Shown here: positions 1-64,000 of the stretch, piece after piece
How the letters are laid out: each line of letters opens with the position of its first letter
Numbering within the stretch: position 1 is the stretch's first letter
Source: Tahibacter aquaticus
GTDB taxonomy: Bacteria > Pseudomonadota > Gammaproteobacteria > Xanthomonadales > Rhodanobacteraceae
Length of the DNA: 64,000 nt
Direction: 5' to 3'
NCBI RefSeq assembly: GCF_004363655.1
Contig: NZ_SNZH01000001.1
Coordinates: 458,451 to 522,450, forward strand
Notes under the pieces: generated by a model
What the model was told of the DNA's origin: nothing
Seen by the model: the letters and a program-made list of their open reading frames with translations, nothing else
Database searches by the model: none
Program-made: the position numbers and the translations under genes

Positions 1-378
1 GCGGCTGTCCTTGAGCACCAGCTTCTTGTAGTCGTCGTAGAAGCCGATCGCGCCGAATACCACCGTCACGGCCAGCACCAGCCAGACATAGCGGTTGTGC
101 AGGTCGGCCCAGAGCAGGGTGGATGCGGCGATGGAAGCGAGAATCAACGCGCCGCCCATGGTCGGCGTGCCGGCCTTGGACAGGTGCGACTGCGGACCGT
201 CCTGGCGGATCACCTGGCCGGCCTTGAGCGCGGCCAGACGCCGGATCATGCCCGGGCCGACCAGCAGCGATACCGCCAGTGCGGTCAGCGTTCCCATGAT
301 GGCGCGGAACGTGAGGTACTGGAAAACGTGGAAGGCACTGATGTACGGCGTCAGCCATTCGGCCAGTTCAAGCAGCAT
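1..378 (-). CDS. mraY: Phospho-N-acetylmuramoyl-pentapeptide transferase MraY (N-terminal part, cut by window edge)
   Basis: Integral membrane enzyme that moves phospho-MurNAc-pentapeptide from UDP to undecaprenyl phosphate, making lipid I. Only the first 126 codons are present. Translating the minus strand from the ATG at 378 gives MLLELAEW, then a hydrophobic segment, the family motif GTPTMGG, and further on the motif FYDDYKK near the window edge, both typical of MraY. The start overlaps the 3' end of murF by 11 bases, which suggests translational coupling. It is the last visible gene of the mraZ-rsmH-ftsL-ftsI-murE-murF-mraY run. I am confident of the identity; the C-terminal two thirds, with the remaining catalytic aspartates, lie outside the window. 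Confidence 0.93.
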
Positions 379-1729
379 GCGAGTCCCCCTCGGTGGCCAG
401 CAACGCGGCCACCACTTTGTCCATGGCGGAGGAACGCGAGCCCTTGACCAGGCAGCAGACGCCGGCGTGCATGTCGCGACGCAGGCGGGCAATCAGTTCG
501 GATTGCGTAGTGAAGTGATACGCCTGCGCGCCGAACGCGCCGGCCGCGGCCTGGGCCAGTGGCCCGGTCGCATACAGCCGCGCGACGCCGAGGTCGCGCG
601 CATGCGTGCCGATGCGTGCATGCAGGGCCAGCGCATCGGCGCCGAGTTCCTTCATGTCGCCCAGCACCAGCCAGGGCTCGCCCGGCTGCAGTACCAGCGT
701 GTCGATGGCTGCAATGGCGGAGCCCGGGTTGGCGTTGTAGCTGTCGTCGATCAGGGTCCAGCCCTGGCCGCTGTCGCGCCGGTCCAGCCGGCCGGCGACC
801 GCCGGTGTCTGCTCCAGTCCGGCGCGGATGTGCGCCAGCGGCACGTCCAGCGCATGGGCGATGGCGGCGGCGGCGAGTGCATTGGAGACATTGTGGCGTC
901 CGGCCAGGGCCAGCTCGACCGGCGTGCTGCCCTGTGGCGTGTGCAGCACGAAGCGCGAGCGCGTACCCAGCTCCAGCGCAGCGGCCCAGACGTCGCACTC
1001 GGGAGAAAAACCGAAGCGCAGCACGCGCCGGGTACCGGCCATTGCACCGAACAGCGCAGCGAATCCGTCCTCGGCATTGATCACGGCGACACCGTCGGCG
1101 GGCAATGCCTGCAGCAGCGCGCCCTTGGTCTCGGCCACGCCGTCCAGCGAATGCAGGCGCTCCAGATGGGCCGGCGCGATATTGTTGACCAGGCCAACCT
1201 GGGGCCGCGCAATCGCTGCGAGGTAGGCAATGTCGCCAGGCTTGCCGGCGCCCATTTCCAGCACCGCGAATTCGGTATCGGCCGGCATCGCGAGCAGGGT
1301 CAGCGGCAGGCCGATCTCGTTGTTGTAGTTGCCCGCATTGAAATGCGTGCGGCCCTGCAGGGCGAGAATCGACGCGGCCAGCGTCTTTACCGTGGTCTTG
1401 CCGTTGGAACCGGTGATGCCGACGACACGGGCGGCCAGGCGCGCCCGCACCGCCGCAGCCAGGTCGCCCAGGGCACGCTCGGTATCGGCGACGACGATCT
1501 GCGCCAGTGCGCTGTCGACCTTGCGCGCGACCAGCGCCGCCACCGCACCGGCGCTGCGCGCCAGTTCGAGGAAATCGTGCGCGTCGACACGCTCGCCCTT
1601 GAGGGCGACAAACAGGTCGCCGCGCTGCACCTTGCGCGTGTCGGTGGCGACGCTGCCGACGACTGTATCGGTGCCGAGCAGGCGGCCCTGGCACCACACG
1701 GCGATTTCGCTCAGGCGCAGGTTCAGCAT
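368..1729 (-). CDS. murF: UDP-N-acetylmuramoyl-tripeptide--D-alanyl-D-alanine ligase MurF
   Basis: Cytoplasmic ATP-dependent ligase that adds D-Ala-D-Ala to UDP-MurNAc-tripeptide, the last cytoplasmic step of the precursor. The protein has 453 residues, normal for MurF. The N-terminal UDP-binding domain (about 1-95) is followed by the ATP-binding domain with the Mur ligase P-loop GSNGKTT at 107-113, and by the downstream motif [11 protein letters not shown] typical of MurF. The C-terminal domain carries the ligase signature DDSYNANP. The ATG at 1729 overlaps the end of murE by 7 bases and the stop lies inside mraY, so the three genes are packed as one unit. Confidence 0.97.
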
Positions 1730-3192
1730 GGCTGGGCCTGCAGCAGCTGCGCGGCGATCACCGCATCGTCGAAATCGAACTTGCGGCCGCCGATTTCCTG
1801 GTAGGGCTCGTGTCCCTTGCCGGCCACCAGTACGATGTCGCCGGTTCTGGCCTGCTGCAGCGCGAAAGCGATGGCCTTGGCGCGGTCGCGCTGAATGTGA
1901 ACAAATTTCTTTTGTGCAAAACCCGCAACGATATCCGCGACGATGGCGTCGCCGTCTTCGTCGCGCGGGTTGTCGTCGGTCACGATCACGCTGTCGGCCA
2001 GGCGTTCGGCGATTGCGCCCATCAGCGGGCGCTTGCCCGCGTCGCGCTCGCCGCCGCAGCCGAACACGCAGATCAGCCGGCCGTCGCAGTGCGCGCGCAA
2101 GGTCGCCAGCGCCTGTTCCAGTGCGTCAGGCGTGTGCGCGTAGTCGATCACCACCAGCGGCTGCGTGGCGCCGCCGAGGCGGTTCATGCGTCCGGCCACC
2201 GGTGTCAGCTGCGCGGCCGCGGCAACCACGTCGTCGAAGGCAAAACCCAGCGCACCCAGGGTAGCAATGACGCCGAGCAGATTGGCCACATTGAAGCGGC
2301 CCAGCAGCGCCGACTGCAGGCGTGCCTGGCCCCAGGGCGTGTGCAGATCGAAAGCGATGCCGCGCGTATCCAATACCACATTGCCTGCCCGCACCTCGGC
2401 CTCGGCGCTGTCCACACCGGTGCGCAGCAGGTTGACGCGCGCAGCCATGCCGGCGGCAAGCTCGCGCCCGAACGCGTCGTCGATATTGATGACTGCAGTG
2501 CCCAGCGCGTCCCACTCGAACAGGCGCGCCTTGGCGGCACCGTAAGCCTGCATGCTGCCGTGATAGTCCAGATGATCGCGGGTCAGGTTGGTAAACACGG
2601 CGACGGCGAAACGCACGGCGTTGACGCGACCCTGTTCCAGCGCATGCGAAGACACTTCCATCGCCACGTGGTCGGCGCCGGCATCGCGGAAACCGGCCAG
2701 CAGGGCCTGTACATGGATCGCGTCCGGCGTGGTGCGTTCGCCCGCCTCCACTTCACCGTACAGGCCCGCCCCCAGCGTGCCGATGCTGGCGGCGCGGTGG
2801 CCGAGCAGGCTCAGCGCCTGGGCCAGCAGCTGCACGGTCGAGGTCTTGCCGTTGGTGCCGGTAACGCCGATCACCTTGAGCTGCTGCGACGGCTCGCCAT
2901 GGAAGCGCGCCGCCAGTGCCCCGGCCTGCTGGCGCAGCTGCGGCAGCCAGACCACCGGTTCCAATGCACCGAAAGCGGGCGGCGCGGGAGCCTCGGCCAA
3001 TACGACCGCGGCGCCCCGCGCCAACGCCGCCGGGGCAAACGTAATGCCGTGGGCACTGCCGCCCTGCAGGGCGACAAAGGCGTCGCCCGGCTGCACGGCA
3101 CGGGAATCCAGCGTCAGCCCGTGCACGCGCAGCGTGCCGTGACGGCCAGCCTCGGCGCCGATCAATTCCTGCAGCGTCATGGCGGCGTTCAT
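1723..3192 (-). CDS. murE: UDP-N-acetylmuramoyl-L-alanyl-D-glutamate--2,6-diaminopimelate ligase MurE
   Basis: Cytoplasmic ligase adding the third stem-peptide residue to UDP-MurNAc-L-Ala-D-Glu. With the start at 3192 it has 489 residues. The P-loop GTNGKTS is at 112-118 and the motif DNPR at 407-410; in this family DNPR marks meso-diaminopimelate as the substrate (lysine enzymes differ here), as expected for a Gram-negative. I chose the ATG at 3192 because it overlaps the ftsI stop as ATGA; a second ATG at 3180 (MTLQEL) is possible. The open frame continues upstream into ftsI, but those residues are not MurE-like. Confidence 0.96.
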   Translation of the reverse strand: MNAAMTLQELIGAEAGRHGTLRVHGLTLDSRAVQPGDAFVALQGGSAHGITFAPAALARGAAVVLAEAPAPPAFGALEPVVWLPQLRQQAGALAARFHGEPSQQLKVIGVTGTNGKTSTVQLLAQALSLLGHRAASIGTLGAGLYGEVEAGERTTPDAIHVQALLAGFRDAGADHVAMEVSSHALEQGRVNAVRFAVAVFTNLTRDHLDYHGSMQAYGAAKARLFEWDALGTAVINIDDAFGRELAAGMAARVNLLRTGVDSAEAEVRAGNVVLDTRGIAFDLHTPWGQARLQSALLGRFNVANLLGVIATLGALGFAFDDVVAAAAQLTPVAGRMNRLGGATQPLVVIDYAHTPDALEQALATLRAHCDGRLICVFGCGGERDAGKRPLMGAIAERLADSVIVTDDNPRDEDGDAIVADIVAGFAQKKFVHIQRDRAKAIAFALQQARTGDIVLVAGKGHEPYQEIGGRKFDFDDAVIAAQLLQAQPC

Positions 3193-5036
3193 TGCGTGGG
3201 CTCGCCTTCTTCGTAGCTGGTCGAACCCGGCGCGTATTCCGGCGCGGCATCGCCCGCCTCGATCGGCGCCCAGTTGCCGCTGCCGTCCGAATACCACTTC
3301 TCCACATTGTCAGGTGGCACGTCGAGCAGACGCAGAGCGCCGTCCATCACGCGACTGAAGGCTGGCGCGGCAACCATGCCGCCGGTATAGGCGCCCTGGG
3401 GATCGTGGATCACCACCACCGCAACCAGGCGCGGATTGCTTGCCGGCGCCAGGCCGGCAAACATCGAGATATAGCGGCTTTCGTAGCCGCCAGCGATGGC
3501 GCGGCGCGAGGTGCCGGTCTTGCCGGCGACGCGGTAGTTGCGCACGGCCGCGCGCAGGCCGGTGCCGCGCGGCGTGATGACGGTTTCCAGCATGCCGATG
3601 ATGGTCTTGGCCAGGGCCGGATCAAGCACGGCCCGGTCCGGGTTCTGCGCGCCCTTGACGAAGGTCGGCGCGCGCAGCCGGCCGCCGTCGGCCAGCACGG
3701 CATAGGCCTGCGCCATCTGCATCGGCGTCGCGTTCAGGCCGTAGCCGTAGGACAAGGTGGCTTTTTCCACTTGCCCCCAGCCCTTGGCCGGCGGCAGCAC
3801 GCCAGCCGCTTCGCCGGGAAAGCCGCTGCCGGTGCTTTCGCCGAAACCGACGCGCTTGAACATGTCGTACAGATGCTCGCTCGACAGCGACAGCCCGATC
3901 TTGGCCGCGCCGACGTTGCTGGAACGGGTCAGCACGCCGGTCACGTCGATCAGGCCCTTGTTGCTGGTATCGCGGATGATGTGATTGGCCAGCGGCATGG
4001 TGCCCGGCGCGGTATCGATCGGCGTGTCCGGCTTCCACTTGCCGCTTTCCAGCCCGGCGGCGATGGTGAAGGCCTTCATGGTCGACCCCGGCTCGACCAC
4101 GTCGGTCAGGGCACGGTTGCGCCGGATCGAGGTATCGCCGTTGTTGACCGCGTTCGGGTTGAACGAGGGCTGGTTCACCGTGGCGAGGATTTCACCGTTG
4201 CGCGCGTCCAGTACCACGATGGAACCCGATGAGGCGCCGTGTTCGAGCAGGGTGCGCTTGAGCTGGCGATAGGCCAGCGACTGGATGCGCCGGTCTATGG
4301 ACAAGGTGAGATCGCGGCCGGGCTGCGGCTCGCGCAGCAGTTCCACGTCTTCGATCACATGGCCAAGGCGGTCGCGCATCACGCGCTTGGCACCGGGCTT
4401 GCCGGCCAGCCATTCGTCGAAGGCCAGTTCCAGGCCTTCCTGGCCGCGGTCGTCGATATTGTTGAAGCCCAGCACGTGCGCCAGCACTTCGCCGCTGGGG
4501 TAGTAGCGGCGGAATTCGCGCTGCGAGCTGACGCCGGGAATCTTGCGCTCCAGGATCAGCTTGGCGTCGTCGGGATTCAGATGACGCTTGAGATAGAGGA
4601 ATTCCTTGTCGGCGCGCTGGTCGAGCTTGGCCTTGAGCGTGGCTTCGTCCACGCCCAGGGCCTGGGCCAGCTCGGCAATGCGGCCGGCATGCTGCAGCAG
4701 TTCCTGCGGGTTGGCCCAGATCGACACCACCGGCGTGGACACCGCCAGCGGTTCGCCGTTGCGGTCCAGGATGGTGCCGCGGGAGACGGGGATCGGCACT
4801 TCGCGCAGATAGCGTGCGTCGCCCTGCTCCTGATAGAAGTCCTTGCGCAGCACCTGCAGATCGACCGCGCGCACGACCAGGCCGGTACCGGCCAGGCTCA
4901 GCAGCAGCAGTACCGTCGACAGGCGCGCCTTCAGATTGACCGGACGCGCCCGCGTCGCCACGCGCAGCGCCGCCGCCGTGCTGGCATGGCGCACCGCGCC
5001 TTCGCCGAATTCGCGCGGGCGGTTGAAGGGGTTCAT
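3189..5036 (-). CDS. ftsI: Peptidoglycan D,D-transpeptidase FtsI (penicillin-binding protein 3)
   Basis: Septum-specific class B penicillin-binding protein that cross-links peptidoglycan during division together with FtsW. The 615 residues comprise a short cytoplasmic tail, one membrane segment (about 40-58), a dimerisation/pedestal domain beginning with the motif SRGTILDRNGEPLA near 85-98, and a transpeptidase domain. The three active-site motifs are present: STMK at 318-321 with the nucleophilic serine, SSN at 372-374 and KTGT at 506-509. The C-terminal tail after about 585 is acidic and low in complexity. The start overlaps the ftsL stop by one base (TGATG) and the stop overlaps the murE start. 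Confidence 0.97.
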   Translation of the reverse strand: MNPFNRPREFGEGAVRHASTAAALRVATRARPVNLKARLSTVLLLLSLAGTGLVVRAVDLQVLRKDFYQEQGDARYLREVPIPVSRGTILDRNGEPLAVSTPVVSIWANPQELLQHAGRIAELAQALGVDEATLKAKLDQRADKEFLYLKRHLNPDDAKLILERKIPGVSSQREFRRYYPSGEVLAHVLGFNNIDDRGQEGLELAFDEWLAGKPGAKRVMRDRLGHVIEDVELLREPQPGRDLTLSIDRRIQSLAYRQLKRTLLEHGASSGSIVVLDARNGEILATVNQPSFNPNAVNNGDTSIRRNRALTDVVEPGSTMKAFTIAAGLESGKWKPDTPIDTAPGTMPLANHIIRDTSNKGLIDVTGVLTRSSNVGAAKIGLSLSSEHLYDMFKRVGFGESTGSGFPGEAAGVLPPAKGWGQVEKATLSYGYGLNATPMQMAQAYAVLADGGRLRAPTFVKGAQNPDRAVLDPALAKTIIGMLETVITPRGTGLRAAVRNYRVAGKTGTSRRAIAGGYESRYISMFAGLAPASNPRLVAVVVIHDPQGAYTGGMVAAPAFSRVMDGALRLLDVPPDNVEKWYSDGSGNWAPIEAGDAAPEYAPGSTSYEEGEPTQ

Positions 5037-5308
5037 CAGCGGCGGATCACCACGATGTCGGCCGGGTCGGCCGAATCCATGCCGAGCTGGCCGCGGGCGA
5101 CCTGCTCGATGCGGTTGGGCTCGGCCCAGGTCGACTGTTCCAGCTGCAGGCGGCCGTACTCGAAATTCATTTCGTCACGCTCCTTGTTCAGCCGGGTCAG
5201 CTCGACAAACAGCACGCGGCCTTCGTGGCGCTGGTAGACCACGCCGATCGCGCTGGCGATATCAGCCAGCAGCAGCAGGGCAAACAGCACGAAACCGAAG
5301 CGCTTCAT
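5036..5308 (-). CDS. ftsL: Cell division protein FtsL
   Basis: Small bitopic inner-membrane protein that forms the FtsQLB complex and helps activate FtsWI. The 90 residues have a very short cytoplasmic N-terminus, one membrane segment (about 4-24), and a periplasmic heptad-rich coiled-coil stretch (about 30-65) followed by a conserved-looking end around residue 75 (ARGQLGM). Identity rests on size, topology and position between rsmH and ftsI, because FtsL sequence is poorly conserved. The ATG at 5308 overlaps the rsmH stop as ATGA. In another frame a long open reading frame covers the same DNA, but it is a GC-rich shadow. Confidence 0.9.
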
Positions 5309-6255
5309 GCGCCCACCTCGTCGGGCAGGCGCTCGGCCACGCGCAGCACTGCGCTGCGCGAGCGCGGATTGCGTTCGATTTCCTCGACGCTGGGCAGATG
5401 CGCGCCGCCGATTGCCTGCAGCGTCAGCGGCGCGTGGGGCGGCGGCGGCAAGCCGCGGCGGCCCGGCGGCGGCTGCGAATGCGCGCGGATGAACTGTTTG
5501 ACGATACGGTCTTCCAGCGAATGGAAGCTGATCACGGCCAGGCGGCCGCCGCTGCGCAGGCGCCGGCGCGCGCCTTCCAGCCCGCGCTCGAGCGCATCCA
5601 GCTCGCCATTCACGGCAATGCGCAGCGCCTGGAAGGTGCGCGTGGCCGGATGCCGGCCCGGCTCGCGCTTGGGAATGGCGCGCGCGCACAGCTCGGCCAG
5701 CTCGATCGTGGTGGTAATGGCGTTGTCGGGACGCCGCTCGGCGATCCAGCGCGCGATGCGCCGGCTCATGCGCTCGTCGCCGTATTCGTACAGCACGCGG
5801 GCAATCTCTTCCTCGGACGCACGCGCAAGGAACTGTGCCGCGCTCTCGCCCTGGCTGGTGTCCATGCGCATGTCCAGCGGAGCGTCGGCCTGGAAGCTGA
5901 ATCCGCGCTGCGGATCGTCCAGCTGCGGCGACGACACACCGATGTCGAGCAAAACACCATCCACGCCGTCCTCCGTAGCGTCCCACTCGGCCAGGTCGGC
6001 AAAACTGCCGTGCCTGACCTGTACCCGCGCGTCCTGTCCGAATTCGGCGCGTGCCGTGGCAATCGCCTGGGGATCGCGGTCCAGCAGCAGCAGGCGCCCC
6101 CCGGCACCCAACCGCTGCAGCACTTCGCGCGCGTGACCACCGCGGCCGAAAGTGCCATCGACATAAACGCCGCCCGGTTTCACGGCGAGAGCGTCTACCG
6201 CTTCTGCCAACATGACCGGGACGTGCTTGAGCGCGTCTTGCTTCACCCTGCTCAC
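5305..6255 (-). CDS. rsmH: 16S rRNA (cytosine(1402)-N(4))-methyltransferase RsmH
   Basis: SAM-dependent enzyme (formerly MraW) that N4-methylates C1402 in the decoding centre of 16S rRNA. The 316 residues start with the family pattern [13 protein letters not shown], then the SAM-binding motif [11 protein letters not shown] (about 32-42), LLLDRDPQA, and [16 protein letters not shown] in the middle, with the C-terminal [10 protein letters not shown] signature. The start is probably GTG: the one at 6255 gives 316 residues, while a second GTG at 6246 gives a product aligning better with the usual RsmH N-terminus. It follows mraZ by 19 bases and overlaps ftsL. Confidence 0.95.
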
Positions 6256-6274
6256 CCCGATCCGTTCGTTCTGC

Positions 6275-6721
6275 TTAAAGCTTCAGATTCATCATTGCGT
6301 CGCTGATCTCGTCCTCGCCTATGGTCTGGCGGATCTTGGCCAGGTGCGCCTGTTCGCTCCACAACTCGAACTTCGTACCCATGCCGAGCAACACCGCTTT
6401 CTTTTCGATCCCTGCCGCCGCACGCTGACTTGCCGGGACCAGGATTCGCCCGGCACTGTCGGGCTCTACATGGGCCGCCGCACCGACCAGCTTCATCTGC
6501 AATGCCCGGTGCACGGCCTTGACGCTGGGCAGGTCGTTGACCTGGTCGCGTACCGTCTCCCACTCGTTCAGGGGAAACAGCCAGAGACAGCCGGTTTCGA
6601 AGGGGTTGTAGGTGAACACCAGGCGTCCGGCAGAGGCGCCCGCAATCAGCTCGCGATAAGCCGTCGGCACTGCCAGCCGGCCTTTGTCGTCGATGGTGAT
6701 GGCGGTTTCGCCCTGGAACAT
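6275..6721 (-). CDS. mraZ: Transcriptional regulator MraZ
   Basis: DNA-binding regulator of the division and cell wall cluster, an octameric ring protein that represses its own promoter in E. coli. From the ATG at 6721 it has 148 residues with two swapped-hairpin AbrB-type domains, about 5-50 (with [20 protein letters not shown]) and about 75-120 (with [13 protein letters not shown]). The frame stays open upstream to 6796, but those codons run through the promoter and MraZ repeats, so the shorter start MFQGE is preferred; it agrees with the family's usual N-terminus. It is the first gene of the operon, 19 bases before rsmH. Confidence 0.95.
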
Positions 6722-6733
6722 GTGTAGCGCCCT

Positions 6734-6768
6734 TCCCACAAATTCCCACGATTTCACACGGGCGCCCA
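6734..6768 (-). promoter_or_regulatory. MraZ box: four direct repeats at 10-base steps
   Basis: Read on the minus strand, the pentamers TGGGC, TGTGA, TGGGA and TGGGA begin every 10 bases (plus-strand 6764-6768, 6754-6758, 6744-6748, 6734-6738), each separated by 5 bases, ending 13 bases before the mraZ ATG. TGGGN repeats with 5-base spacers are the known MraZ-binding arrangement. Here there are three good copies and one degenerate copy (TGTGA), all between the promoter and the gene, which fits autorepression. Confidence 0.85.
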
Positions 6769-6796
6769 CACTAGTCTCAGCCCCTGAGACTGTCAA
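6768..6796 (-). promoter_or_regulatory. Sigma-70-type promoter of the mraZ operon with palindromic spacer
   Basis: On the minus strand a consensus -35 TTGACA (6796-6791) is followed by a 17-base spacer and TAGTGT (6773-6768) as a weak -10. The spacer is part of a perfect inverted repeat, AGTCTCAG-GGG-CTGAGACT (6791-6773), that runs from the last base of the -35 to the first base of the -10. The first MraZ repeat begins in the -10. The location is right for the main division-cluster promoter; the transcription start is inferred. Confidence 0.7.
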
Positions 6797-7170
6797 GGAG
6801 AATTTCCGTTACAGATCAATGGGGTTGTGGCATTTTCCGGTCAAATTGAGGCGAATTCTAAGAATCGACACCAGGCCATTGAATTGAAAGGAAATTCAGC
6901 GCTTCACAGTTACGTTACAAAGCTGAACCGCCATTGCTGTGATCGGCAGCACGGAAAACGCCCATCCGGCCATTCGCGACGCACCAAAAACGCCCCATCC
7001 GGTGCCAGCAGGGCACCCTGGTCCCATCCACCCGACAGCCGGCCGGGGCATCGACGGTAACCGGCCGGGCCGCACCGCGATTCACCCGACCCGACCGCTG
7101 CCGCAATCGTTTCCAGGCGGCCGCGCGATAGCTACGGACGCGTCTTTGCGCTTGCACCGTTACAGGCCGC
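6797..7170. other. Intergenic region with no recognised gene
   Basis: This stretch separates the minus-strand mraZ promoter from the regulatory repeats of the plus-strand gene at 7255. It begins AT-rich (about 6800-6960) and becomes GC-rich afterwards. Open frames crossing it show no protein-like features and no ribosome binding site. I see only short imperfect inverted repeats around 6852-6900. Confidence 0.5.
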
Positions 7171-7214
7171 GGTACTTTGAGTCAAAGTACCCAAATCACA
7201 GTTGGCACTGTGAT
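7171..7214 (+). promoter_or_regulatory. Two adjacent inverted repeats upstream of the haem-motif gene
   Basis: GGTACTTTG-AGT-CAAAGTACC (7171-7191) is a perfect 9-base inverted repeat. Four bases later comes ATCACAG-N6-CTGTGAT (7195-7214), a perfect 7-base inverted repeat. They end 40 bases before the ATG at 7255, so they sit where operators or a leader hairpin would be expected. The second repeat has TCACA before TGTGA, the reverse of a CRP site, so I do not call it one. The regulator is unknown. Confidence 0.55.
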
Positions 7215-7254
7215 ACCGCACGCGATCCAGCCATCACCCGACAGGAGTGTAGCC

Positions 7255-8637
7255 ATGACCGTTCGCTTGACGCAGTGGCTGTCCGCAGCCGCATTGCTTT
7301 GCCTGGGCCAGTCCGCCTACGCACAGACGCCGTGCAATGCCAGCGCCAGCTGGTTCACCAGCCCGAGCTTTCCCAGCGAAGTCGCCGGCGGCGGCAATAC
7401 CGACTGCGTCTTCCACCAGTTCGCCTGGCAGGCGTTTATCGACGTGGTGCAGCCGGCCGCCGGCGGCGGTCGCGTATTCGAGAACTGGATGCCGGAATAC
7501 GGCGTCTTCGTGCCGTCCGGCACCGCGATAACCCCGTGGGGCCAGCAGCCCAGCGCGCCTTGCTCGTCCAATGCGAAGGCACTGGCGGTGAATGCGAAGA
7601 AGCTTTTCCTGCGTCCGCGCGTGCCGAAAGGCCTGGGCGTGGTCGACGGCGGTTCCGACGACCAGGCCACCGGCGATCCGCTGTACGACCAGCAGAAGAA
7701 CGTCGTCTACTACAGCATGTGGATCAACCAGACCGAATACAATTTCATCGCCAATTGCGATTTCAACAATACCACCTGTATAACATCGGCCCCGGCGACG
7801 ACAGCACTGCCAGCCGGATCGACCGAGCTGAAGGCCTCCTGGCGCACCTTCGCCAGCAACCCGCCCAAGGACATGTATACGATCCAGGGCGTGGTCGGGG
7901 AGACCTGCCAGCCGATCACCATGGGCCTGGTCGGCTTCCATCTCGTGACCAACACGCCGGACCATCCCGAATTCATCTGGGCCACGTTCGAACACAACTC
8001 GAATGCGCCAGACTGCACCAACCCGCAGCCGACGCCGGCCGGCGGCTGGTCATTCAACAATCCGCAATGCAGCGCGGCGAACTGCCCGCCCAACCAGAAG
8101 AACGTCAATCCGACCCAGGTCTGCCGTGTCGCGCCCCAGGGCGGCGGCAGCACGAACAACACCAGCGCGATGATTGCCCTGAACGCCTCGGTGCAGTCGA
8201 CCCTGCAGGGCCTGCTCAAGGCCCAGCCGGACAAGTACGCCAACATGGCGATCTGGCTCAACTACCAGATGACCGGCAACCTGTGGACGGTCAACGGTGC
8301 GCTGCCGCCGACGTCGAAGAACTTCGCCGGCTCGATCGAGAACTCCAATACCACGCTGGAAACCTTCGCCCAGGGCCCCGGCAACAACTGCTTCCACTGC
8401 CACACCCAGGCGCAGTACGTGAACACCGGCGTGAAGCCACCGGTGCCGATGGGCTTCCGCACCGGCGCGCCGGCGAACTTCAGCCACTTGTGGGGCTTTG
8501 CCCAGCAGACCGGCGGCTGCGGCAACGGCAAGGGACCGCTGCCGGCTGCCTGCCCGATCAAGAACGGCAACACCGCGCAGACGCTGACCGATCAGGTCAA
8601 GGACGCGAGCACGAAGGCCGGGCCGAAAACCAAGTAA
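7255..8637 (+). CDS. Secreted protein with a single c-type haem motif, function unknown
   Basis: The 460-residue product has a clear signal peptide (about 1-23, ending SAYA before QTPCN), so it is periplasmic or secreted. Near the C-terminus C379-F-H-C-H383 matches the CxxCH haem-attachment motif, in the setting NNCFHCHTQ, so one covalent haem is likely. The rest is rich in Cys, Asn, Pro and aromatic residues; HPEFIWATFEH around 240-250 is a noticeable block that could supply a distal ligand or a metal site. I know similar secreted proteins in proteobacteria only as uncharacterised cytochrome c family proteins. The start is set by the AGGAG about 8 bases before the ATG; the open frame extends upstream through the inverted repeats but without signal-peptide character. 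It is monocistronic, ending before a strong hairpin. Confidence 0.75.
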   Translation: MTVRLTQWLSAAALLCLGQSAYAQTPCNASASWFTSPSFPSEVAGGGNTDCVFHQFAWQAFIDVVQPAAGGGRVFENWMPEYGVFVPSGTAITPWGQQPSAPCSSNAKALAVNAKKLFLRPRVPKGLGVVDGGSDDQATGDPLYDQQKNVVYYSMWINQTEYNFIANCDFNNTTCITSAPATTALPAGSTELKASWRTFASNPPKDMYTIQGVVGETCQPITMGLVGFHLVTNTPDHPEFIWATFEHNSNAPDCTNPQPTPAGGWSFNNPQCSAANCPPNQKNVNPTQVCRVAPQGGGSTNNTSAMIALNASVQSTLQGLLKAQPDKYANMAIWLNYQMTGNLWTVNGALPPTSKNFAGSIENSNTTLETFAQGPGNNCFHCHTQAQYVNTGVKPPVPMGFRTGAPANFSHLWGFAQQTGGCGNGKGPLPAACPIKNGNTAQTLTDQVKDASTKAGPKTK

Positions 8638-8649
8638 GTCACGCAAGCC

Positions 8650-8680
8650 GCGCAGCCCGCACATTCAGTGCGGGCTGCGC
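8650..8680. terminator. Hairpin between convergent genes
   Basis: A perfect 13-base stem (8650-8662 with 8668-8680, starting GCGCAGCCCGCAC) with a 5-base loop lies 12 bases after the stop at 8637 and 8 bases before the convergent gene ending at 8689. No T-run follows on either strand, so it may act as a bidirectional barrier rather than a textbook intrinsic terminator. Confidence 0.65.
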
Positions 8681-8688
8681 TGGCTAAA

Positions 8689-8946
8689 TCAGGCTTCCGC
8701 TTCCGGCTCGGGATCGCGGAAATAGGCGACTACCTCGCCCTTGATCTTGATCGTCATCGGATTGCCGCGGCGATCGCGTGCCTTGCCTGCCGGCACGCGC
8801 ACCCAGCCTTCGCTGACGCAGTATTCCTCGACATCCTGGCGTTCCTTGCCGTTGAGGCGGATGCCGATGCCGCGCTCCAGCGCAGCGGCATCGTGGAAAC
8901 GGCTGCGCGGGTCGGAGTCGAGCCGGTCGGGAGGGGTATCGCTCAT
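8689..8946 (-). CDS. DUF3297 family protein
   Basis: A small 85-residue soluble protein of the DUF3297 family: the N-terminal stretch PPDRLDSDPRS, the block GIGIRLNG, and SEGWVRVPAGKARDRRGNP towards the end match what I know of that family, which has no assigned function. There is no signal peptide or membrane segment; the C-terminus is acidic. It sits 31 bases downstream of the ketopantoate reductase gene and is the last gene of the frmR-led run, so it may be co-transcribed with formaldehyde detoxification. It ends against the hairpin at 8650-8680. Confidence 0.8.
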   Translation of the reverse strand: MSDTPPDRLDSDPRSRFHDAAALERGIGIRLNGKERQDVEEYCVSEGWVRVPAGKARDRRGNPMTIKIKGEVVAYFRDPEPEAEA

Positions 8947-8977
8947 GGCGGGAAAATCCTGGCTGCAAAGGCGCGCA

Positions 8978-9988
8978 TCATAAAGCAGCTGTCAGCGCCG
9001 CCAGCAATTCCGCCCCGCTCCACTCGCGCCGGCCGCCCTGCTCGGCCGCGTGCATGAGTTCGACCAGCCGCGCATTCACCGGCGCACTGCGGCCCAGGCT
9101 TTGCGCCAGGGCAACGATTTCGCCGTTGATCCAGTCCACTTCGGTCGCGCGCTGCGCCTGCAGGTCTTCCCACATCGACGAGCGCGCCAGCGGATCGATC
9201 GCCAGCATACGCCGGGCAACGATGCCGAACAGCAGGTCTGGCAGTTGCAGCACGCGGGGCAGCCAGGCTGGCGGCAGCGCCGTCAGCCGGGCCGGTGCGA
9301 CAGCCGCCTGCTGCAGCAAGGCCAGCCCTTCGCGCTGGGCCAGCGCCAGGCAGCGCCGGTAGGCGCGCTGCGACAGCTGCGTCTTCAGCGGCAGGTTGGA
9401 CAGCGCATTAATGGGGTTGTTGAGATTGAGCAGCAGTTTGCCCCATTGCACCGCAGGCAGGTCGGCCGGCTGCCGCAACGGCAGGCCGGCGCGCTCGAAC
9501 TCGGCCAGGAACGGCGCCAGGCGCACGTGCGCCTCGACTTCCAGCTCGCCCTCGGTGCCCTGGTGGAAACGGCCTTCGCCTCGCTGCAGCACATTGAACG
9601 GCACCATGCCGCCCAGCACTGTCTGCGCCTGCAGATGCTGGCGCAGTCGCTGCGCGTTGCCCAGGCCGTTCTGCAGGCTGACGACGACAGCCTGCGCATC
9701 GAGTACGCGGGCCAGCTCCTCGCCAGCGGCCAGCGTCGCCGCCGATTTCACCGTCACCAGTACCAGCTGCGCCTGCGTCGCCGCAGTGACAGAAGTTGCA
9801 ATGTTTATTTGTGCAGGATGCTGCGACCAGCTGCCGCCGCGATAGTCGCTCAGGTGCAGGCCGTGGCGCGCAATCTCCCGCGCCAAACGTTCGCGCCCGA
9901 TCAGCACCACATCGGCGCCGGCCGCCGCCAGGCGGCCACCGACGTAGCAGCCGATGCTGCCCGCTCCCATCACTGCGATGCGCGCCAT
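8978..9988 (-). CDS. panE: 2-dehydropantoate 2-reductase (ketopantoate reductase family)
   Basis: NADPH-dependent reduction of ketopantoate to pantoate in coenzyme A biosynthesis is the family role. The 336 residues begin with the Rossmann motif GAGSIGCYVGG (about 8-18), then VTVKS near 80, the block SLQNGLGN, and GKLLLNLNNPINAL around 185-200, which contains the conserved catalytic-type lysine and asparagine of PanE. The C-terminal helical domain ends with SSMWEDLQAQRATEVDWINGE, also typical. It starts 13 bases after fghA, so it appears to belong to the formaldehyde operon. Paralogous ketopantoate reductase-like proteins exist, so the exact substrate is less certain than the family. Confidence 0.85.
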   Translation of the reverse strand: MARIAVMGAGSIGCYVGGRLAAAGADVVLIGRERLAREIARHGLHLSDYRGGSWSQHPAQINIATSVTAATQAQLVLVTVKSAATLAAGEELARVLDAQAVVVSLQNGLGNAQRLRQHLQAQTVLGGMVPFNVLQRGEGRFHQGTEGELEVEAHVRLAPFLAEFERAGLPLRQPADLPAVQWGKLLLNLNNPINALSNLPLKTQLSQRAYRRCLALAQREGLALLQQAAVAPARLTALPPAWLPRVLQLPDLLFGIVARRMLAIDPLARSSMWEDLQAQRATEVDWINGEIVALAQSLGRSAPVNARLVELMHAAEQGGRREWSGAELLAALTAAL

Positions 9989-10001
9989 CGATGTCTCCTG
10001 G

Positions 10002-10835
10002 CTATTTCGCCTGCAAGGCCTGGGCGTGATGTGCCATGTGTTCGGCGAGGAAGCTGGCGATGAAGTAGTAGCTGTGGTCGTAGCCCTCGCGCCGGCGCAG
10101 CAGCAACGGATGGGCCTGGGCGTCGCAGGCCTGCTCGAGCAGTTCCGGCTGCAGCTCGCGAGTCAGGAATTCGTCGGCGCCCCCCTGGTCGACCAGTAGC
10201 GGCAGGCGCTCGCGCGCCGTGGCGATCAGCTCGCAGGCATCCCATTCACGCCAGTGCTCGCGCTGCTCGCCCAGATACGCAGCAAATGCCTTCTGTCCCC
10301 AGGGCACGCGGCTGGGCGCGACGATGGGCGAGAACGCCGACACGCTGCGATAGCGCCCGGGATTGCGCAATGCCACAACCAGGGCGCCATGGCCGCCCAT
10401 GGAATGCCCACTGACCGAGCGCAGCCCAGTGGCGGGAAACTGCCGTTCGACCAGCGCCGGCAGCTCGTCGACCACGTAGTCGTGCATGCGGTAGTGCGAC
10501 GCCCAGGGCGCCTGCGTCGCATTGAGGTAGAAGCCCGCGCCCTGGCCCAGGTCGTAGCTGTCGGCATTCGCCACGCCCTCGCCGCGCGGGCTGGTATCCG
10601 GCGCGACCACGATCAGGCCGTGCGCCGCGGCATGCTGCTGAATGCCCGACTTGGTGATGAAGTTCTGCTCGTTGCAGGTCAGCCCGCTGAGCCAGTAAAG
10701 CACGGGGCAAGGCCCCAGCTGCAGCTGCGGCGGCAGGTAGACGCCGAAACGCATGCTGCAGCCGAGCACGCGCGATTCGTGCTGCCACACTTCCTGCACG
10801 CCGCCGTAGCTCGCATGCGATTCGATACGCTGCAT
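10002..10835 (-). CDS. fghA: S-formylglutathione hydrolase
   Basis: Serine hydrolase that splits S-formylglutathione into formate and glutathione, the second step of glutathione-dependent formaldehyde oxidation. The 277-residue product is an esterase-D type alpha/beta hydrolase: nucleophile Ser145 in GHSMGG, Asp221 in GGADEF and His254 in YDHSYY form the expected triad, and the family block LTCNEQNF is at about 52-59. I chose the ATG at 10835 (MQRIESH); the frame is open much further upstream inside frmA but those residues are shadow. It lies 11 bases after frmA. This gene is called frmB or fghA in different species. Confidence 0.95.
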   Translation of the reverse strand: MQRIESHASYGGVQEVWQHESRVLGCSMRFGVYLPPQLQLGPCPVLYWLSGLTCNEQNFITKSGIQQHAAAHGLIVVAPDTSPRGEGVANADSYDLGQGAGFYLNATQAPWASHYRMHDYVVDELPALVERQFPATGLRSVSGHSMGGHGALVVALRNPGRYRSVSAFSPIVAPSRVPWGQKAFAAYLGEQREHWREWDACELIATARERLPLLVDQGGADEFLTRELQPELLEQACDAQAHPLLLRRREGYDHSYYFIASFLAEHMAHHAQALQAK

Positions 10836-10846
10836 GAACAGCTCCG

Positions 10847-12025
<1,179 letters not shown>

Positions 12026-12301
12026 TCACTTGAGGTAGGAACGCAGCAGCGCGACCACGTCGTCGACGCGCTGCCCGCGCTGTTGCGCCGATGCGGCGGG
12101 CTGGCCGAGTTCCTCGCGCAGATGGCTTTCCAGCACCTGGCCCATCAGGCCGTTGACCGCGCCGCGCAGCGCGGCAATCTGCTGCAGCACCGCAGCGCAC
12201 TCGGCGCCCTGCTGCAGCGCGCGCTCCAGCGCCTCGAGCTGGCCGCGCATGCGCCCTACCCGGGCCAGCACGCGCTTCTTCTCAGCCGGCGTATGCGGCA
12301 T
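12026..12301 (-). CDS. frmR: Formaldehyde-responsive repressor FrmR (CsoR/RcnR family)
   Basis: All-helical tetrameric repressor of 91 residues. In E. coli FrmR formaldehyde cross-links Pro2 to Cys35, releasing DNA; both residues are at exactly these positions here (MPHT at the start, AEC35), which separates it from the copper or nickel sensors of the same family. It heads the run frmR-frmA-fghA-panE-DUF3297 and has a matching palindromic operator 21-37 bases upstream. A GGAG sits about 7 bases before the ATG. I expect induction by formaldehyde; the effector choice is inferred from the two residues and the operon. Confidence 0.93.
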   Translation of the reverse strand: MPHTPAEKKRVLARVGRMRGQLEALERALQQGAECAAVLQQIAALRGAVNGLMGQVLESHLREELGQPAASAQQRGQRVDDVVALLRSYLK

Positions 12302-12321
12302 GGGTCGGCTCCGTAGTTACC

Positions 12322-12338
12322 ATACTGGGGTACAGTAT
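12322..12338 (-). promoter_or_regulatory. FrmR operator
   Basis: ATACTGGGGTACAGTAT on the plus strand: TACT, a G4 tract, three bases, then AGTA, flanked by A and T. The half-sites and the 7-base middle match the TACT-Gn-N-AGTA type of site bound by the RcnR/FrmR family, and it lies directly upstream of frmR, overlapping the region expected for its promoter. Confidence 0.75.
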
Positions 12339-12350
12339 CCATCGGGGCGG

Positions 12351-12376
12351 AAAAAGAAAAGCCCGCGACGGCGGGC
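12351..12376 (-). terminator. Intrinsic terminator of the MocR gene
   Basis: On the minus strand GCCCGC pairs with GCGGGC around a 4-base loop and is followed by TTTTCTTTTT. It begins 8 bases after the stop of the regulator gene and insulates the frm promoter just downstream. Confidence 0.8.
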
Positions 12377-12383
12377 ACTACCG

Positions 12384-13829
12384 TCAGCCCAGCTGCCACA
12401 GCCGGCGCAACTGCGCCAGCGCCGGCCCTATGCGCGCCACGTCGGCCACGCCGAAACCGAACACCAGGCCGGCACGGCCGGCTCGCGCCAGCTGGAAACG
12501 GTGCAAGGTCGCAACACCGGCCGCATTCGGCGCCGTGCGCGCCAGCCAGGCCGGCGGCACTGTTCCTTTTTCCAGTTGTGCCGAAAGATGCAGGCCGGCC
12601 TGGGCCGGCAGCACCTGCAGCAGGCCGCCGAATTCGCGCTGCAGTCCCTGCAGCAAGGCGTTGCGCCGCTGCGCATAGACCGGCTGCATGCGCCGCACAT
12701 GCCGCGCCAGGTGGCCTTCGGCGATGAACGCGGCCAGGGTGTCCTGGGCCAGCACATTGGCGTGGGAATCGCAGTCATGCCGGGCCGCGACCAGGGCCGC
12801 GCGCGCCCAGGCAGGGCTGGCCACGTAGCCCAGGCGCAGAGCCGGGAACAGGCTCTTGGAAAAGGTGCCGACGTAAAACACGCGCTCGCCGCCGTCGAGG
12901 GTCTGCAGCGCTTCCAGCGGACGCTCCCCGTAGCGGAATTCGCCGTCGTAGTCGTCCTCGACGATCAGCGCATCCTGCTGCCGCGCCCAGGCCAGCAAGT
13001 CCTTGCGCCGCTGCGGCGACATGGCACAGCCCAGCGGAAACTGGTGCGAAGGCGTGACGCAGACCAGGCGCACGCCCTTGGGCAGGCGCTCTACCTGCAA
13101 ACCCTCGGCGTCCACGCGCACCGGCACCAGTTCGGCGCCGGCGGCAGCGAAGGCAGCGCGCAGCGGCGGGTAGCCGGGCTCTTCCACCGCGACACGGGTC
13201 TTACCCGGCGTCACCAGCACGCGCGCGAGCAGATCGAAGGCCTGCTGCGCGCCCGAGGTCACCACAATATCCTCGGCGCGGCAGGCCACGGCCCGGGCAA
13301 AAGCCACGTGGTGGGCAATCGCTTCGCGCAGCGCCGGGCAGCCGTCGGCGCCGGCGTAGTGCACGGGCTCGCGCGCGAACTGGCGCAGGCAGCGCGCGCC
13401 GAGACGGCGCCAGATGTCGAACGGCAGGTGCTGCAGTTCCGGTACGCCCAGGCGGAACAGCCCGCTGGACGCCGACTCCGCCGGCACTGCAGCGCGCGCC
13501 CGCGCCGTCAGGTGGCGGCGGCCCAGCGCAGCCGACAGGGCCGGCGCACGTGCTGCGGGCAACCCTTCCACCACCTGGATGCCGCTGGCGCGGCGCGCCC
13601 GCAGATAGCCTTCGCTGAGCAGCAGATCGTAGACAGCCACCGCGGTATTGCGCGAAATGCCCAGCGAGCGCGCCACCGCGCGGCTGGACGGCAGACGCTG
13701 GCCCGGCTGCAGGCGGCCTTCCAATATGGCGGCGCGCAACTGCGCATGCAGCGTGCGCAGCAGCTGGCGCGAGCCGGGTGCGGGCAGGCGCAGTTCGAAC
13801 GCAAAAACTGGATCCATGCAGTTGGCCAT
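12384..13829 (-). CDS. MocR-type GntR regulator with aminotransferase-like domain
   Basis: A 481-residue PLP-dependent transcription factor. The N-terminal GntR winged helix (about 15-88) contains LPSSRAVARSLGISRNTAVAVYDLL; the rest is a fold-type I aminotransferase-like domain with the cofactor Lys325 in GTFSKSLFP, the aspartate in EDDYDGEF, and Asn/Tyr-bearing blocks usual for the family. MocR proteins such as PdxR or GabR usually control a neighbouring divergent gene; here the divergent neighbour, 101 bases away, is a glutathione transferase, so that gene is the first candidate target. It is not close enough to PdxR for me to assign vitamin B6 control. Its own terminator follows at 12351-12376. 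Confidence 0.88.
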   Translation of the reverse strand: MANCMDPVFAFELRLPAPGSRQLLRTLHAQLRAAILEGRLQPGQRLPSSRAVARSLGISRNTAVAVYDLLLSEGYLRARRASGIQVVEGLPAARAPALSAALGRRHLTARARAAVPAESASSGLFRLGVPELQHLPFDIWRRLGARCLRQFAREPVHYAGADGCPALREAIAHHVAFARAVACRAEDIVVTSGAQQAFDLLARVLVTPGKTRVAVEEPGYPPLRAAFAAAGAELVPVRVDAEGLQVERLPKGVRLVCVTPSHQFPLGCAMSPQRRKDLLAWARQQDALIVEDDYDGEFRYGERPLEALQTLDGGERVFYVGTFSKSLFPALRLGYVASPAWARAALVAARHDCDSHANVLAQDTLAAFIAEGHLARHVRRMQPVYAQRRNALLQGLQREFGGLLQVLPAQAGLHLSAQLEKGTVPPAWLARTAPNAAGVATLHRFQLARAGRAGLVFGFGVADVARIGPALAQLRRLWQLG

Positions 13830-13930
13830 TCCTGGCGCTGGCGACAGGCCAGATGAAACCGCTAGTGTGAGCCCCGGTCAATCTGCCCTTGCGACAGATG
13901 GCCGAACCGCCACGCCAACCGGAGCCACGC

Positions 13931-14611
13931 ATGATCGACCTGTACTACTGGGGCACGCCCAACGGCTTCAAGCCGCGCCTGATGCTGGAAGAGACCGGAC
14001 TGGACTACCGCATCGTGCCGGTGAATATCGGCAAGGGCGAGCAGTTCCGGCCGGAATTCCTCGCCTTCGCGCCGAACAACCGCATACCGGCGCTGATCGA
14101 CCACGATCCCCTCGGCGGCGGCGAACCCATCGCCCTGTTCGAGTCGGGCGCACTGCTGCAGTACCTGGCCGAGAAAAGCGGCCGCTTCCTGCCCAGCGAC
14201 CTGCGCCAGCGTTTCGAGGTAATGCAGTGGCTGTACTGGCAGGTCGGCGGCCTCGGCCCCATGGCCGGGCAAAATGGACATTTTCGCGTCTACGCGCCGG
14301 AACCGGTACCGTACGCGATCGACCGCTATACGCGCGAGACGGCGCGCCTGTACGGCGTGCTGGACAAGCGCCTGGCCGGGCGCGAATTCATCGTCGGCGA
14401 CTATTCCATCGCCGACATGGCCTGCTATCCGTGGATCGTGCCGCACGAAGCGCATGCGCAGAATCTGGACGATTTTCCGCATCTGCTGCGCTGGTACGAA
14501 GCGATACGCGCGCGGCCGGCAACACAGCGAGCCTACGACGGTTCGACCGCGTCGTATTCCAAGGCCAATCCGCTCAGCGACGAGGCGCGCAAGGCCCTGT
14601 TCAACCGATAG
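13931..14611 (+). CDS. Glutathione S-transferase family protein, YfcG/Nu-class-like
   Basis: Cytosolic 226-residue protein with an N-terminal thioredoxin-like glutathione-binding domain (about 1-85) and a helical C-terminal domain. The N-terminus MIDLYYWGTPNGFKPRLMLEE resembles the TPNG-type start of YfcG/YghU enzymes, which act as disulfide-bond reductases on glutathione; the block NNRIPALID (with the cis-proline) and ESGALLQYLAEK are standard glutathione contacts. The ATG at 13931 is preferred over one 42 bases upstream because it starts the domain exactly and follows a GGAG about 7 bases before it. It is divergent from the MocR gene, which may regulate it. Confidence 0.88.
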   Translation: MIDLYYWGTPNGFKPRLMLEETGLDYRIVPVNIGKGEQFRPEFLAFAPNNRIPALIDHDPLGGGEPIALFESGALLQYLAEKSGRFLPSDLRQRFEVMQWLYWQVGGLGPMAGQNGHFRVYAPEPVPYAIDRYTRETARLYGVLDKRLAGREFIVGDYSIADMACYPWIVPHEAHAQNLDDFPHLLRWYEAIRARPATQRAYDGSTASYSKANPLSDEARKALFNR

Positions 14612-14760
14612 GGCGCGATGAGCAAAGCGAATTGCGTCAAAGGACTTGCGACACCAGCGGGGTTTGATGCCTTGCGCTGCAAATCGCTGGCGCTGATCGC
14701 ACCCTGCGCAATGCGCGAGGCATTTGCGCAAGGCGCCCACGCAACACAAACTGCACAACG

Positions 14761-15133
<373 letters not shown>

Positions 15134-15245
15134 CGCGCAGTGTAGGGCAGCAGGCGTGAAATAGGGAGCGAATCATGTCAGATCACATCGCACCGGCCGC
15201 GCCCTTCGTCGCGGCGCCGGCAGCGGGCCTGTCGATCGAGTCCAC

Positions 15246-16070
15246 TCATTCGCTCTTGTAGAGATCCTTGCGCGGCGCACCGGTGATCGCGGCAGCCAGC
15301 TTGGCCGCACGTGCCGGCGGCAGCTCTTCGCGCAGCAGGGCGAATACGCGGCGGCCTTCGGCGAGGCGTGCGTCTTCCTGCTCGGGCCGGCCACCGATCA
15401 GCAGCACGAACTCGCCGCGCTCCTGGTTGGGGTCGGCCGCAACCCGCGCAATCAGCTCGGAAATACTGCCGTCGAGCACGGTTTCGAACAGCTTGGTCAG
15501 CTCGCGCGCGAGCACGGCCGGCCGCTCGGCGCCGAGCACCGCAGCCATGTCGTCGAGGCATTCGCGCACGCGGTGACTGGATTCGTACAGCACCACGGTA
15601 CGGCTTTCGCTGGCAAGCTCAGCCAGGCGTTCGCGCCGCGCCGCCGCCTTGGCCGGCAGGAAGCCTTCGAACACGAAACGATCGCTGGGCAGGCCCGCCA
15701 CCGACAAGGCCGCAATCGCCGCGCAGGCGCCGGGTATGGGAGAGACCGCAATGCCGGCCGCGCGCGCGGCGCGCACCAGGCGGAAGCCCGGATCGCTGAC
15801 CAAGGGCGTGCCGGCGTCGGAAATCAGGCCGATCTCTTCGCCGGCCAGCATGCGTGCGACCAGGCGGTCGGCCTCGTCGCGTTCGTTGTGCTCGTGCAGG
15901 GCAACCAGGCGCGTACCGATGCCGAAGCGCGCCAGCAGCGGCGCGCTATGGCGCGTGTCCTCGGCGGCGATCAGGCTGACCCGGCGCAACACATCCTGGG
16001 CGCGCGGGGAAAAATCCTCGAGATTGCCGATCGGCGTTGCCACTACCCACAGGCGTCCGGTCTTGTCCAT
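15246..16070 (-). CDS. rsmI: 16S rRNA (cytidine(1402)-2'-O)-methyltransferase RsmI
   Basis: SAM-dependent enzyme that 2'-O-methylates C1402 of 16S rRNA, the same base N4-methylated by RsmH encoded at 5305-6255. The 274 residues show the tetrapyrrole-methylase fold: LWVVATPIGNLED at the start, AAEDTRHS, ISDAGTPLVSDPG and the block SPIPGACA, then FEGFLPAK. I chose the ATG at 16070 because AGGAGG precedes it by 8 bases; a GTG 9 bases upstream would overlap that ribosome binding site. It is divergent from lpoA, the same gene pairing as in E. coli (yraL/yraM). Confidence 0.96.
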   Translation of the reverse strand: MDKTGRLWVVATPIGNLEDFSPRAQDVLRRVSLIAAEDTRHSAPLLARFGIGTRLVALHEHNERDEADRLVARMLAGEEIGLISDAGTPLVSDPGFRLVRAARAAGIAVSPIPGACAAIAALSVAGLPSDRFVFEGFLPAKAAARRERLAELASESRTVVLYESSHRVRECLDDMAAVLGAERPAVLARELTKLFETVLDGSISELIARVAADPNQERGEFVLLIGGRPEQEDARLAEGRRVFALLREELPPARAAKLAAAITGAPRKDLYKSE

Positions 16071-16156
16071 GCGCGCCACCTCCTTGCCCCGCCGGCGCGG
16101 TCGCGCCGGTGCTATCCGCTATCATCGCAGCATTGCCCGGTGGTACGGATGCTGAT

Positions 16157-17935
16157 ATGCGCGTGAACCTGCGACCAATCCTGCTTTGTCTGCTGCTGGC
16201 CAGCCTTGGCGGCTGCGCCACCATGGAAGTGGCGCCGAGCGCGCGCACAGCGCAGACGGCCAGTGCCGATGAATTGTTCGAACGCGGCGAATTCCGCGCC
16301 GCCGCGACGGCCTATGTGGAGCTGGCCAAGGCCGACTCCAGCGCCCGCGGCCACTACCGCCTGCGCGCCGCCGAGGCATTGCGCGAGGAGGGCGACCTCA
16401 CCGCTGCCGCGGAAATTCTCGACAGCGTGCGGCGCAAGCGCCTGGTCGGCGAAGACGCCTACCGCTACGACCTGCTCAGTGCCGAGCTGGCCCTGGTCGC
16501 GCAGAAACCCGAAGAAGCGCTGGCCCTGCTCGCCCTGCCCGACTCGGCCCTGCCGCCGACCCTGGTACTGCGCCGGCTGGAACTGACCGCCCGCGCACAG
16601 CAGGCCTCCGGCGACCGCTTTGCCGCCGCCCGCACGCGCGCCGTGCTGGATCGTTCGCTGGAAGGCCCGGACCGGGAAAACAACCGCCGCGAAATCGTCG
16701 AGACCCTGGCCGCACTCGACGCTGCCACGCTCAAGCAGCGCGGTGCCGAACTACCGCCGACCGACCTGCTGCGGCCCTGGGTGGAACGCACACTGCGCCG
16801 CCAGGGCCAGGTACTGCCGCTGGCACTGCAGCGGCCCAGCCGACCGGTCGGCACCTTGCAGCCCGACAGCAACGAGCGCTGGACCCGCGAGGGCTACCAC
16901 GCCGCGCGCCGGGTCGCCCTGCTGCTGCCCTCCAGCGGCGCACTGAAGAACGCCGCCGCAGCGATACGCGACGGCTTCTTCGCCGCCTGGTTCAACGACG
17001 CCGCCACCGGCGCGGAACGCGGCGAAGTCAAAATATACGATAGTGGACAAAGCGCCGAAGATTCGCTCAAGGCCTATCAGCAGGCGGTCGCCGACGGCGC
17101 CGAGCGCGTCATCGGCCCGCTCACGCGCGAGGCTGTAGGCCTGCTGTTCGAACAGGGCCGCCTGCCGGTGCCGGTACTGGCCTTGAACCAGTCCGACAAC
17201 GGCGCCACGCCACCGCCCGGCAGTGTCGCCTTCGGCCTGCTGCCCGATGCCGAAGGCGCCCAGGCAGCCGAACGCATGGCATCGCTGGGCATCAAGGAAG
17301 CCGCCGTCATCGCCGCCACCGACGACTGGGCCGAGCGCGCCGCGCTGGCCTTCCGCGCCCAGTTCGAAAGCCTGGGCGGCGCGGTGATCGGCGAGGCACG
17401 CATCAAGGAAGGCGAGGTGAATTACAGCGGTGTTATCCGCCAGGCCGTCGGCGCCTTCGCCACCGCCTCGAATGCCGCCGTATTCATCAGCATGCGCCCG
17501 CAACAGGCGCGCCTGCTGATGCCGCAGCTGAAACTGGCCGGCGTCAGCGTGCCGGTACTGGCCAGTTCGCATGTCTATTCCGGATCGCTCAATGCAGGGC
17601 TGGACCGCGACCTGGAAGGACTGGAATTCTGCGACGCACCCTGGCTGTTCGACGCCAGTGCCGGGCTGCCGCCGCGCGACCAGATCGTGCGCGCCATCGA
17701 CTCTGCCCGTGGCGCCGGCGCGCGCCTGTTCGCGCTGGGCCTGGATGCGTATGCGCTGATGCCGTACATGGACTGGCTGGGCACACACCCGGACAGCTAT
17801 CTGCCCGGCGCTACCGGCCAGCTGGCCTCCGACAGTTTCGGCCGCGTACACCGCCTGCTGAGCTGGATCCGCTTCGAGAATGGCGTAGCCAGGCCGGTAT
17901 CCGGCCTGACCCTTGGCGAGAGCCGGATGCCCTGA
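16157..17935 (+). CDS. lpoA: Penicillin-binding protein activator LpoA
   Basis: Outer-membrane lipoprotein that reaches through the periplasm to activate PBP1A. The 592-residue precursor starts MRVNLRPILLCLLLASLGGC, with the lipobox LGGC and lipidated Cys near residue 20. The N-terminal part (about 30-230) is helical and TPR-like; the C-terminal part (from about 250) is a periplasmic-binding-protein-type module of the LppC family, with the typical stretch ARRVALLLPSSGALKNAA and later FNDAATG, RVIGPLTREAV and FISMRPQQARLLMPQLK. The start was chosen for the signal peptide; the frame is open upstream. The stop overlaps yraN by one base. Divergent rsmI and downstream yraN/dolP match the E. coli neighbourhood. 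Confidence 0.93.
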   Translation: MRVNLRPILLCLLLASLGGCATMEVAPSARTAQTASADELFERGEFRAAATAYVELAKADSSARGHYRLRAAEALREEGDLTAAAEILDSVRRKRLVGEDAYRYDLLSAELALVAQKPEEALALLALPDSALPPTLVLRRLELTARAQQASGDRFAAARTRAVLDRSLEGPDRENNRREIVETLAALDAATLKQRGAELPPTDLLRPWVERTLRRQGQVLPLALQRPSRPVGTLQPDSNERWTREGYHAARRVALLLPSSGALKNAAAAIRDGFFAAWFNDAATGAERGEVKIYDSGQSAEDSLKAYQQAVADGAERVIGPLTREAVGLLFEQGRLPVPVLALNQSDNGATPPPGSVAFGLLPDAEGAQAAERMASLGIKEAAVIAATDDWAERAALAFRAQFESLGGAVIGEARIKEGEVNYSGVIRQAVGAFATASNAAVFISMRPQQARLLMPQLKLAGVSVPVLASSHVYSGSLNAGLDRDLEGLEFCDAPWLFDASAGLPPRDQIVRAIDSARGAGARLFALGLDAYALMPYMDWLGTHPDSYLPGATGQLASDSFGRVHRLLSWIRFENGVARPVSGLTLGESRMP

Positions 17936-18291
17936 TGCGCTCTGTCGGCACGCAGTGGGAGCAGGCCGCACAGGCCGAACTGGAACGCGCCGGGCTTCGG
18001 CTGATCGCGCGCAACTGGCATTGCCACTACGGCGAGCTGGACTTGGTCATGCGCGAAGGCGATGTACTGGTCTTCGTCGAAGTGCGCTACCGCGATGCCG
18101 CGGCCAGCGCCGACGGCACCGATTCGATCAGCCCGGCCAAACAGCGCAAGCTGATACGCACCGCCGACATGTTCCTTGCCGCGCATCCCGATTTCGCCAA
18201 CCACACCTGCCGCTTCGACAGCATTGCCTACAGCGGCTGTATCGAAAAACCGCAATGTCGCTGGGAACGCGCAGCGTTCGATGCTTTCTAG
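17935..18291 (+). CDS. yraN: YraN family protein (UPF0102)
   Basis: A 118-residue cytoplasmic protein of the restriction-endonuclease-like UPF0102 family, function unproven. The conserved blocks GTQWEQAAQAELERAGL, RNWHCHYGELDLVM (with the family's Glu-Leu-Asp) and VLVFVEVRYR (the Glu-x-Lys/Arg nuclease-like motif) are all present. The start overlaps the lpoA stop as TGATG. The last residues, after about 109, are encoded by the first partial unit of the 33-bp tandem repeat that follows, so the extreme C-terminus may be a repeat-derived extension rather than conserved sequence. Confidence 0.92.
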   Translation: MRSVGTQWEQAAQAELERAGLRLIARNWHCHYGELDLVMREGDVLVFVEVRYRDAAASADGTDSISPAKQRKLIRTADMFLAAHPDFANHTCRFDSIAYSGCIEKPQCRWERAAFDAF

Positions 18292-18422
18292 GAATGACAA
18301 CGCGCAGCGTTCGATGCTTTCCAGGAATGACAACGCGCAGCGTTCGATGCTTCCCGGGAACGACAACGCGCGGGGTTCGATGCTTTCCAGGAACGACAGC
18401 GCGCCGCCTTCGACGCATTTCA
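18263..18422 (+). repeat. 33-bp tandem repeat array, about 4.8 units
   Basis: Four full units begin at 18291, 18324, 18357 and 18390, each 33 bases (GGAAYGACARCGCGC, then variable, TTCGAYGC and TTYC at the end). A partial unit (18263-18290) forms the 3' end of yraN, and a degenerate continuation runs to about 18454. Copies 1 and 2 differ only at the last few bases; copies 3 and 4 are progressively diverged. There are no unique spacers, so it is not a CRISPR. The unit contains a TGTCATTCC-like word on the minus strand that recalls dispersed repeats of proteobacteria. Confidence 0.9.
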
Positions 18423-18467
18423 GATGACCGGAACGCGCTGCGTCCGATGCCTACCCAGAGGAAGCGA

Positions 18468-19049
18468 ATGATTCGACCAATGCGCACCATCTTGCTTGCG
18501 ACCCTTGCCGCCGCGCTGCTGTCGGGTTGCGTCGCCGCCGTCGTCGGCGGCACTGCAGCCGGCGTAGGCCACGACCGGCGCAGCTGGACCACGGTCATCG
18601 GCGACCGCAACATCCAGGCAACCGCCTACGACAACTACAACAAGGACAAAGAGCTGGCGCTGAAGAACAACGTATCCATCGTTGTCTACAACGGCGTGAT
18701 GCTGCTGGTGGGCGAAGTGCGTACGGCGGAACTGAAACAGCGCGCCGAACGCCGCGTCAGCGGCTACGACGGCGTGCGCAAGCTGGTCAACGAAATCGAG
18801 GTGCGCGAGCCCGAAGGCTTTCTCTCCCAGCGCCGCGACAATACCATTACTGCACATGTGAAAACTGCGCTGCTCGATATTGTCGACCTGCCGGGCTTCG
18901 ATCCGACCCGGGTGAACATCACCACGGCACATCGCACGGTCTACATCATGGGCCTGCTCAGCCGCGACGAGGCCGAACGCGTGGCCGAGATCGCGCGCAA
19001 TGTATCGGGCGTGGAGAAAGTCGTGCGCGTGCTGGAATACCAGGACTGA
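18468..19049 (+). CDS. dolP: BON-domain outer-membrane lipoprotein DolP (YraP-like)
   Basis: Lipoprotein that supports outer-membrane integrity and the BAM complex in enterobacteria. The 193-residue precursor has a signal peptide and lipobox LLSGC near residue 20, then two BON domains, about 45-110 (with NNVSIVVYNGVMLLVGEV) and about 120-190 (with VNITTAHRTVYIMGLL and SGVEKVVRV). This double-BON layout and the position after lpoA-yraN match dolP. The ATG at 18468 follows AGAGGAA and gives a normal signal peptide; the long open frame upstream runs through the tandem repeat. It lies 177 bases after yraN, so the array separates the two. Confidence 0.92.
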   Translation: MIRPMRTILLATLAAALLSGCVAAVVGGTAAGVGHDRRSWTTVIGDRNIQATAYDNYNKDKELALKNNVSIVVYNGVMLLVGEVRTAELKQRAERRVSGYDGVRKLVNEIEVREPEGFLSQRRDNTITAHVKTALLDIVDLPGFDPTRVNITTAHRTVYIMGLLSRDEAERVAEIARNVSGVEKVVRVLEYQD

Positions 19050-19053
19050 CACG

Positions 19054-20448
19054 GTGAGCCTGGCGGCATCGCTCGCGGGCGAACTCGAAGCGCTGTTTCC
19101 CGACGCGTTGATCACCGACCGCGCCGGATGCCTGGTCTACGGCTACGACAATTCGCGCCGCCAGGCCATGCCCGACGCAGTGGTCTTTCCCCAGCGGCAC
19201 GAGCAGGTCGTCGCGCTGGTACAGGCCTGCCTGCGCGAGCGCACGCCGCTGATTGCGCGCGGCCGCGGCACCAATACCACCGGCGCGACGGTGCCGGTCG
19301 CCGGCGGCGTGGTCGCTTCGTTCGAACGCATGAACCGCATCCTGCGCATCGACACGGCGAATCGTTTTGCCGTGGTCGAACCGGGCGTACTCAACGGCGA
19401 TCTGCAGGCCGCACTGAAACCGCTGGGGTTCTTCTGGCCGCCGGACCCGACGTCCAGCCCGTATTGCAGCATCGGTGGCAACCTCGCCTGCAATTCGGCC
19501 GGGCCGCGCGCGGTCAAATACGGTTCGCCGCGGGAGAACACCCTGGGCCTGCGCGCAGTCGCCGGCACTGGCGAGGAGTTCCGCGCCGGCTACTACACCA
19601 GCAAAGGCGCCACCGGCTACGACCTGACGCGCCTGCTGATCGGCGCCGAAGGCACGCTGGCCCTGATCACCGAAGCCACCTTGAAGCTGACGCCGCTGGC
19701 GCCGGCCAAGCGCGTGCTGCGCGCGACCTATGCCGACATCGAATCCGCCGCCGCAGCGGTATCGCGCATCATGGCCCAGCCGGTCACGCCCTGCGCACTG
19801 GAATTCCTCGACGACGAAGCCCTGCGCCTGGCGCGCCGCCATGCCGGCGAGATCATTCCCGTCGCCGGCGCCATGCTGCTGATCGAGGTCGACGGCGAGA
19901 CCGATTTCCTGCCTGCCGCTGTCGACGCGGTCGCGCGCGCGGCGGCCGGCGACGGCCTGCTGGAGTGGCGCGCTGCCGCCGACGCGGCCGAAGTGGAGCA
20001 GCTGTGGGCGGCACGCAAAGCCCTGTCGCCAGCACTGCGCTCGATTGCTCCCATGAAGATCAACGAGGACGTGGTGGTGCCGGTCAGCCGCCTGCCCGAA
20101 CTGATCGGCGGGCTGAAGCGTATTTCCCACAAGTACGCTATTCCCATCGTGAACTTCGGCCATGCCGGCAATGGCAATATCCACGTCAATCTGCTCTACC
20201 GGCCGGAAGATCCGGCCCAGGCCGCGGCAGCACCGGACTGCCTGGCCGCGGTGTTCGACCTGGTACTGGCGCTGGACGGCACGCTGTCGGGCGAGCACGG
20301 CATCGGCCTGGTCAAGCGCGAATTCCTGCCGCGCGCGCTCGACCCGGTTACGCTGGCATTGATGCAGCGTATCAAGGCACAGTTCGATCCTGCCGGCATA
20401 CTCAATCCCGGCAAATTGCTACCCGATGGAGGAACTGCGCATGCCTAG
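19054..20448 (+). CDS. FAD-linked oxidase, GlcD / D-lactate dehydrogenase type
   Basis: A 464-residue flavoprotein of the vanillyl-alcohol-oxidase superfamily. The FAD domain (about 35-215) has the block ARGRGTNTTGATVPVAGG that binds the pyrophosphate, and IGGNLACNSAGPRAVKYG; the C-terminal oxidase domain ends with NFGHAGNGNIHVN and GTLSGEHGIGLVKREF, the histidine motifs shared by glycolate and D-lactate dehydrogenases. No iron-sulfur partner genes (GlcE, GlcF) are beside it, so a single-subunit 2-hydroxyacid dehydrogenase is more likely than glycolate oxidase. The start is a GTG five bases after dolP; an in-frame ATG upstream lies inside dolP and gives a non-conserved N-terminus. Confidence 0.87.
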   Translation: MSLAASLAGELEALFPDALITDRAGCLVYGYDNSRRQAMPDAVVFPQRHEQVVALVQACLRERTPLIARGRGTNTTGATVPVAGGVVASFERMNRILRIDTANRFAVVEPGVLNGDLQAALKPLGFFWPPDPTSSPYCSIGGNLACNSAGPRAVKYGSPRENTLGLRAVAGTGEEFRAGYYTSKGATGYDLTRLLIGAEGTLALITEATLKLTPLAPAKRVLRATYADIESAAAAVSRIMAQPVTPCALEFLDDEALRLARRHAGEIIPVAGAMLLIEVDGETDFLPAAVDAVARAAAGDGLLEWRAAADAAEVEQLWAARKALSPALRSIAPMKINEDVVVPVSRLPELIGGLKRISHKYAIPIVNFGHAGNGNIHVNLLYRPEDPAQAAAAPDCLAAVFDLVLALDGTLSGEHGIGLVKREFLPRALDPVTLALMQRIKAQFDPAGILNPGKLLPDGGTAHA

Positions 20449-20884
20449 CCACCCTGTCGTGCTTGCGCTGCTGTTGTCGCTGCTGCCTGCCCTAGCCCCG
20501 GCGGCTTCGCCGCTGCAGGAAACAGAATCGCCGCCGATGGCGGCGGCAAAAAAGTGGCTCGCCTTGCTCGACCAGGGCCAGCTGGAGCAGGCATGGAACC
20601 AGGCCGACGCCTCCCTGCGCCAGACGAACGAGCTGGGCAAATGGAGTATCGAGCTGCGCCGGCAACGGCAAAGCCAGGCCGCGGTGGAATGCCGGCGCAA
20701 TCTGGAGCTGAAGGAGCTGGATAATCCTGACCGCGTCGAGATCCTGTTCCTGACCCAGTTCGACGACGGCCAGCTGGTCGGCGAGCGTATCACCGTGACC
20801 GACGGCGAAGGCAGCCAGCCCCGCGTCACCGCCTATCGCAGCGGCCCGCCACTGCCGGATCGTGGTCCGGCCTGCGAACAGTGA
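20441..20884 (+). CDS. DUF4019 domain secreted protein
   Basis: A 147-residue protein with a signal peptide (about 1-24, ending APAAS). The mature part begins with a W-x-x-L-L-D-x-G pattern (KKWLALLDQGQLEQAWNQA), followed by the R-rich middle and the block RVEILFLTQFDDG, which resembles DUF4019 proteins, a small periplasmic family of unknown function. I use the second ATG (20441), which follows GGAGGA by 7 bases; it overlaps the end of the flavoprotein gene by 8 bases, so the two are coupled. It ends 19 bases before convergent pgpA with no clear terminator. Confidence 0.8.
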   Translation: MPSHPVVLALLLSLLPALAPAASPLQETESPPMAAAKKWLALLDQGQLEQAWNQADASLRQTNELGKWSIELRRQRQSQAAVECRRNLELKELDNPDRVEILFLTQFDDGQLVGERITVTDGEGSQPRVTAYRSGPPLPDRGPACEQ

Positions 20885-20903
20885 CGCCAGCGCCAACGTC
20901 GGC

Positions 20904-21395
20904 TTAGGACGCGCCCCAGCCCCAGGCCGCCAGGGCCAGCAGCGCACTGGCCAATACACCGGCCAGTGCGTCGTCGAGCATCACGCCCAGGCCGCCATCG
21001 ACGGCGCGGTCGGCCCAGGATACCGGCCAGGGTTTCCACACGTCGAACAGGCGAAAAAGCAAGAAACCCACAAGTATCCAGATCCAGCCGGCTGGCGCGA
21101 ACGCCAGCGCGAGCCACTGGCCGACGAATTCGTCGATGACGATAAAGCCCGGGTCTTCGAGCCGGGTGCGCGCCACCACGATGCGCGACACCCATACGCC
21201 GAGCACGAACGTGGCCAGCGTAATGCCGAGATAAGCCCATAGCGGCAGCTCGCGCAGCAGCAGATACGGCAACAGGGCGGCGGCAGAGCCGACCGTGCCC
21301 GGCGCCAGCGGCGCCAGTCCGCTGCCAAAGCCGCTGGCGATCCAGCCAGCGGGATGGCTGAGTACCGCCTGGCGCTGTTCGCGCGTCATGCTCAT
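20904..21395 (-). CDS. pgpA: Phosphatidylglycerophosphatase A
   Basis: Inner-membrane enzyme that dephosphorylates phosphatidylglycerophosphate to phosphatidylglycerol. The 163 residues contain the conserved GSGLAPLAPGTVGSAAAL near the N-terminus, VIDEFVGQWLAL, and FRLFDVWKPWPVSWADR and GGLGVMLDDALAG, all hallmarks of PgpA, plus several membrane segments. The ATG at 21395 overlaps the thiL stop as ATGA; six more codons upstream are possible but not needed. Last gene of the nrdR-rib-nusB-thiL-pgpA run, an arrangement common in gammaproteobacteria. Confidence 0.95.
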   Translation of the reverse strand: MSMTREQRQAVLSHPAGWIASGFGSGLAPLAPGTVGSAAALLPYLLLRELPLWAYLGITLATFVLGVWVSRIVVARTRLEDPGFIVIDEFVGQWLALAFAPAGWIWILVGFLLFRLFDVWKPWPVSWADRAVDGGLGVMLDDALAGVLASALLALAAWGWGAS

Positions 21396-22366
21396 GCGGC
21401 GAAATGCTCCCAACCGCCGCGCTGCAGGGGGATTTCCTCGCCGCCGGGACCGACCACACGCACGCCGTTGCCGGCTTCGATGGCGCCGATTTCAGTCAGG
21501 GCCAGGCCCAGCACAGAGGCCAGGCCCTGTACTGCGGCCACGGCTGCCTGCGGCACACAAAAGCACAGTTCATAGTCGTCGCCGCCGGCCAGCTGCCAGT
21601 GCAGCCGCTGCGCGGCATCGCCGACGCGGGCCAGCGCAGGCGACTGCGGCAGCTGCGCCGCGTGGACCGTTGCCGCCACGCCGCTGCGCGCAGCGATATG
21701 ACCCAGGTCCTGGCGCAGGCCGTCGGAAATGTCGATCGCGGCGCTGGCAAGACCGCGCAGAGCCAGGCCCAGTTCGATCCGCGGGGTCGGCCGGTTGAGC
21801 CGCTGCATCAGATAGTCCAGATCGTCCTGCGCCGGTGCGCGCAGCAGGGCGGCAGCGAGCAGACTGGTCAAACCGGCCGCCGCGTCGCCGGGATAGCCGC
21901 TGACGAAGATGCGATCGCCCTGCCGCGCGCCGTCGCGCCGCAGGGCGGCGCCAGCGGGCACGAAGCCATGTACGGTGACGGTGATGCTGAGCGGTCCGCG
22001 CGTGGTGTCGCCGCCGACCAGGGCCAGCCGCTGCGGCTGGGCCAGTGCGGCGAAGCCGTCGCAGAACCCGGCCAGCCAGGCCGCGTCGGCGTCGGGCAGG
22101 GTCAGCGCCAGGGTGGCCCAGGCCGGCTCGGCGCCCATCGCGGCGAGATCGGACAGGTTTACCGCCAGCGCCTTCCAGCCGATGTCGAACGGCATTGTGG
22201 AAAGCGGAAAATGGATACCGGCAACCAGCGTGTCCATGCTGATCGCGAGCTGCGCGCCGGCAGGCGGCGAGAGGATGGCCGCATCGTCGCCGATGCCCAG
22301 CACCACGTCGGCGCGCGCAACGGCGCAGCGCCAGCGGATTTCGTCGATAAGGGTGAATTCACCCAC
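21392..22366 (-). CDS. thiL: Thiamine-monophosphate kinase ThiL
   Basis: Cytoplasmic kinase that makes thiamine diphosphate from thiamine monophosphate. The 324 residues start GEFTLIDEI, followed by GIGDDAAIL with the Mg-binding aspartates, SMDTLVAGIHF, VNLSDLAAMGAEP and GGDTTRG, and later DISDGLRQDLGHIA, the standard ThiL/PurM-type motifs. The GTG at 22366, 5 bases after the nusB stop, is the likely start because MGEF is the family N-terminus; an upstream in-frame start at 22402 would overlap nusB by 31 bases. The stop overlaps pgpA. Confidence 0.95.
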   Translation of the reverse strand: MGEFTLIDEIRWRCAVARADVVLGIGDDAAILSPPAGAQLAISMDTLVAGIHFPLSTMPFDIGWKALAVNLSDLAAMGAEPAWATLALTLPDADAAWLAGFCDGFAALAQPQRLALVGGDTTRGPLSITVTVHGFVPAGAALRRDGARQGDRIFVSGYPGDAAAGLTSLLAAALLRAPAQDDLDYLMQRLNRPTPRIELGLALRGLASAAIDISDGLRQDLGHIAARSGVAATVHAAQLPQSPALARVGDAAQRLHWQLAGGDDYELCFCVPQAAVAAVQGLASVLGLALTEIGAIEAGNGVRVVGPGGEEIPLQRGGWEHFAA

Positions 22367-22371
22367 GGGGT

Positions 22372-22839
22372 TCAGCGGCCGCGGTACTCGGGCTTGCGCC
22401 ACTCGCCGGCCAGCTTGTCCAGCACGCCGTTGACGTAGGTGTGGCCATGGTCGGCGCCGAAGCGCTTGGTGGTTTCGATCGCTTCGTTGATGACGACGCG
22501 GTAGGGCACGTCAGCACGGAATTTCAGTTCGTAGGCGCCGATACGCAATACGGCGCGCTCGATCGGGTCGACCTGGGCCACTTCGCGGCCGAGGAACAGA
22601 TACAGGCCGGCGTCCAGCTCGGCCAGATTGCGCTCCACACCGCGCACTAGGTCTTCGAAGTAGTCGACGTCGGCGACTTCCATGTCCTGCTCATGGCGGA
22701 ACTGGTCGATCACGCCGCCGATGGCGCTGCCGGACATCTGCCAGGCGTACAAGGCCTGCAGGGCGCGGCGGCGCGCGCGCGAACGGGCGGCCAGGTCCAC
22801 GCCTTCGGGTCGTCGATGGTTGTTCAAAACTTTCTCCAC
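22372..22839 (-). CDS. nusB: Transcription antitermination factor NusB
   Basis: All-helical RNA-binding protein that joins NusE on boxA to antiterminate rRNA transcription. About 155 residues with the family pattern [16 protein letters not shown] at the N-terminus, [10 protein letters not shown] in the middle, and [16 protein letters not shown] and [17 protein letters not shown] towards the end. The start is uncertain: the GTG at 22839 overlaps ribH by 16 bases, while a TTG at 22827 overlaps the ribH stop. ribH-nusB-thiL-pgpA is a conserved gene order. Confidence 0.94.
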
Positions 22840-23288
22840 AAATCAATCATTTCCAGAGCGGCCAGGGCGATTTCCTCGCCCTTGTTGCCGTGCGCGCCGC
22901 CGGCCCGGGCCTGAGCGTCTTCGTGCATTTCCACCGCCAGCACGCCGTTGAGCACGGGCAGGCGGAATTCCAGTGCCACCTGCATCAGGCCCTGGGCGCA
23001 GTTGTCGGCCACGTGCTCGTAGTGGCGCGTATCGCCGCGCACGACGCAGCCGACACAGAGCAGGGCGGCATGGCGGCCGCCGATGGCCAGGCGCGCCGCG
23101 GCGACCGGAATCTCCCAGGCACCTGGCACGCGCACCACGTCGATCGCGTCGTCGGCCAGGCCATGTTCGCGCAGGGCACGCTCGGCGCCTTCGACCAGGG
23201 CATCGACAATGCGCGGATTCCAGCGGCTGGCAATGATGACGACACGGGTATCCGGGACAACGCGCAGCTCGCCGGCAATCAGGGACAT
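22824..23288 (-). CDS. ribH: 6,7-dimethyl-8-ribityllumazine synthase RibH
   Basis: Condenses the ribityl-pyrimidine with 3,4-dihydroxy-2-butanone 4-phosphate, the penultimate riboflavin step. The 154 residues show [15 protein letters not shown] near 22-36, [11 protein letters not shown], the catalytic-type block [16 protein letters not shown] with its histidine, and [15 protein letters not shown]. The ATG at 23288 starts MSLIAGEL; the frame is open upstream to 23525 only through GC-rich DNA. It follows ribB by 101 bases. Confidence 0.96.
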
Positions 23289-23389
23289 GGGCGGCTCGAG
23301 GGGAACGAAGGGGGGCGCCATTCTACCTGAGCAGGCGCCGGCCTGCCCGCCCGGCCGCCGCGGCAGGCTGTGGCCTTGCGGCGGCGACG

Positions 23390-24484
23390 TCAGCCCGGCT
23401 CGTGGCCGACCACTTCCAGGCCGAAGCCGCCCAGGCCGACCATGCGCCGTGCCGTACCCAGCACGCGCAGGCGGCGCACGCCCAGGTCGGCCAGGATCTG
23501 CGCGCCCAGGCCGTGGCGGCGCCACTCCTGCACCGCTTCGGCCTTGCCGTCCTCGCGCGGGCGGCGGCTCAGGCGGTCGAGCAGGGTTTCTTCCTGGCCC
23601 GGCTCCGACAGCACCAGCACCACGCCGCGTTCCGCTTCGGCAATGCGGCGCAGCGCACCGGTCACGGTAAGGCCGAGATCGGCGCGCACCAGGTGCAGCA
23701 CGTCGGACAGGGTATTGCGCACGTGGACCCGGGTCAGCACCGGCTCGCCGTCGTCGACCTGGCCGCGCACCAGGGCGAAATTAAGCGACTTGTTCACAAT
23801 ATCGCGATAGGCAACGAGGCGGAACGCGCCGAATTCGGTCTGCACCGCTTCGTCGTGTACGCGCTCGATGGTCTTCTCGGTTTCCAGGCGGTAGCGGATC
23901 AGGTCGGCGATGGTGCCGATGCGCAGGCCGTGTTTCTGCGCAAACGCCTCCAGCTCGGGCCGGCGCGCCATGCTGCCGTCATCGTGCAGTACCTCGACCA
24001 GCACGCCAGCCGGTTCCAGCCCGGCCAGGGCTGCCAGATCGCTGGCGGCTTCGGTATGGCCGGCGCGGGTCAGCACGCCGCCGGGTTGGGAGCTGAGCGG
24101 GAAAATGTGCCCAGGCTGGGACAGATCCTGCGCCTGCGCATCGGCGCGCACGGCGGTGCGCACGGTATGCGCGCGGTCGTAGGCGGAAATGCCGGTGGTG
24201 ACGCCTTCGGCCGCTTCGATCGAGACGGTGAAGTTGGTGTGGTAGGGCGAGGTGTTATCCATCACCATGGGTTTGAGGCCGAGCTGGCGGCAGCGCGCCT
24301 GGGTCAGCGACAGGCAGACCAGGCCACGCGCTTCGCGCACCATGAAGTTGATGTCTTCGGGCCGCACTTTTTCCGCGGCCATGATCACGTCGCCTTCGTT
24401 CTCGCGGTCTTCGTCGTCGAGGATGACGACCATGCGGCCGGCGCGGATGTCGTCGAGGATGTCGGGAATGGTGTCGAAGGGCAT
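23390..24484 (-). CDS. ribB: 3,4-dihydroxy-2-butanone-4-phosphate synthase with degenerate GTP cyclohydrolase II domain
   Basis: Makes dihydroxybutanone phosphate from ribulose 5-phosphate for riboflavin. Of 364 residues, the first 205 or so are a complete RibB domain: [15 protein letters not shown] with the acidic metal ligands, [24 protein letters not shown] and [12 protein letters not shown]. The rest has the length and a few landmarks of GTP cyclohydrolase II ([42 protein letters not shown]), but the zinc cysteines of RibA are absent, as is the usual GxLRCDC block. So this is probably a RibB enzyme with a non-catalytic RibA-like tail, and a true ribA should lie elsewhere. 101 bases separate it from ribE. 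Confidence 0.92.
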
Positions 24485-24585
24485 GGCGGAATTCTTGATG
24501 GATGAAACGGCAGGGCCAGCGCGCAGGCCGGCGAGGGACGCAGGCCGGCGCGCATGCGCCGCCGGCCGTGCTGCGTCGGCGGGAT

Positions 24586-25194
24586 CTATTCGTCGCTGTC
24601 GTCGATGAGGCTGCCCAGGCGCTCGGCATAGCGCGCCATCAGATCGACCTCGATATTCACCGGTGTGCCGGCGGCGCAGTCGCCGAAGGTGGTGTTCTGC
24701 ATCGTATGCGGAATCAGGTTGACGCCGAAGCGGCGGCCATCGACCGCGTTCACGGTCAGGCTGACGCCGTTGATGGCGACCGAACCTTTCGCGGCGATAT
24801 AGCGCGCCAGCGCGGCCGGCACGGCAAACGTCCAGCGCAGCGAACGCGCCTCGGGCAATACAGACACCACTTCGCCGACACCGTCGACATGGCCGGAGAC
24901 CAGATGCCCGCCGAGGCGGTCGGCCAGGCGCAGGGCCTTTTCCAGATTGACCCGGCTGCCCGGCTTGAGCTGGCCAAGGGTGGTGCAGTTGAGCGTTTCG
25001 ACCGAGACGTCGGCGGCAAACTGCGTGCCGTCCAGTGCAATCGCGGTCAGGCAGACGCCGTCGACGGCGATGCTGTCCCCGAGCCTGACGTCGGCCAGGT
25101 CCAGCCCGCTCGCGTCTATGCTGATGCGCAGGTCGCCGCCGACGGGTTCCAGCGCGGCAATGCGGCCTACAGCCTGGATGATTCCGGTAAACAT
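24586..25194 (-). CDS. ribE: Riboflavin synthase, alpha subunit
   Basis: Dismutates two dimethyl-ribityllumazine molecules to riboflavin plus the pyrimidine. The 202 residues form two repeated lumazine-binding barrels: [12 protein letters not shown] with [11 protein letters not shown] in the first, and [12 protein letters not shown] with [13 protein letters not shown] in the second, the diagnostic duplicated motifs. It is 55 bases after ribD. I see no RFN (FMN riboswitch) element ahead of any rib gene in the window. Confidence 0.97.
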
Positions 25195-25249
25195 TTATCG
25201 TTCTCTAAAAAAATCAAAAAAAGAGCGCGACAGCGGTGCGCGACGCGCC

Positions 25250-26356
25250 TCATACGGCGCTTGCCTGCCGCAGCAGCAGGCGCCAGTCGTCACCGAGCTG
25301 GCGCTGTTCGACGACCCGCAGCGGCCAGCGCCCGGCCATGTCCGACAGTGTGGGCAGTTGCAGCAAGGGCAAGGCCGCGTCGCCCAGCAGCAGCGGCGCG
25401 ATATACAGCAGCAGTTCGTCGACCAGGCCGGCGGCGAACAGCGCACCGCCCAGGCCGGGGCCGGCTTCGACCTGCAGTTCGGCGATGCCGCGGCGGCCGA
25501 GCTCCTGCAGCAGCGGCGGCAAGTCGATACGCCCCTGCTGCAACGGCTGCGCGAGGTATTCGATGCCGGCCTGCGCCGGCGGCGGCGGCACGGTGTCGCC
25601 ATGGACGACCAGGGTCGGCAGAGTGCCGTCGAGCAGATGACAGCCCGGTGCGAGCGCGTCCAGGCGCGCGTCCAGCACGATGCGCAGCGGCGGCGCGAAG
25701 TCGGCCGCGTCGTCCAGGCGCACGCTCAGGCGCGGGTTGTCGGCGCAGGCGGTGCCGGCGGCGGTGAGTATCGCGCTGCTGCGTGCACGCCAGCGCTGCA
25801 CGTCGGCGCGCGCCGCGGCGCCGGTAATCCACTGCGATACACCGTTGTGCAGCGCGGTGCGGCCGTCCAGGCTCTGCGCCAGCTTCAGCCGCAGCCATGG
25901 CCGGCCGCGCTGGATGCGGCTGAAAAAACCGCGGTTGATTTCAAACGCCGCGTCGCGCAGCAGGCCGGTTTCGACCGCAATGCCCGCGGCTCGCAGCCGC
26001 GCAAAGCCCTCACCGGACACCTGGGGAAACGGATCTTCGATCGCCGCGACCACGCGCACGACGCCGGCTGCGATCAGCGCGTCGGCGCAGGGTGGCGTGC
26101 GCCCGTGATGCGCACAGGGCTCCAGCGTCACGTAGGCGGTGGCGCCGCGGGCGCGTCCCGCCGCTTCGCGCAGCGCGAACACTTCCGCATGCAGTCCACC
26201 GGCGCGCCGGTGCCAGCCGCTGCCGACGACGTCGGCGCCCTGGGCGATGACACAGCCGACACGGGGATTGGGCTGCGTCGTATACAGGCCGCGTTCGGCC
26301 AGGCGCAAGGCCAGCGCCATGTGCTGGCGGTCGAGCGCGTCGAGCGCCGCGTTCAC
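25250..26356 (-). CDS. ribD: Bifunctional riboflavin biosynthesis deaminase/reductase RibD
   Basis: Deaminates and then reduces the pyrimidine intermediate of riboflavin synthesis. The N-terminal deaminase (about 10-150) contains NPRVGCVIA, the zinc motif GGLHAEVFAL and PCAHHGRTPPC; the C-terminal reductase (about 155-368) contains RPWLRLKLAQSLDGRTAL, SQWITGAAARADV, NPRLSVRL and VEAGPGLGGALF. Length 368 is normal. It is 34 bases downstream of nrdR, the usual gammaproteobacterial order nrdR-ribD-ribE-ribB-ribH-nusB. Confidence 0.97.
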   Translation of the reverse strand: MNAALDALDRQHMALALRLAERGLYTTQPNPRVGCVIAQGADVVGSGWHRRAGGLHAEVFALREAAGRARGATAYVTLEPCAHHGRTPPCADALIAAGVVRVVAAIEDPFPQVSGEGFARLRAAGIAVETGLLRDAAFEINRGFFSRIQRGRPWLRLKLAQSLDGRTALHNGVSQWITGAAARADVQRWRARSSAILTAAGTACADNPRLSVRLDDAADFAPPLRIVLDARLDALAPGCHLLDGTLPTLVVHGDTVPPPPAQAGIEYLAQPLQQGRIDLPPLLQELGRRGIAELQVEAGPGLGGALFAAGLVDELLLYIAPLLLGDAALPLLQLPTLSDMAGRWPLRVVEQRQLGDDWRLLLRQASAV

Positions 26357-26390
26357 GACGCGGCCGGTCCGGTGCGACGGCAGCTACAGT

Positions 26391-26912
26391 TCACGACTTC
26401 TTACGCTGCACCGGGGCGCCTTCGCCGAGCAGAGGCAGCTGCAGGCCTTCCAGCACCGGCAGCTCGCGCTCGAGTTTCTCGATTTCCTCGCGGAATGCCT
26501 GCACGTCAGTGAAGCGCCGGTAGACCGAGGCAAAGCGCACGTAGGCGACGGAGTCGATGCGGCGCAGTTCGTCCATCACCCATTCGCCGATGCGGCGCGA
26601 GGGAATTTCACGTTCGTTGACCTGGCGCAGGTTGCGCAGGATGTTGCGCACCACTTCATCGACCGCATCGGAAGACACCGGCCGCTTCTGCAGCGAGCGC
26701 TCCACGCCGATGCGCAGCTTGTTTTCGTCGAAGGCCTCGCGCCGGCCGTCGCTCTTGACGATGGCTGGCAGCTTGATTTCAGCCGTTTCGAAGGTGTTGA
26801 AGCGTTCGCCGCAGCCGGGGCATTCGCGCCGGCGCCGCACCGTTGCGCCGTCCTCGGCCAGGCGCGAATCGATCACGCGGGTGTCTTCGTGCTGGCAAAA
26901 GGGGCAATGCAT
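26391..26912 (-). CDS. nrdR: Transcriptional repressor NrdR
   Basis: Nucleotide-sensing repressor of ribonucleotide reductase genes. The 173 residues begin with a zinc ribbon, MHCPFC and [12 protein letters not shown], followed by the ATP-cone domain (about 49-139), which contains [22 protein letters not shown] and [20 protein letters not shown]. The C-terminal tail is slightly longer than in E. coli. It starts the rib run; its own upstream region toward glyA is 134 bases and I could not identify an NrdR box there. Confidence 0.96.
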
Positions 26913-27001
26913 GGGTGCGCATCGTAATGCGTAAACGGCAAATCGTGAAAAGCGCTAAGAAAGTTCAACAGGATACGGCGCAGCGGACAGGTAATTTGCG
27001 C

Positions 27002-27033
27002 GCCTCTGCCCTGGCCAAGGCCTGGACAGAGGC
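27002..27033. terminator. Hairpin after glyA
   Basis: A 15-base stem with one mismatch (27002-27016 with 27019-27033, GCCTCTG...CAGAGGC) lies 13 bases after the glyA stop, between glyA and nrdR on the same strand. It has only a 2-base centre and no T-run, so it may be a processing hairpin or a factor-dependent stop site. Confidence 0.45.
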
Positions 27034-27046
27034 GGGCCGATCGCAC

Positions 27047-28300
<1,254 letters not shown>

Positions 28301-28420
28301 GGGAGAATCGCCTTCTGGGGCTGGGAATCCGCCGATGTTAGCGGTTTCAAGTCCAATCTCCCACTGAATAAGGCGCGTCCCGGCGACGTTTTCCGCCATC
28401 TCGCCGCTGCCGGATTTTCC

Positions 28421-30628
28421 GTGTCCGATCAATCGTCTGCACCTCTCCAGCAGGCCTTGGCCCGGGGCGACCTGGGCACGGCCGAGCGCCTCTGCCGCCA
28501 GGCCCTGGACCACAAGCCGGCCCAGGCGCGACTGCACCTGCTGCTGGGCCAGCTGCTGCGCCGGCGCGGTGCGGCTGCCGAGGCGATCTCGGCCCTGAAG
28601 CACGCCCTGGCACTGGACAGCGACGACGCCAACGCGCTGCGCGAACTGGCCATGGCCGCACTCGAAGCCGCCCAACCGGCGCAGGCCGAAGCTGCTGCGC
28701 GCCGCCTGCGCCAGCGCCTGCCCAACGATGCCCAGGCCGCTTTTCTGCTGGGCCATGCGCTCGGCCTGCTGCATCGTTTCGCCGAGGCACAGGACCAGTT
28801 CGCCGCGCTGGGCCAGGCCGCAGCGCTGCTGCAAGCACGCCTGGGCCTGGTATCCGACGCACTCGCTCGCCAGGACGCCGCCGCCGCCCGCTTCCATGCC
28901 CAGGCACTGGTCGAGGCGCAGCCGCTGGCCGCCGCTCACTGGGACGCGCTGGGCCAGGCCGCCGCCGCCGCGCAGGACTGGAACGCCGCCGCCGCCGCGC
29001 TGCGCGAGGCCACACGGCTGGCACCGCAGGAACTGCCCCTGTGGCAACGCCGGGCCGCCGTGCTGGATGCCTGGCGCCAGGGCGGCGACGAACCCGTTGC
29101 GGTGAGTGAGCACCTGCTGCGGCTGCAGCCCGATTCGCTGGACGCGCTGCAGCAGCTGGGCCTGGCCCAGATCGGCGCGCAGCAGACCGCAGCCGCCATC
29201 GCCAGCTTCGACCGCATTCTCGCGCGCAACCCCGCCCATCTGCTGGCACGCTGGGTGCGCTTTCATACACCGGCCCTGCCCTGCTTCGAATCCGCAGCAC
29301 AGCGTGCGCAATGGCTGCAGGACTGGCGCGACGGACTGGCCGAGTTCGAAACCCTGCCGCCGCGACAGCCGGGGCTGGCCGAAGCGGCGCAGCAGATTCT
29401 CGGCAGCGTGCCGAACTTTGCCCTGGCCTACCAGGACGGCGCCCAGCTCGACCTGCATCGGCGCCATGCGGCTGTCGTGCGCAGGCTGCTGGATGCGGCT
29501 ACCGACCGCGCCTTTACCGACCTGGCACCGCGCGCGTTACGTCAGGGCCGCCGTCGCATCGGCCTGGTATCGAGCTGCCTGCATCAGCATTCCGTGACGC
29601 GCGCCTGGGCCGAGGCGCTGCTCGATCTGCCGCGAGACGCGTTCGAACTGTGCGTTTTCCACACCGGCACGCGCGACGACACCATGGTGCAGCGCTTCCG
29701 CAGCCGCGCTGATCGCTATGTGGCCGGCGCCGACAGTTTCCTGCGCTGGACCCAGCGCCTGCGCGAAGCCGAACTCGACGTACTGATCTTCCTCGACCTC
29801 GGCCTGGACGTGACCAACCAGTGCCTCGCTGCGCTGCGGCACGCGCCGGTACAGGTCGCGACCTGGGCCCACCCGGTCACCAGCGGTGCAGCGGCGATCG
29901 ACTACTTCCTCGGCGCCGCAGCGGCCGAACCGCCCGATGCAGAGACGCACTACAGCGAAATCCTGCACCGCCTGCCGCGCCTGGGCGGCTGTTTCGCCCG
30001 GCCGGTGCAAGCGGTAGTGCCGGCACCGGCCGAGAGCAGCAGTGCGCAGCTGCTGTGCCTGCAAAACCTATACAAGTTGCAACCGCAGCACGATGCGCTG
30101 TTCGGTGCAATCCTGGCCCAGCTGCCGCAAGCCAGGCTGGATTTCCTCACTGCCGCAACGGCGCAACAGGCCGCCGGCTTCGAACAGCGCCTGCACCGCA
30201 GCCTGGACGCGTTCGCGGTCGATCCGGCGCGAATTCGCGTACGGCCAGTCGTATCCGCCGCGGAGTATCACGCCGCCATCGGCAGCGCCGACCTGCTGCT
30301 GGACACCTGGGGTTTCTCCGGCGGCATCACGACGCTCGACGCGCTATGGCAGGAACGTCCCTGGCTGACCCTGCCCGGCGAATGCATGCGCGGCCGCCAG
30401 AGCTACGCCATGCTGCGCCAGCTCGATCTGCCCGAGCTGGTTGCCGACTCGGCCGACGACTATGTGCGCCGCGCCGTTGCCCTGGCCGGCGATGCGGCGC
30501 AGCGGGCCGCGCTACGCAGCCTCATCGCCGAACGCAAGCACGACCTGTTCGAGGATCGCGGCGTGAGCCTCGCTCTGGCCGAATTCCTGCGCACGGTGCA
30601 AATACCCGCTGCGGCAAGCCATGCCTGA
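28421..30628 (+). CDS. TPR-repeat protein with GT41 (O-GlcNAc transferase/SPINDLY-like) domain
   Basis: Probable cytoplasmic glycosyltransferase that adds a sugar to protein side chains. Of 735 residues, the first 300 or so are TPR repeats (for example [20 protein letters not shown] and [17 protein letters not shown]), and the last 330 have the GT41 layout: [16 protein letters not shown] around 385-400, [40 protein letters not shown], and [22 protein letters not shown] near 625, which corresponds to the nucleotide-sugar site. The likely start is the GTG at 28421 (VSDQSSAPL); the frame is open 1.5 kb further upstream antisense to glyA and nrdR, which I treat as shadow. The stop overlaps the next gene by 8 bases. 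The acceptor is unknown. Confidence 0.87.
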
Positions 30629-31613
30629 GTACGCGCCCACCGATCCGCAGCACGCCGCCGCACTGCTGCAGCAGGCCATGGTGGCTGGTCAGTCCGGACG
30701 CTGGGAACAGGCCGCCGCCGGCCTGCGCGATGCCTGGCGCGCCGATCCGGCACAGCACCTGGCCGGACAAGGTCTGCTCGAATGCGCCGCGCAACTGCTG
30801 CGCCAGGGCCGGCAAGCGCCGCCACGACCGCCGGATGCACTGGCTGCCGGCGCCATTTCGGTGATTGTCTGCAGCGTGGAGCCGGCACGCCTGGCACGGC
30901 TGCGGCACGATCTGGAACGCGAGCTGGCCGGCGAAGACTGGGAACTGGTGCATATCGCCGACGCGCGCTCGCTCAATGACGGTTACGCGCGCGGAATGGC
31001 GCGGGCACGGGGCGAATTGATCGTGCTGTGCCACGACGACATCGGCATCCTGACGCGGCGCTTTGCCCAGCGTCTGCGCGAATATCTGGCGCGCTTCGAT
31101 CTGGTCGGCGTCGCCGGCACCGACCGGCTCAGCGGACCGAAATGGTTCTGGCAGGGGCCACCGCACACCTATTCCTGGGTCAGCCAGCCGCACGGCCAAG
31201 CCTGGCTGGCAGGACTGCTCGGCGCCTACGGTCCGCTGATCGACGATGCACAGGCGCTGGACGGGGTATTTCTTGCTGCACACCGCGCGACGCTGGAGCA
31301 ACTGGGCTTCGACGGTGCACGCTTCGACGGTTTCCACTTTTACGATCTGGACCTGAGCTGGCGCGCCCACCGCGCCGGCCTACGCTGCGCGATCGGCCTG
31401 GATCTGCTGATCTGGCACGCGTCCGGCGGCAATTTCGCCGCCAGCTGGCAGCAGTATGCGCAACGCTTTGTGGATAAATTCCCCGATATTGCGCCGCGCC
31501 AGCCGGCCGGTCTGTATCGACCCGGCACGCTGATGTTGCCCGATGCGAACCTGGCCGAACCTGTCTACGACTGGATCGCGCACTGGCTGCAGCAGGCGTC
31601 ACCGTCGCGCTGA
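30621..31613 (+). CDS. Glycosyltransferase family 2-type protein
   Basis: A 330-residue protein with a short TPR-like helical N-terminus (about 8-65, LLQQAMVAGQSGRWEQAAAGL) and a GT-A domain: SVIVCSVEPARLARLRHDLE, then SLNDGYARGMARARGELIVLCHDDIGI, where HDDI replaces the usual DxD and is typical of the Glyco_tranf_2_5 group. Later DGFHFYDLDLSWRAHRAGL is the acceptor-side block. No signal peptide or membrane segments. It overlaps the GT41 gene by 8 bases, so the two are translated together and probably act in one pathway, such as extending a protein-linked or surface glycan. Donor and acceptor cannot be read from the sequence. Confidence 0.83.
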   Translation: MPEYAPTDPQHAAALLQQAMVAGQSGRWEQAAAGLRDAWRADPAQHLAGQGLLECAAQLLRQGRQAPPRPPDALAAGAISVIVCSVEPARLARLRHDLERELAGEDWELVHIADARSLNDGYARGMARARGELIVLCHDDIGILTRRFAQRLREYLARFDLVGVAGTDRLSGPKWFWQGPPHTYSWVSQPHGQAWLAGLLGAYGPLIDDAQALDGVFLAAHRATLEQLGFDGARFDGFHFYDLDLSWRAHRAGLRCAIGLDLLIWHASGGNFAASWQQYAQRFVDKFPDIAPRQPAGLYRPGTLMLPDANLAEPVYDWIAHWLQQASPSR

Positions 31614-31631
31614 TCCGGGGCCCGGCAACAG

Positions 31632-31661
31632 AAAAAAGCACGGCCGCTGACGCGGCCGTGC
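31632..31661 (-). terminator. Intrinsic terminator of the 158-residue secreted protein gene A
   Basis: On the minus strand GCACGGCCGC pairs with GCGGCCGTGC around a 4-base loop, followed by TTTTTT. It is 33 bases downstream of the stop at 31694. The stem can also halt plus-strand reading from the glycosyltransferase pair, though that side lacks a T-run. Confidence 0.88.
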
Positions 31662-31693
31662 CTGCTATGGGCGTTCCTTGCCCGCGCTACCGC

Positions 31694-32170
31694 TTACGGA
31701 TAGCAGCTGCTGCTGTAGGGAATGAAACCGTTGTTCCAGCCGACCACCTTGTAGTAGTTGACCGGCCCGTTGTAGCTGCTTTCGTTGGAACAGGTCGAGA
31801 TGGCTGCGGAACGGGTGTCGCCGCCGCTCGCGGCGCGGTAGACCGAACCGTTCAGGTCGATGCGCACCGACGCCGGAAACAGGGCGATCGCACCGGACAG
31901 GCTGACGTAACCGTCGTAGATCTGCGTGCACACGGCGTTGATATCGCCGGTATAGCAGTCGAAATACTGCTTCACGAAGGCCGGGCCGAAGCCCGCACGG
32001 TCGAACACCTTGTGGCCGTTGACGTAGATCTGGGTACGGGCGCCGCTGGTCGAAGTGACGTTCCAATACGACTGCAGATCGCTGACGCTGGTGAAAGGCC
32101 CGTTGCTGTACTGCGCGCTGGCCAAGCCGGGAAGGAGGACAGCCAAAGCCAGACCGATAAGTTTCTTCAT
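31694..32170 (-). CDS. Small secreted protein of unknown function, paralogue A
   Basis: A 158-residue precursor with signal peptide (1-19, MKKLIGLALAVLLPGLASA). The mature protein has four or more cysteines and the pattern NGPFTSVSDLQSYWNV, QIYVNGHKVFDRAGFGPAFVKQYF, IYDGYVSLSGAIALFPASVRIDLNGSVYR, STCSNESSYNG, and an end NGFIPYSSSCYP. It is clearly homologous to the protein at 32564-33040 (same length, same cysteine positions, SYW, FGPAFVKQYF and the Cys-Pro terminus). I do not recognise the family. Both genes have the same structured leader, so expression is probably co-ordinated. Extracellular or periplasmic, with disulfides likely. Confidence 0.8.
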   Translation of the reverse strand: MKKLIGLALAVLLPGLASAQYSNGPFTSVSDLQSYWNVTSTSGARTQIYVNGHKVFDRAGFGPAFVKQYFDCYTGDINAVCTQIYDGYVSLSGAIALFPASVRIDLNGSVYRAASGGDTRSAAISTCSNESSYNGPVNYYKVVGWNNGFIPYSSSCYP

Positions 32171-32202
32171 TTGCTAACTCCATTTATGCAGAAGGATGAA
32201 CA

Positions 32203-32260
32203 TCCGTGAAGGTCGCCGCCGGCCGCTCCGGATGCGGCAATTTCCATGGCGGCGGCGACC
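32203..32260 (-). promoter_or_regulatory. Conserved double-hairpin leader of paralogue A
   Basis: An outer stem of 10 perfect pairs (32211-32220 GGTCGCCGCC with 32251-32260 GGCGGCGACC) encloses an inner stem GCCGC/GCGGC (32222-32226 with 32234-32238, 7-base loop). The element ends about 33 bases before the ATG at 32170, which has GGAG as ribosome binding site. The same two stems in the same order precede paralogue B, with differing loop bases, so the structure looks maintained or recently duplicated. Confidence 0.7.
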
Positions 32261-32322
32261 AGACAATGATGCCGCTGCGCTGTCGCACAGGTCGCGACTG
32301 CCGCTTGCGCCGGGCGCAGAAA

Positions 32323-32350
32323 CAAAAAAGAAAGGGCTGCTTGCGCAGCC
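32323..32350 (-). terminator. Intrinsic terminator downstream of paralogue B
   Basis: On the minus strand GGCTGC-GCAA-GCAGCC is followed by CTTTCTTTTTTG. It lies about 210 bases after the stop at 32564, so paralogue B's transcript would carry a long 3' region that includes the inverted repeat at 32439-32474. It also isolates the leader of paralogue A. Confidence 0.8.
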
Positions 32351-32438
32351 GAACTGTCGGGACGAAACCGACCGCTTTCACGGTTGGGTGCCGCCGGTGG
32401 TGGAGATCAGCCGAGGGCGCACCACCGCCGGCCGGCAT

Positions 32439-32474
32439 GCCGGGCATCGGGCGCGTAGAAACCCGATGCCCGGC
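32439..32474. repeat. 13-base perfect inverted repeat in the paralogue B 3' region
   Basis: GCCGGGCATCGGG (32439-32451) and its exact complement (32462-32474) flank a 10-base loop. No T-run follows on either strand. The DNA from 32171 to 32563 holds no gene that I can support: it contains this repeat, the terminator at 32323-32350 and the leader at 32203-32260. The open frame across it on the minus strand is not protein-like. Confidence 0.7.
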
Positions 32475-32563
32475 AAAGATGCACAACGCAGTACCTGCAT
32501 CGTTCGATTGAAGCACCGGCGACAGCCCGGCTTTCAACGGACGGTCAGGTCACCTCAGCCGGC

Positions 32564-33040
32564 TCAGGGACACACGTTGGTGTAGTAGGGAACCCAGCCG
32601 TCCATGTAGGCCGTGACGAGGAAAAACGTCTCGACGCCGTAGTAGCTGGTATCGCCGCTACATGTCTCGATATCGACGATATCGAAGCCGCTGCCCGTGC
32701 CATTGCGGTACAGCGAACCGTCGACCCAGATCTTGGCGCTGGCTGGAATGGTGGAGACAAGGTCGCCGAGCAACTCGGCGCCATCGTGCAGATCGTTGCA
32801 GTCCACCCGGATATCGCCGGTCGCCGAACAGGTGAAGTACTGCTTGACGAAGGCCGGGTTGAAACCGGGCACATCGAGCACTTCGGCGCCGTTGACGAAG
32901 ATTTCGGTATGGCCGCCGCCCGCATTCGCATTCCAGTAGCTGGTCAGCGCGCCCACATTGGCGAACGGTCCGTCGCTGGCTGCCGCAATGCCCGAGGACA
33001 GAATCGCAACCAGCGCAAAACCGCAGAGTTTCCTGATCAT
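32564..33040 (-). CDS. Small secreted protein of unknown function, paralogue B
   Basis: A 158-residue precursor (ATG at 33040, after AAGGAG) with signal peptide about 1-21 (MIRKLCGFALVAILSSGIAAA). It aligns along its whole length with paralogue A: DGPFANVGALTSYWNA, EIFVNGAEVLDVPGFNPAFVKQYF, LHDGAELLGDLVSTIPASAKIWVDGSLYR, ETCSGDTSYYGVETFF and the end DGWVPYYTNVCP. Conserved cysteines imply two disulfides. Divergence at roughly half the positions says the duplication is old, yet the leader hairpins are nearly identical. The frame is open up to 33307 through the leader, but the signal peptide fixes the start. Family unknown. Confidence 0.8.
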   Translation of the reverse strand: MIRKLCGFALVAILSSGIAAASDGPFANVGALTSYWNANAGGGHTEIFVNGAEVLDVPGFNPAFVKQYFTCSATGDIRVDCNDLHDGAELLGDLVSTIPASAKIWVDGSLYRNGTGSGFDIVDIETCSGDTSYYGVETFFLVTAYMDGWVPYYTNVCP

Positions 33041-33065
33041 GTAGAGCTCCTTGTCGATGATGACT

Positions 33066-33122
33066 TCCGTGAATGTCGCCGCCGGCCGCTCCGGAAGCGG
33101 CTCAGTCCTTGGCGGCGGCGAC
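33066..33122 (-). promoter_or_regulatory. Conserved double-hairpin leader of paralogue B
   Basis: Outer stem of 9 pairs (33075-33083 GTCGCCGCC with 33114-33122 GGCGGCGAC) around an inner stem GCCGC/GCGGC (33085-33089 with 33097-33101, loop TCCGGAA). It ends 25 bases before the ATG at 33040. Sequence similarity to the leader of paralogue A continues more weakly for about 50 bases upstream. Confidence 0.7.
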
Positions 33123-33305
33123 GACAACAAGATGCCCGGCAGGGATCGCAGATCGCGCGACTGGCGCCCGCAGGCTGCAACTTCCGATGGGGCCGGCTCG
33201 ACCCGGGGCGGAATGCCGCGGCGGGGCTCATACCCTCGTCGCACTGGCCGCGACGGCGGGCTTGGCCGATAATCGCGGACTTTTCCGCCTTCCGGAACCG
33301 CTTCC

Positions 33306-34967
<1,662 letters not shown>

Positions 34968-34988
34968 TTGACGCTTGTCTGTGCAACA

Positions 34989-35020
34989 CGAGGCCGCGCC
35001 TTGCGCGGCTTCGTCGTTTC
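34989..35020 (+). terminator. Intrinsic terminator of ettA
   Basis: An 11-base stem with one G-T pair (34989-34999 with 35003-35013) and a 3-base loop, followed by TCGTTTC. It begins 22 bases after the ettA stop. Confidence 0.75.
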
Positions 35021-35101
35021 TGGCACCTGCCTTGCTTCGATATGCGAGCCGTGCGGCCGTTTGCCGGTGCTACGTAGCCGGAGCTCGCGCTGTCGCCCGT
35101 A

Positions 35102-35989
35102 TCAGCGCCGCCACTTGCGCCAGAGCAGCAACGGCAGCAGTGCTGTGAAACGCAGCCACACGCCCAGCCAGACCACGCCACGCAGCACGGGGTTGGCCGC
35201 CGCGGGATCGAAACGGCGAAACCAGCGCCACATGCCGCGATGCTTGTGCCAGCTGACAAAGACCGGCCGGTGCCGGCTGGAGCCGCCCTTGCCATGCACC
35301 ACAGCAACAGAACCGGCATAGCAGACGCCGTAGCCCGCATCGCGCAGGCGCCGGCACAGGTCAAGGTCTTCGCAATGCAGGAAATAGCCTTCGTCGAAGC
35401 CGCCGATCGCGGCGAAGGCCTCGCGTGGCAACAGCATCAGCGCGCCGGAAATTGCCTCGGCAGGCTGGTCCAACCCGCGCAGCGCTGCGTCGGTTGCGTG
35501 ATTGACGCCCTGCAATGCCGGCCAGCGCGCAGCAAAACGATCCAGCCGCAACAGGCTGCACAGACTGCGCCGCAAGGTGGGGTCTCGCCGCAGCGAGGCG
35601 GGTTCGTCACGCCCCTGCGCGTCCTGGATGCGCGCACCCAGCACACCGGGGCGCGGCAGCGCCGCCGCGATGCTGCGCAGGCGCGCGACCGTATCGGGCT
35701 GCAGCAGACAGTCGGGATTGAGTATCAGCAGCATGTCGCCGCGCGCCAGGCCGGCGACGCGGTTGACGCCGGCGCCAAAACCGAGATTCCTGCCATTTTC
35801 CACAAGGCGAAAACGCGCGTCGGCACCGAATTCCGCCGTCAGCAAGGCGATGCTGCCGTCGCTGCTGGCGTTGTCGCTGAGCAGGATCTCGACCGCCACG
35901 CTGCTGGCCAGTGCACGGCAGACGGCATCGACCAGGCCAGGGCCGCTGTCCGCGGCGACGATGACGATGCTGGTCAGCCCGGCCTGCAT
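35102..35989 (-). CDS. Glycosyltransferase family 2, rhamnosyltransferase-like
   Basis: A 295-residue GT-A enzyme probably acting on lipid-linked surface glycan at the inner-membrane face. The N-terminus has SIVIVAADSGPGL and LSDNASSDGSIALL, then NLGFGAGVNRVA and LILNPDCLLQPDTV, where NPD serves as the nucleotide-sugar metal motif of WbbL-like rhamnosyltransferases; AISGALMLLPREAFAAIGGFDEGYFLHCEDLDLCRR is the acceptor-side block. A hydrophobic C-terminal segment (about 272-290) may anchor it. The ATG at 35989 is 15 bases after the upstream gene; longer starts overlap that gene. Last gene of the Wzm/Wzt cluster. Confidence 0.87.
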   Translation of the reverse strand: MQAGLTSIVIVAADSGPGLVDAVCRALASSVAVEILLSDNASSDGSIALLTAEFGADARFRLVENGRNLGFGAGVNRVAGLARGDMLLILNPDCLLQPDTVARLRSIAAALPRPGVLGARIQDAQGRDEPASLRRDPTLRRSLCSLLRLDRFAARWPALQGVNHATDAALRGLDQPAEAISGALMLLPREAFAAIGGFDEGYFLHCEDLDLCRRLRDAGYGVCYAGSVAVVHGKGGSSRHRPVFVSWHKHRGMWRWFRRFDPAAANPVLRGVVWLGVWLRFTALLPLLLWRKWRR

Positions 35990-36003
35990 GGCTGCAGGCG
36001 GGC

Positions 36004-37869
36004 TCAGACCCCGGCCAGGGTCTTGTCGCCGAGTTCGCGCGCGTGCTGCCACAGGCGCGGCCAGGCGTCGTAGTTTTCGGCCAGCTGGTTCAGTTCCTGG
36101 CGCAGTGCTGCGGCACAGGCACTGCTGTCATAGTCATCGTTCCAGTCGCCCAGGCGCGGCGGCGCCTTGGCGATCAGGGCGCGGCCATTGGCGTCGATGA
36201 TGCTGCGCACGTCGGCCTGCCAGAACACCGGCGCGTCGGTAGCGGCTTCGAACTGCTGCTGCAGGCGTTCGATCGAATCGGCGCGCACATAGTTAAGGTA
36301 TTCGCGCAGATGGGTGCTGCGCGCGGTTTCGCCGGCGCCGGCCAGGTCGCGGAAAATTTCTGCCAACAGGCCCAGGCGCTGGCCCGGGTCGCTGGCGACG
36401 AAGCTGCCGAACTGGCGCTGGATGAAGTCGGTGGCGAAATGATTCACTCGCGGCGTATTCGGCAGCATCGTGCGCTGCGTGCGCCGGCGCGACTGTTCCT
36501 GCACATGGCCGACTGCAACCGGCAATTCCAGCGCCAATGCTTCGGGATGACAGAAATGGGTAGCGGCTGAGAACAGTGCGTCCTCGCCACGGCCGACGGC
36601 ATTGGTACACGGCAGCAGTTCGGAATTGTCGAATGCGAACGGGGTGAACCAGGAAATCGGTGCCAGCCGTGCGCGCTGGGTGCCCTGCCACAGGAACTGC
36701 GCCTCGACATTGCTCAGGTAGGCATCGCGGCTGGAGCACAGGTCGGCACGGCCGGCGGCGTCCAGGTGATAGATCCAGGCCGCGCTTTCCGAACGGGCAC
36801 TGCCGTAGGTGCCCTGCTGGGTCAGCAGCACGCGGGTATTGCTGTCCAGATGTGCCAGCCGGGCCAGGTTGAGGCCACGCAGTGACTCGCGGTTGAGGCC
36901 GAATTCCGGCCGCCGGACCAATTCGCCGATGCCGGCACCGCAGACGTCCAGGTGCAGTGCGAACGGGTCATCCGGTATTTCGTCGCCGGCGGCAAGCGCT
37001 TCTTCCATATTGCGATAGAACCGCGCGAACGGCAGCTGGGTCGGGCTGAGGTCCAGACCGTTGCGTGCCAGCTCATGCCGGCGCAGGGGCAGGCGCTGGT
37101 CGTCGTCGAACAGGGTGAAACGACCGCCGGCCGACAGCAGCAAGGCCAGGTTCCAGCTGCGCCCGCCGCCGAAACGCGTGGCGCCGGCCTGCGGCAGCAG
37201 CAGGCTGCTCAGAGCGGACTGCACGCCCGGCACGGCCTTGGCGAAGCGCTCGACCAGGCGCTGGCGTTCGGCCGGTCCAACGTAGGTCACTTTGCAGCCG
37301 GTGGTCCGAGCGAACTCGCGCAGCAGATCGCGATGGCGGTCGATGCTGGGGGCCAGCGCCGAATCGTCCAGCACGACGTAGTGGCGGCCGGCACGGTGAC
37401 GCCGCTCGTACTCGCTGATCGAAGCGAGCAGGCGCTCCAATTGGGCAGGACGATCGCAGGCACGCACAAAAATCGCGCGCAGCGGCGCCGGTGCCGCTGC
37501 AGTGTCCGTGACCAGGCGCTCGGAAAAGCGCGTGTCGGAAATCAGCAGATCGCGCTCGATCAGGCTCTGCAATACGCGACCTACTGCTTCGCGCTGGTTT
37601 TCCAGGCCTGGAATGGTGCTTTGGATGCGTGCGACGTGCTCGTCCAGCGTGCGGAATTCACGGCATTGATCCAGCGCCTGCAATACCTGGAAGGTCATGA
37701 CATGGGCTTCGCCCGTGCGCTTGACCTGAAACACGCATTCGCTGTTGGACAGCGATGCGACCAGCGCATCTTCGGACGCGTACACCGGCGCATTCGGATC
37801 GGGCCGCACGGAAGCGGCGGCGCCGGGAGTTGCGTCGAAGGTGTATTGGTATTGCAGATTGTTGCTCAT
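36004..37869 (-). CDS. Putative glycosyltransferase with N-terminal winged-helix (PqqD-like) domain, function unknown
   Basis: A 621-residue cytoplasmic protein I do not recognise as a named gene. Residues about 38-112 (ECVFQVKRTGEAHVMTFQVL, FRTLDEHVARIQ, VGRVLQSLIERDLLIS) look like the compact winged-helix domain shared by PqqD-type peptide-recognition modules. From 130 (LRAIFVRACDRPAQLERLLASI) it looks like a GT-A nucleotide-sugar domain, with GGRSWNLALLLSAGGRFTLFDDD; DDD at 255-257 is the likely metal site. The C-terminal 350 residues are helical. The likely start is ATG at 37869 (MSNNLQYQYTF). It sits between the methyltransferase and a family 2 glycosyltransferase in a Wzm/Wzt export cluster, so a glycan-assembly role is likely; both domain assignments are by eye and tentative. 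Confidence 0.65.
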   Translation of the reverse strand: MSNNLQYQYTFDATPGAAASVRPDPNAPVYASEDALVASLSNSECVFQVKRTGEAHVMTFQVLQALDQCREFRTLDEHVARIQSTIPGLENQREAVGRVLQSLIERDLLISDTRFSERLVTDTAAAPAPLRAIFVRACDRPAQLERLLASISEYERRHRAGRHYVVLDDSALAPSIDRHRDLLREFARTTGCKVTYVGPAERQRLVERFAKAVPGVQSALSSLLLPQAGATRFGGGRSWNLALLLSAGGRFTLFDDDQRLPLRRHELARNGLDLSPTQLPFARFYRNMEEALAAGDEIPDDPFALHLDVCGAGIGELVRRPEFGLNRESLRGLNLARLAHLDSNTRVLLTQQGTYGSARSESAAWIYHLDAAGRADLCSSRDAYLSNVEAQFLWQGTQRARLAPISWFTPFAFDNSELLPCTNAVGRGEDALFSAATHFCHPEALALELPVAVGHVQEQSRRRTQRTMLPNTPRVNHFATDFIQRQFGSFVASDPGQRLGLLAEIFRDLAGAGETARSTHLREYLNYVRADSIERLQQQFEAATDAPVFWQADVRSIIDANGRALIAKAPPRLGDWNDDYDSSACAAALRQELNQLAENYDAWPRLWQHARELGDKTLAGV

Positions 37870-37957
37870 GCCGCCTTGTCGCCTTTGCCTCACGCGGGCG
37901 AACGCGCATCAGGCGCGCCGCTCCAGTCGATTCGAGATGGTGTTGGGATTGCGCCGT

Positions 37958-38887
37958 TCAGCGCCGCGCCGCCAGCCAGCGTCGCCACCAGGGCGTCGCG
38001 GTGGCAGTCGCAGCCGCCGGCGCTGCGACGCCGGCCGCGAGTACGGCGTGCTCGCGCTGCAGCGCAGCCAGCTGCGCTTCCAGCTCGGCAATGCGCCCGC
38101 CGGCGGCCATGTTCTGGCGGATTTCGTGATTGTAGTGCCGATAGACCGTTTCGTCGCGGTCGCCGAACCAGGACGAGGCCGGCAGCGGTGGCAACGGCTG
38201 GCGCGAGCAGACGGCAATGAAATACATCGGCGCGTAGTGCAGCCCCTGTTCCACCCCACCGTCGCCATCGGCCGTGGCGTAGTGCCCGGCTCCTTGGGGA
38301 TCGGGCGGGTCCAGCGACCAGATCGCCGACTGGAACAGCAGGCGCTGGGCATACAGGCGCACATAAGGGAAGCGCCGGCGCAGCAACTGCTCGAATTCGT
38401 CGCGATACAGCTCGCGGACGTGGTACTCGTTGCGAAAACCGGCCGCGTCGCTGTAGGTGGCCTTGTCCGGCGAGGAAATCACCAGCAGGCCATCATCGGC
38501 CAGGGCATGGCTGAGGCCGTCCAGCAGGGCGTCCTGGGCCTCGACGTGCTCCAGGGTTTCGAACGAAACGACCAGATCGAAGCCCCCCGCCGGCAGCTGC
38601 AGGCGCGTGGCGTCGGCCTGCTCGTAGCGCAGATTGGCCAGCGCAGCGTAGCGCGCACGCGCGTGGGCCACGGCGGCGGGGTCGATATCCAGGCCGAGCA
38701 CGGCGGCGGCCGACTGGGCCAGCACGGCACTGCCATAGCCTTCGCCGCAGGCCGCGTCGAGTACGCGGCGACCTTGCGCCCAGGGCTGCACCAGTGCGTA
38801 GCGGTGCCAATGCTCGTACCAGATCTCGCGCACGCATTCGGGCGTGAAGCGCTCTCCGGTGAACTCCAGCGGGGCGCCTATGCTCAT
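37958..38887 (-). CDS. Class I SAM-dependent methyltransferase
   Basis: A 309-residue methyltransferase. VLDAACGEGYGSAVLA (about 45-60) is the SAM-binding motif I, VLGLDIDPAAVAHA motif II, and FDLVVSFETLEHVEAQDALLD the post-motif region. The N-terminus FTGERFTPE is found in glycan-cluster methyltransferases. After about 245 a coiled-coil-like helix (IAELEAQLAALQREHAVL) and a basic, Trp-rich tail follow, perhaps for membrane or partner binding. The start overlaps the wzt stop (ATGA). In Wzm/Wzt systems a methyltransferase often caps the O-polysaccharide non-reducing end, which the Wzt C-terminal domain then recognises; that role is inferred here. Confidence 0.85.
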   Translation of the reverse strand: MSIGAPLEFTGERFTPECVREIWYEHWHRYALVQPWAQGRRVLDAACGEGYGSAVLAQSAAAVLGLDIDPAAVAHARARYAALANLRYEQADATRLQLPAGGFDLVVSFETLEHVEAQDALLDGLSHALADDGLLVISSPDKATYSDAAGFRNEYHVRELYRDEFEQLLRRRFPYVRLYAQRLLFQSAIWSLDPPDPQGAGHYATADGDGGVEQGLHYAPMYFIAVCSRQPLPPLPASSWFGDRDETVYRHYNHEIRQNMAAGGRIAELEAQLAALQREHAVLAAGVAAPAAATATATPWWRRWLAARR

Positions 38888-40101
38888 TCGCCGCGAATCC
38901 TGCTCAGGGGGGCGGCATGTTCCCAGACGTGGGCCAGGCGTACCAGTCCCGATTCGGAACTGCGCCCCTTCACAGTCAGGCTGCGCTCGACCGTGTCGAA
39001 CAGGCGCATGCCTTCGCTGTCCAGCGGATGCACGCGCACGGTATAGCTGCCGGGCAGCAAGGGCAGTTCGCCGAAATGCAGCACGATGCGGTAGTCGCCG
39101 TCGGCCAGCGGTGCCGGCTGGACTCCATCCATATCGCTGCTGACGCCATAGACCGGTGTGCCGTCGGCGCGCACGATGCCTACGTTGACCACCGGCACGC
39201 GGCCGTCGCGGGAGGCGATGGTGGCCTCGATGCGCAGCGCTGCGCCCTGCTCCAGCGCGGGCAGCGTTTCGGCTTCCTCGCCGTTGACCCGTACAGCACG
39301 GACGTGGAATTCCTGCCCGCGCAGCGTATCGAGGTCGCGCGCCGTGCCCTGGGTGTCGGCGGATTTGCGCTCGTGATAGGCGAGATAGGCCTGGGTCACC
39401 TCGAACACGTCTCCCTGCGCCTGCATGCGCCCCTGCCGCAGCCATAGCGCCTGCCGGCACAGCTTCTGGATGTGATACATGCTGTGCGACACGAGGATCA
39501 GGGTGCCGCCACCGGCGAGGTAGTCCTCCATCCAGCGTATGCATTTTTTCTGGAACGACTCGTCGCCGACAGCCAGCACTTCGTCGGTGATGAGCAGGTC
39601 GGGCCGGGTCGCGGCGATGATGGCAAACCCCAACCGCACCACCATGCCCGAAGAATAGTGTTTGACTGGCTCGTCGATGTAGTGGCCGATGTCGGCGAAC
39701 GCGACGATCTCGTCCTGGCGCGCGGCCAGTTCCTCGGCGGAAAAACCCTGTAGCGCGGCGGCCATGGCGATGTTGTCGCGGCCGCTGTACTCAGGATGGA
39801 AACCTGCACCCAGCTCAAGCAAAGCACCGATGCGGCCATTGACCCGCACCTGGCCTTGGCTCGGTGTCAGCACGCCGGTCAGCAGTTTGAGCAAAGTGGA
39901 CTTACCCGCACCGTTGTCGCCGATCAGCCCCAGCGACTGGCCGCGCTGCACTTCGAGCTCGATACCGCTGAGCACAGACGTGGACTCGCCCGAGGTCTTG
40001 CCCGCCAGCAAGGCAAGCAAGGCACGCAGGCGGTCGCTGCGACGGAATACGCGCGGATAGCTTTTGCCCAGGCCGGTGGCCTGTACCAGCGGCGCGCTCA
40101 C
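38884..40101 (-). CDS. wzt: ABC transporter ATPase for O-polysaccharide export (Wzt) with carbohydrate-binding domain
   Basis: Cytoplasmic ATPase of the polysaccharide exporter. The 405 residues include Walker A GDNGAGKST (about 60-68), the block GALLELGAGFHPEYSGRDNI typical of Wzt/TagH ATPases, signature YSSGMVVRLGFA, Walker B LLITDEVLAVGDESF and the H-loop HSMYHI. From about 265 a beta-rich C-terminal domain (EFHVRAVRVNGEEAET, LRIEATI, YGVSSDMDGVQ) matches the Wzt_C glycan-binding module that recognises capped chains. Start and stop overlap the flanking genes as ATGA on both sides, so wzm-wzt-methyltransferase are tightly coupled. Confidence 0.93.
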   Translation of the reverse strand: MSAPLVQATGLGKSYPRVFRRSDRLRALLALLAGKTSGESTSVLSGIELEVQRGQSLGLIGDNGAGKSTLLKLLTGVLTPSQGQVRVNGRIGALLELGAGFHPEYSGRDNIAMAAALQGFSAEELAARQDEIVAFADIGHYIDEPVKHYSSGMVVRLGFAIIAATRPDLLITDEVLAVGDESFQKKCIRWMEDYLAGGGTLILVSHSMYHIQKLCRQALWLRQGRMQAQGDVFEVTQAYLAYHERKSADTQGTARDLDTLRGQEFHVRAVRVNGEEAETLPALEQGAALRIEATIASRDGRVPVVNVGIVRADGTPVYGVSSDMDGVQPAPLADGDYRIVLHFGELPLLPGSYTVRVHPLDSEGMRLFDTVERSLTVKGRSSESGLVRLAHVWEHAAPLSRIRGE

Positions 40102-40889
40102 AGGAAATCCTCGAAATGCCGCTGCAGGCGACGGAACGCGAACACGCCCGCGGCCAGCGCCAAAGCAACAGCCAGCACGCTGCAGAACACAGCCCGCAGG
40201 CCGGGCATCGGCATGTCAAGCAGGGCGAAACGCAGGTACTCGACAAAGCCGGTCATCGGGTTGAAATCGAACCAGCTGCGCACGCCCTCCGGCATGACGT
40301 AGCGCCCGTAGAACACCGGCGACAGGAACATCCACAACATCAGCATCTGCGGCAGCGCCGGCGCAATGTCGCGCACGAATACCTGCAGCGCCGCCAGCAG
40401 CAAGGCCAGCCCCAGCGCAAACAGGAAAAGCAGGGCCAACGCCGGCAGCATCAGCAGCAACCCGGCCGGCGAGATGCCGGTGCCAATGACCAGCATGACC
40501 AGCAGCAGACCGATGAACCCCACGCCATGGATCGCAAAACTGGCCAGTACCGGCGCCAGCACCAGCGCCGCCCGTGGCAGGGCGACCTTGCCGAGCAGGC
40601 TGGCATTGTCCTGGATCGCCGTGGTGGCACGGCTCAGGGCTTCGGCAAAAGCCGTCCAGGGCCACATTGCCACGACCAGGAACGGCACATAGCCCGGTGC
40701 GTCGGCGCCGGGCAGGCGCTGGCGAAATACATAGCCGAACACGAAGGCATATACCGCCAGTTGCACCAGCGGCTGCAGCAATGCCCAGGCACCACCGCTG
40801 AAGCTACCGAGATAGCGGTTGCGCAAATCGCGCCGCGCCAGCTGCAGCGCAAGACTCAGTGTCGGCTTAAGCGCCGCTGGCGTAATCAC
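40098..40889 (-). CDS. wzm: ABC transporter permease for polysaccharide export (Wzm)
   Basis: Membrane half of the exporter, 263 residues with about six membrane segments. The N-terminus ARRDLRNRYLGSFSGGAWALLQPLVQLAVYAFVFGYVF is the ABC-2 permease signature around the gate helix, and LMLWMFLSPVFYG with FNPMTGFVEYLRFALLD near the end is typical of Wzm/TagG. It starts the operon with 87 bases to the upstream periplasmic isomerase gene on the same strand; a separate promoter is likely but not identified. Confidence 0.93.
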   Translation of the reverse strand: MITPAALKPTLSLALQLARRDLRNRYLGSFSGGAWALLQPLVQLAVYAFVFGYVFRQRLPGADAPGYVPFLVVAMWPWTAFAEALSRATTAIQDNASLLGKVALPRAALVLAPVLASFAIHGVGFIGLLLVMLVIGTGISPAGLLLMLPALALLFLFALGLALLLAALQVFVRDIAPALPQMLMLWMFLSPVFYGRYVMPEGVRSWFDFNPMTGFVEYLRFALLDMPMPGLRAVFCSVLAVALALAAGVFAFRRLQRHFEDFL

Positions 40890-40976
40890 GCCCGGATCGC
40901 GCGATGGCGACAGCGGGACGCCCTTGCGGCGCTGACGCAGACCTGCTCGATCATGGCTGTCGGCAAAGCCCGCTGC

Positions 40977-41909
40977 TTACTTCGCTTCGCCTGGCTTGAC
41001 CGCTTGTTCCGGTGCCAGAGTCACTTTGCCGAAGCGTTCCGGCAACTTGGCCAGTTCTTCCGGATTGGGCTGCATGGCCTGGTTGCGCAGCGCATCGAGA
41101 TGACCACGAACCTGTGCTTCGGTCCATTCGTTGGTCATGCGCGTGCGAATGGATTCGGCCACCTGCTCATAGGTCTTCTGTACTGCCGGCTTGTAGTTGA
41201 CCAGTTGCAGGATGTGGAAGCCGAACTGGGTTTTGACGACGCCGGAGAGCTCGCCTGGCTTGGTCAGCTTCTCCGCGGCTTCGGCGAACGGACGCACGAA
41301 CTGCTGCGAGGCGGCGTTTTCCATCAGGCCGTGGTTGTTCGATTTGCTTTCGTCATCCGACAGCGACGCAACCAAGGCGTCGAAAGAAGACGGATCCTTC
41401 TTGAGCTTTTCCAGGGTCTCGTTGGCCAGCGCCTGGGCTTCAGCCTCGGTGCGCGACTTGGTGCCGATCAGGATGTGCTTGACGTCGTGGATTTCGGGGT
41501 CGCGGTACTTGTCCTTGTTGACCAGGTAGTCTTCGCGCGATTGCTCGGTGAAATCCGGTGCCTTGAGGCCACGGCCCAAGGCTTCGACTCGTACGCGGGA
41601 CAACGCGTTGTCGACCGCCAGTTGAATCTGGCGCTGCACGATCGGATCTTTTTCCAGCCCCAGCTCACGCGCTTCGGCCGCGAGCTGCTTGTCCAGCAGC
41701 ATGTTGCGCAACATGGCTTCGATGCGATCGGGCTTGGCGATGAAAGCGGCCCGTTCTTTGGCCGGCACACGATGCACGTAGGCGTCGACGTCGTCGAGGG
41801 TGATTTTTGCCGTGCCCTGCGACACGACCACGGCACTGGTATCGGCAGCCTGGGTAGCGAAAGCGGCGGCGCACGCCAGCAGCGCAACAGCAAGAACAGA
41901 CTTCTGCAT
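40977..41909 (-). CDS. Periplasmic parvulin-type peptidyl-prolyl isomerase
   Basis: A 310-residue SurA/PpiD-like folding factor. It has a signal peptide (about 1-22, ending FATQAAD), a helical chaperone part (about 30-140) and one parvulin domain (about 145-245): VKHILIGTKSRTEAEAQALA, SSFDALVASLSDDESKSNNHGLM, and TQFGFHILQLV, the conserved isomerase motifs. The C-terminal helix ends PEQAVKPGEAK. The ATG at 41909 starts MQKSVLAVALLA; four more codons upstream are not needed. A likely role is folding of outer-membrane or secreted proteins, fitting the envelope genes around it. It is smaller than SurA and has a single isomerase domain. Confidence 0.9.
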   Translation of the reverse strand: MQKSVLAVALLACAAAFATQAADTSAVVVSQGTAKITLDDVDAYVHRVPAKERAAFIAKPDRIEAMLRNMLLDKQLAAEARELGLEKDPIVQRQIQLAVDNALSRVRVEALGRGLKAPDFTEQSREDYLVNKDKYRDPEIHDVKHILIGTKSRTEAEAQALANETLEKLKKDPSSFDALVASLSDDESKSNNHGLMENAASQQFVRPFAEAAEKLTKPGELSGVVKTQFGFHILQLVNYKPAVQKTYEQVAESIRTRMTNEWTEAQVRGHLDALRNQAMQPNPEELAKLPERFGKVTLAPEQAVKPGEAK

Positions 41910-42013
41910 CGGTAACCTCAAATGAAAACGGGTGCGCGATGCACACCCTCAGGATGGACGGGGCAACATGGACCGTCGTCGAGCATGGCAGGTTCCAGTG
42001 CCGCTGTAACGAA

Positions 42014-42038
42014 ACGGCCTGCGCAATGCGCAGGCCGT
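42014..42038 (-). terminator. Hairpin between the 388-residue gene and the isomerase gene
   Basis: ACGGCCTGCGC (42014-42024) pairs perfectly with GCGCAGGCCGT (42028-42038) around AAT. It lies about 28 bases after the stop at 42067 on the minus strand; only TTTC follows, so the T-run is weak. Confidence 0.7.
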
Positions 42039-42066
42039 CGATCTTGCCTGAAGTGGCTGACCTGGC

Positions 42067-43233
42067 TTATTCGGTATCGCCGCCGATCACAGTCGGCCAA
42101 CCCGAACCGCCGCCTTTCTGGTTCTGCACCACGTTGCCGCAGCTGCCGGCAGCGCAGTAGGACGTTGTCGGCGCCGACAGGCCTGCGTGGACGATGTTGA
42201 GGTAGTAGGTTTCACCCGGCACCAGCTGGCACATCGACGCATTGCCGGGGTAATAGCCCCACATGAAATTGTTGTTGCTGGTGACGTTGGCATCGTTGAG
42301 GACGCAGCGATTGGTCAGCGGTGCCGTCGCCGTAGTGGCAAAGTCGCCGCAGGACTTGCTGATCGTCATCGACATGCGCGCCGGACTCGTCTGCGGCTGT
42401 GTTTCCTCGAAGCGGAACATGCCGTAGGTCTGGGCGGGGAGATTGCTCGGCACGGTGAACTTCAGCGAGACATAGCTGTTGCGCGGAATGAAAAGGCGCT
42501 GGTTGAGGTTCGAGGTGCCCGGGAAGAAACGCGTGGAACCGCTGGTGTTATGACCGAAGACTTCTTCGAACTTGGTGCCGTCGACGGTGCGGCCGGTGCT
42601 CGGGCCAGCATTGTATTCCACGTACAGCGACGTCGTGCGGGAAAGACCCGATGGCGCGACGCAGGTTTCGCCACCGCCAACCGAGTTTACGGTGACCGTA
42701 CGCGTTGTTGTTGCCGGATTCGCAGCCCCCGCCTTGGTGCAGGTCAGGCCGAACTGGTAGCTACCCGCAATAGCCGGATAGGTAATGGGCGTCGTATGGG
42801 TCTGCGCACAGTCAGACGCGTTGGCGCAGGCTGTGCCCGTGCTCGGCCAGTTCGCAACGGTCGCGCCGGAGGGGAAGACATTGTTGTAGGCGCAGGAGTC
42901 GGCCGTGGCGGCCCAGGTGACCGTAGTCGACGTGCCTACGGAGGTCGGCGAAGGCAGATCGGTGGCATCGAGGCCATTCGTGATCACCGGATCGCTGACA
43001 CCGCCGCCGCCGCCGCTGGGGCAGTCGGCAGTAGCGAAGCTACCGGTTGCCGTCAACGCACCGTTACCGTCCATGTTCACGCCCGTGGAATCTGCCGTGA
43101 AGACGCAGGTCTTGGGCGAACCACCGGAAGGTGTCCAGGTCAGACGCAGGCTTGCGTTCTGGGCATTGGCGGAACCGGAGACCGCCGCGATGGAAAACAG
43201 AAGCGCAGCAGCAGGCAGGCGCAATGCAGGCAT
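42067..43233 (-). CDS. Large secreted protein of unknown function
   Basis: A 388-residue precursor with a signal peptide (about 1-24, ending SGSANAQ). The mature protein is rich in Thr, Ser, Gly and Asn with several Cys. A Gly-rich linker (PSGGGGGVSD, about 75-85) separates a short N-terminal part from an Ig-like beta segment (TSVGTSTTVTWAATADSC to about 190), and a second domain from about 195 (CVAPSGLSRTTSLYVEYN) ends with NQKGGGSGWPTVIGGDTE. This composition is typical of type II secretion substrates, but I know no family name. Start is the ATG at 43233; a TTG two codons earlier is possible. It has its own terminator and a 329-base gap upstream. Confidence 0.75.
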   Translation of the reverse strand: MPALRLPAAALLFSIAAVSGSANAQNASLRLTWTPSGGSPKTCVFTADSTGVNMDGNGALTATGSFATADCPSGGGGGVSDPVITNGLDATDLPSPTSVGTSTTVTWAATADSCAYNNVFPSGATVANWPSTGTACANASDCAQTHTTPITYPAIAGSYQFGLTCTKAGAANPATTTRTVTVNSVGGGETCVAPSGLSRTTSLYVEYNAGPSTGRTVDGTKFEEVFGHNTSGSTRFFPGTSNLNQRLFIPRNSYVSLKFTVPSNLPAQTYGMFRFEETQPQTSPARMSMTISKSCGDFATTATAPLTNRCVLNDANVTSNNNFMWGYYPGNASMCQLVPGETYYLNIVHAGLSAPTTSYCAAGSCGNVVQNQKGGGSGWPTVIGGDTE

Positions 43234-43501
43234 TGACAAATTCCAAATTCAGAGGGGAGCGGGTTGAGTTTAGCGCCTGATTAACCCTCCTGTGCAAACA
43301 CTTGGTTAAATCACGTTTCACAGGAGCGTGAATCCAAGGTAACAGCAGGGTCCGTGTCATCTTTATCTACGGGACCAGGGCGCGATCGCCGAACAGAGGG
43401 CCGGCAAGCGAGATACCTGGGCGTTCAGGAATGAAGCGAGCGCAACAGCAAGACAACGAGTCGGCACCATGCGTACAACTGGGCAGTGCCAGGAAACGGG
43501 C

Positions 43502-43530
43502 AAAAAAAAGAGGGGTCCGAAGACCCCTCT
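43502..43530 (-). terminator. Intrinsic terminator of the 503-residue surface protein gene
   Basis: On the minus strand AGAGGGGTC-TTCG-GACCCCTCT is followed by eight T in a row. It begins about 33 bases after the stop at 43563 and is the strongest intrinsic terminator in the window, consistent with a highly transcribed gene. The remaining DNA to 43234 holds the promoter region of the 388-residue gene; I see no gene there. Confidence 0.93.
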
Positions 43531-43562
43531 TTCTTACAACTAAATCACCTACCTGATGGAGA

Positions 43563-45074
43563 TCAGGAGCAGGTGCCACCCGGGTTGGTGCAGAGGCGGC
43601 TTGCGCGGTGACGGAACAGACCGCTGTAGTTCGACAGAACGCCCGGAGCAACATTGGCGTTGATGTAGTTCACAGCCTGGAAGCCGGTAGCCGGCAGACC
43701 AGCGTAGACGTCGCCGTCGATCGACGGACGGCTGAGGTGCGGCTGAGCAGCCGGGTTCAGGCCGAGGCGCATCCAACCGGCAGCCGCGAACGGCTTGACG
43801 TTGGTGACCAGGGTCGAACCCAGAACGCCGGATTCCGACGGCGGGGTGTTGCCGGCAACGGTCAGGAAGCTGATGACGTTGACTTCCTTACACAGAGCCG
43901 AGTTCGGCTGACGCGGCGGCGGCGGCGAGAAGCCCGGCGAGACACCGCTCGGACGGCCTTCTTCACGATCGTACTGCGACACTTCGATCTGGGCGCAGGA
44001 CAGGCCTTCACCGTTAGCGCGGTCATCTTCACCGAAGGTGAAGCGGAACGGCGGGATCGCACCCGGATCGCCGAGCGGAACGCCCAGGATCTGGTTGTCG
44101 ACGTAGAAGCGCTTGGTCGGGAAGGTCACAACCCAATCGGTGTTGGAACCGACGGACGGATCAACGTTGTATTCATTGAACAGGTTGTTCGACATGAACA
44201 CGGCGCTGACGGCGTCGATCGCGTTGTTCGGAGCCGAGGTCGAGTAGTCCGAACGGAACAGCTGGCCCGACGAACCGAAGACATACGCGGTAGCGATGCC
44301 CGGAGCGGTGTTGGCCTGCTGCAGCGACGGCGTCAGCGACGCGGTGTCGGAGAACAGAACGATGTTGGTGAAGCCGTCGATGGCATCAGCGTTGTAGGTG
44401 TAGAACGTACCCTGAGCAACGTTGACCACGCCGCCCGAGCCGAACAGACCGCCGGTCGGCGGCAGCAGCAGCGAGTTGGCGGGATCGATGTCGCGGACCA
44501 CGGCGCAGTTACGCGGCGTGCCGTTGACGTGGGTCACGGCGCTGGTCAGCGCGCCCGACAGGTCGGCCATCGAGATCAGCTCGATGTGGCCTTCGCGCGT
44601 ACGGGCGAAGTCGATCGGGCCGGTATCTTCGTTGTCGTCGATGTAGGCGAAGTTGCGGAAGGTCTGGTACGGACGGCCCGTACCCAGCGAACCGTCCCAC
44701 TCGTTCGGCAGCGGAGCGGTACAGCTCTTGTCGGTCGAGGTGACAGCAGCGCCTTCGCTGCCGGCGACGCCGGCGTCGGACAGAGCGAAGATGCTCGCGG
44801 TCCAGACGTCGAATTCGGACAGGAACAGGTTGAAGTCGAGGACTTCGCGAGAGTTGTGACCCTCGAGGAAGCGAACCTTGACCGCCTTGGCGATGTTGGT
44901 CGTGTTGACGACCGAGATGATGGTCTGCTGGTTCTTGTTGACCGTGTAGTACGGATAGACGAGGACCTGGCCGGTACCATCCGGATTCAGCTCAACGGCG
45001 TTCGCGGTGCTGGCGATGCCGGCAATAGCGGCAAGGCCGGCGACGACGGAAGTCGTCAGATTATTTCTTTTCAT
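43563..45074 (-). CDS. Secreted surface-type protein of unknown function
   Basis: A 503-residue precursor, probably abundant. Signal peptide about 1-26 (ending ASTANA), then a conserved-looking module GTGQVLVYPYYTVNKNQQT, SVVNTTNIAKAVKVRFLEGHNSREVLDFNLFLSEFDVW. I know this module from several uncharacterised proteobacterial exported proteins but no function. The rest is beta-rich with few charged residues and six or so cysteines, ending with NPGGTCS and no sorting signal. The ATG at 45074 follows AGGAG by 7 bases; the upstream GTG is part of the spacing. It carries its own strong terminator and lies just downstream of the type II secretion operon, so it may be a substrate; that is inference. 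Confidence 0.75.
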   Translation of the reverse strand: MKRNNLTTSVVAGLAAIAGIASTANAVELNPDGTGQVLVYPYYTVNKNQQTIISVVNTTNIAKAVKVRFLEGHNSREVLDFNLFLSEFDVWTASIFALSDAGVAGSEGAAVTSTDKSCTAPLPNEWDGSLGTGRPYQTFRNFAYIDDNEDTGPIDFARTREGHIELISMADLSGALTSAVTHVNGTPRNCAVVRDIDPANSLLLPPTGGLFGSGGVVNVAQGTFYTYNADAIDGFTNIVLFSDTASLTPSLQQANTAPGIATAYVFGSSGQLFRSDYSTSAPNNAIDAVSAVFMSNNLFNEYNVDPSVGSNTDWVVTFPTKRFYVDNQILGVPLGDPGAIPPFRFTFGEDDRANGEGLSCAQIEVSQYDREEGRPSGVSPGFSPPPPRQPNSALCKEVNVISFLTVAGNTPPSESGVLGSTLVTNVKPFAAAGWMRLGLNPAAQPHLSRPSIDGDVYAGLPATGFQAVNYINANVAPGVLSNYSGLFRHRASRLCTNPGGTCS

Positions 45075-45210
45075 CACAACACTCCTAATGAACCACAGGG
45101 CTTTTGCTCACAACCGACCATGCTCCGCAACAGCGGTTTTGGCCCGCCTTTTTTGGGCATGGTAGGGCAACAGCGCGCCAATGCTAGAACAAAGGTCATG
45201 GCAACGCAAT

Positions 45211-45238
45211 CCCACAAAATCCGGTCCGAAAGGCCGGT
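45211..45238 (-). terminator. Weak intrinsic terminator at the end of the type II secretion operon
   Basis: Immediately after the lipoprotein stop, minus-strand CCGGCC-TTTC-GG(A)CCGG forms a 6-base stem with one bulged base, then ATTTTG. Short, but it is in the right place to end the operon before the strongly expressed gene at 45074. Confidence 0.5.
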
Positions 45239-45649
45239 TCACTGCGCCGGAAGGTGATACCACTGCCCCTTGATACGGAGCCATTTTTCCTTCTGGACAT
45301 CAGAACTTGCGACCGCCTGCGGGATACCCGCAGCGATCCGTAATTCGAAGTCTACGATGATACGGACGTTGCAGGTATCTTCGTCCGGACAGTCTTTGTC
45401 CATCAGCTCGGCTTTCTTCCATTTGACCGGCCGGCTGGACATGGCCGCCGCATAGAGTTCCTTGGGATGGGTGCTGCGGTAGCCCGGCGTCAGGTACTCG
45501 TATGCGTCAGCGGCCTTGTGCGCGATCAGAAGCTCCCAGCGCTTGACCGCACGCGCGTCGACCGTGTCGTCCTTCTTCACACCACCGGCGCCACAGCCGG
45601 CCAGCAGGCCAAAGCCGGCGGCCAGCAGCAAATACTTGAAAGATCTCAT
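45239..45649 (-). CDS. Small lipoprotein at the 3' end of the type II secretion operon
   Basis: A 136-residue lipoprotein precursor: signal peptide, then lipobox LLAGC with Cys near residue 19 (MRSFKYLLLAAGFGLLAGC). Mature sequence begins GAGGVKKDDTVDARAVKRWELLIAHKAADAYEYL, a pattern like NTF2/SnoaL-type small lipoproteins, and has a Cys pair in DKDCPDEDTCNVRI. It starts 22 bases after gspD, same strand, so it is almost certainly in the operon. Secretins of type II systems need a small pilotin lipoprotein for outer-membrane targeting; this gene's size, lipidation and position suit that, but its fold does not obviously match GspS or AspS. ATG at 45649 follows GGAG by 8 bases. Confidence 0.82.
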   Translation of the reverse strand: MRSFKYLLLAAGFGLLAGCGAGGVKKDDTVDARAVKRWELLIAHKAADAYEYLTPGYRSTHPKELYAAAMSSRPVKWKKAELMDKDCPDEDTCNVRIIVDFELRIAAGIPQAVASSDVQKEKWLRIKGQWYHLPAQ

Positions 45650-45671
45650 GTTCTTCACTCCGAATTGATAT

Positions 45672-47987
45672 TTACGGCTTCGGCTTCTTTTTCTTTTCCG
45701 GGTCGCCGAAGACGCTTTCCAAGGTGTCTGCACCCTGGCCCTTGAGCGGCGGCAGGGATTCGAACCGGCGCTGATATTCCTTGGTGATGTCGCCGGCGTC
45801 GCTCTGGTTGCCGATGACACGTGGCGTGATCAGGACGATCAGCTCGGTGCGATCCCGCTGCCGCTTGGTCGAACCGAACAGGTTGCCGAGGATCGGAATC
45901 CTGCTCAGGCCCGGGACGCCGTTCTTGCTGTTGATTTCGCTTTCGTTGATCAGGCCGCCCAGCAGGATGGTCTGACCGCTCTGCACCGCGATTTCGGTCT
46001 CGATTTCGCGCTTGTTGACCGAGTAGTTGCCGGTCGGGTCCTGGGTGCCGGGGTTGCTGACTTCCTGCTGGACTTCCATATAGACCAGGCCGCCCGGATT
46101 GACGCGCGGTGTAACCGTCAGGATCACGCCGACGTCGCGGAACTGCACCGAACCATAGCTCGTGCCGGTGTTGACGCCGTTGGTGCCGGTGTTGAATCCG
46201 CCGCTGAGGTAGTTCTGCACCACCGGCAGCTGCTGGCCGACATTGATGCGCGCTTCCTTGTTGTTGAGCACGACCAGCGACGGTGCCGACAAGGTCTTGG
46301 TGGTGCCGTCGGACTGCAGTGCGTTGATCGCCACTTCGATTTCGCTGTTGATGAACGAGTAGAAGAAGTTCTGCCCGTCCGCGCCGGGCTTGGTCTGCGA
46401 ACCGAACAGGCCGCGCTGCTGGTTGCCCGGCTGCGAATTGGTGAAGCGGTTGGAAGTGCCGCCGTCGTTGCCGTTGGTGGTGCCGATCAGCCCTTCCAGA
46501 TACCACTTCAGGCCGTACTCGAGCTTGCCTGCAAGAATGACTTCGAGAATCTTGGTCTCGATCTGAACCTGCAGCGGTTCGACGTCCAGGCGCCGGATGG
46601 CGCTCTGGATGATGCCCCACTGGCTTTGCGTACCCATCACCAGGATCTGGTTGTTCTCTTCCACCGCGGTGATGCGCACTTCGGATTCGTCGTCGCCAAT
46701 GGTGAATGCCTGGGCGCCGCCGGTACCGGCCGTGTTCGCCGCCGCCTGCTTTTCGCGTGCGGCCTCTGCACGGCGGCTGCTGTCGTTGTTGCCGCGCACC
46801 TCCACCGACTGCAGGCCCGGTGCCACGCCGCCGCGCGAACTGGTACGGCGCGACGAGGAGCCGCCGCTGCCTCGCTGGCCGGTGAACACCTCGTTCAGGC
46901 GGTCGGCCAAATCTATCGATTTGACATTCTTTACGTCGTACACATAGAGCTGAGTACCGTTTTCACTGCCGCCTTGGTCGAGCCGGCGCAGCCATTCCTC
47001 GGCCTGGGCCAGATAATCAGGGTTGGGCGTGATGACGATGACCGAATTGGTGCGCTCGATCGGCACGAAGCGGAACATGCCGGCCATCGGCGATTCGCCG
47101 GTGGCGCCGAACAGCTTGTCCAGCTCGGGCATGATCTTGGCCACTTCGACATTGACCACGGCATATACGCCGATGGACATGCCCTTGAGCCAGTCCACGT
47201 CGAAGGTGTCGATGGTGCGCTGGTAGTTGACCAGTTCGGTCGCGGTACCGGCCAGCACCAGCATGCTGCGTGCAGTATCGACACTGATGAAGGCGTCAGG
47301 CTTGGCGTACGGCTTGAGCAGCTTCTCCATTTCCTTGGGCGAGACGAAGCGCAGCGGGAACACGCGCACCTCGTAGCCCTTGGCTGCGCTCGGCGGCGCG
47401 ATACGCGGCACCAGCTTGCCCGGCAGGGCGTCTTTGGTCGGCAGCACGGTATAGCGGCCTTCGTTGAACACCAGCGAGTTGTTGGTCCAGGACAGCAGCA
47501 TCTCCAGAATGGACATGGCCTGTTCGGACTTGATCGGCTTGGACGTGGAGAAACTCACGTTGCCCTGTACGCCCGGCGCGATCACGTAGTTGAGCTGCAG
47601 CAGGTCGCCGAGGATGGCCTTGGCCACCGCCTGGATCGGCTGGTTCTCGAAGTTGAAGGTGAGCTGGCCTTCCCCGTCCGGCGGCGTGACGACCGGCGCC
47701 CTGGCCGCGGCCTCATTGAGGAATACGGCAGACCCCTTGTCGATCTCGGGCTTGGGAGTGTTGGCCGACGCGTCCTTCTTGCCGCCGCTGAGCGAGATCG
47801 GGCCTTCGTCGCGGGCGCCACTGGTCAGCACCTTCTCGGCCTGGGTCATGCTGGGGGCCGACTGGGTCGACACGATCTCTTCCGGATCGGGTCGGGTATT
47901 GCTAGTGGCGCAACCGCCCAGCGCGACCAGCAGCGCTACCAGGCAAAGGGGAAAGAGACGTAGACGCACTGGTGGCACTCCGTTCAT
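45672..47987 (-). CDS. gspD: Type II secretion system secretin GspD
   Basis: Forms the multimeric outer-membrane channel. The 771 residues begin with a lipoprotein-like signal (VALGGC, Cys about 26), unusual for GspD but known in the Xanthomonas type. A linker with acidic and serine-rich sequence leads to N-domains (from about 105, LTFNFENQPIQAVAKAILG; another at about 205-270) and a Ser/Arg/Gly-rich gap (about 365-385). The secretin core follows (about 455-745), with VPGLSRIPILGNLFGSTK and TELIVLITPRVI near the end. It is the last component of the order E-F-G-H-I-J-K-L-M-N-D and its start overlaps the gspN/C gene by 4 bases. Confidence 0.95.
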   Translation of the reverse strand: MNGVPPVRLRLFPLCLVALLVALGGCATSNTRPDPEEIVSTQSAPSMTQAEKVLTSGARDEGPISLSGGKKDASANTPKPEIDKGSAVFLNEAAARAPVVTPPDGEGQLTFNFENQPIQAVAKAILGDLLQLNYVIAPGVQGNVSFSTSKPIKSEQAMSILEMLLSWTNNSLVFNEGRYTVLPTKDALPGKLVPRIAPPSAAKGYEVRVFPLRFVSPKEMEKLLKPYAKPDAFISVDTARSMLVLAGTATELVNYQRTIDTFDVDWLKGMSIGVYAVVNVEVAKIMPELDKLFGATGESPMAGMFRFVPIERTNSVIVITPNPDYLAQAEEWLRRLDQGGSENGTQLYVYDVKNVKSIDLADRLNEVFTGQRGSGGSSSRRTSSRGGVAPGLQSVEVRGNNDSSRRAEAAREKQAAANTAGTGGAQAFTIGDDESEVRITAVEENNQILVMGTQSQWGIIQSAIRRLDVEPLQVQIETKILEVILAGKLEYGLKWYLEGLIGTTNGNDGGTSNRFTNSQPGNQQRGLFGSQTKPGADGQNFFYSFINSEIEVAINALQSDGTTKTLSAPSLVVLNNKEARINVGQQLPVVQNYLSGGFNTGTNGVNTGTSYGSVQFRDVGVILTVTPRVNPGGLVYMEVQQEVSNPGTQDPTGNYSVNKREIETEIAVQSGQTILLGGLINESEINSKNGVPGLSRIPILGNLFGSTKRQRDRTELIVLITPRVIGNQSDAGDITKEYQRRFESLPPLKGQGADTLESVFGDPEKKKKPKP

Positions 47988-48709
47988 TTTTTCTGTTCCT
48001 GCTGCTCGCGCAGCTTTTCCGCCTGCTCGCGCATTTCGCGGCGGCGCTCTTCGATGCGTTTTTGCAGTTCCGCTGCCCGATCAGGCGGCGGCTGCCCCGG
48101 CACTGCATTCGGCGGCTGTACTGCCGGATTGGCGCCAGGCGGCGGCGGTTGATTCGGCGGCGGGCTCGCGGGCGGGGGCGCACGCGGACTGGGCGGTACT
48201 GTGAGTCCGGGCGCTACTTCAAGTTCAACCTCGGAGCTTTCGTCCTGGGGATTCCTGAATACGACGCTGCGCGGGCGGATTTCACTCAGGGTCCAGACCT
48301 GCTGGTCGCCCGGCAACGGCATGCCGACGCGCAGCGATACCGCTTCGTTCTTGGCGTTGTCGCGCACCAGGGCCAGGCGCACGTTCGGGGTCAGCACGAT
48401 GCCGGTCAGGGTGATGTTGAGCGGCACCGGTGGTGCTATTTCCGGCGGCTTGTCCGGCTCGATCGGCGTCGGCTTGCGGTCGTCGTTGAAGATCGGCCGC
48501 TGGCGCACTTCGGCAAAATCGGATTCCGGCGGCATCACGACCGCGTCGGTATCGATGCGGCCGACGCCGGTGACCGGCGGCGCCTCGGTTTCGGCCAGCC
48601 AGCTGTAGCCGCGGCCGGCACCCATCCAGGCCATCACGCCGACCAGGGCCATCACGCCGCAGATACCGGCCAAGCCCAGGGTGATCACTTGCGCGCTGCG
48701 TGCGTTCAT
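47984..48709 (-). CDS. xpsN: Type II secretion system inner-membrane protein, GspC-like (XpsN type)
   Basis: Bitopic protein that links the inner-membrane platform to the secretin, the place GspC fills in other systems and XpsN in Xanthomonas. The 241 residues have one membrane segment (about 10-30), a periplasmic homology region (about 95-165, NITLTGIVLTPNVRLALVRD, PLPGDQQVWTLSEIRPRSVVF) and then a long Pro-rich stretch (about 170-215) ending in a charged coiled coil (LQKRIEERRREMREQAEKL). There is no PDZ domain. Start overlaps gspM and stop overlaps gspD as ATGA. Confidence 0.85.
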   Translation of the reverse strand: MNARSAQVITLGLAGICGVMALVGVMAWMGAGRGYSWLAETEAPPVTGVGRIDTDAVVMPPESDFAEVRQRPIFNDDRKPTPIEPDKPPEIAPPVPLNITLTGIVLTPNVRLALVRDNAKNEAVSLRVGMPLPGDQQVWTLSEIRPRSVVFRNPQDESSEVELEVAPGLTVPPSPRAPPPASPPPNQPPPPGANPAVQPPNAVPGQPPPDRAAELQKRIEERRREMREQAEKLREQQEQKK

Positions 48710-49320
48710 GCCTTCTCCGCCCCGCGCTTGCGCATATAGCCCGAGAGATTGAAGCGGATGTCCAGCGCACTCTGCTGCGGCGCTTTCTGGCCCGGCGCGA
48801 CATAGCCGTAGTTCTGCTTGTAGATCATCAGCTGGTCGACGAACAGGTAGGGTTTACCCGACTCCAGCTGGTACAGGATCAGCGACAAGGGTTCCAGGTC
48901 GCAGCGCATGCGCACCTGGATGGTGACTTTCTCGTACAGCTCGGGCTTGCCGCCGGTGAGCTGCTGGTGGGTCAGTACCTGGCAGCGATTGCTGTCGCCG
49001 CCATGGTCGGTCACCGCCTGCTTCATGCGCTGGATCAGGTCGGCTGCAGCCGCGGCGGCCTCGGTCTGGCCGAGGAAGGCCTGGTTGCTTTGCTCGAAGC
49101 TGCGCACGTCGACCAGGCGCTTCTCGATTTCCGGGCGTTGCTTGCTGGTTTCCAGGAAGCGCTGCTGCTGCTCGCGCAGATCGCTCATCTGCGAAGCGAT
49201 CTCCAGGTGCGGCGCAACGAACCACCAGTGCACGCCCAGCAGATAGACCAGCAGCAGGACGATCAGGGCCAATACCACCGCCAGCAGGCGGCCGTTGTTA
49301 CTTTCGGGCAGCAGGCGCAT
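48706..49320 (-). CDS. gspM: Type II secretion system protein GspM
   Basis: Inner-membrane platform protein, 204 residues: N-terminal cytoplasmic tail, one membrane segment (about 12-34), then a coiled-coil region and a periplasmic ferredoxin-like domain (about 90-185). It fits the b-subtype of GspM found with Xanthomonas-type systems and pairs with GspL. AGGAGG precedes the ATG by 5 bases; the ATG lies inside the gspL end, giving a 23-base overlap, so the genes are coupled. The assignment rests on topology, size and position more than on residues. Confidence 0.85.
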   Translation of the reverse strand: MRLLPESNNGRLLAVVLALIVLLLVYLLGVHWWFVAPHLEIASQMSDLREQQQRFLETSKQRPEIEKRLVDVRSFEQSNQAFLGQTEAAAAAADLIQRMKQAVTDHGGDSNRCQVLTHQQLTGGKPELYEKVTIQVRMRCDLEPLSLILYQLESGKPYLFVDQLMIYKQNYGYVAPGQKAPQQSALDIRFNLSGYMRKRGAEKA

Positions 49321-50605
49321 GCGAGCCTCCTTCCTTGCTGACAGGCGTTGCTGCAGCCGGCTTTTCCGCCGCGCCTGGCTTGTCGCCCGTGGTCGCTTTT
49401 TCGCCTGCGGCCGGCTTGCTCTCGCCCGTTGCAGGCTTGTTCTCGCCGTTCGCCGGTGCTGCCTTGGCGACGCTGAGATCGCGCGGCTTGAGCTGGGCGA
49501 CCAGGTTGAAACGGTCCTTTTTCACACGCGGGTCGGGCTGTACCACGCCCTGGAACGCAGCATCGCCCAGTACCTTGGATTTCTGCAGTTCGGCGATCAG
49601 TCCCTCGGACTTGTCGCTGAGGCCCTGCAGCTCGACGCGGCCGTCCTCGGTCACGTTGAGTCGTTCCAGGTAAGTACTGTCGGGCAGGCGCTCAGTCAGA
49701 TCCTTGAGCAGCTCTACCGCGGTCATGACCGACCGCTTCTTCTGGGTGAGGAAGTTGGCTGAATCGATGGTTTCTTCCAGCGTCTTGCGCAAGACCGCAA
49801 CCTGCTTGGCCTCGTTTTGCGCGGCCTCGACTTCGGTCGTCATGTTCGCCAGTGCCTGGCCGCGGTTGGTGACCGTACGCGCCATGACGCCCAGGGCCAG
49901 TACCACCGCCAGCAGGGCCAGGCCCAGGTTGATCCACAGGCGCTGGTTGCTGCGCCGCGAGCGGCGCTCGGCCGGCAGCAGGTTCACGCCCAGGCGTACG
50001 CCGTGGCTCGCATCGGCCCAGCAATCCACGCCATCGAGCGGAATGCCCAGTTGGGCCGCGGGGGCGACTTCTTGGTCGAACGCCGCGCGCGGCATCACCA
50101 CCAGCTCGACCTGCAACTGGCGGCCACTGGCATCACGGCCGCGGACTATGCAGTCGTAATACACCTGGTCGGCCTTGAACGGCGTCTGCCGGTCCATTTC
50201 GAAAGCCAGCACCTGGCGCAGGTTGTCCTCGGCCGCGGCTGGCAGGCTGAGCGTACGGCGCAGCATGCGCGTGCTGGGTACGCAGAAGAACTGGCGCAGC
50301 TGCGGCTCTTCGACCCGGGCGCGCTGGCGCTGGTAGTCGCTGCGCTGTACATCCACTTCCTGGGACAGGTCGATCTGGCCGAATTCGGTCGCGCCGCGCG
50401 GACTTTCGCGCCGCAGCACCAGCTGGCCGTCGGCCACATGCAGCAGCAGGGACTCGCGCCCTTCGTCCAGCGCGGCACGCCAGGACGCCGGCAGGAAAGA
50501 CAGCAGTTCGCCGCCCCACCACGCGAAGAAACGCGGCAGCGGAGTTTTGGCATAGCGCGCCCGCAAGCGGACGAGCTGAGGTTCAAGCACGTCTAGAATG
50601 GCCAT
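49298..50605 (-). CDS. gspL: Type II secretion system protein GspL
   Basis: Links the GspE ATPase to the inner-membrane platform. Of 435 residues, the first 210 or so form the cytoplasmic actin-like domain (LEPQLVRLRARYAKTP, QFFCVPSTRMLRRTLSLPAAAEDNLRQVLAFEMDRQTPF). One membrane segment follows (about 228-248) and then a PilN-like periplasmic part with a coiled coil. The last 60 residues are a low-complexity tail of Lys-Pro-Ala-Gly-Glu repeats, which looks unlike other GspL proteins and may be a variable linker. One-base overlap with gspK (TAATG). Confidence 0.9.
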   Translation of the reverse strand: MAILDVLEPQLVRLRARYAKTPLPRFFAWWGGELLSFLPASWRAALDEGRESLLLHVADGQLVLRRESPRGATEFGQIDLSQEVDVQRSDYQRQRARVEEPQLRQFFCVPSTRMLRRTLSLPAAAEDNLRQVLAFEMDRQTPFKADQVYYDCIVRGRDASGRQLQVELVVMPRAAFDQEVAPAAQLGIPLDGVDCWADASHGVRLGVNLLPAERRSRRSNQRLWINLGLALLAVVLALGVMARTVTNRGQALANMTTEVEAAQNEAKQVAVLRKTLEETIDSANFLTQKKRSVMTAVELLKDLTERLPDSTYLERLNVTEDGRVELQGLSDKSEGLIAELQKSKVLGDAAFQGVVQPDPRVKKDRFNLVAQLKPRDLSVAKAAPANGENKPATGESKPAAGEKATTGDKPGAAEKPAAATPVSKEGGSHAPAARK

Positions 50606-51516
50606 TACTGATCTTCGCCGTCGCGCCAGCGCAGGACCACGAACGGTCTGCCGCCTACGCCCTGACCGCCCAGCCGTATGGTGGCGTCCAGGCGGGTGCT
50701 GGAGCCGTTCGGAAGTGTGGCGCGGGACTCGATACTATACGTGAGCCCCCCACCCTCCGCCACGACGGGGGTGCCGTCGGGCATCAGCAGGCCCGAAGGC
50801 GGGCTTCCCGGCGGCAAGGCCTGGCGCTGGGCAAGGATCATCTGGGCTTGTTCCTCGGTCATGCCCGGCATTGCCCGCAGCACTTCGAGCGGGGCATAGC
50901 CTGGGCTGGGTTGGGTGCGGCCGGAGTACAGCGTGATGGCCTTCTCGATGCTGTGGTAGACGTCGTAGTCCATGCCCAGCACCTGCTGCACTTCCGACAC
51001 GGTTTCGAACGGCGCGTTCCGTGGTGCGTACTTGAGGCCCTCCGATTTGTATTCCGACTCTTCGGCACCATGCGGACCGGTGAGGTCGTCGGGGTCGCGC
51101 CAGTCGATGATCGCGTCGGCCAGCTCTTCGGCGCGCTGTTCTTCGATGCCGCTGGACTGGAACAGGGCCTTCAGCAGCAGGGCATCGGCGACATTGATGT
51201 CGATCTTGCCGCTGTCGTCGATCATGCGAAGTTCGATCTTGGCGTCGTCGAAATCGAATTCGTAGGGCCGGCCGTCGGCCACCCAGCGGGTCAGCGGGTC
51301 CGGGTTGCGCATCTCGTAGATGGCGCGGTGGATGCCCGCTTCGGCGGCATAGCGCGCGGCGGTGGCATCGAACAGATGGCGCGCCTGCAGGTTCTCGGTG
51401 CGCGCAATGACCGCAAAGCTGCCGAGCAGGATGCTCATCAGCGCAATCACCCACAGCACCAGGATGAAGGCGACGCCGCGCTGCCGGGCCGGACCGTGCC
51501 TGACTGCGCGACTCAC
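50605..51516 (-). CDS. gspK: Type II secretion system minor pseudopilin GspK
   Basis: Large minor pseudopilin that caps the pseudopilus tip. 303 residues from a GTG at 51516 that overlaps the gspJ stop (GTGA). The prepilin peptidase site is RQRG before VAFILVLWVIALMSILLG, so cleavage would leave an N-terminal valine. The family's Ca-binding and helical domains follow: YAAEAGIHRAIYEM, IDDSGKIDINVADALLL, and DAIIDWRDPDDLTGPHGAEESEY with its acidic cluster. The frame is open upstream but in an unrelated sequence. GspK lacks the position 5 glutamate of other pseudopilins, as is normal. Confidence 0.92.
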   Translation of the reverse strand: MSRAVRHGPARQRGVAFILVLWVIALMSILLGSFAVIARTENLQARHLFDATAARYAAEAGIHRAIYEMRNPDPLTRWVADGRPYEFDFDDAKIELRMIDDSGKIDINVADALLLKALFQSSGIEEQRAEELADAIIDWRDPDDLTGPHGAEESEYKSEGLKYAPRNAPFETVSEVQQVLGMDYDVYHSIEKAITLYSGRTQPSPGYAPLEVLRAMPGMTEEQAQMILAQRQALPPGSPPSGLLMPDGTPVVAEGGGLTYSIESRATLPNGSSTRLDATIRLGGQGVGGRPFVVLRWRDGEDQ

Positions 51517-52226
51517 TCGGACGACTCCTGCGGACGCGGCTGCGAGCCCGAGCCCGGCGTCGGCATACGCTGCTGGAACAGGCGCACGCCGCCGCTGGTG
51601 TCGAGCACCAGCGGAATATCCATGGTCGGGAAGACAAGGCCGGACTGCTCGGTCATTTCCAGTTCGATACGCACCATCACCGGCAGCATGGACGGGTTTT
51701 CCCATTCGTCCTTCCAGTCTTCCAGCTCGTTCTGGTCGTCGTACTTGCGAAACTCGAATTTGCCGCGGCGGATGCCGTCGAGCAGCATCACCGCCTCGCT
51801 GTCCTGCGGCTTGAGCTTGTCCAGGTCGTAGCCGTTGAGCATGTTGTGGGTGAACAGCAGTTGCAGGCCGTTGCGGCCCCGCGCCAGCTCCAGCGTCTGC
51901 ACGTACGGCCCGCCGCGGCTCAGATGTCCCGGCATCGGCGCAACGAAGCGGATGAAGTCGTTCTCGCCCTGAAACACGAAATTGGCGCCGCTGCCGTGTT
52001 CCTGGCCGAAGGCCAGTGGCAGGCTGCGGCCGAGTTCGCGACGGATGAATTCCTGTGCCACGCGCATGCGGTTGGTGCGCTCGATATTCTGCTCGCCCGC
52101 GTGCATGGCACGCGTGGCGGCGGTGATTCCGCCCATCGCGCCGGCCAGCAGCAGCGCCAGCAAGGTGATCGCCAGCATCACCTCAAGCAGGCTGAAACCG
52201 GCGCTGCGGCGCGCAATGGCTTTCAT
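51513..52226 (-). CDS. gspJ: Type II secretion system minor pseudopilin GspJ
   Basis: Minor pseudopilin of the I-J-K tip complex. The 237-residue precursor has the leader MKAIARRSAG, peptidase site before FSLLEVMLAITLLALLLAG, with the conserved Glu5 of the mature N-terminus. The periplasmic part includes RTNRMRVAQEFIRRELGRSLPL, typical of GspJ. The ATG overlaps the gspI stop (ATGA) and the stop overlaps gspK (GTGA). The C-terminus has a Ser/Pro/Glu-rich tail. Confidence 0.93.
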   Translation of the reverse strand: MKAIARRSAGFSLLEVMLAITLLALLLAGAMGGITAATRAMHAGEQNIERTNRMRVAQEFIRRELGRSLPLAFGQEHGSGANFVFQGENDFIRFVAPMPGHLSRGGPYVQTLELARGRNGLQLLFTHNMLNGYDLDKLKPQDSEAVMLLDGIRRGKFEFRKYDDQNELEDWKDEWENPSMLPVMVRIELEMTEQSGLVFPTMDIPLVLDTSGGVRLFQQRMPTPGSGSQPRPQESSE

Positions 52227-52756
52227 CGCTTGTTGTCCTGGTTGCCGTTGACGTCGCCGTTGCCGCCGGCTGCCGAACCGGCAGCGCCATTGCCGGCCTC
52301 GGCGTTCTTGGAGCGCAGCGAGACGAAGTGCGCGCTCTTGGAACCGCGGCGGTCGCCGCCCCACAGCACTTCCAGGTCAACCCGGTACAGTTCAATACTC
52401 TGGAAACTTTCCACACCACCACTATGCGGCGCGCCCGATGCCACCGGCAGCGGCGGCGGTTCGTATTTGCTGATGTCGAGTTCCCAGCGATACTGGTTGT
52501 CGAAACGGCCGCTTTCGTGGCCTGCCTCGAGCTTCTCGCCGATACCGACCACGTCCAGGCGCGACTGGGCCCACAACGCGGCCTGGGTGTATTCCGCCGC
52601 CAGCCGCGTATTGCGGATCGACGCCGACAGAATGCCCATGAGCACGCCGAAAGCCAGCGCGAAGACGACGAATGCCGCGACCAGTTCGATCAGGCTGAAG
52701 CCGCGCTGGCGCGCGCCCAGCCGCGGCGGGCGGCGCGAAGAAAGAAGTCGGCTCAT
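52223..52756 (-). CDS. gspI: Type II secretion system minor pseudopilin GspI
   Basis: Minor pseudopilin, 177 residues, with the leader MSRLLSSRRPPRLGARQRG and mature N-terminus FSLIELVAAFVVFALAFGVLMG, having the Glu5 needed for assembly. The pattern LAAEYTQAALWAQSRLDVVG after the hydrophobic helix is typical of GspI/XpsI. The C-terminal 35 residues are a low-complexity Gly/Asn/Ala tail (GNGAAGSAAGGNGDVNGNQD). The start overlaps gspH by 4 bases. Confidence 0.92.
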   Translation of the reverse strand: MSRLLSSRRPPRLGARQRGFSLIELVAAFVVFALAFGVLMGILSASIRNTRLAAEYTQAALWAQSRLDVVGIGEKLEAGHESGRFDNQYRWELDISKYEPPPLPVASGAPHSGGVESFQSIELYRVDLEVLWGGDRRGSKSAHFVSLRSKNAEAGNGAAGSAAGGNGDVNGNQDNKR

Positions 52757-53301
52757 CGTTCGCTCAACTCTTCCAGGTCGACTTCGCCGGTGAGCCAGCC
52801 GACATTGACGCGCCATTCGCGCGCACCGGCGATGACTGAAATATGCCCGCCGGTGGAACTGCCGTCGGGATAGAAGCGGATGCGCCCTGCCCTGTCGTTG
52901 ATCAGTTCGTTCTGCGCCGTCAGCAGCTTGACCTCGATCTTGTCCGGAAACTTGACCGGATCCTTGCCGGGCACGGTATAGCTCATCGCATCCAGGTCCA
53001 CGTCGAGCGTCTTTTGCTCGCCCTTGACGATGGCCTGGCCGCGGGTATAGCGCAGCGCCGCGACGAGATCGCGGCTGGCGGCCTTGATCTTGGCGCTGCC
53101 CAGGCTTTTGCTGAACGAGATCGACGCCACCGTCACGGCAATGGCGATCAGCACCACTACCGCAATCATTTCCAGCAGGCTGAAACCACGCTGGGATCGC
53201 GGCAAAGCCGGGCCGGAGTCAGTCGCCCGCACGGCGCGTGCGTCCAGGCGCCGGAAGCGCCCGGTTGTCGCGCAATGCTGGAAGCGAAGGCTCCGGCGCA
53301 T
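52753..53301 (-). CDS. gspH: Type II secretion system minor pseudopilin GspH
   Basis: Minor pseudopilin. The prepilin site is RSQRG before FSLLEMIAVVVLIAIAVTVASI, and the periplasmic domain contains SRDLVAALRYTRGQAIVKG and WRVNVGWLTGEVDLEEL. From the ATG at 53301 it has 182 residues with a 39-residue leader, longer than usual; an in-frame GTG at 53232 would give a 16-residue leader, so the true start may be there. It follows gspG by 6 bases and overlaps gspI. Confidence 0.9.
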   Translation of the reverse strand: MRRSLRFQHCATTGRFRRLDARAVRATDSGPALPRSQRGFSLLEMIAVVVLIAIAVTVASISFSKSLGSAKIKAASRDLVAALRYTRGQAIVKGEQKTLDVDLDAMSYTVPGKDPVKFPDKIEVKLLTAQNELINDRAGRIRFYPDGSSTGGHISVIAGAREWRVNVGWLTGEVDLEELSER

Positions 53302-53307
53302 GGCCCA

Positions 53308-53739
53308 TTACTGCCAGTTGCCGAAATCGGCGTTGTATTCTTCGCCGCCCGCCTTGCCGTCCTTGCCCAGGAAGACAAGGTCGAAATCGCCGTGCTCGCC
53401 CGGCTTCTTGTATTCGAAAGCATTGCCGAACGGGCTCTTCAGGTCGGAATCCTTGGCATAACCCGACTTCCAGTTCGGCGCATTGGCCGGCTTCTTGATC
53501 AGGTCTTCCAGTCGTTCCGGCGGGCCGCCGTTGTCGAGCGAATACGCTTCGATGCTCATCGACAGCTTGGAAACCTGGGCCTTGCCCGCATTCCACTTGC
53601 CCTTGTCGACGTTCTTGCCGACCTGATTCACCACGATACCGGCGACGATGCCGATCAGCACGATGACCGCAAGCATTTCCAGCAGGCTGAAACCGCCCTG
53701 CCCGCGCACTCCGCGACTTTGCGAAAAATTATACTTCAT
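53308..53739 (-). CDS. gspG: Type II secretion system major pseudopilin GspG
   Basis: Main building block of the pseudopilus. 143 residues: leader MKYNFSQSRGVRGQGG, mature N-terminus FSLLEMLAVIVLIGIVAGIVV with Glu5. The end shows the conserved GspG pattern, SPFGNAFEYKKPGEHGDFD and FLGKDGKAGGEEYNADFGNWQ, whose aspartates form the calcium site. The ATG at 53739 is 14 bases after gspF; the frame is open into gspF but that is shadow. Confidence 0.96.
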   Translation of the reverse strand: MKYNFSQSRGVRGQGGFSLLEMLAVIVLIGIVAGIVVNQVGKNVDKGKWNAGKAQVSKLSMSIEAYSLDNGGPPERLEDLIKKPANAPNWKSGYAKDSDLKSPFGNAFEYKKPGEHGDFDLVFLGKDGKAGGEEYNADFGNWQ

Positions 53740-53753
53740 TGCCTTCTCCCGAA

Positions 53754-54971
53754 TTATTGAACCGAACCGGCCAGGTTCATGATAGGCAGGATGATCGCCA
53801 TCATGATCATCGCCACCAGTACCGTCATCACGATCGTCACCACCGGGACCAGGGCTGCCAGCAGCCGGTCCAGTGTGTTTTTCACTTCCAGGTCGAAGGT
53901 GTCGGCAGTCTTGAGCAGCATGCCGTCGAGCTCGCCGGACTCTTCGCCCACAGCGACCATTTGCAGGGCCAGCTTGGGGAAGCGCTTGCTCTGGCTGAGG
54001 GCGAAGCCGAGGCCGTTGCCGCGCTTGACCTCCTCGGTCGCCGCGCTCACGGCTTCGGCCAGCGCCATGTTGCTCATGACATTGCGCGCGATGGTCATCG
54101 CACCCAACAAGGGAACGCCGTTCTTGACCAAAGTTCCCAGCGTACGGGTCAGGCGCGCGGTCTCCAGCTTCAGGATGACGTCGCCGGCGACCTTGATCGA
54201 GAGCAGACGCGAATCCAGCACCAGGCGCGTGTCCGGCTGCGAATACTGCTTGCGCAGCCAGGCGAAGCCCGCCACGCCGGCCACCAGGATCAGCCACCAG
54301 AAATTCTGCAGGATGGTGCCGATGCCGAACACGATGCGCGTGATCAGCGGCATTTCGACACCCATGTCGTTGAACATGGGCACGAACTGCGGCACGACGT
54401 AGATCAGCAGGATCATCAGCGACGCGAACACCATGCCGATCAGGAAGGCCGGATAGATCATCGCGTTGATGACATTGCCACGCAGCTCGCGCGTACGCTC
54501 CAGGTATTCGGCCAGGCGGCGCAGGGTTTCGTCGAGCGAACCGCCGGCTTCGCCGGCACGCACCATGTTCACGTACAGGCGCGAGAACACGCCATGCTCG
54601 GCCTCCAGCGCATCCGACAGCGGCGCACCGCCGCGCACCGTATCTCGCACGCGTTCGAGCATGCGCCGCGCCTTCTCGTCGCTGGGCAGGTCAAGCACGA
54701 TCTGCAAGGCACGGTCCAGCGGCTGGCCCGCGCCGAGCATGGTTGCCAGCTGCTGGGTGAACTGCACCACCTGGGCCGCGCCAAAGGTATTGCGCCGGGT
54801 CAGCAGGCTGAGCAGGCTGCTGCCTTCTGCCGCGTCGGCCGCGCGCGCATCCAGCGGAATATTGCCCGCATCCTGCAGCTTGGCGATCACCTCGTCGGTG
54901 GACGCGGCCTCCATCTGGCCTTCGAGCGTCTCGCCGGCGGGGGTTACGGCTTTGTAGCGGAACAAGGGCAT
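53754..54971 (-). CDS. gspF: Type II secretion system inner-membrane protein GspF
   Basis: Polytopic platform protein of 405 residues. The N-terminal MPLFRYKAVTPAGETLEGQMEA is the family start, followed by two copies of the T2SSF domain. The first carries TRRNTFGAAQVVQFTQQLATMLGAGQPLDRALQ and the second LETARLTRTLGTLVKNGVPLLGAMTIA, with GEESGELDGMLLK after it. Membrane segments lie near 168-190, 220-240 and 375-398. A 61-base gap separates it from gspE upstream, the largest inside the secretion operon. Confidence 0.95.
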   Translation of the reverse strand: MPLFRYKAVTPAGETLEGQMEAASTDEVIAKLQDAGNIPLDARAADAAEGSSLLSLLTRRNTFGAAQVVQFTQQLATMLGAGQPLDRALQIVLDLPSDEKARRMLERVRDTVRGGAPLSDALEAEHGVFSRLYVNMVRAGEAGGSLDETLRRLAEYLERTRELRGNVINAMIYPAFLIGMVFASLMILLIYVVPQFVPMFNDMGVEMPLITRIVFGIGTILQNFWWLILVAGVAGFAWLRKQYSQPDTRLVLDSRLLSIKVAGDVILKLETARLTRTLGTLVKNGVPLLGAMTIARNVMSNMALAEAVSAATEEVKRGNGLGFALSQSKRFPKLALQMVAVGEESGELDGMLLKTADTFDLEVKNTLDRLLAALVPVVTIVMTVLVAMIMMAIILPIMNLAGSVQ

Positions 54972-55032
54972 CGGCGGGTGTCAGCTGAATTCGGGAGAGA
55001 GAATCGGGAGACGGCCAGGCGCGGAACTGCCC

Positions 55033-56772
55033 CTAGCCTTCCTGCGTGACGCGCAGCACTTCCTCCAGCGTGGTGACGCCCTTGAGCGACTTGACCAGAC
55101 CGTCCTCGTACATGGTGCGCATGCCTTCGCTGCGAGACTGCTGTTCCAGCTCGCCCATGCCAGCGTGCTGCATGACCAATCGGCGCAAGGGGTCGGACAT
55201 GACCATGAATTCCATGATCGTGGTGCGGCCGTAGTAACCACTGGGATAGTTGGGGCTGGGCATGGGCTTGTACAGCTGCAGCGGCCCCGGCCCGCCCAGC
55301 TTGTCGAGGTTGAACTCGCGCACCACCTCGGGCAGCGGCGTATAGGCTTCGGCATGCGGCTTGTCCAGGCGCCGCACCAGACGTTGGGCCAGGATGCCGT
55401 TGACGGTGGAGGTGAGCAGGTAGTCTTCCACGCCCATGTCGAGCAGGCGCGTGATGCCGCCGGCGGCGTTGTTGGTATGCAGCGTGGACAGCACCAGATG
55501 GCCGGTCAGCGCCGATTGGATCGCGATGCGGCAGGTTTCCAGGTCGCGCATTTCCCCGATCATGATGATGTCCGGGTCCTGGCGCACGATGGAGCGCAGT
55601 GCGTGGCTGAAATCCAGGCCGATCTGCGGCTTGGCCTGGATCTGGTTGATGCCTTCGATCTGGTATTCGACCGGGTCTTCGACCGTGATGATCTTGACGT
55701 CCGGCTGGTTGAGCTTGGACAGGGCGGTATACAACGTGGTGGTCTTGCCCGAGCCGGTGGGGCCGGTGACCAGCATGATGCCGTGCGGCAGTTCCAGCAC
55801 CTTCATGAACTGGGGCAGGAACTCGTCGGTAAAGCCCAGGGTGTGGAAATCGAACACCACGCTTTCGCGGTCGAGGATACGCATGACCACCGACTCGCCC
55901 CAGGACGTGGGCACGGTGGAAACGCGCAAGTCCAGCTCCTTGCCCTGCACGCGCAGCATGATGCGGCCGTCCTGCGGCAGGCGGCGCTCGGCGATATTGA
56001 GCTTGGACATGATCTTGACGCGGGAGATCACCGCCGCGGTCGATGCAGCCGGTGGCGATTCCACTTCGTGCAGTACGCCGTCGATGCGATAGCGCACCTT
56101 GAGGCGGCTTTCGAACGGTTCGATATGGATATCCGAGGCGCGCTGCTCGACCGCGCGCTGCACGATCAGGTTGACCAGGCGGATCACCGGCGCCTCGGAA
56201 GCGAGATCGCGCAGGTGCTCGATGTCGTCTTCGCCGCGCGAGGCATCGTCGGACAGGGTTTCGACGATGGTGCCCATGGCCGAACGGCCCTGGCCGTAAT
56301 AGCGTTCGATCAGATCGTCGATTTCCGAGCGCAGGCCGATCTGCAGGCCGACCTTCTTGCCGGTTGCCATCTCCACTGCCTGGGCGGCATAAGGCTCGAC
56401 CGGGTCGGCGACCAGCAGGCCGACCTCGGTATCGGTTTCGCTGACCGGCACGACGTGATGCTGTTTGAGGAAACGGATCGACAAGGCCACGTTGGGCGGC
56501 GGCGATTCGGGAAAGTCCTTGGCCCCGAGCAGCGGCAGCTTGAGCAGCTCTGCCATGGATTCGGCCATGTCGCGTTCGGACACCAGGCCGAGCTTGGTCA
56601 GCAGGTTGACCAGGGAATCGCTGTCCGACTCCTCGTGCACGCGGCGGGCGCGGGCCAGGTCGGCTTCCTTGAGACGCCCCTTCTTGACCAGGAAAGCGCA
56701 AATGCGCTCATCGAGGTTCGCAATGACGGCTTCGAGGCCGGGCTCGACTTCCTGCAGTTCGACGGCAGACAT
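55033..56772 (-). CDS. gspE: Type II secretion system ATPase GspE
   Basis: Hexameric cytoplasmic ATPase that drives pseudopilus assembly. 579 residues: N1-type domains (about 1-165) that bind GspL, then the AAA-type core with Walker A GPTGSGKTT at 337-345, Asp box, Walker B IIMIGEMRDLET and His box LVLSTLHTNNAAGGITRLLDMG. The C-terminal region that usually holds a zinc-binding tetracysteine motif reads LYKPMPSPNYPSGYYGRTT here with no cysteine, so the zinc module is absent. It heads the E-F-G-H-I-J-K-L-M-N-D run and begins 10 bases after the membrane-protein gene upstream. Confidence 0.95.
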   Translation of the reverse strand: MSAVELQEVEPGLEAVIANLDERICAFLVKKGRLKEADLARARRVHEESDSDSLVNLLTKLGLVSERDMAESMAELLKLPLLGAKDFPESPPPNVALSIRFLKQHHVVPVSETDTEVGLLVADPVEPYAAQAVEMATGKKVGLQIGLRSEIDDLIERYYGQGRSAMGTIVETLSDDASRGEDDIEHLRDLASEAPVIRLVNLIVQRAVEQRASDIHIEPFESRLKVRYRIDGVLHEVESPPAASTAAVISRVKIMSKLNIAERRLPQDGRIMLRVQGKELDLRVSTVPTSWGESVVMRILDRESVVFDFHTLGFTDEFLPQFMKVLELPHGIMLVTGPTGSGKTTTLYTALSKLNQPDVKIITVEDPVEYQIEGINQIQAKPQIGLDFSHALRSIVRQDPDIIMIGEMRDLETCRIAIQSALTGHLVLSTLHTNNAAGGITRLLDMGVEDYLLTSTVNGILAQRLVRRLDKPHAEAYTPLPEVVREFNLDKLGGPGPLQLYKPMPSPNYPSGYYGRTTIMEFMVMSDPLRRLVMQHAGMGELEQQSRSEGMRTMYEDGLVKSLKGVTTLEEVLRVTQEG

Positions 56773-56782
56773 GACTTCTTTC

Positions 56783-57436
56783 CTAGGAGGCGGCGCTTCG
56801 ACCGGCTTTGCTGCTGCCGGGTTCCCCGAACTTGCGCCCGGTCAATGCCTCGATGAAGGGACGATTGAGGGCCAGCCACAGGGCAGCGGGCACTACGGTC
56901 GGCAGGATGAGATAGCCGAACTGGTAGCAAAGGGCAATCGCGTTGACGTTGAGTCCGGCAGCCAGCACTGCTGCAGCGGTCTCGGGGCCGGAATTGAGCG
57001 CCAGCACCTTGAGGCTGTCGGCCACCAGGCCGAACGCCTGCGCCAGCCAGATCGCGAGGCAGCCCAGGATCATCTGACCCCAGCGCCGCTCCTCTTCCTG
57101 CGGCGTGGCCAGGCACAGCCCGAAGAACAGCGGCAGGGAATAGCCGTAGATCAGCGGATGGATAGTCGGCTCCAGATAGCCGGTCGCCAGCACGCCGTCC
57201 GGCCCGGGCTGGCTGACCGCCACCTTGGTAAGAATGTCCATGGTCGGCATGCCGGCATTGTCGAAGCCCTGGCTGACACTGGCGACCAGGTCCGGCCAGA
57301 GCGTGCTCAACACCTGGCCGGCCAGCCATACCGGCAGCTTCACGGTCAGGCCGGAGACCCACCACCAGAGAAAAAAGCACGCCGGCAGCCAGGCCAGGGC
57401 CTGCAGCAGAAATCGCTTGAGCGGACTGAGCTTCAT
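56783..57436 (-). CDS. Inner-membrane protein resembling exosortase-associated proteins
   Basis: 217 residues with about four hydrophobic segments (near 10-30, 105-120, 130-150, 180-195). The stretches [20 protein letters not shown]-like ([20 protein letters not shown]) and [24 protein letters not shown], with RPFIEAL at the end, remind me of membrane proteins annotated as exosortase H-associated; I cannot confirm this without a search. No exosortase, and no protein with a matching C-terminal sorting signal, is in the window. It overlaps the purL stop as ATGA and precedes gspE by 10 bases, so it may be co-expressed with purL and the secretion operon. Confidence 0.6.
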
Positions 57437-60400
57437 CCCACCCAGGCACGCGCATTGCGGAACATGCGCATCCAGGGCGAATCCTCGCCCCAGGACTCCG
57501 GCCGCCAGCTCATCTGCACGCTGCGGTGTACGCGTTCGGGGTGGGGCATCATGACGGTGACGCGCCCTTCCGCCGCGGTCAGCCCGGTCAGGCCGCCGAC
57601 CGAACCATTCGAATTGAGCGGGAACGCCTCGGTTGCCTTGCCGCGGTTGTCGATGAAGCGCAGGCAGGGCTGGACGCGGTTGTAGTCCGCCCCCTGGGCG
57701 AATTCCGCATGGCCTTCGCCATGCGCGACCACCACCGGAATGCGCGAACCGGCCATGCCGCGCAGCAGGATCGACGGCGAATCCAGCACTTCCAGCGTGA
57801 CGAAGCGCGCCTCGTACTGCTCCGAGGCATTGCGCCGGAAGCGCGGCCAGTAGTCGGCGCCGGGAATGATTTCCTTGAGATTGGCCAGCATCTGGCAACC
57901 ATTGCACACGCCGAGGGCAAAACGCTCGGAATGCGCAAAGAACGCGGCGAACTGTTCGCGCAAGGCCGGGTTGAACAGGATCGAGGTGGCCCAGCCGCGG
58001 CCGGCACCGAGCACGTCGCCGTAGGAAAAGCCGCCGCAGGCGGCCAGGCCCTGGAACTGGTCCAGGCGGCGATGCCCGTTTTGCAGGTCGGACATGTGCA
58101 CGTCGACGGCGTCGAAGCCGGCGCGGCTGAAGGCCGCCGCCATTTCGATCTGGCCGTTGACGCCCTGGTCGCGCAGCACGGCCACGCGCGGACGCAGGCC
58201 GCGGGCAATGAACGGCGCGGCGATGTCGTCGGTGGCATCGAACGTGAGCTTGGGGCTGATGCCCGGATCGTCACCGTCGCAGCGCCAGTCCATCTCGCTG
58301 TCGGCCAGGATCGGGTTGTCGCGCAGTCGCTGCATCGCATGGCTGGTCTGCGACCAGGTACGCATGAGGTCGGCCCAGTCCCAGCGGCCCAGCTGGTCGT
58401 CGCCCAGGCGCAGCGCGATCTGCAGCTTTTCCTTGGGCCGTCCGACCATGTGCGCAATGTCGCCGAGGCCGTACTGGCCCAGCAGTTGCTTGAACGCCGG
58501 CACGTCGTCGCGGCGCAGCTGCACCACGGCGCCGAGTTCTTCGCAGAACAAGGCACGCAAGGTGTTCTCGGCCCAGCCGTCCAGGCCTATGGCCAGGCCG
58601 CAATGACCGGCAAAGGCCATTTCCAGCAAAGTGACCAGCACGCCGCCGTCGGCACGATCGTGGTAGGCCAGCAGCAGGCCGGCCTGGTTGGCCGCCTGGA
58701 TGCAATCGAAGAACGCCTTGAAGCGGACTGCATCGTCCAGATCGGGTGGCACGCCGCCGGAACGGTTGAACACCTGCATCAGGGCCGAACCGCCGAGGCG
58801 GTTGCGGCCGCCACCGAGATCGAGCAGCCACAGCTCGCTTTCGCCCTTGTCCAGGCGCAGCTGCGGGGTCAGCGCGCGGCGTACGTCGGTGACGCGGGCA
58901 AAGGCCGTCACGATCAGCGAAACCGGCGCGATGGTCTTCTGCTCGCGCTCGCCATCGTGCCAGACGGTCTGCATGGACAGCGAGTCCTTGCCGACCGGAA
59001 TGGAAATGCCCAGGGCCGGGCACAGCTCCATGCCGACCGCGCGCACCGCATCGAACAAGGCGGCATCCTGGTGCGGGAAATTCGCCGCCGCCATCCAGTT
59101 GGCTGACAGGCGTACTTCGCCCAGCTCGGCGACCGGCGCCGCAGCCAGGTTGGTCAGCGCTTCGCCGACAGCCATGCGCGCCGCATCGGCGCTGGACAGC
59201 GCCGCCAGCGGCGTGCGCTCGCCCATCGCCATGGCCTCGCCGGCATAGCCGGTGAAATCGGCCAGGGTGACGGCACAGTCGGCGACCGGCACCTGCCAGG
59301 GACCGACCATCTGGTCGCGCGAACACAGGCCGCCGACGCTGCGGTCGCCAATGGTGATGAGGAACGATTTGGAGCCCACCGCCGGGAACTGCAGCACGCG
59401 CTGCAGGGCCTCGTTCAAACTGATGCCCAGGCAATCGGACACCAGGTCGACCCGCGGCGCCTTGCGCTTGGCCTCGCGGTGCATCTTCGGCGCCTTGCCG
59501 AACAGCACGTCCATGGGCAAGTCGATCGCCGCGCCGGAACCGACCGCGCTGGCCGCATCGACGCCGTATCCGACCATCAGATGCTGTTCCGCCGACGCCG
59601 TACCGACGACTGCATACGGACAGCGCTCGCGCTGGCAGATCGCCTCGAAGCGCGCCAGGTCGGTCTGCTGCACACCCAGCACGTAGCGTTCCTGCGATTC
59701 GTTGCACCACAGCTGCATCGGCGACAGCGACGGATCGGCGCAGGGCACGCGGGCCAGATCGATGCGGCCGCCGACCTGGGAATCGTGCAGCAACTCGGGA
59801 ATCGCGTTGGACAAGCCACCGGCGCCGACGTCGTGCACGCTGACGATGGGATTGGTGTCGCCCAGCGCCCAGCAGTGATCGATCACTTCCTGGCAGCGGC
59901 GCTCCATCTCCGGGTTGTCGCGCTGCACCGAGGCGAAGTCGAGTTCTGCTGAGCTCGTGCCCGAAGCCAGCGACGAGGCCGCGCCGCCGCCCAGGCCGAT
60001 CAGCATGGCCGGACCGCCCAGCACGATGACGGCGTCGCCGGGCTGCAGATTGCGCTTCTGCACATGTGCAGAACGCAAATTGGCCAGGCCGCCCGCGATC
60101 ATGATCGGCTTGTCGTAGCCGCGGCGCAGGCCGGGAATGCCGGTTTCCTGCTCGAAGCTGCGGAAATAGCCGCCCAGGGCGGGACGGCCGAATTCGTTGT
60201 TGAACGAGGCTGCGCCGATAGGACCGTCGCGCATGATCTCGAACGCAGTGGCCATGCGCGGCGGCAGCGGACGTTCCGTTTCCCAGGGCCGGGCCAGGCC
60301 CGGAATACGCAGGTGCGACACGGAAAAGCCGGTCAGGCCAGCCTTGGGCTTGCCGCCACGGCCGGTAGCGCCTTCGTCGCGGATTTCGCCGCCGGAGCCG

Positions 60401-61311
60401 GTAGACGCCCCCGGGAACGGCGCAATCGCGGTGGGGTGGTTATGCGTCTCGACCTTGATCGCGTAGTCGATGCGCTCGGCATGCGCGCGATAGACGCCGT
60501 CGGCATCGGCAAAGAAGCGCTGGCCGTCGCTGCCCTGGATCACCGCCGCATTGTCGGAATACGCCGACAAGGTATGCGCCGGCGACTGCTGATGCGTGTT
60601 CTTGATCATCGCGAACAGCGAGCGCTCCTGCGCCTGGCCGTCCACGTTCCAGCTCGCATTGAACACCTTGTGGCGGCAATGCTCGGAATTGGCCTGGGCG
60701 AACATCATCAGCTCGGCATCGCTGGGGTCGCGGCCGAGTTCGGCATAGCGCGCCACCAGGTAGTCGATTTCGTCGGCTGCCAGGGCCAGGCCAAGACGCT
60801 GATTGGCCTGGCGCAGGGCTTCGGCCGGATCGTCGCCCAGGGCGACAATGCCCAGCGCGCCGGGCGCGCCGGCCAGAAACAGGCCTTGCGCCTGATCCAG
60901 ATGCCAGATCACGTCCTGGGTCATCGGGTCGTGCAGGATCTGCAGCAACGGCTGCCAGCTCGGCGCACCGCTGGCAGGCTCGTTGACCAGATCGAAAGCC
61001 ACCGCGCGTTCAACGCGCTCCACCGCGAAGCCGCAGCCACGCAAAATGTCGGTGGCCTTGCTCGACCAGGGCGAAATCGTGCCCAGACGCGGCACTATCC
61101 ACAGCAATGCACTGCGCGCCGGCTCGGGGCTGGCTTCCAGCACCTGGGCCAGGCGCCGGTGGGTCGCTTCGTCCAGAGGCGCGGCGGCCTCCAGCAGATA
61201 GACATAGCGCGCTGCAGCAACGCGGGCGCCGGGCGCAACCTCCGCCAGGCGGCGGTTGAGGCGATCCAGGCGGAAGGCAGACAGGGCGTTTTGCCCGTCG
61301 AGCACGATCAT
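57433..61311 (-). CDS. purL: Phosphoribosylformylglycinamidine synthase PurL
   Basis: Large single-chain enzyme of purine synthesis: converts formylglycinamide ribotide to the amidine using ATP and glutamine. 1292 residues, normal for the proteobacterial fused form. Visible are the PurS-like N-terminal part, the linker, two PurM-type halves ([55 protein letters not shown]), and a C-terminal glutaminase with [19 protein letters not shown], nucleophilic cysteine in GVCNGCQML, and the His/Glu near HPERVHR. The ATG at 61311 ([14 protein letters not shown]) is preferred; 21 further codons upstream have no similarity. Confidence 0.97.
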
Positions 61312-61405
61312 GAAATGGCCGTTCCGGAGCGGGTTCTCAGAAGGGCGCGCATGATAACCGCTGGCGTCTTGCAACTGCTATCGCCCGGCGCAGCGGGCAG
61401 ACACG

Positions 61406-61439
61406 CCGGCGGCGCCCGCACTGCTGCGGGCGCCGCCGG
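61406..61439. terminator. Strong hairpin between dsbC and purL
   Basis: A perfect 15-base stem (61406-61420 CCGGCGGCGCCCGCA with 61425-61439) and 4-base loop lies 24 bases after the dsbC stop on the minus strand. A TTTTT precedes rather than follows it on that strand, so it is not a textbook intrinsic terminator but very likely ends or stabilises the dsbC transcript. Confidence 0.6.
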
Positions 61440-61462
61440 AAAAACCCAACAATTTCTTGAAC

Positions 61463-62185
61463 TTACTTGGCCGAAGCGAGCGAATCGAGGCGCTGGCGCA
61501 TGGCTTCCGGGGCCAAATAGCCGCCGATCTGCGTGCCGTCCGGCGCGATCACGGTCGGGGTGCCGTTGATGCCGACGCGGCGGCCGAGCTCGAATTCCTC
61601 GGCAATCGGGTTTTCGCAGGTGGCCGTCTTGGGGTCGGTACCCGACTTGGCTTCGGTGAACGCCTTGTTGCGATCGGTCGAGCACCAGACCGAGACGGCC
61701 TTGTCGAACGACGGCGTACCCGGGCCCGAACGCGGGAACCACAGGTATTCCACGGCGATGCCCTGCTCGTTGTACTGGGCAATATCGTGGTGCAGCTTGC
61801 GGCAGTAGCCGCAGTCGATATCGGTGAACACCGTGACGGTGTACTTCGGATCCTTGGGCGCGAACACGATGCGCTTGGACTTCGGCACCTTGTCCACCAG
61901 CTCCTTGCGGATGCCGCCGAGACGGGCTTCGGTCAGGTCTTTCTTGTTGCTCATGTCGAACAGGCTGCCCTGGAGCAGGTACTTGCCGTCGGCGCTGACG
62001 TAGACGACCTGGCCACCGGTGACCACTTCGTAGAAGCCCGGCAGGCTGGACTTGGTCACGGAATCGATCTTGGCCTGGGGCACCAGGGAGAGGATGGCTT
62101 CGCTGACGACCTTGGTCTCGTCGGCGGCGGTTGCGGTAAAGGCGGCTGCCGCGAGGGCGAGGGCCAGGGTGAGCTTCTTCAACAT
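61463..62185 (-). CDS. dsbC: Periplasmic disulfide isomerase DsbC
   Basis: Thiol:disulfide interchange protein that corrects wrong disulfides. 240 residues: signal peptide (about 1-21, ending TATAAD), N-terminal dimerisation domain (about 22-85), and a thioredoxin fold with the active site CGYC at 125-128 in VFTDIDCGYCRKLH and the cis-proline block GINGTPTVI. A second cysteine pair (VWCSTDRN, ATCENP) gives the structural disulfide. The start is ATG at 62185, with GAGG 9 bases before. The 285 bases upstream to the next gene hold its promoter; I found no further gene there. Disulfide-rich secreted proteins in this window are plausible clients. Confidence 0.95.
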   Translation of the reverse strand: MLKKLTLALALAAAAFTATAADETKVVSEAILSLVPQAKIDSVTKSSLPGFYEVVTGGQVVYVSADGKYLLQGSLFDMSNKKDLTEARLGGIRKELVDKVPKSKRIVFAPKDPKYTVTVFTDIDCGYCRKLHHDIAQYNEQGIAVEYLWFPRSGPGTPSFDKAVSVWCSTDRNKAFTEAKSGTDPKTATCENPIAEEFELGRRVGINGTPTVIAPDGTQIGGYLAPEAMRQRLDSLASAK

Positions 62186-62470
62186 CGCGAACATCCTCGG
62201 GTGAAAGGCGGTGACCTGACCGTGACCACGGCACAGGGATAAAGTTCAGCGGCCGGACAGCTAGCAGCAAGACGGACAAGAGTGCCAAGCACCGCCCGCC
62301 GCCGCAAGCCGCAAAACGCGACCGGGATCGCAGCTCCCTCAGTCGTCCGGCCTACCCGGCCCTGACCTGAACCCGCCGTTCCCTGCAACGACGGATCGCG
62401 CCAGCGGCCATGGCCACTGACCGCGAAACCCGGCCCAAAGCTCCGCGGTAGCTGTACAAAACCGACAAAA

Positions 62471-63484
62471 CTACCAATCCGCCTGCAGTACCACGCGGTA
62501 GCGCGCCTTGCCGGCACGCAGATGCTCCAGCGCCGCGTTCGCTTGTGACATAGGAAAAATTTCCACTTGCGGCGCAATCGCATGGCGTGCGCAGAATTCC
62601 AGCATGCGTGCCGTCGTGGCCGGACTGCCCAGGGGCGAACCACCTATCGATTTCTGTCCGCCGATCAGGCTGAAAGCCGCCAGCGGAATCGGCTCCAGCA
62701 CGCCGCCGACGAAGTGCAGCCGGCCTTTCGGCGCCAGCGCAGCAACGAACAGTGGCCAGTCCAAGGCCACGTTCACCGTCACCAGCAGGAAATCGAACTG
62801 TCCGGCAAGCTGCTTCAGCGCGGCCCGGTCGCGGCTGGACACCACTTTATGCGCGCCCAGTTGCAAGGCTTCCTCGCGCTTGGACTCGCTTGAGGTAAAC
62901 GCCGTGACCTCGCAACCCCAATGGCGCAGAAAGGCCAGCGCCATATGGCCGAGCCCGCCGATACCGATCACACCGACGCGATCGGTAGGCCGCACACCGG
63001 CTATCACCAGCGGGTTGAACACGGTAATGCCGCCGCAGAACAGCGGGCCGCTGCTGGCGCTGGCCAGCGCGTCCGGCAGCGGAATCGCCCAGGCCCAGTG
63101 CGCACGCACGCGTTCGGCAAAGCCGCCATGACGGCGCACGATGGTTTCCTCGCCGTTGCCGCACAGGTGCTGGTCGCCGTCGAGACAAGAGCCGCAATGC
63201 AGGCAACTGGCGGAGAACCAGCCCAGGCCGACGCGCTGGCCGAGCTGGCGCCCCTTGGCCTGCGCCCCCAGCGCGACGATGCGACCGACGATTTCATGTC
63301 CCGGCACGAACGGATAGCGGCTGCGGCCCCATTCGTTGTCCAGCATGGACAGGTCGGAATGACAGATGCCGCAATACTCCACGGCAATCTCGACCTGCTC
63401 CTCGCCCAGTGGTCCCGGGTCGTAGGCGTAGGCGTGCAGCGGAGCGTTGGCCGCGTCGGCGGCCCAGGCGCGAATCTGGCTCAT
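62471..63484 (-). CDS. Zinc-dependent alcohol dehydrogenase, YahK/cinnamyl-type
   Basis: NADP-preferring medium-chain alcohol/aldehyde dehydrogenase of 337 residues. The catalytic zinc site includes EYCGICHSDLSML with Cys and PGHEIVGRI with His; the structural zinc cysteines are in SCLHCGSCLDGDQHLC; the nucleotide motif is VGVIGIGGLGHMALAFLRHWG. The block HGGFAERVRAHWAWAIPLPD is typical of the YahK/CAD group, which reduces a broad range of aldehydes. The physiological substrate is unknown. The ATG at 63484 starts MSQIRAWA; thirteen more in-frame codons upstream look unlikely. Confidence 0.9.
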   Translation of the reverse strand: MSQIRAWAADAANAPLHAYAYDPGPLGEEQVEIAVEYCGICHSDLSMLDNEWGRSRYPFVPGHEIVGRIVALGAQAKGRQLGQRVGLGWFSASCLHCGSCLDGDQHLCGNGEETIVRRHGGFAERVRAHWAWAIPLPDALASASSGPLFCGGITVFNPLVIAGVRPTDRVGVIGIGGLGHMALAFLRHWGCEVTAFTSSESKREEALQLGAHKVVSSRDRAALKQLAGQFDFLLVTVNVALDWPLFVAALAPKGRLHFVGGVLEPIPLAAFSLIGGQKSIGGSPLGSPATTARMLEFCARHAIAPQVEIFPMSQANAALEHLRAGKARYRVVLQADW

Positions 63485-63568
63485 GGCGATGTTCCCGGCG
63501 TGGATCTGGGGTACCGACTGCAACCGATCCCGCTGCGCGAATCAATCGGCCGCGCTACGGATGTGCGC

Positions 63569-64000
63569 TCAGAAGCAGGTTACCGGCTGTTCTTTCAGAT
63601 CGATCAGGTCGGGCATCTGGGCACGCCAGTTGACCGGGCGCTGCGGATCTTCGGCGAAATCGACCCAGTACACCGGCAGGTCTTCGGTGCGCTGCAGCAT
63701 CTGCGGCGACAGGCCCAGCGCGGCGATTTCGTTGCGCCGGCGCTCTGCATTCGCCTGTTCGCGGAACAGGCCCAGGGAAATGGTGTTCTGCTGGTCGCCG
63801 GCCGTGACCACGTAATAGTCGCGCACGCCACGACTGGACAGCTGGCGGGCCACGCCCAGGGCCTGCTCGCGCGTGCCCATGGCCGGGATGAACACCCAGT
63901 AGCCGCGGCTTTGCGTGGTATGCGCCTCGCGGGACTGGATGCGCCGCACGCGTGTGCCGAGCTTGTTCATGGCTGCACGCATGTCGGCCTGGGTAGCGAA
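63569..64000 (-). CDS. SPOR-domain protein, C-terminal part (cut by window edge)
   Basis: The frame is open to the window end, so the true start is beyond 64000. The visible 143 residues end in a SPOR domain (about 27-100 of the last 137): YWVFIPAMGTREQALGVARQL, VRDYYVVTAGDQQNTISLGLF and ANAERRRNEIAALG. SPOR domains bind denuded peptidoglycan strands at division sites. The upstream part, which would show a signal peptide or membrane anchor, is missing. Identity with any named protein cannot be decided. It ends 84 bases before the alcohol dehydrogenase start. Confidence 0.8.
   Translation of the reverse strand, partial: FATQADMRAAMNKLGTRVRRIQSREAHTTQSRGYWVFIPAMGTREQALGVARQLSSRGVRDYYVVTAGDQQNTISLGLFREQANAERRRNEIAALGLSPQMLQRTEDLPVYWVDFAEDPQRPVNWRAQMPDLIDLKEQPVTCF

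Follow-up and report, generated by a model that had tools for sequence, protein, structure and literature searches.

Two paralogous genes of Tahibacter aquaticus are each headed by a 48-nt nested hairpin that very probably represents a conserved, structured RNA on the gene-sense strand, a real leader element that is absent from Rfam. This view is built on a comparison of the two copies in the 64,000-nt stretch of DNA analyzed here (the window) with copies in three further genomes. With respect to function, control by CsrA/RsmA is the leading candidate mechanism; the sequence of the leaders offers candidate binding sites for it, and we put it forward tentatively. Genes and leaders are located as follows:

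32564..33040, minus strand: gene 2, 158 aa, with a signal-peptide-like start (judged by eye) and four cysteines
33075..33122, minus strand: leader hairpin of gene 2, 48 nt, from comparative alignment and folds
31694..32170, minus strand: gene 1, 158 aa, a paralogue sharing 44% identity with gene 2 and falling outside the clade of gene 2 orthologues
32212..32259 (extended 32211..32260), minus strand: leader hairpin of gene 1, 48 nt, same structure with one extra outer pair

Both minus-strand open reading frames, claimed in a preliminary description as full-length paralogues of 158 residues, are confirmed, and the conserved cysteines mentioned there correspond to four that are common to both proteins and invariant in a four-sequence alignment. 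Searches of Pfam and NCBIfam returned 0 families for the gene 1 and gene 2 proteins, in agreement with the earlier statement that no known protein family fits; a scan of six family members yielded two Pfam families, each matched by a single member, at a best E-value of 0.021. Plasmid records queried with 137 aa of gene 1 gave no match. The frame of gene 2 extends well upstream of the ATG, across the leader, without a stop (33041-33307; 247 aa), and the same applies to both orthologues introduced below. The automatic annotation of the gene 2 start may be too early a call.

The protein is encoded in three of eight genomes of the genus, that of the host included, and in the same three among 233 genomes of the family. 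The other two carriers, Tahibacter caeni BUT-6 (G005) and the MAG Lysobacteraceae bacterium SCN 69-320 (G002), possess one gene each, orthologous to gene 2 (65-66% at the amino acid level) and residing at the same genomic place, between genes which, from their sequences, we take to be ettA and a glycosyltransferase-like gene. Relatives outside the genus are found mainly in myxobacteria: they are present in 20 of 195 Myxococcus-phylum genomes as opposed to three of 233 in the host family, and a named scan with two peptide patterns detected only one Myxococcus and one deltaproteobacterial MAG beyond the genus. The distribution of the protein appears patchy, and horizontal acquisition is perhaps the explanation. 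In a protein tree of 26 rows, from which the fragment L098 had been removed beforehand and which carries a long-branch warning with gene 1 among those branches, gene 1 is placed outside the clade formed by gene 2 and its orthologues (100/99). If the tree is right, the duplication therefore predates the species split.

The consensus hairpin consists of a 10-bp outer stem, an 11-nt bulge confined to the 5' side, a 5-bp inner stem and a 7-nt terminal loop, with the inner stem stacked directly on the outer stem at the 3' side. The nested double hairpin originally proposed is present in both copies, albeit with an outer stem of 10 rather than 9 bp, because G10-C39 also pairs, and its distance from the ATG, put at 25-33 nt in the preliminary description, had to be corrected to 34 nt for gene 2 and 41 nt for gene 1. 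Single-sequence folding reproduces exactly the consensus for gene 1, while the leaders of gene 2 and G005 gain two loop pairs and that of G002 differs inside. The four 48-mers have predicted stabilities of -27.9 to -30.2 kcal/mol, with MFE z-scores of -3.26, -2.89, -2.07 and -3.03.

Between the two window copies 42 of 48 hairpin positions agree and all six differences are unpaired in the consensus structure, just as loop and flanking bases had been described as diverging more than the stems. Fourfold-degenerate sites of the two genes, on the other hand, are identical at only 16 of 35 positions and the proteins at 44%, so that conservation of the leader far exceeds that of weakly constrained DNA and the notion of a retained RNA structure ahead of diverged proteins is borne out. 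These figures, together with the position of gene 1 outside the clade of gene 2 orthologues, also speak against a recent gene copy as the source of the likeness. The wider proposal that the leaders resemble each other from common ancestry only, be it through such a copy or through an encoded leader peptide, is highly improbable: compensatory changes between species disfavor it, and the one feature in its favor, a gene 2 frame that runs without stops across the leaders of gene 2 and its two orthologues, is accompanied by a pattern of codon changes in that frame (12 nonsynonymous and two synonymous in G002, 14 and one in G005) which, combined with an in-frame stop just before the ATG of gene 1, led us to reject a leader peptide. 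The stems of both window hairpins have the same sequence; a C-G in place of U-A at one outer position and a U at another are common to G002, G005 and a third genome, G006. Given the older duplication, it is possible that local gene conversion, confined to the leaders, or selection has kept the window stems identical.

In an alignment of the five copies, that is, those of gene 1, gene 2, both orthologues and G006, all 50 cells of the outer stem are paired. Compensatory pairs, which the preliminary description had singled out as a check, exist in four of the ten outer-stem pairs (C-G/U-A, C-G/G-C, G-C/A-U and C-G/U-A), changed on both sides with 100% pairing, and six slid control structures contained 0 double-changed pairs. 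Among 500 column shuffles, the observed paired-cell share, number of double-changed cells and covariation score were each reached by five, the number of double-changed pairs by 21 and that of pair types by 113. When G006 is set aside, the remaining four sequences contain three double-changed pairs (118 of 500 shuffles reach this) and a score reached by 20 of 500. The inner stem exhibits wobble changes only, plus one broken cell, all of them in G006. We consider this covariation support strong for so few sequences, not overwhelming. Invariant in all five among the 19 unpaired hairpin columns are only one C, the GGA of the bulge and the CCGGA of the loop; the latter is part of a UCCGGA that is unchanged in the four gene-preceding leaders and reads GCCGGA in the gene-less G006 copy.

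The genome of the host contains two leader copies only, as judged by BLAST. A covariance-model scan of 233 genomes, run with strict filters such that few candidates were scored per genome, returned five places at 78.9-98.6 bits, the others listed not exceeding 32.1 bits. A pattern for the inner hairpin had two exact matches, both of them the window leaders, and 24 matches at up to two mismatches versus 48 for the reversed control. On the basis of two copies in its own genome and five clear places in 233 genomes, the alternative of a dispersed (REP-like) repeat was rejected. The leaders of the orthologues, the compensatory pairs and this absence of clear copies elsewhere support what had been suggested from the two window copies, namely a cis-acting RNA element and not just a recent copy. 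The leader had also been expected ahead of further family members; this is the case for both congeneric orthologues and not for 23 tested loci of relatives outside the genus, where a model built on gene 1, gene 2, G002 and G005 gave a single match (13.3 bits, E 0.38), and the idea that the leader travels with the whole protein family was therefore rejected. No module was detected in the gap upstream of ettA in G001, G003, G004 and G007: the best match of these loci (16.1 bits, E 0.016) lies outside the gap and the gap of G003 provides merely a 7.1-bit match (E 1.6); hit L126 in G007 (34.6 bits, E 6.7e-4) was rejected by eye, as it is devoid of the shared dyad arrangement or GGA loop. In agreement with the earlier remark that no riboswitch fits, no Rfam family matched at gathering score in window positions 31500-33400 or in loci L008, L009, L109 1400-1750, the lowest E-value (0.0047) being that of the sRNA BjrC68 in L109, whose match covers the terminator-side half and reaches 20.4 of the 39 bits needed. 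Among the Tahibacter genome papers listed, none describes the element in its title or the opening of its abstract, which is no proof of absence.

The hairpin belongs to a larger module that has the same layout in five of five copies: TCGC-N7-GCGA, exactly 11 nt, CANNNT, 6 nt, hairpin. In the window, the additional parts and the terminator-like hairpins are:

33146..33160, minus strand: dyad TCGC-N7-GCGA of gene 2, upstream of the hairpin; operator or small hairpin
33129..33134, minus strand: CATCTT, putative -10-like CANNNT box of gene 2, 11 nt after the dyad
32283..32297, minus strand: dyad TCGC-N7-GCGA of gene 1, upstream of the hairpin
32266..32271, minus strand: CATCAT, putative -10-like CANNNT box of gene 1, 11 nt after the dyad
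32335..32350, minus strand: terminator-like hairpin after gene 2, before the module of gene 1
31636..31663, minus strand: terminator-like hairpin after gene 1, 12 pairs followed by a T run

C, A and T of the CANNNT box are invariant, as are all eight positions of the dyad arms compared with one of seven in the spacer. TCGC-N7-GCGA is present four times in the 64-kb window, in the two modules, at about 33239-33253 in the same ettA gap and once elsewhere. The dyad is a candidate operator of a regulator, and the invariance of its arms against its spacer would suit a more general proposal, in which dimeric regulators bind the inverted repeats as DNA operators and RNA folding is incidental. This is very unlikely in the case of the hairpin, since changes on both sides keep pairing, not sequence, and five G-U cells but no A-C cell occur when the hairpin is read on the gene-sense strand, meaning that these cells pair in the gene-sense RNA only.

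A simple sigma-70 scan found no promoter. Dyad and -10-like box nevertheless look like elements that place the RNA start at the stem: in five of five modules, 6 nt separate the end of the box from the first paired base, so the RNA would start about there. This spacing and the very stable stem are what one would expect of a plain 5'-terminal stabilizer that protects against decay enzymes, involves no regulator and contains GGA incidentally. Such a device needs no conserved unpaired bases, however, while GGA and CCGGA are invariant in all five copies, and the RNA start at the stem is itself an inferred position; we regard this explanation as rather unlikely. The terminator-like hairpin between gene 2 and the module of gene 1 makes the two genes look like separate units, although the scan as such found two terminator-like sites versus 1.7 expected from shuffles and is weak alone. 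Each gene probably forms its own transcription unit with a common control module.

The fifth copy precedes no gene of the family. In G006 (L072:2060-2200) the module is situated in the ettA gap and is followed directly by a terminator-like hairpin (one such site found, 0.2 expected), and the genome, which is 99% complete, gave no match to the protein. A model built from the other four modules retrieves this copy with 48.4 bits (E 5.5e-7), the next non-member scoring 34.6 bits (E 6.7e-4). A hairpin-only model assigns it 30.2 bits and scores three other places of the G006 genome higher; seven hits below the top four of that model were read (L018, L019, L024, L025, L031, L032 and L039) and L039 alone, the hit in the G006 ettA gap, was kept. 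Because the hairpin-only model ranks it low, it is the flanking dyad and synteny that carry the case for accepting the copy. The core of the G006 terminator, GGCTGCGCAAGCAGCC, also forms the window hairpin that follows gene 2, which makes an orphan leader from a lost gene the simplest history. At the same time, the 102-nt unit is a candidate for a free-standing small RNA; it contains CAGGAUG, only four GGA and no repeated hairpins.

The conserved unpaired GGA motifs led to the reading that the leader is controlled by CsrA/RsmA, and each window leader contains three candidate CsrA sites:

33106..33111, minus strand: CAAGGA in the 5' bulge, gene 2
33063..33072, minus strand: TCACGGAAGT after the stem, gene 2, matching WCANGGANGW
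33048..33053, minus strand: CAAGGA over the Shine-Dalgarno sequence of gene 2
32243..32248, minus strand: CATGGA in the 5' bulge, gene 1
32200..32209, minus strand: TCACGGATGT after the stem, gene 1, matching WCANGGANGW
32179..32183, minus strand: ATGGA at the Shine-Dalgarno sequence of gene 1

WCANGGANGW is the consensus of CsrA sites; it is encountered once per window leader and is absent from both orthologue leaders. The four leaders of 82-89 nt contain three, two, two and two CANGGA, numbers that dinucleotide shuffles reach at frequencies of 0.0002, 0.0008, 0.0076 and 0.0018, and the share of 82-nt stretches of the window with at least three CANGGA, gene 2 included, is 0.000149. Counts of GGA alone are ordinary (0.069, 0.013, 0.128 and 0.062 in shuffles), one GGA per gene being expected because of the Shine-Dalgarno sequence. 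The rules of CSRA_TARGET were re-coded for this analysis from the available part of their description (PMC4066749). All four genes carry A(N)GGA at -30 to +5, on or close to the Shine-Dalgarno sequence; three or more primary sites, including two pairs spaced 10-60 nt, occur in four of four within 200 nt and in three of four within 90 nt, G005 failing. These rules are loose here, as they are also passed by seven of 72 SD-ATG sites, the genes under study included, and by two of 44 other called window genes, a background with approximate gene calls and starts in which the start of gene 2 was probably miscalled.

Accessibility was predicted by folding inferred transcripts that run from the hairpin through codon 10, with sites called open at a mean unpaired probability >0.5. 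The GGA of the bulge is open in three leaders (0.98, 0.95 and 0.85) and mostly paired in G002 (0.38), that of the loop is open in one of four (0.40, 0.96, 0.36 and 0.40), and that of the Shine-Dalgarno sequence in none (0.25, 0.16, 0.44 and 0.00). A conserved partner of the Shine-Dalgarno sequence was rejected, for the partners of its mostly paired GGA differ among the four predicted transcripts. The genome of the host encodes two CsrA proteins (C16:32482-32637 and C15:54683-54838), both with L4 and R44, the residues that a figure legend in PMC7652899 points out. SELEX ligands of CsrA, as far as the accessible part of the same source goes, favor short stems and GGA in a hexaloop with a preceding ACA (PMC7652899), whereas the leader has its A(N)GGA in a bulge that adjoins a long GC helix, and its loop GGA is without the A.

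The complementarity of the bulge GGA to UCC of the loop is a further point against control by CsrA, and it fits the idea that the leader is a ligand- or RNA-sensing structure, either through a pseudoknot between these two segments or through kissing of the self-complementary UCCGGA, be it between gene 1 and gene 2 or in homodimers. The invariance of GGA and CCGGA in all five copies, UCCGGA in the four gene-preceding leaders and a Shine-Dalgarno GGA that is mostly paired in every predicted transcript, so that there is something to open, are in keeping with such a sensor. Invariant bases, however, yield no covariation for the proposed pairs, GCCGGA in the gene-less copy is an imperfect palindrome, no Rfam riboswitch matches at threshold, and the partners of the Shine-Dalgarno sequence differ between leaders. 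A sensing structure is hence unlikely in our estimation.

If the leader is indeed controlled by CsrA/RsmA, the mRNA would begin at or near the stable nested hairpin, downstream of the dyad and the CANNNT box, and the rigid helix of 10+5 bp would display A(N)GGA in the 11-nt bulge and GGA in the loop at its tip. Anchored on the hairpin or, in the window genes, on the post-stem UCACGGA(A/U)GU site, a CsrA dimer could bridge from there to the GGA of the Shine-Dalgarno sequence and block the ribosome, as on E. coli glgC, with the consequence that the exported protein would be made only once CsrA is titrated away. Located at the extreme 5' end, the hairpin could additionally shield the mRNA from decay. 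A bolder variant, in which we place little belief, sees the module primarily as a regulatory RNA: G006 would retain it as a free 102-nt CsrA-binding sRNA, and in the relatives it would head the mRNA of a myxobacterial-type exported protein, sense and titrate CsrA, and allow the two leaders to cross-regulate.

The element thus described is compact, has no Rfam entry and yet good comparative support, and was found from raw sequence. It outlasts the rapid change of its protein and is present even where the protein gene is not. If CsrA binds, the leader would constitute a platform with GGA presented in a bulge, unlike the usual hexaloop, and would open a first way into the regulation of an exported protein family that is common to Tahibacter and myxobacteria and for which no named family was found.

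The hairpin in the ompA leader is a 5'-terminal stabilizer of mRNA, and the Tahibacter leader resembles it in having a stable stem at the inferred 5' end and differs from it in its conserved unpaired GGA motifs. The G006 unit is reminiscent of the CsrB/RsmZ sRNAs in that it combines the hairpin with a terminator-like hairpin in 102 nt and its CAGGAUG fits the CsrB repeat, given as CAGGA(U/A/C)G in the accessible part of PMC7652899; with only four GGA, no repeated hairpins and no Rfam match at threshold, it differs from them and is a candidate from sequence. Closer to the host, which belongs to the same order, Lysobacterales, the hrpG and hrpD leaders of Xanthomonas citri are bound and stabilized by RsmA and have GGA in loops of a structured leader, according to the portion of PMC3937308 at hand (PMC3937308). 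Those leaders are longer (182 and 204 nt) and precede other genes, and two other hrp leaders with GGA are described in the same portion as unbound by RsmA (PMC3937308), which is a warning for motif-based prediction. In the CsrA-repressed glgC leader of E. coli, as presented in the accessible part of PMC7652899, one GGA is located in an upstream hairpin and another over the Shine-Dalgarno sequence (PMC7652899). The Tahibacter leader likewise has GGA in an upstream hairpin and at the Shine-Dalgarno sequence, but its best exposed A(N)GGA, a candidate site, is offered by an 11-nt bulge of a long GC helix instead of by a hexaloop.
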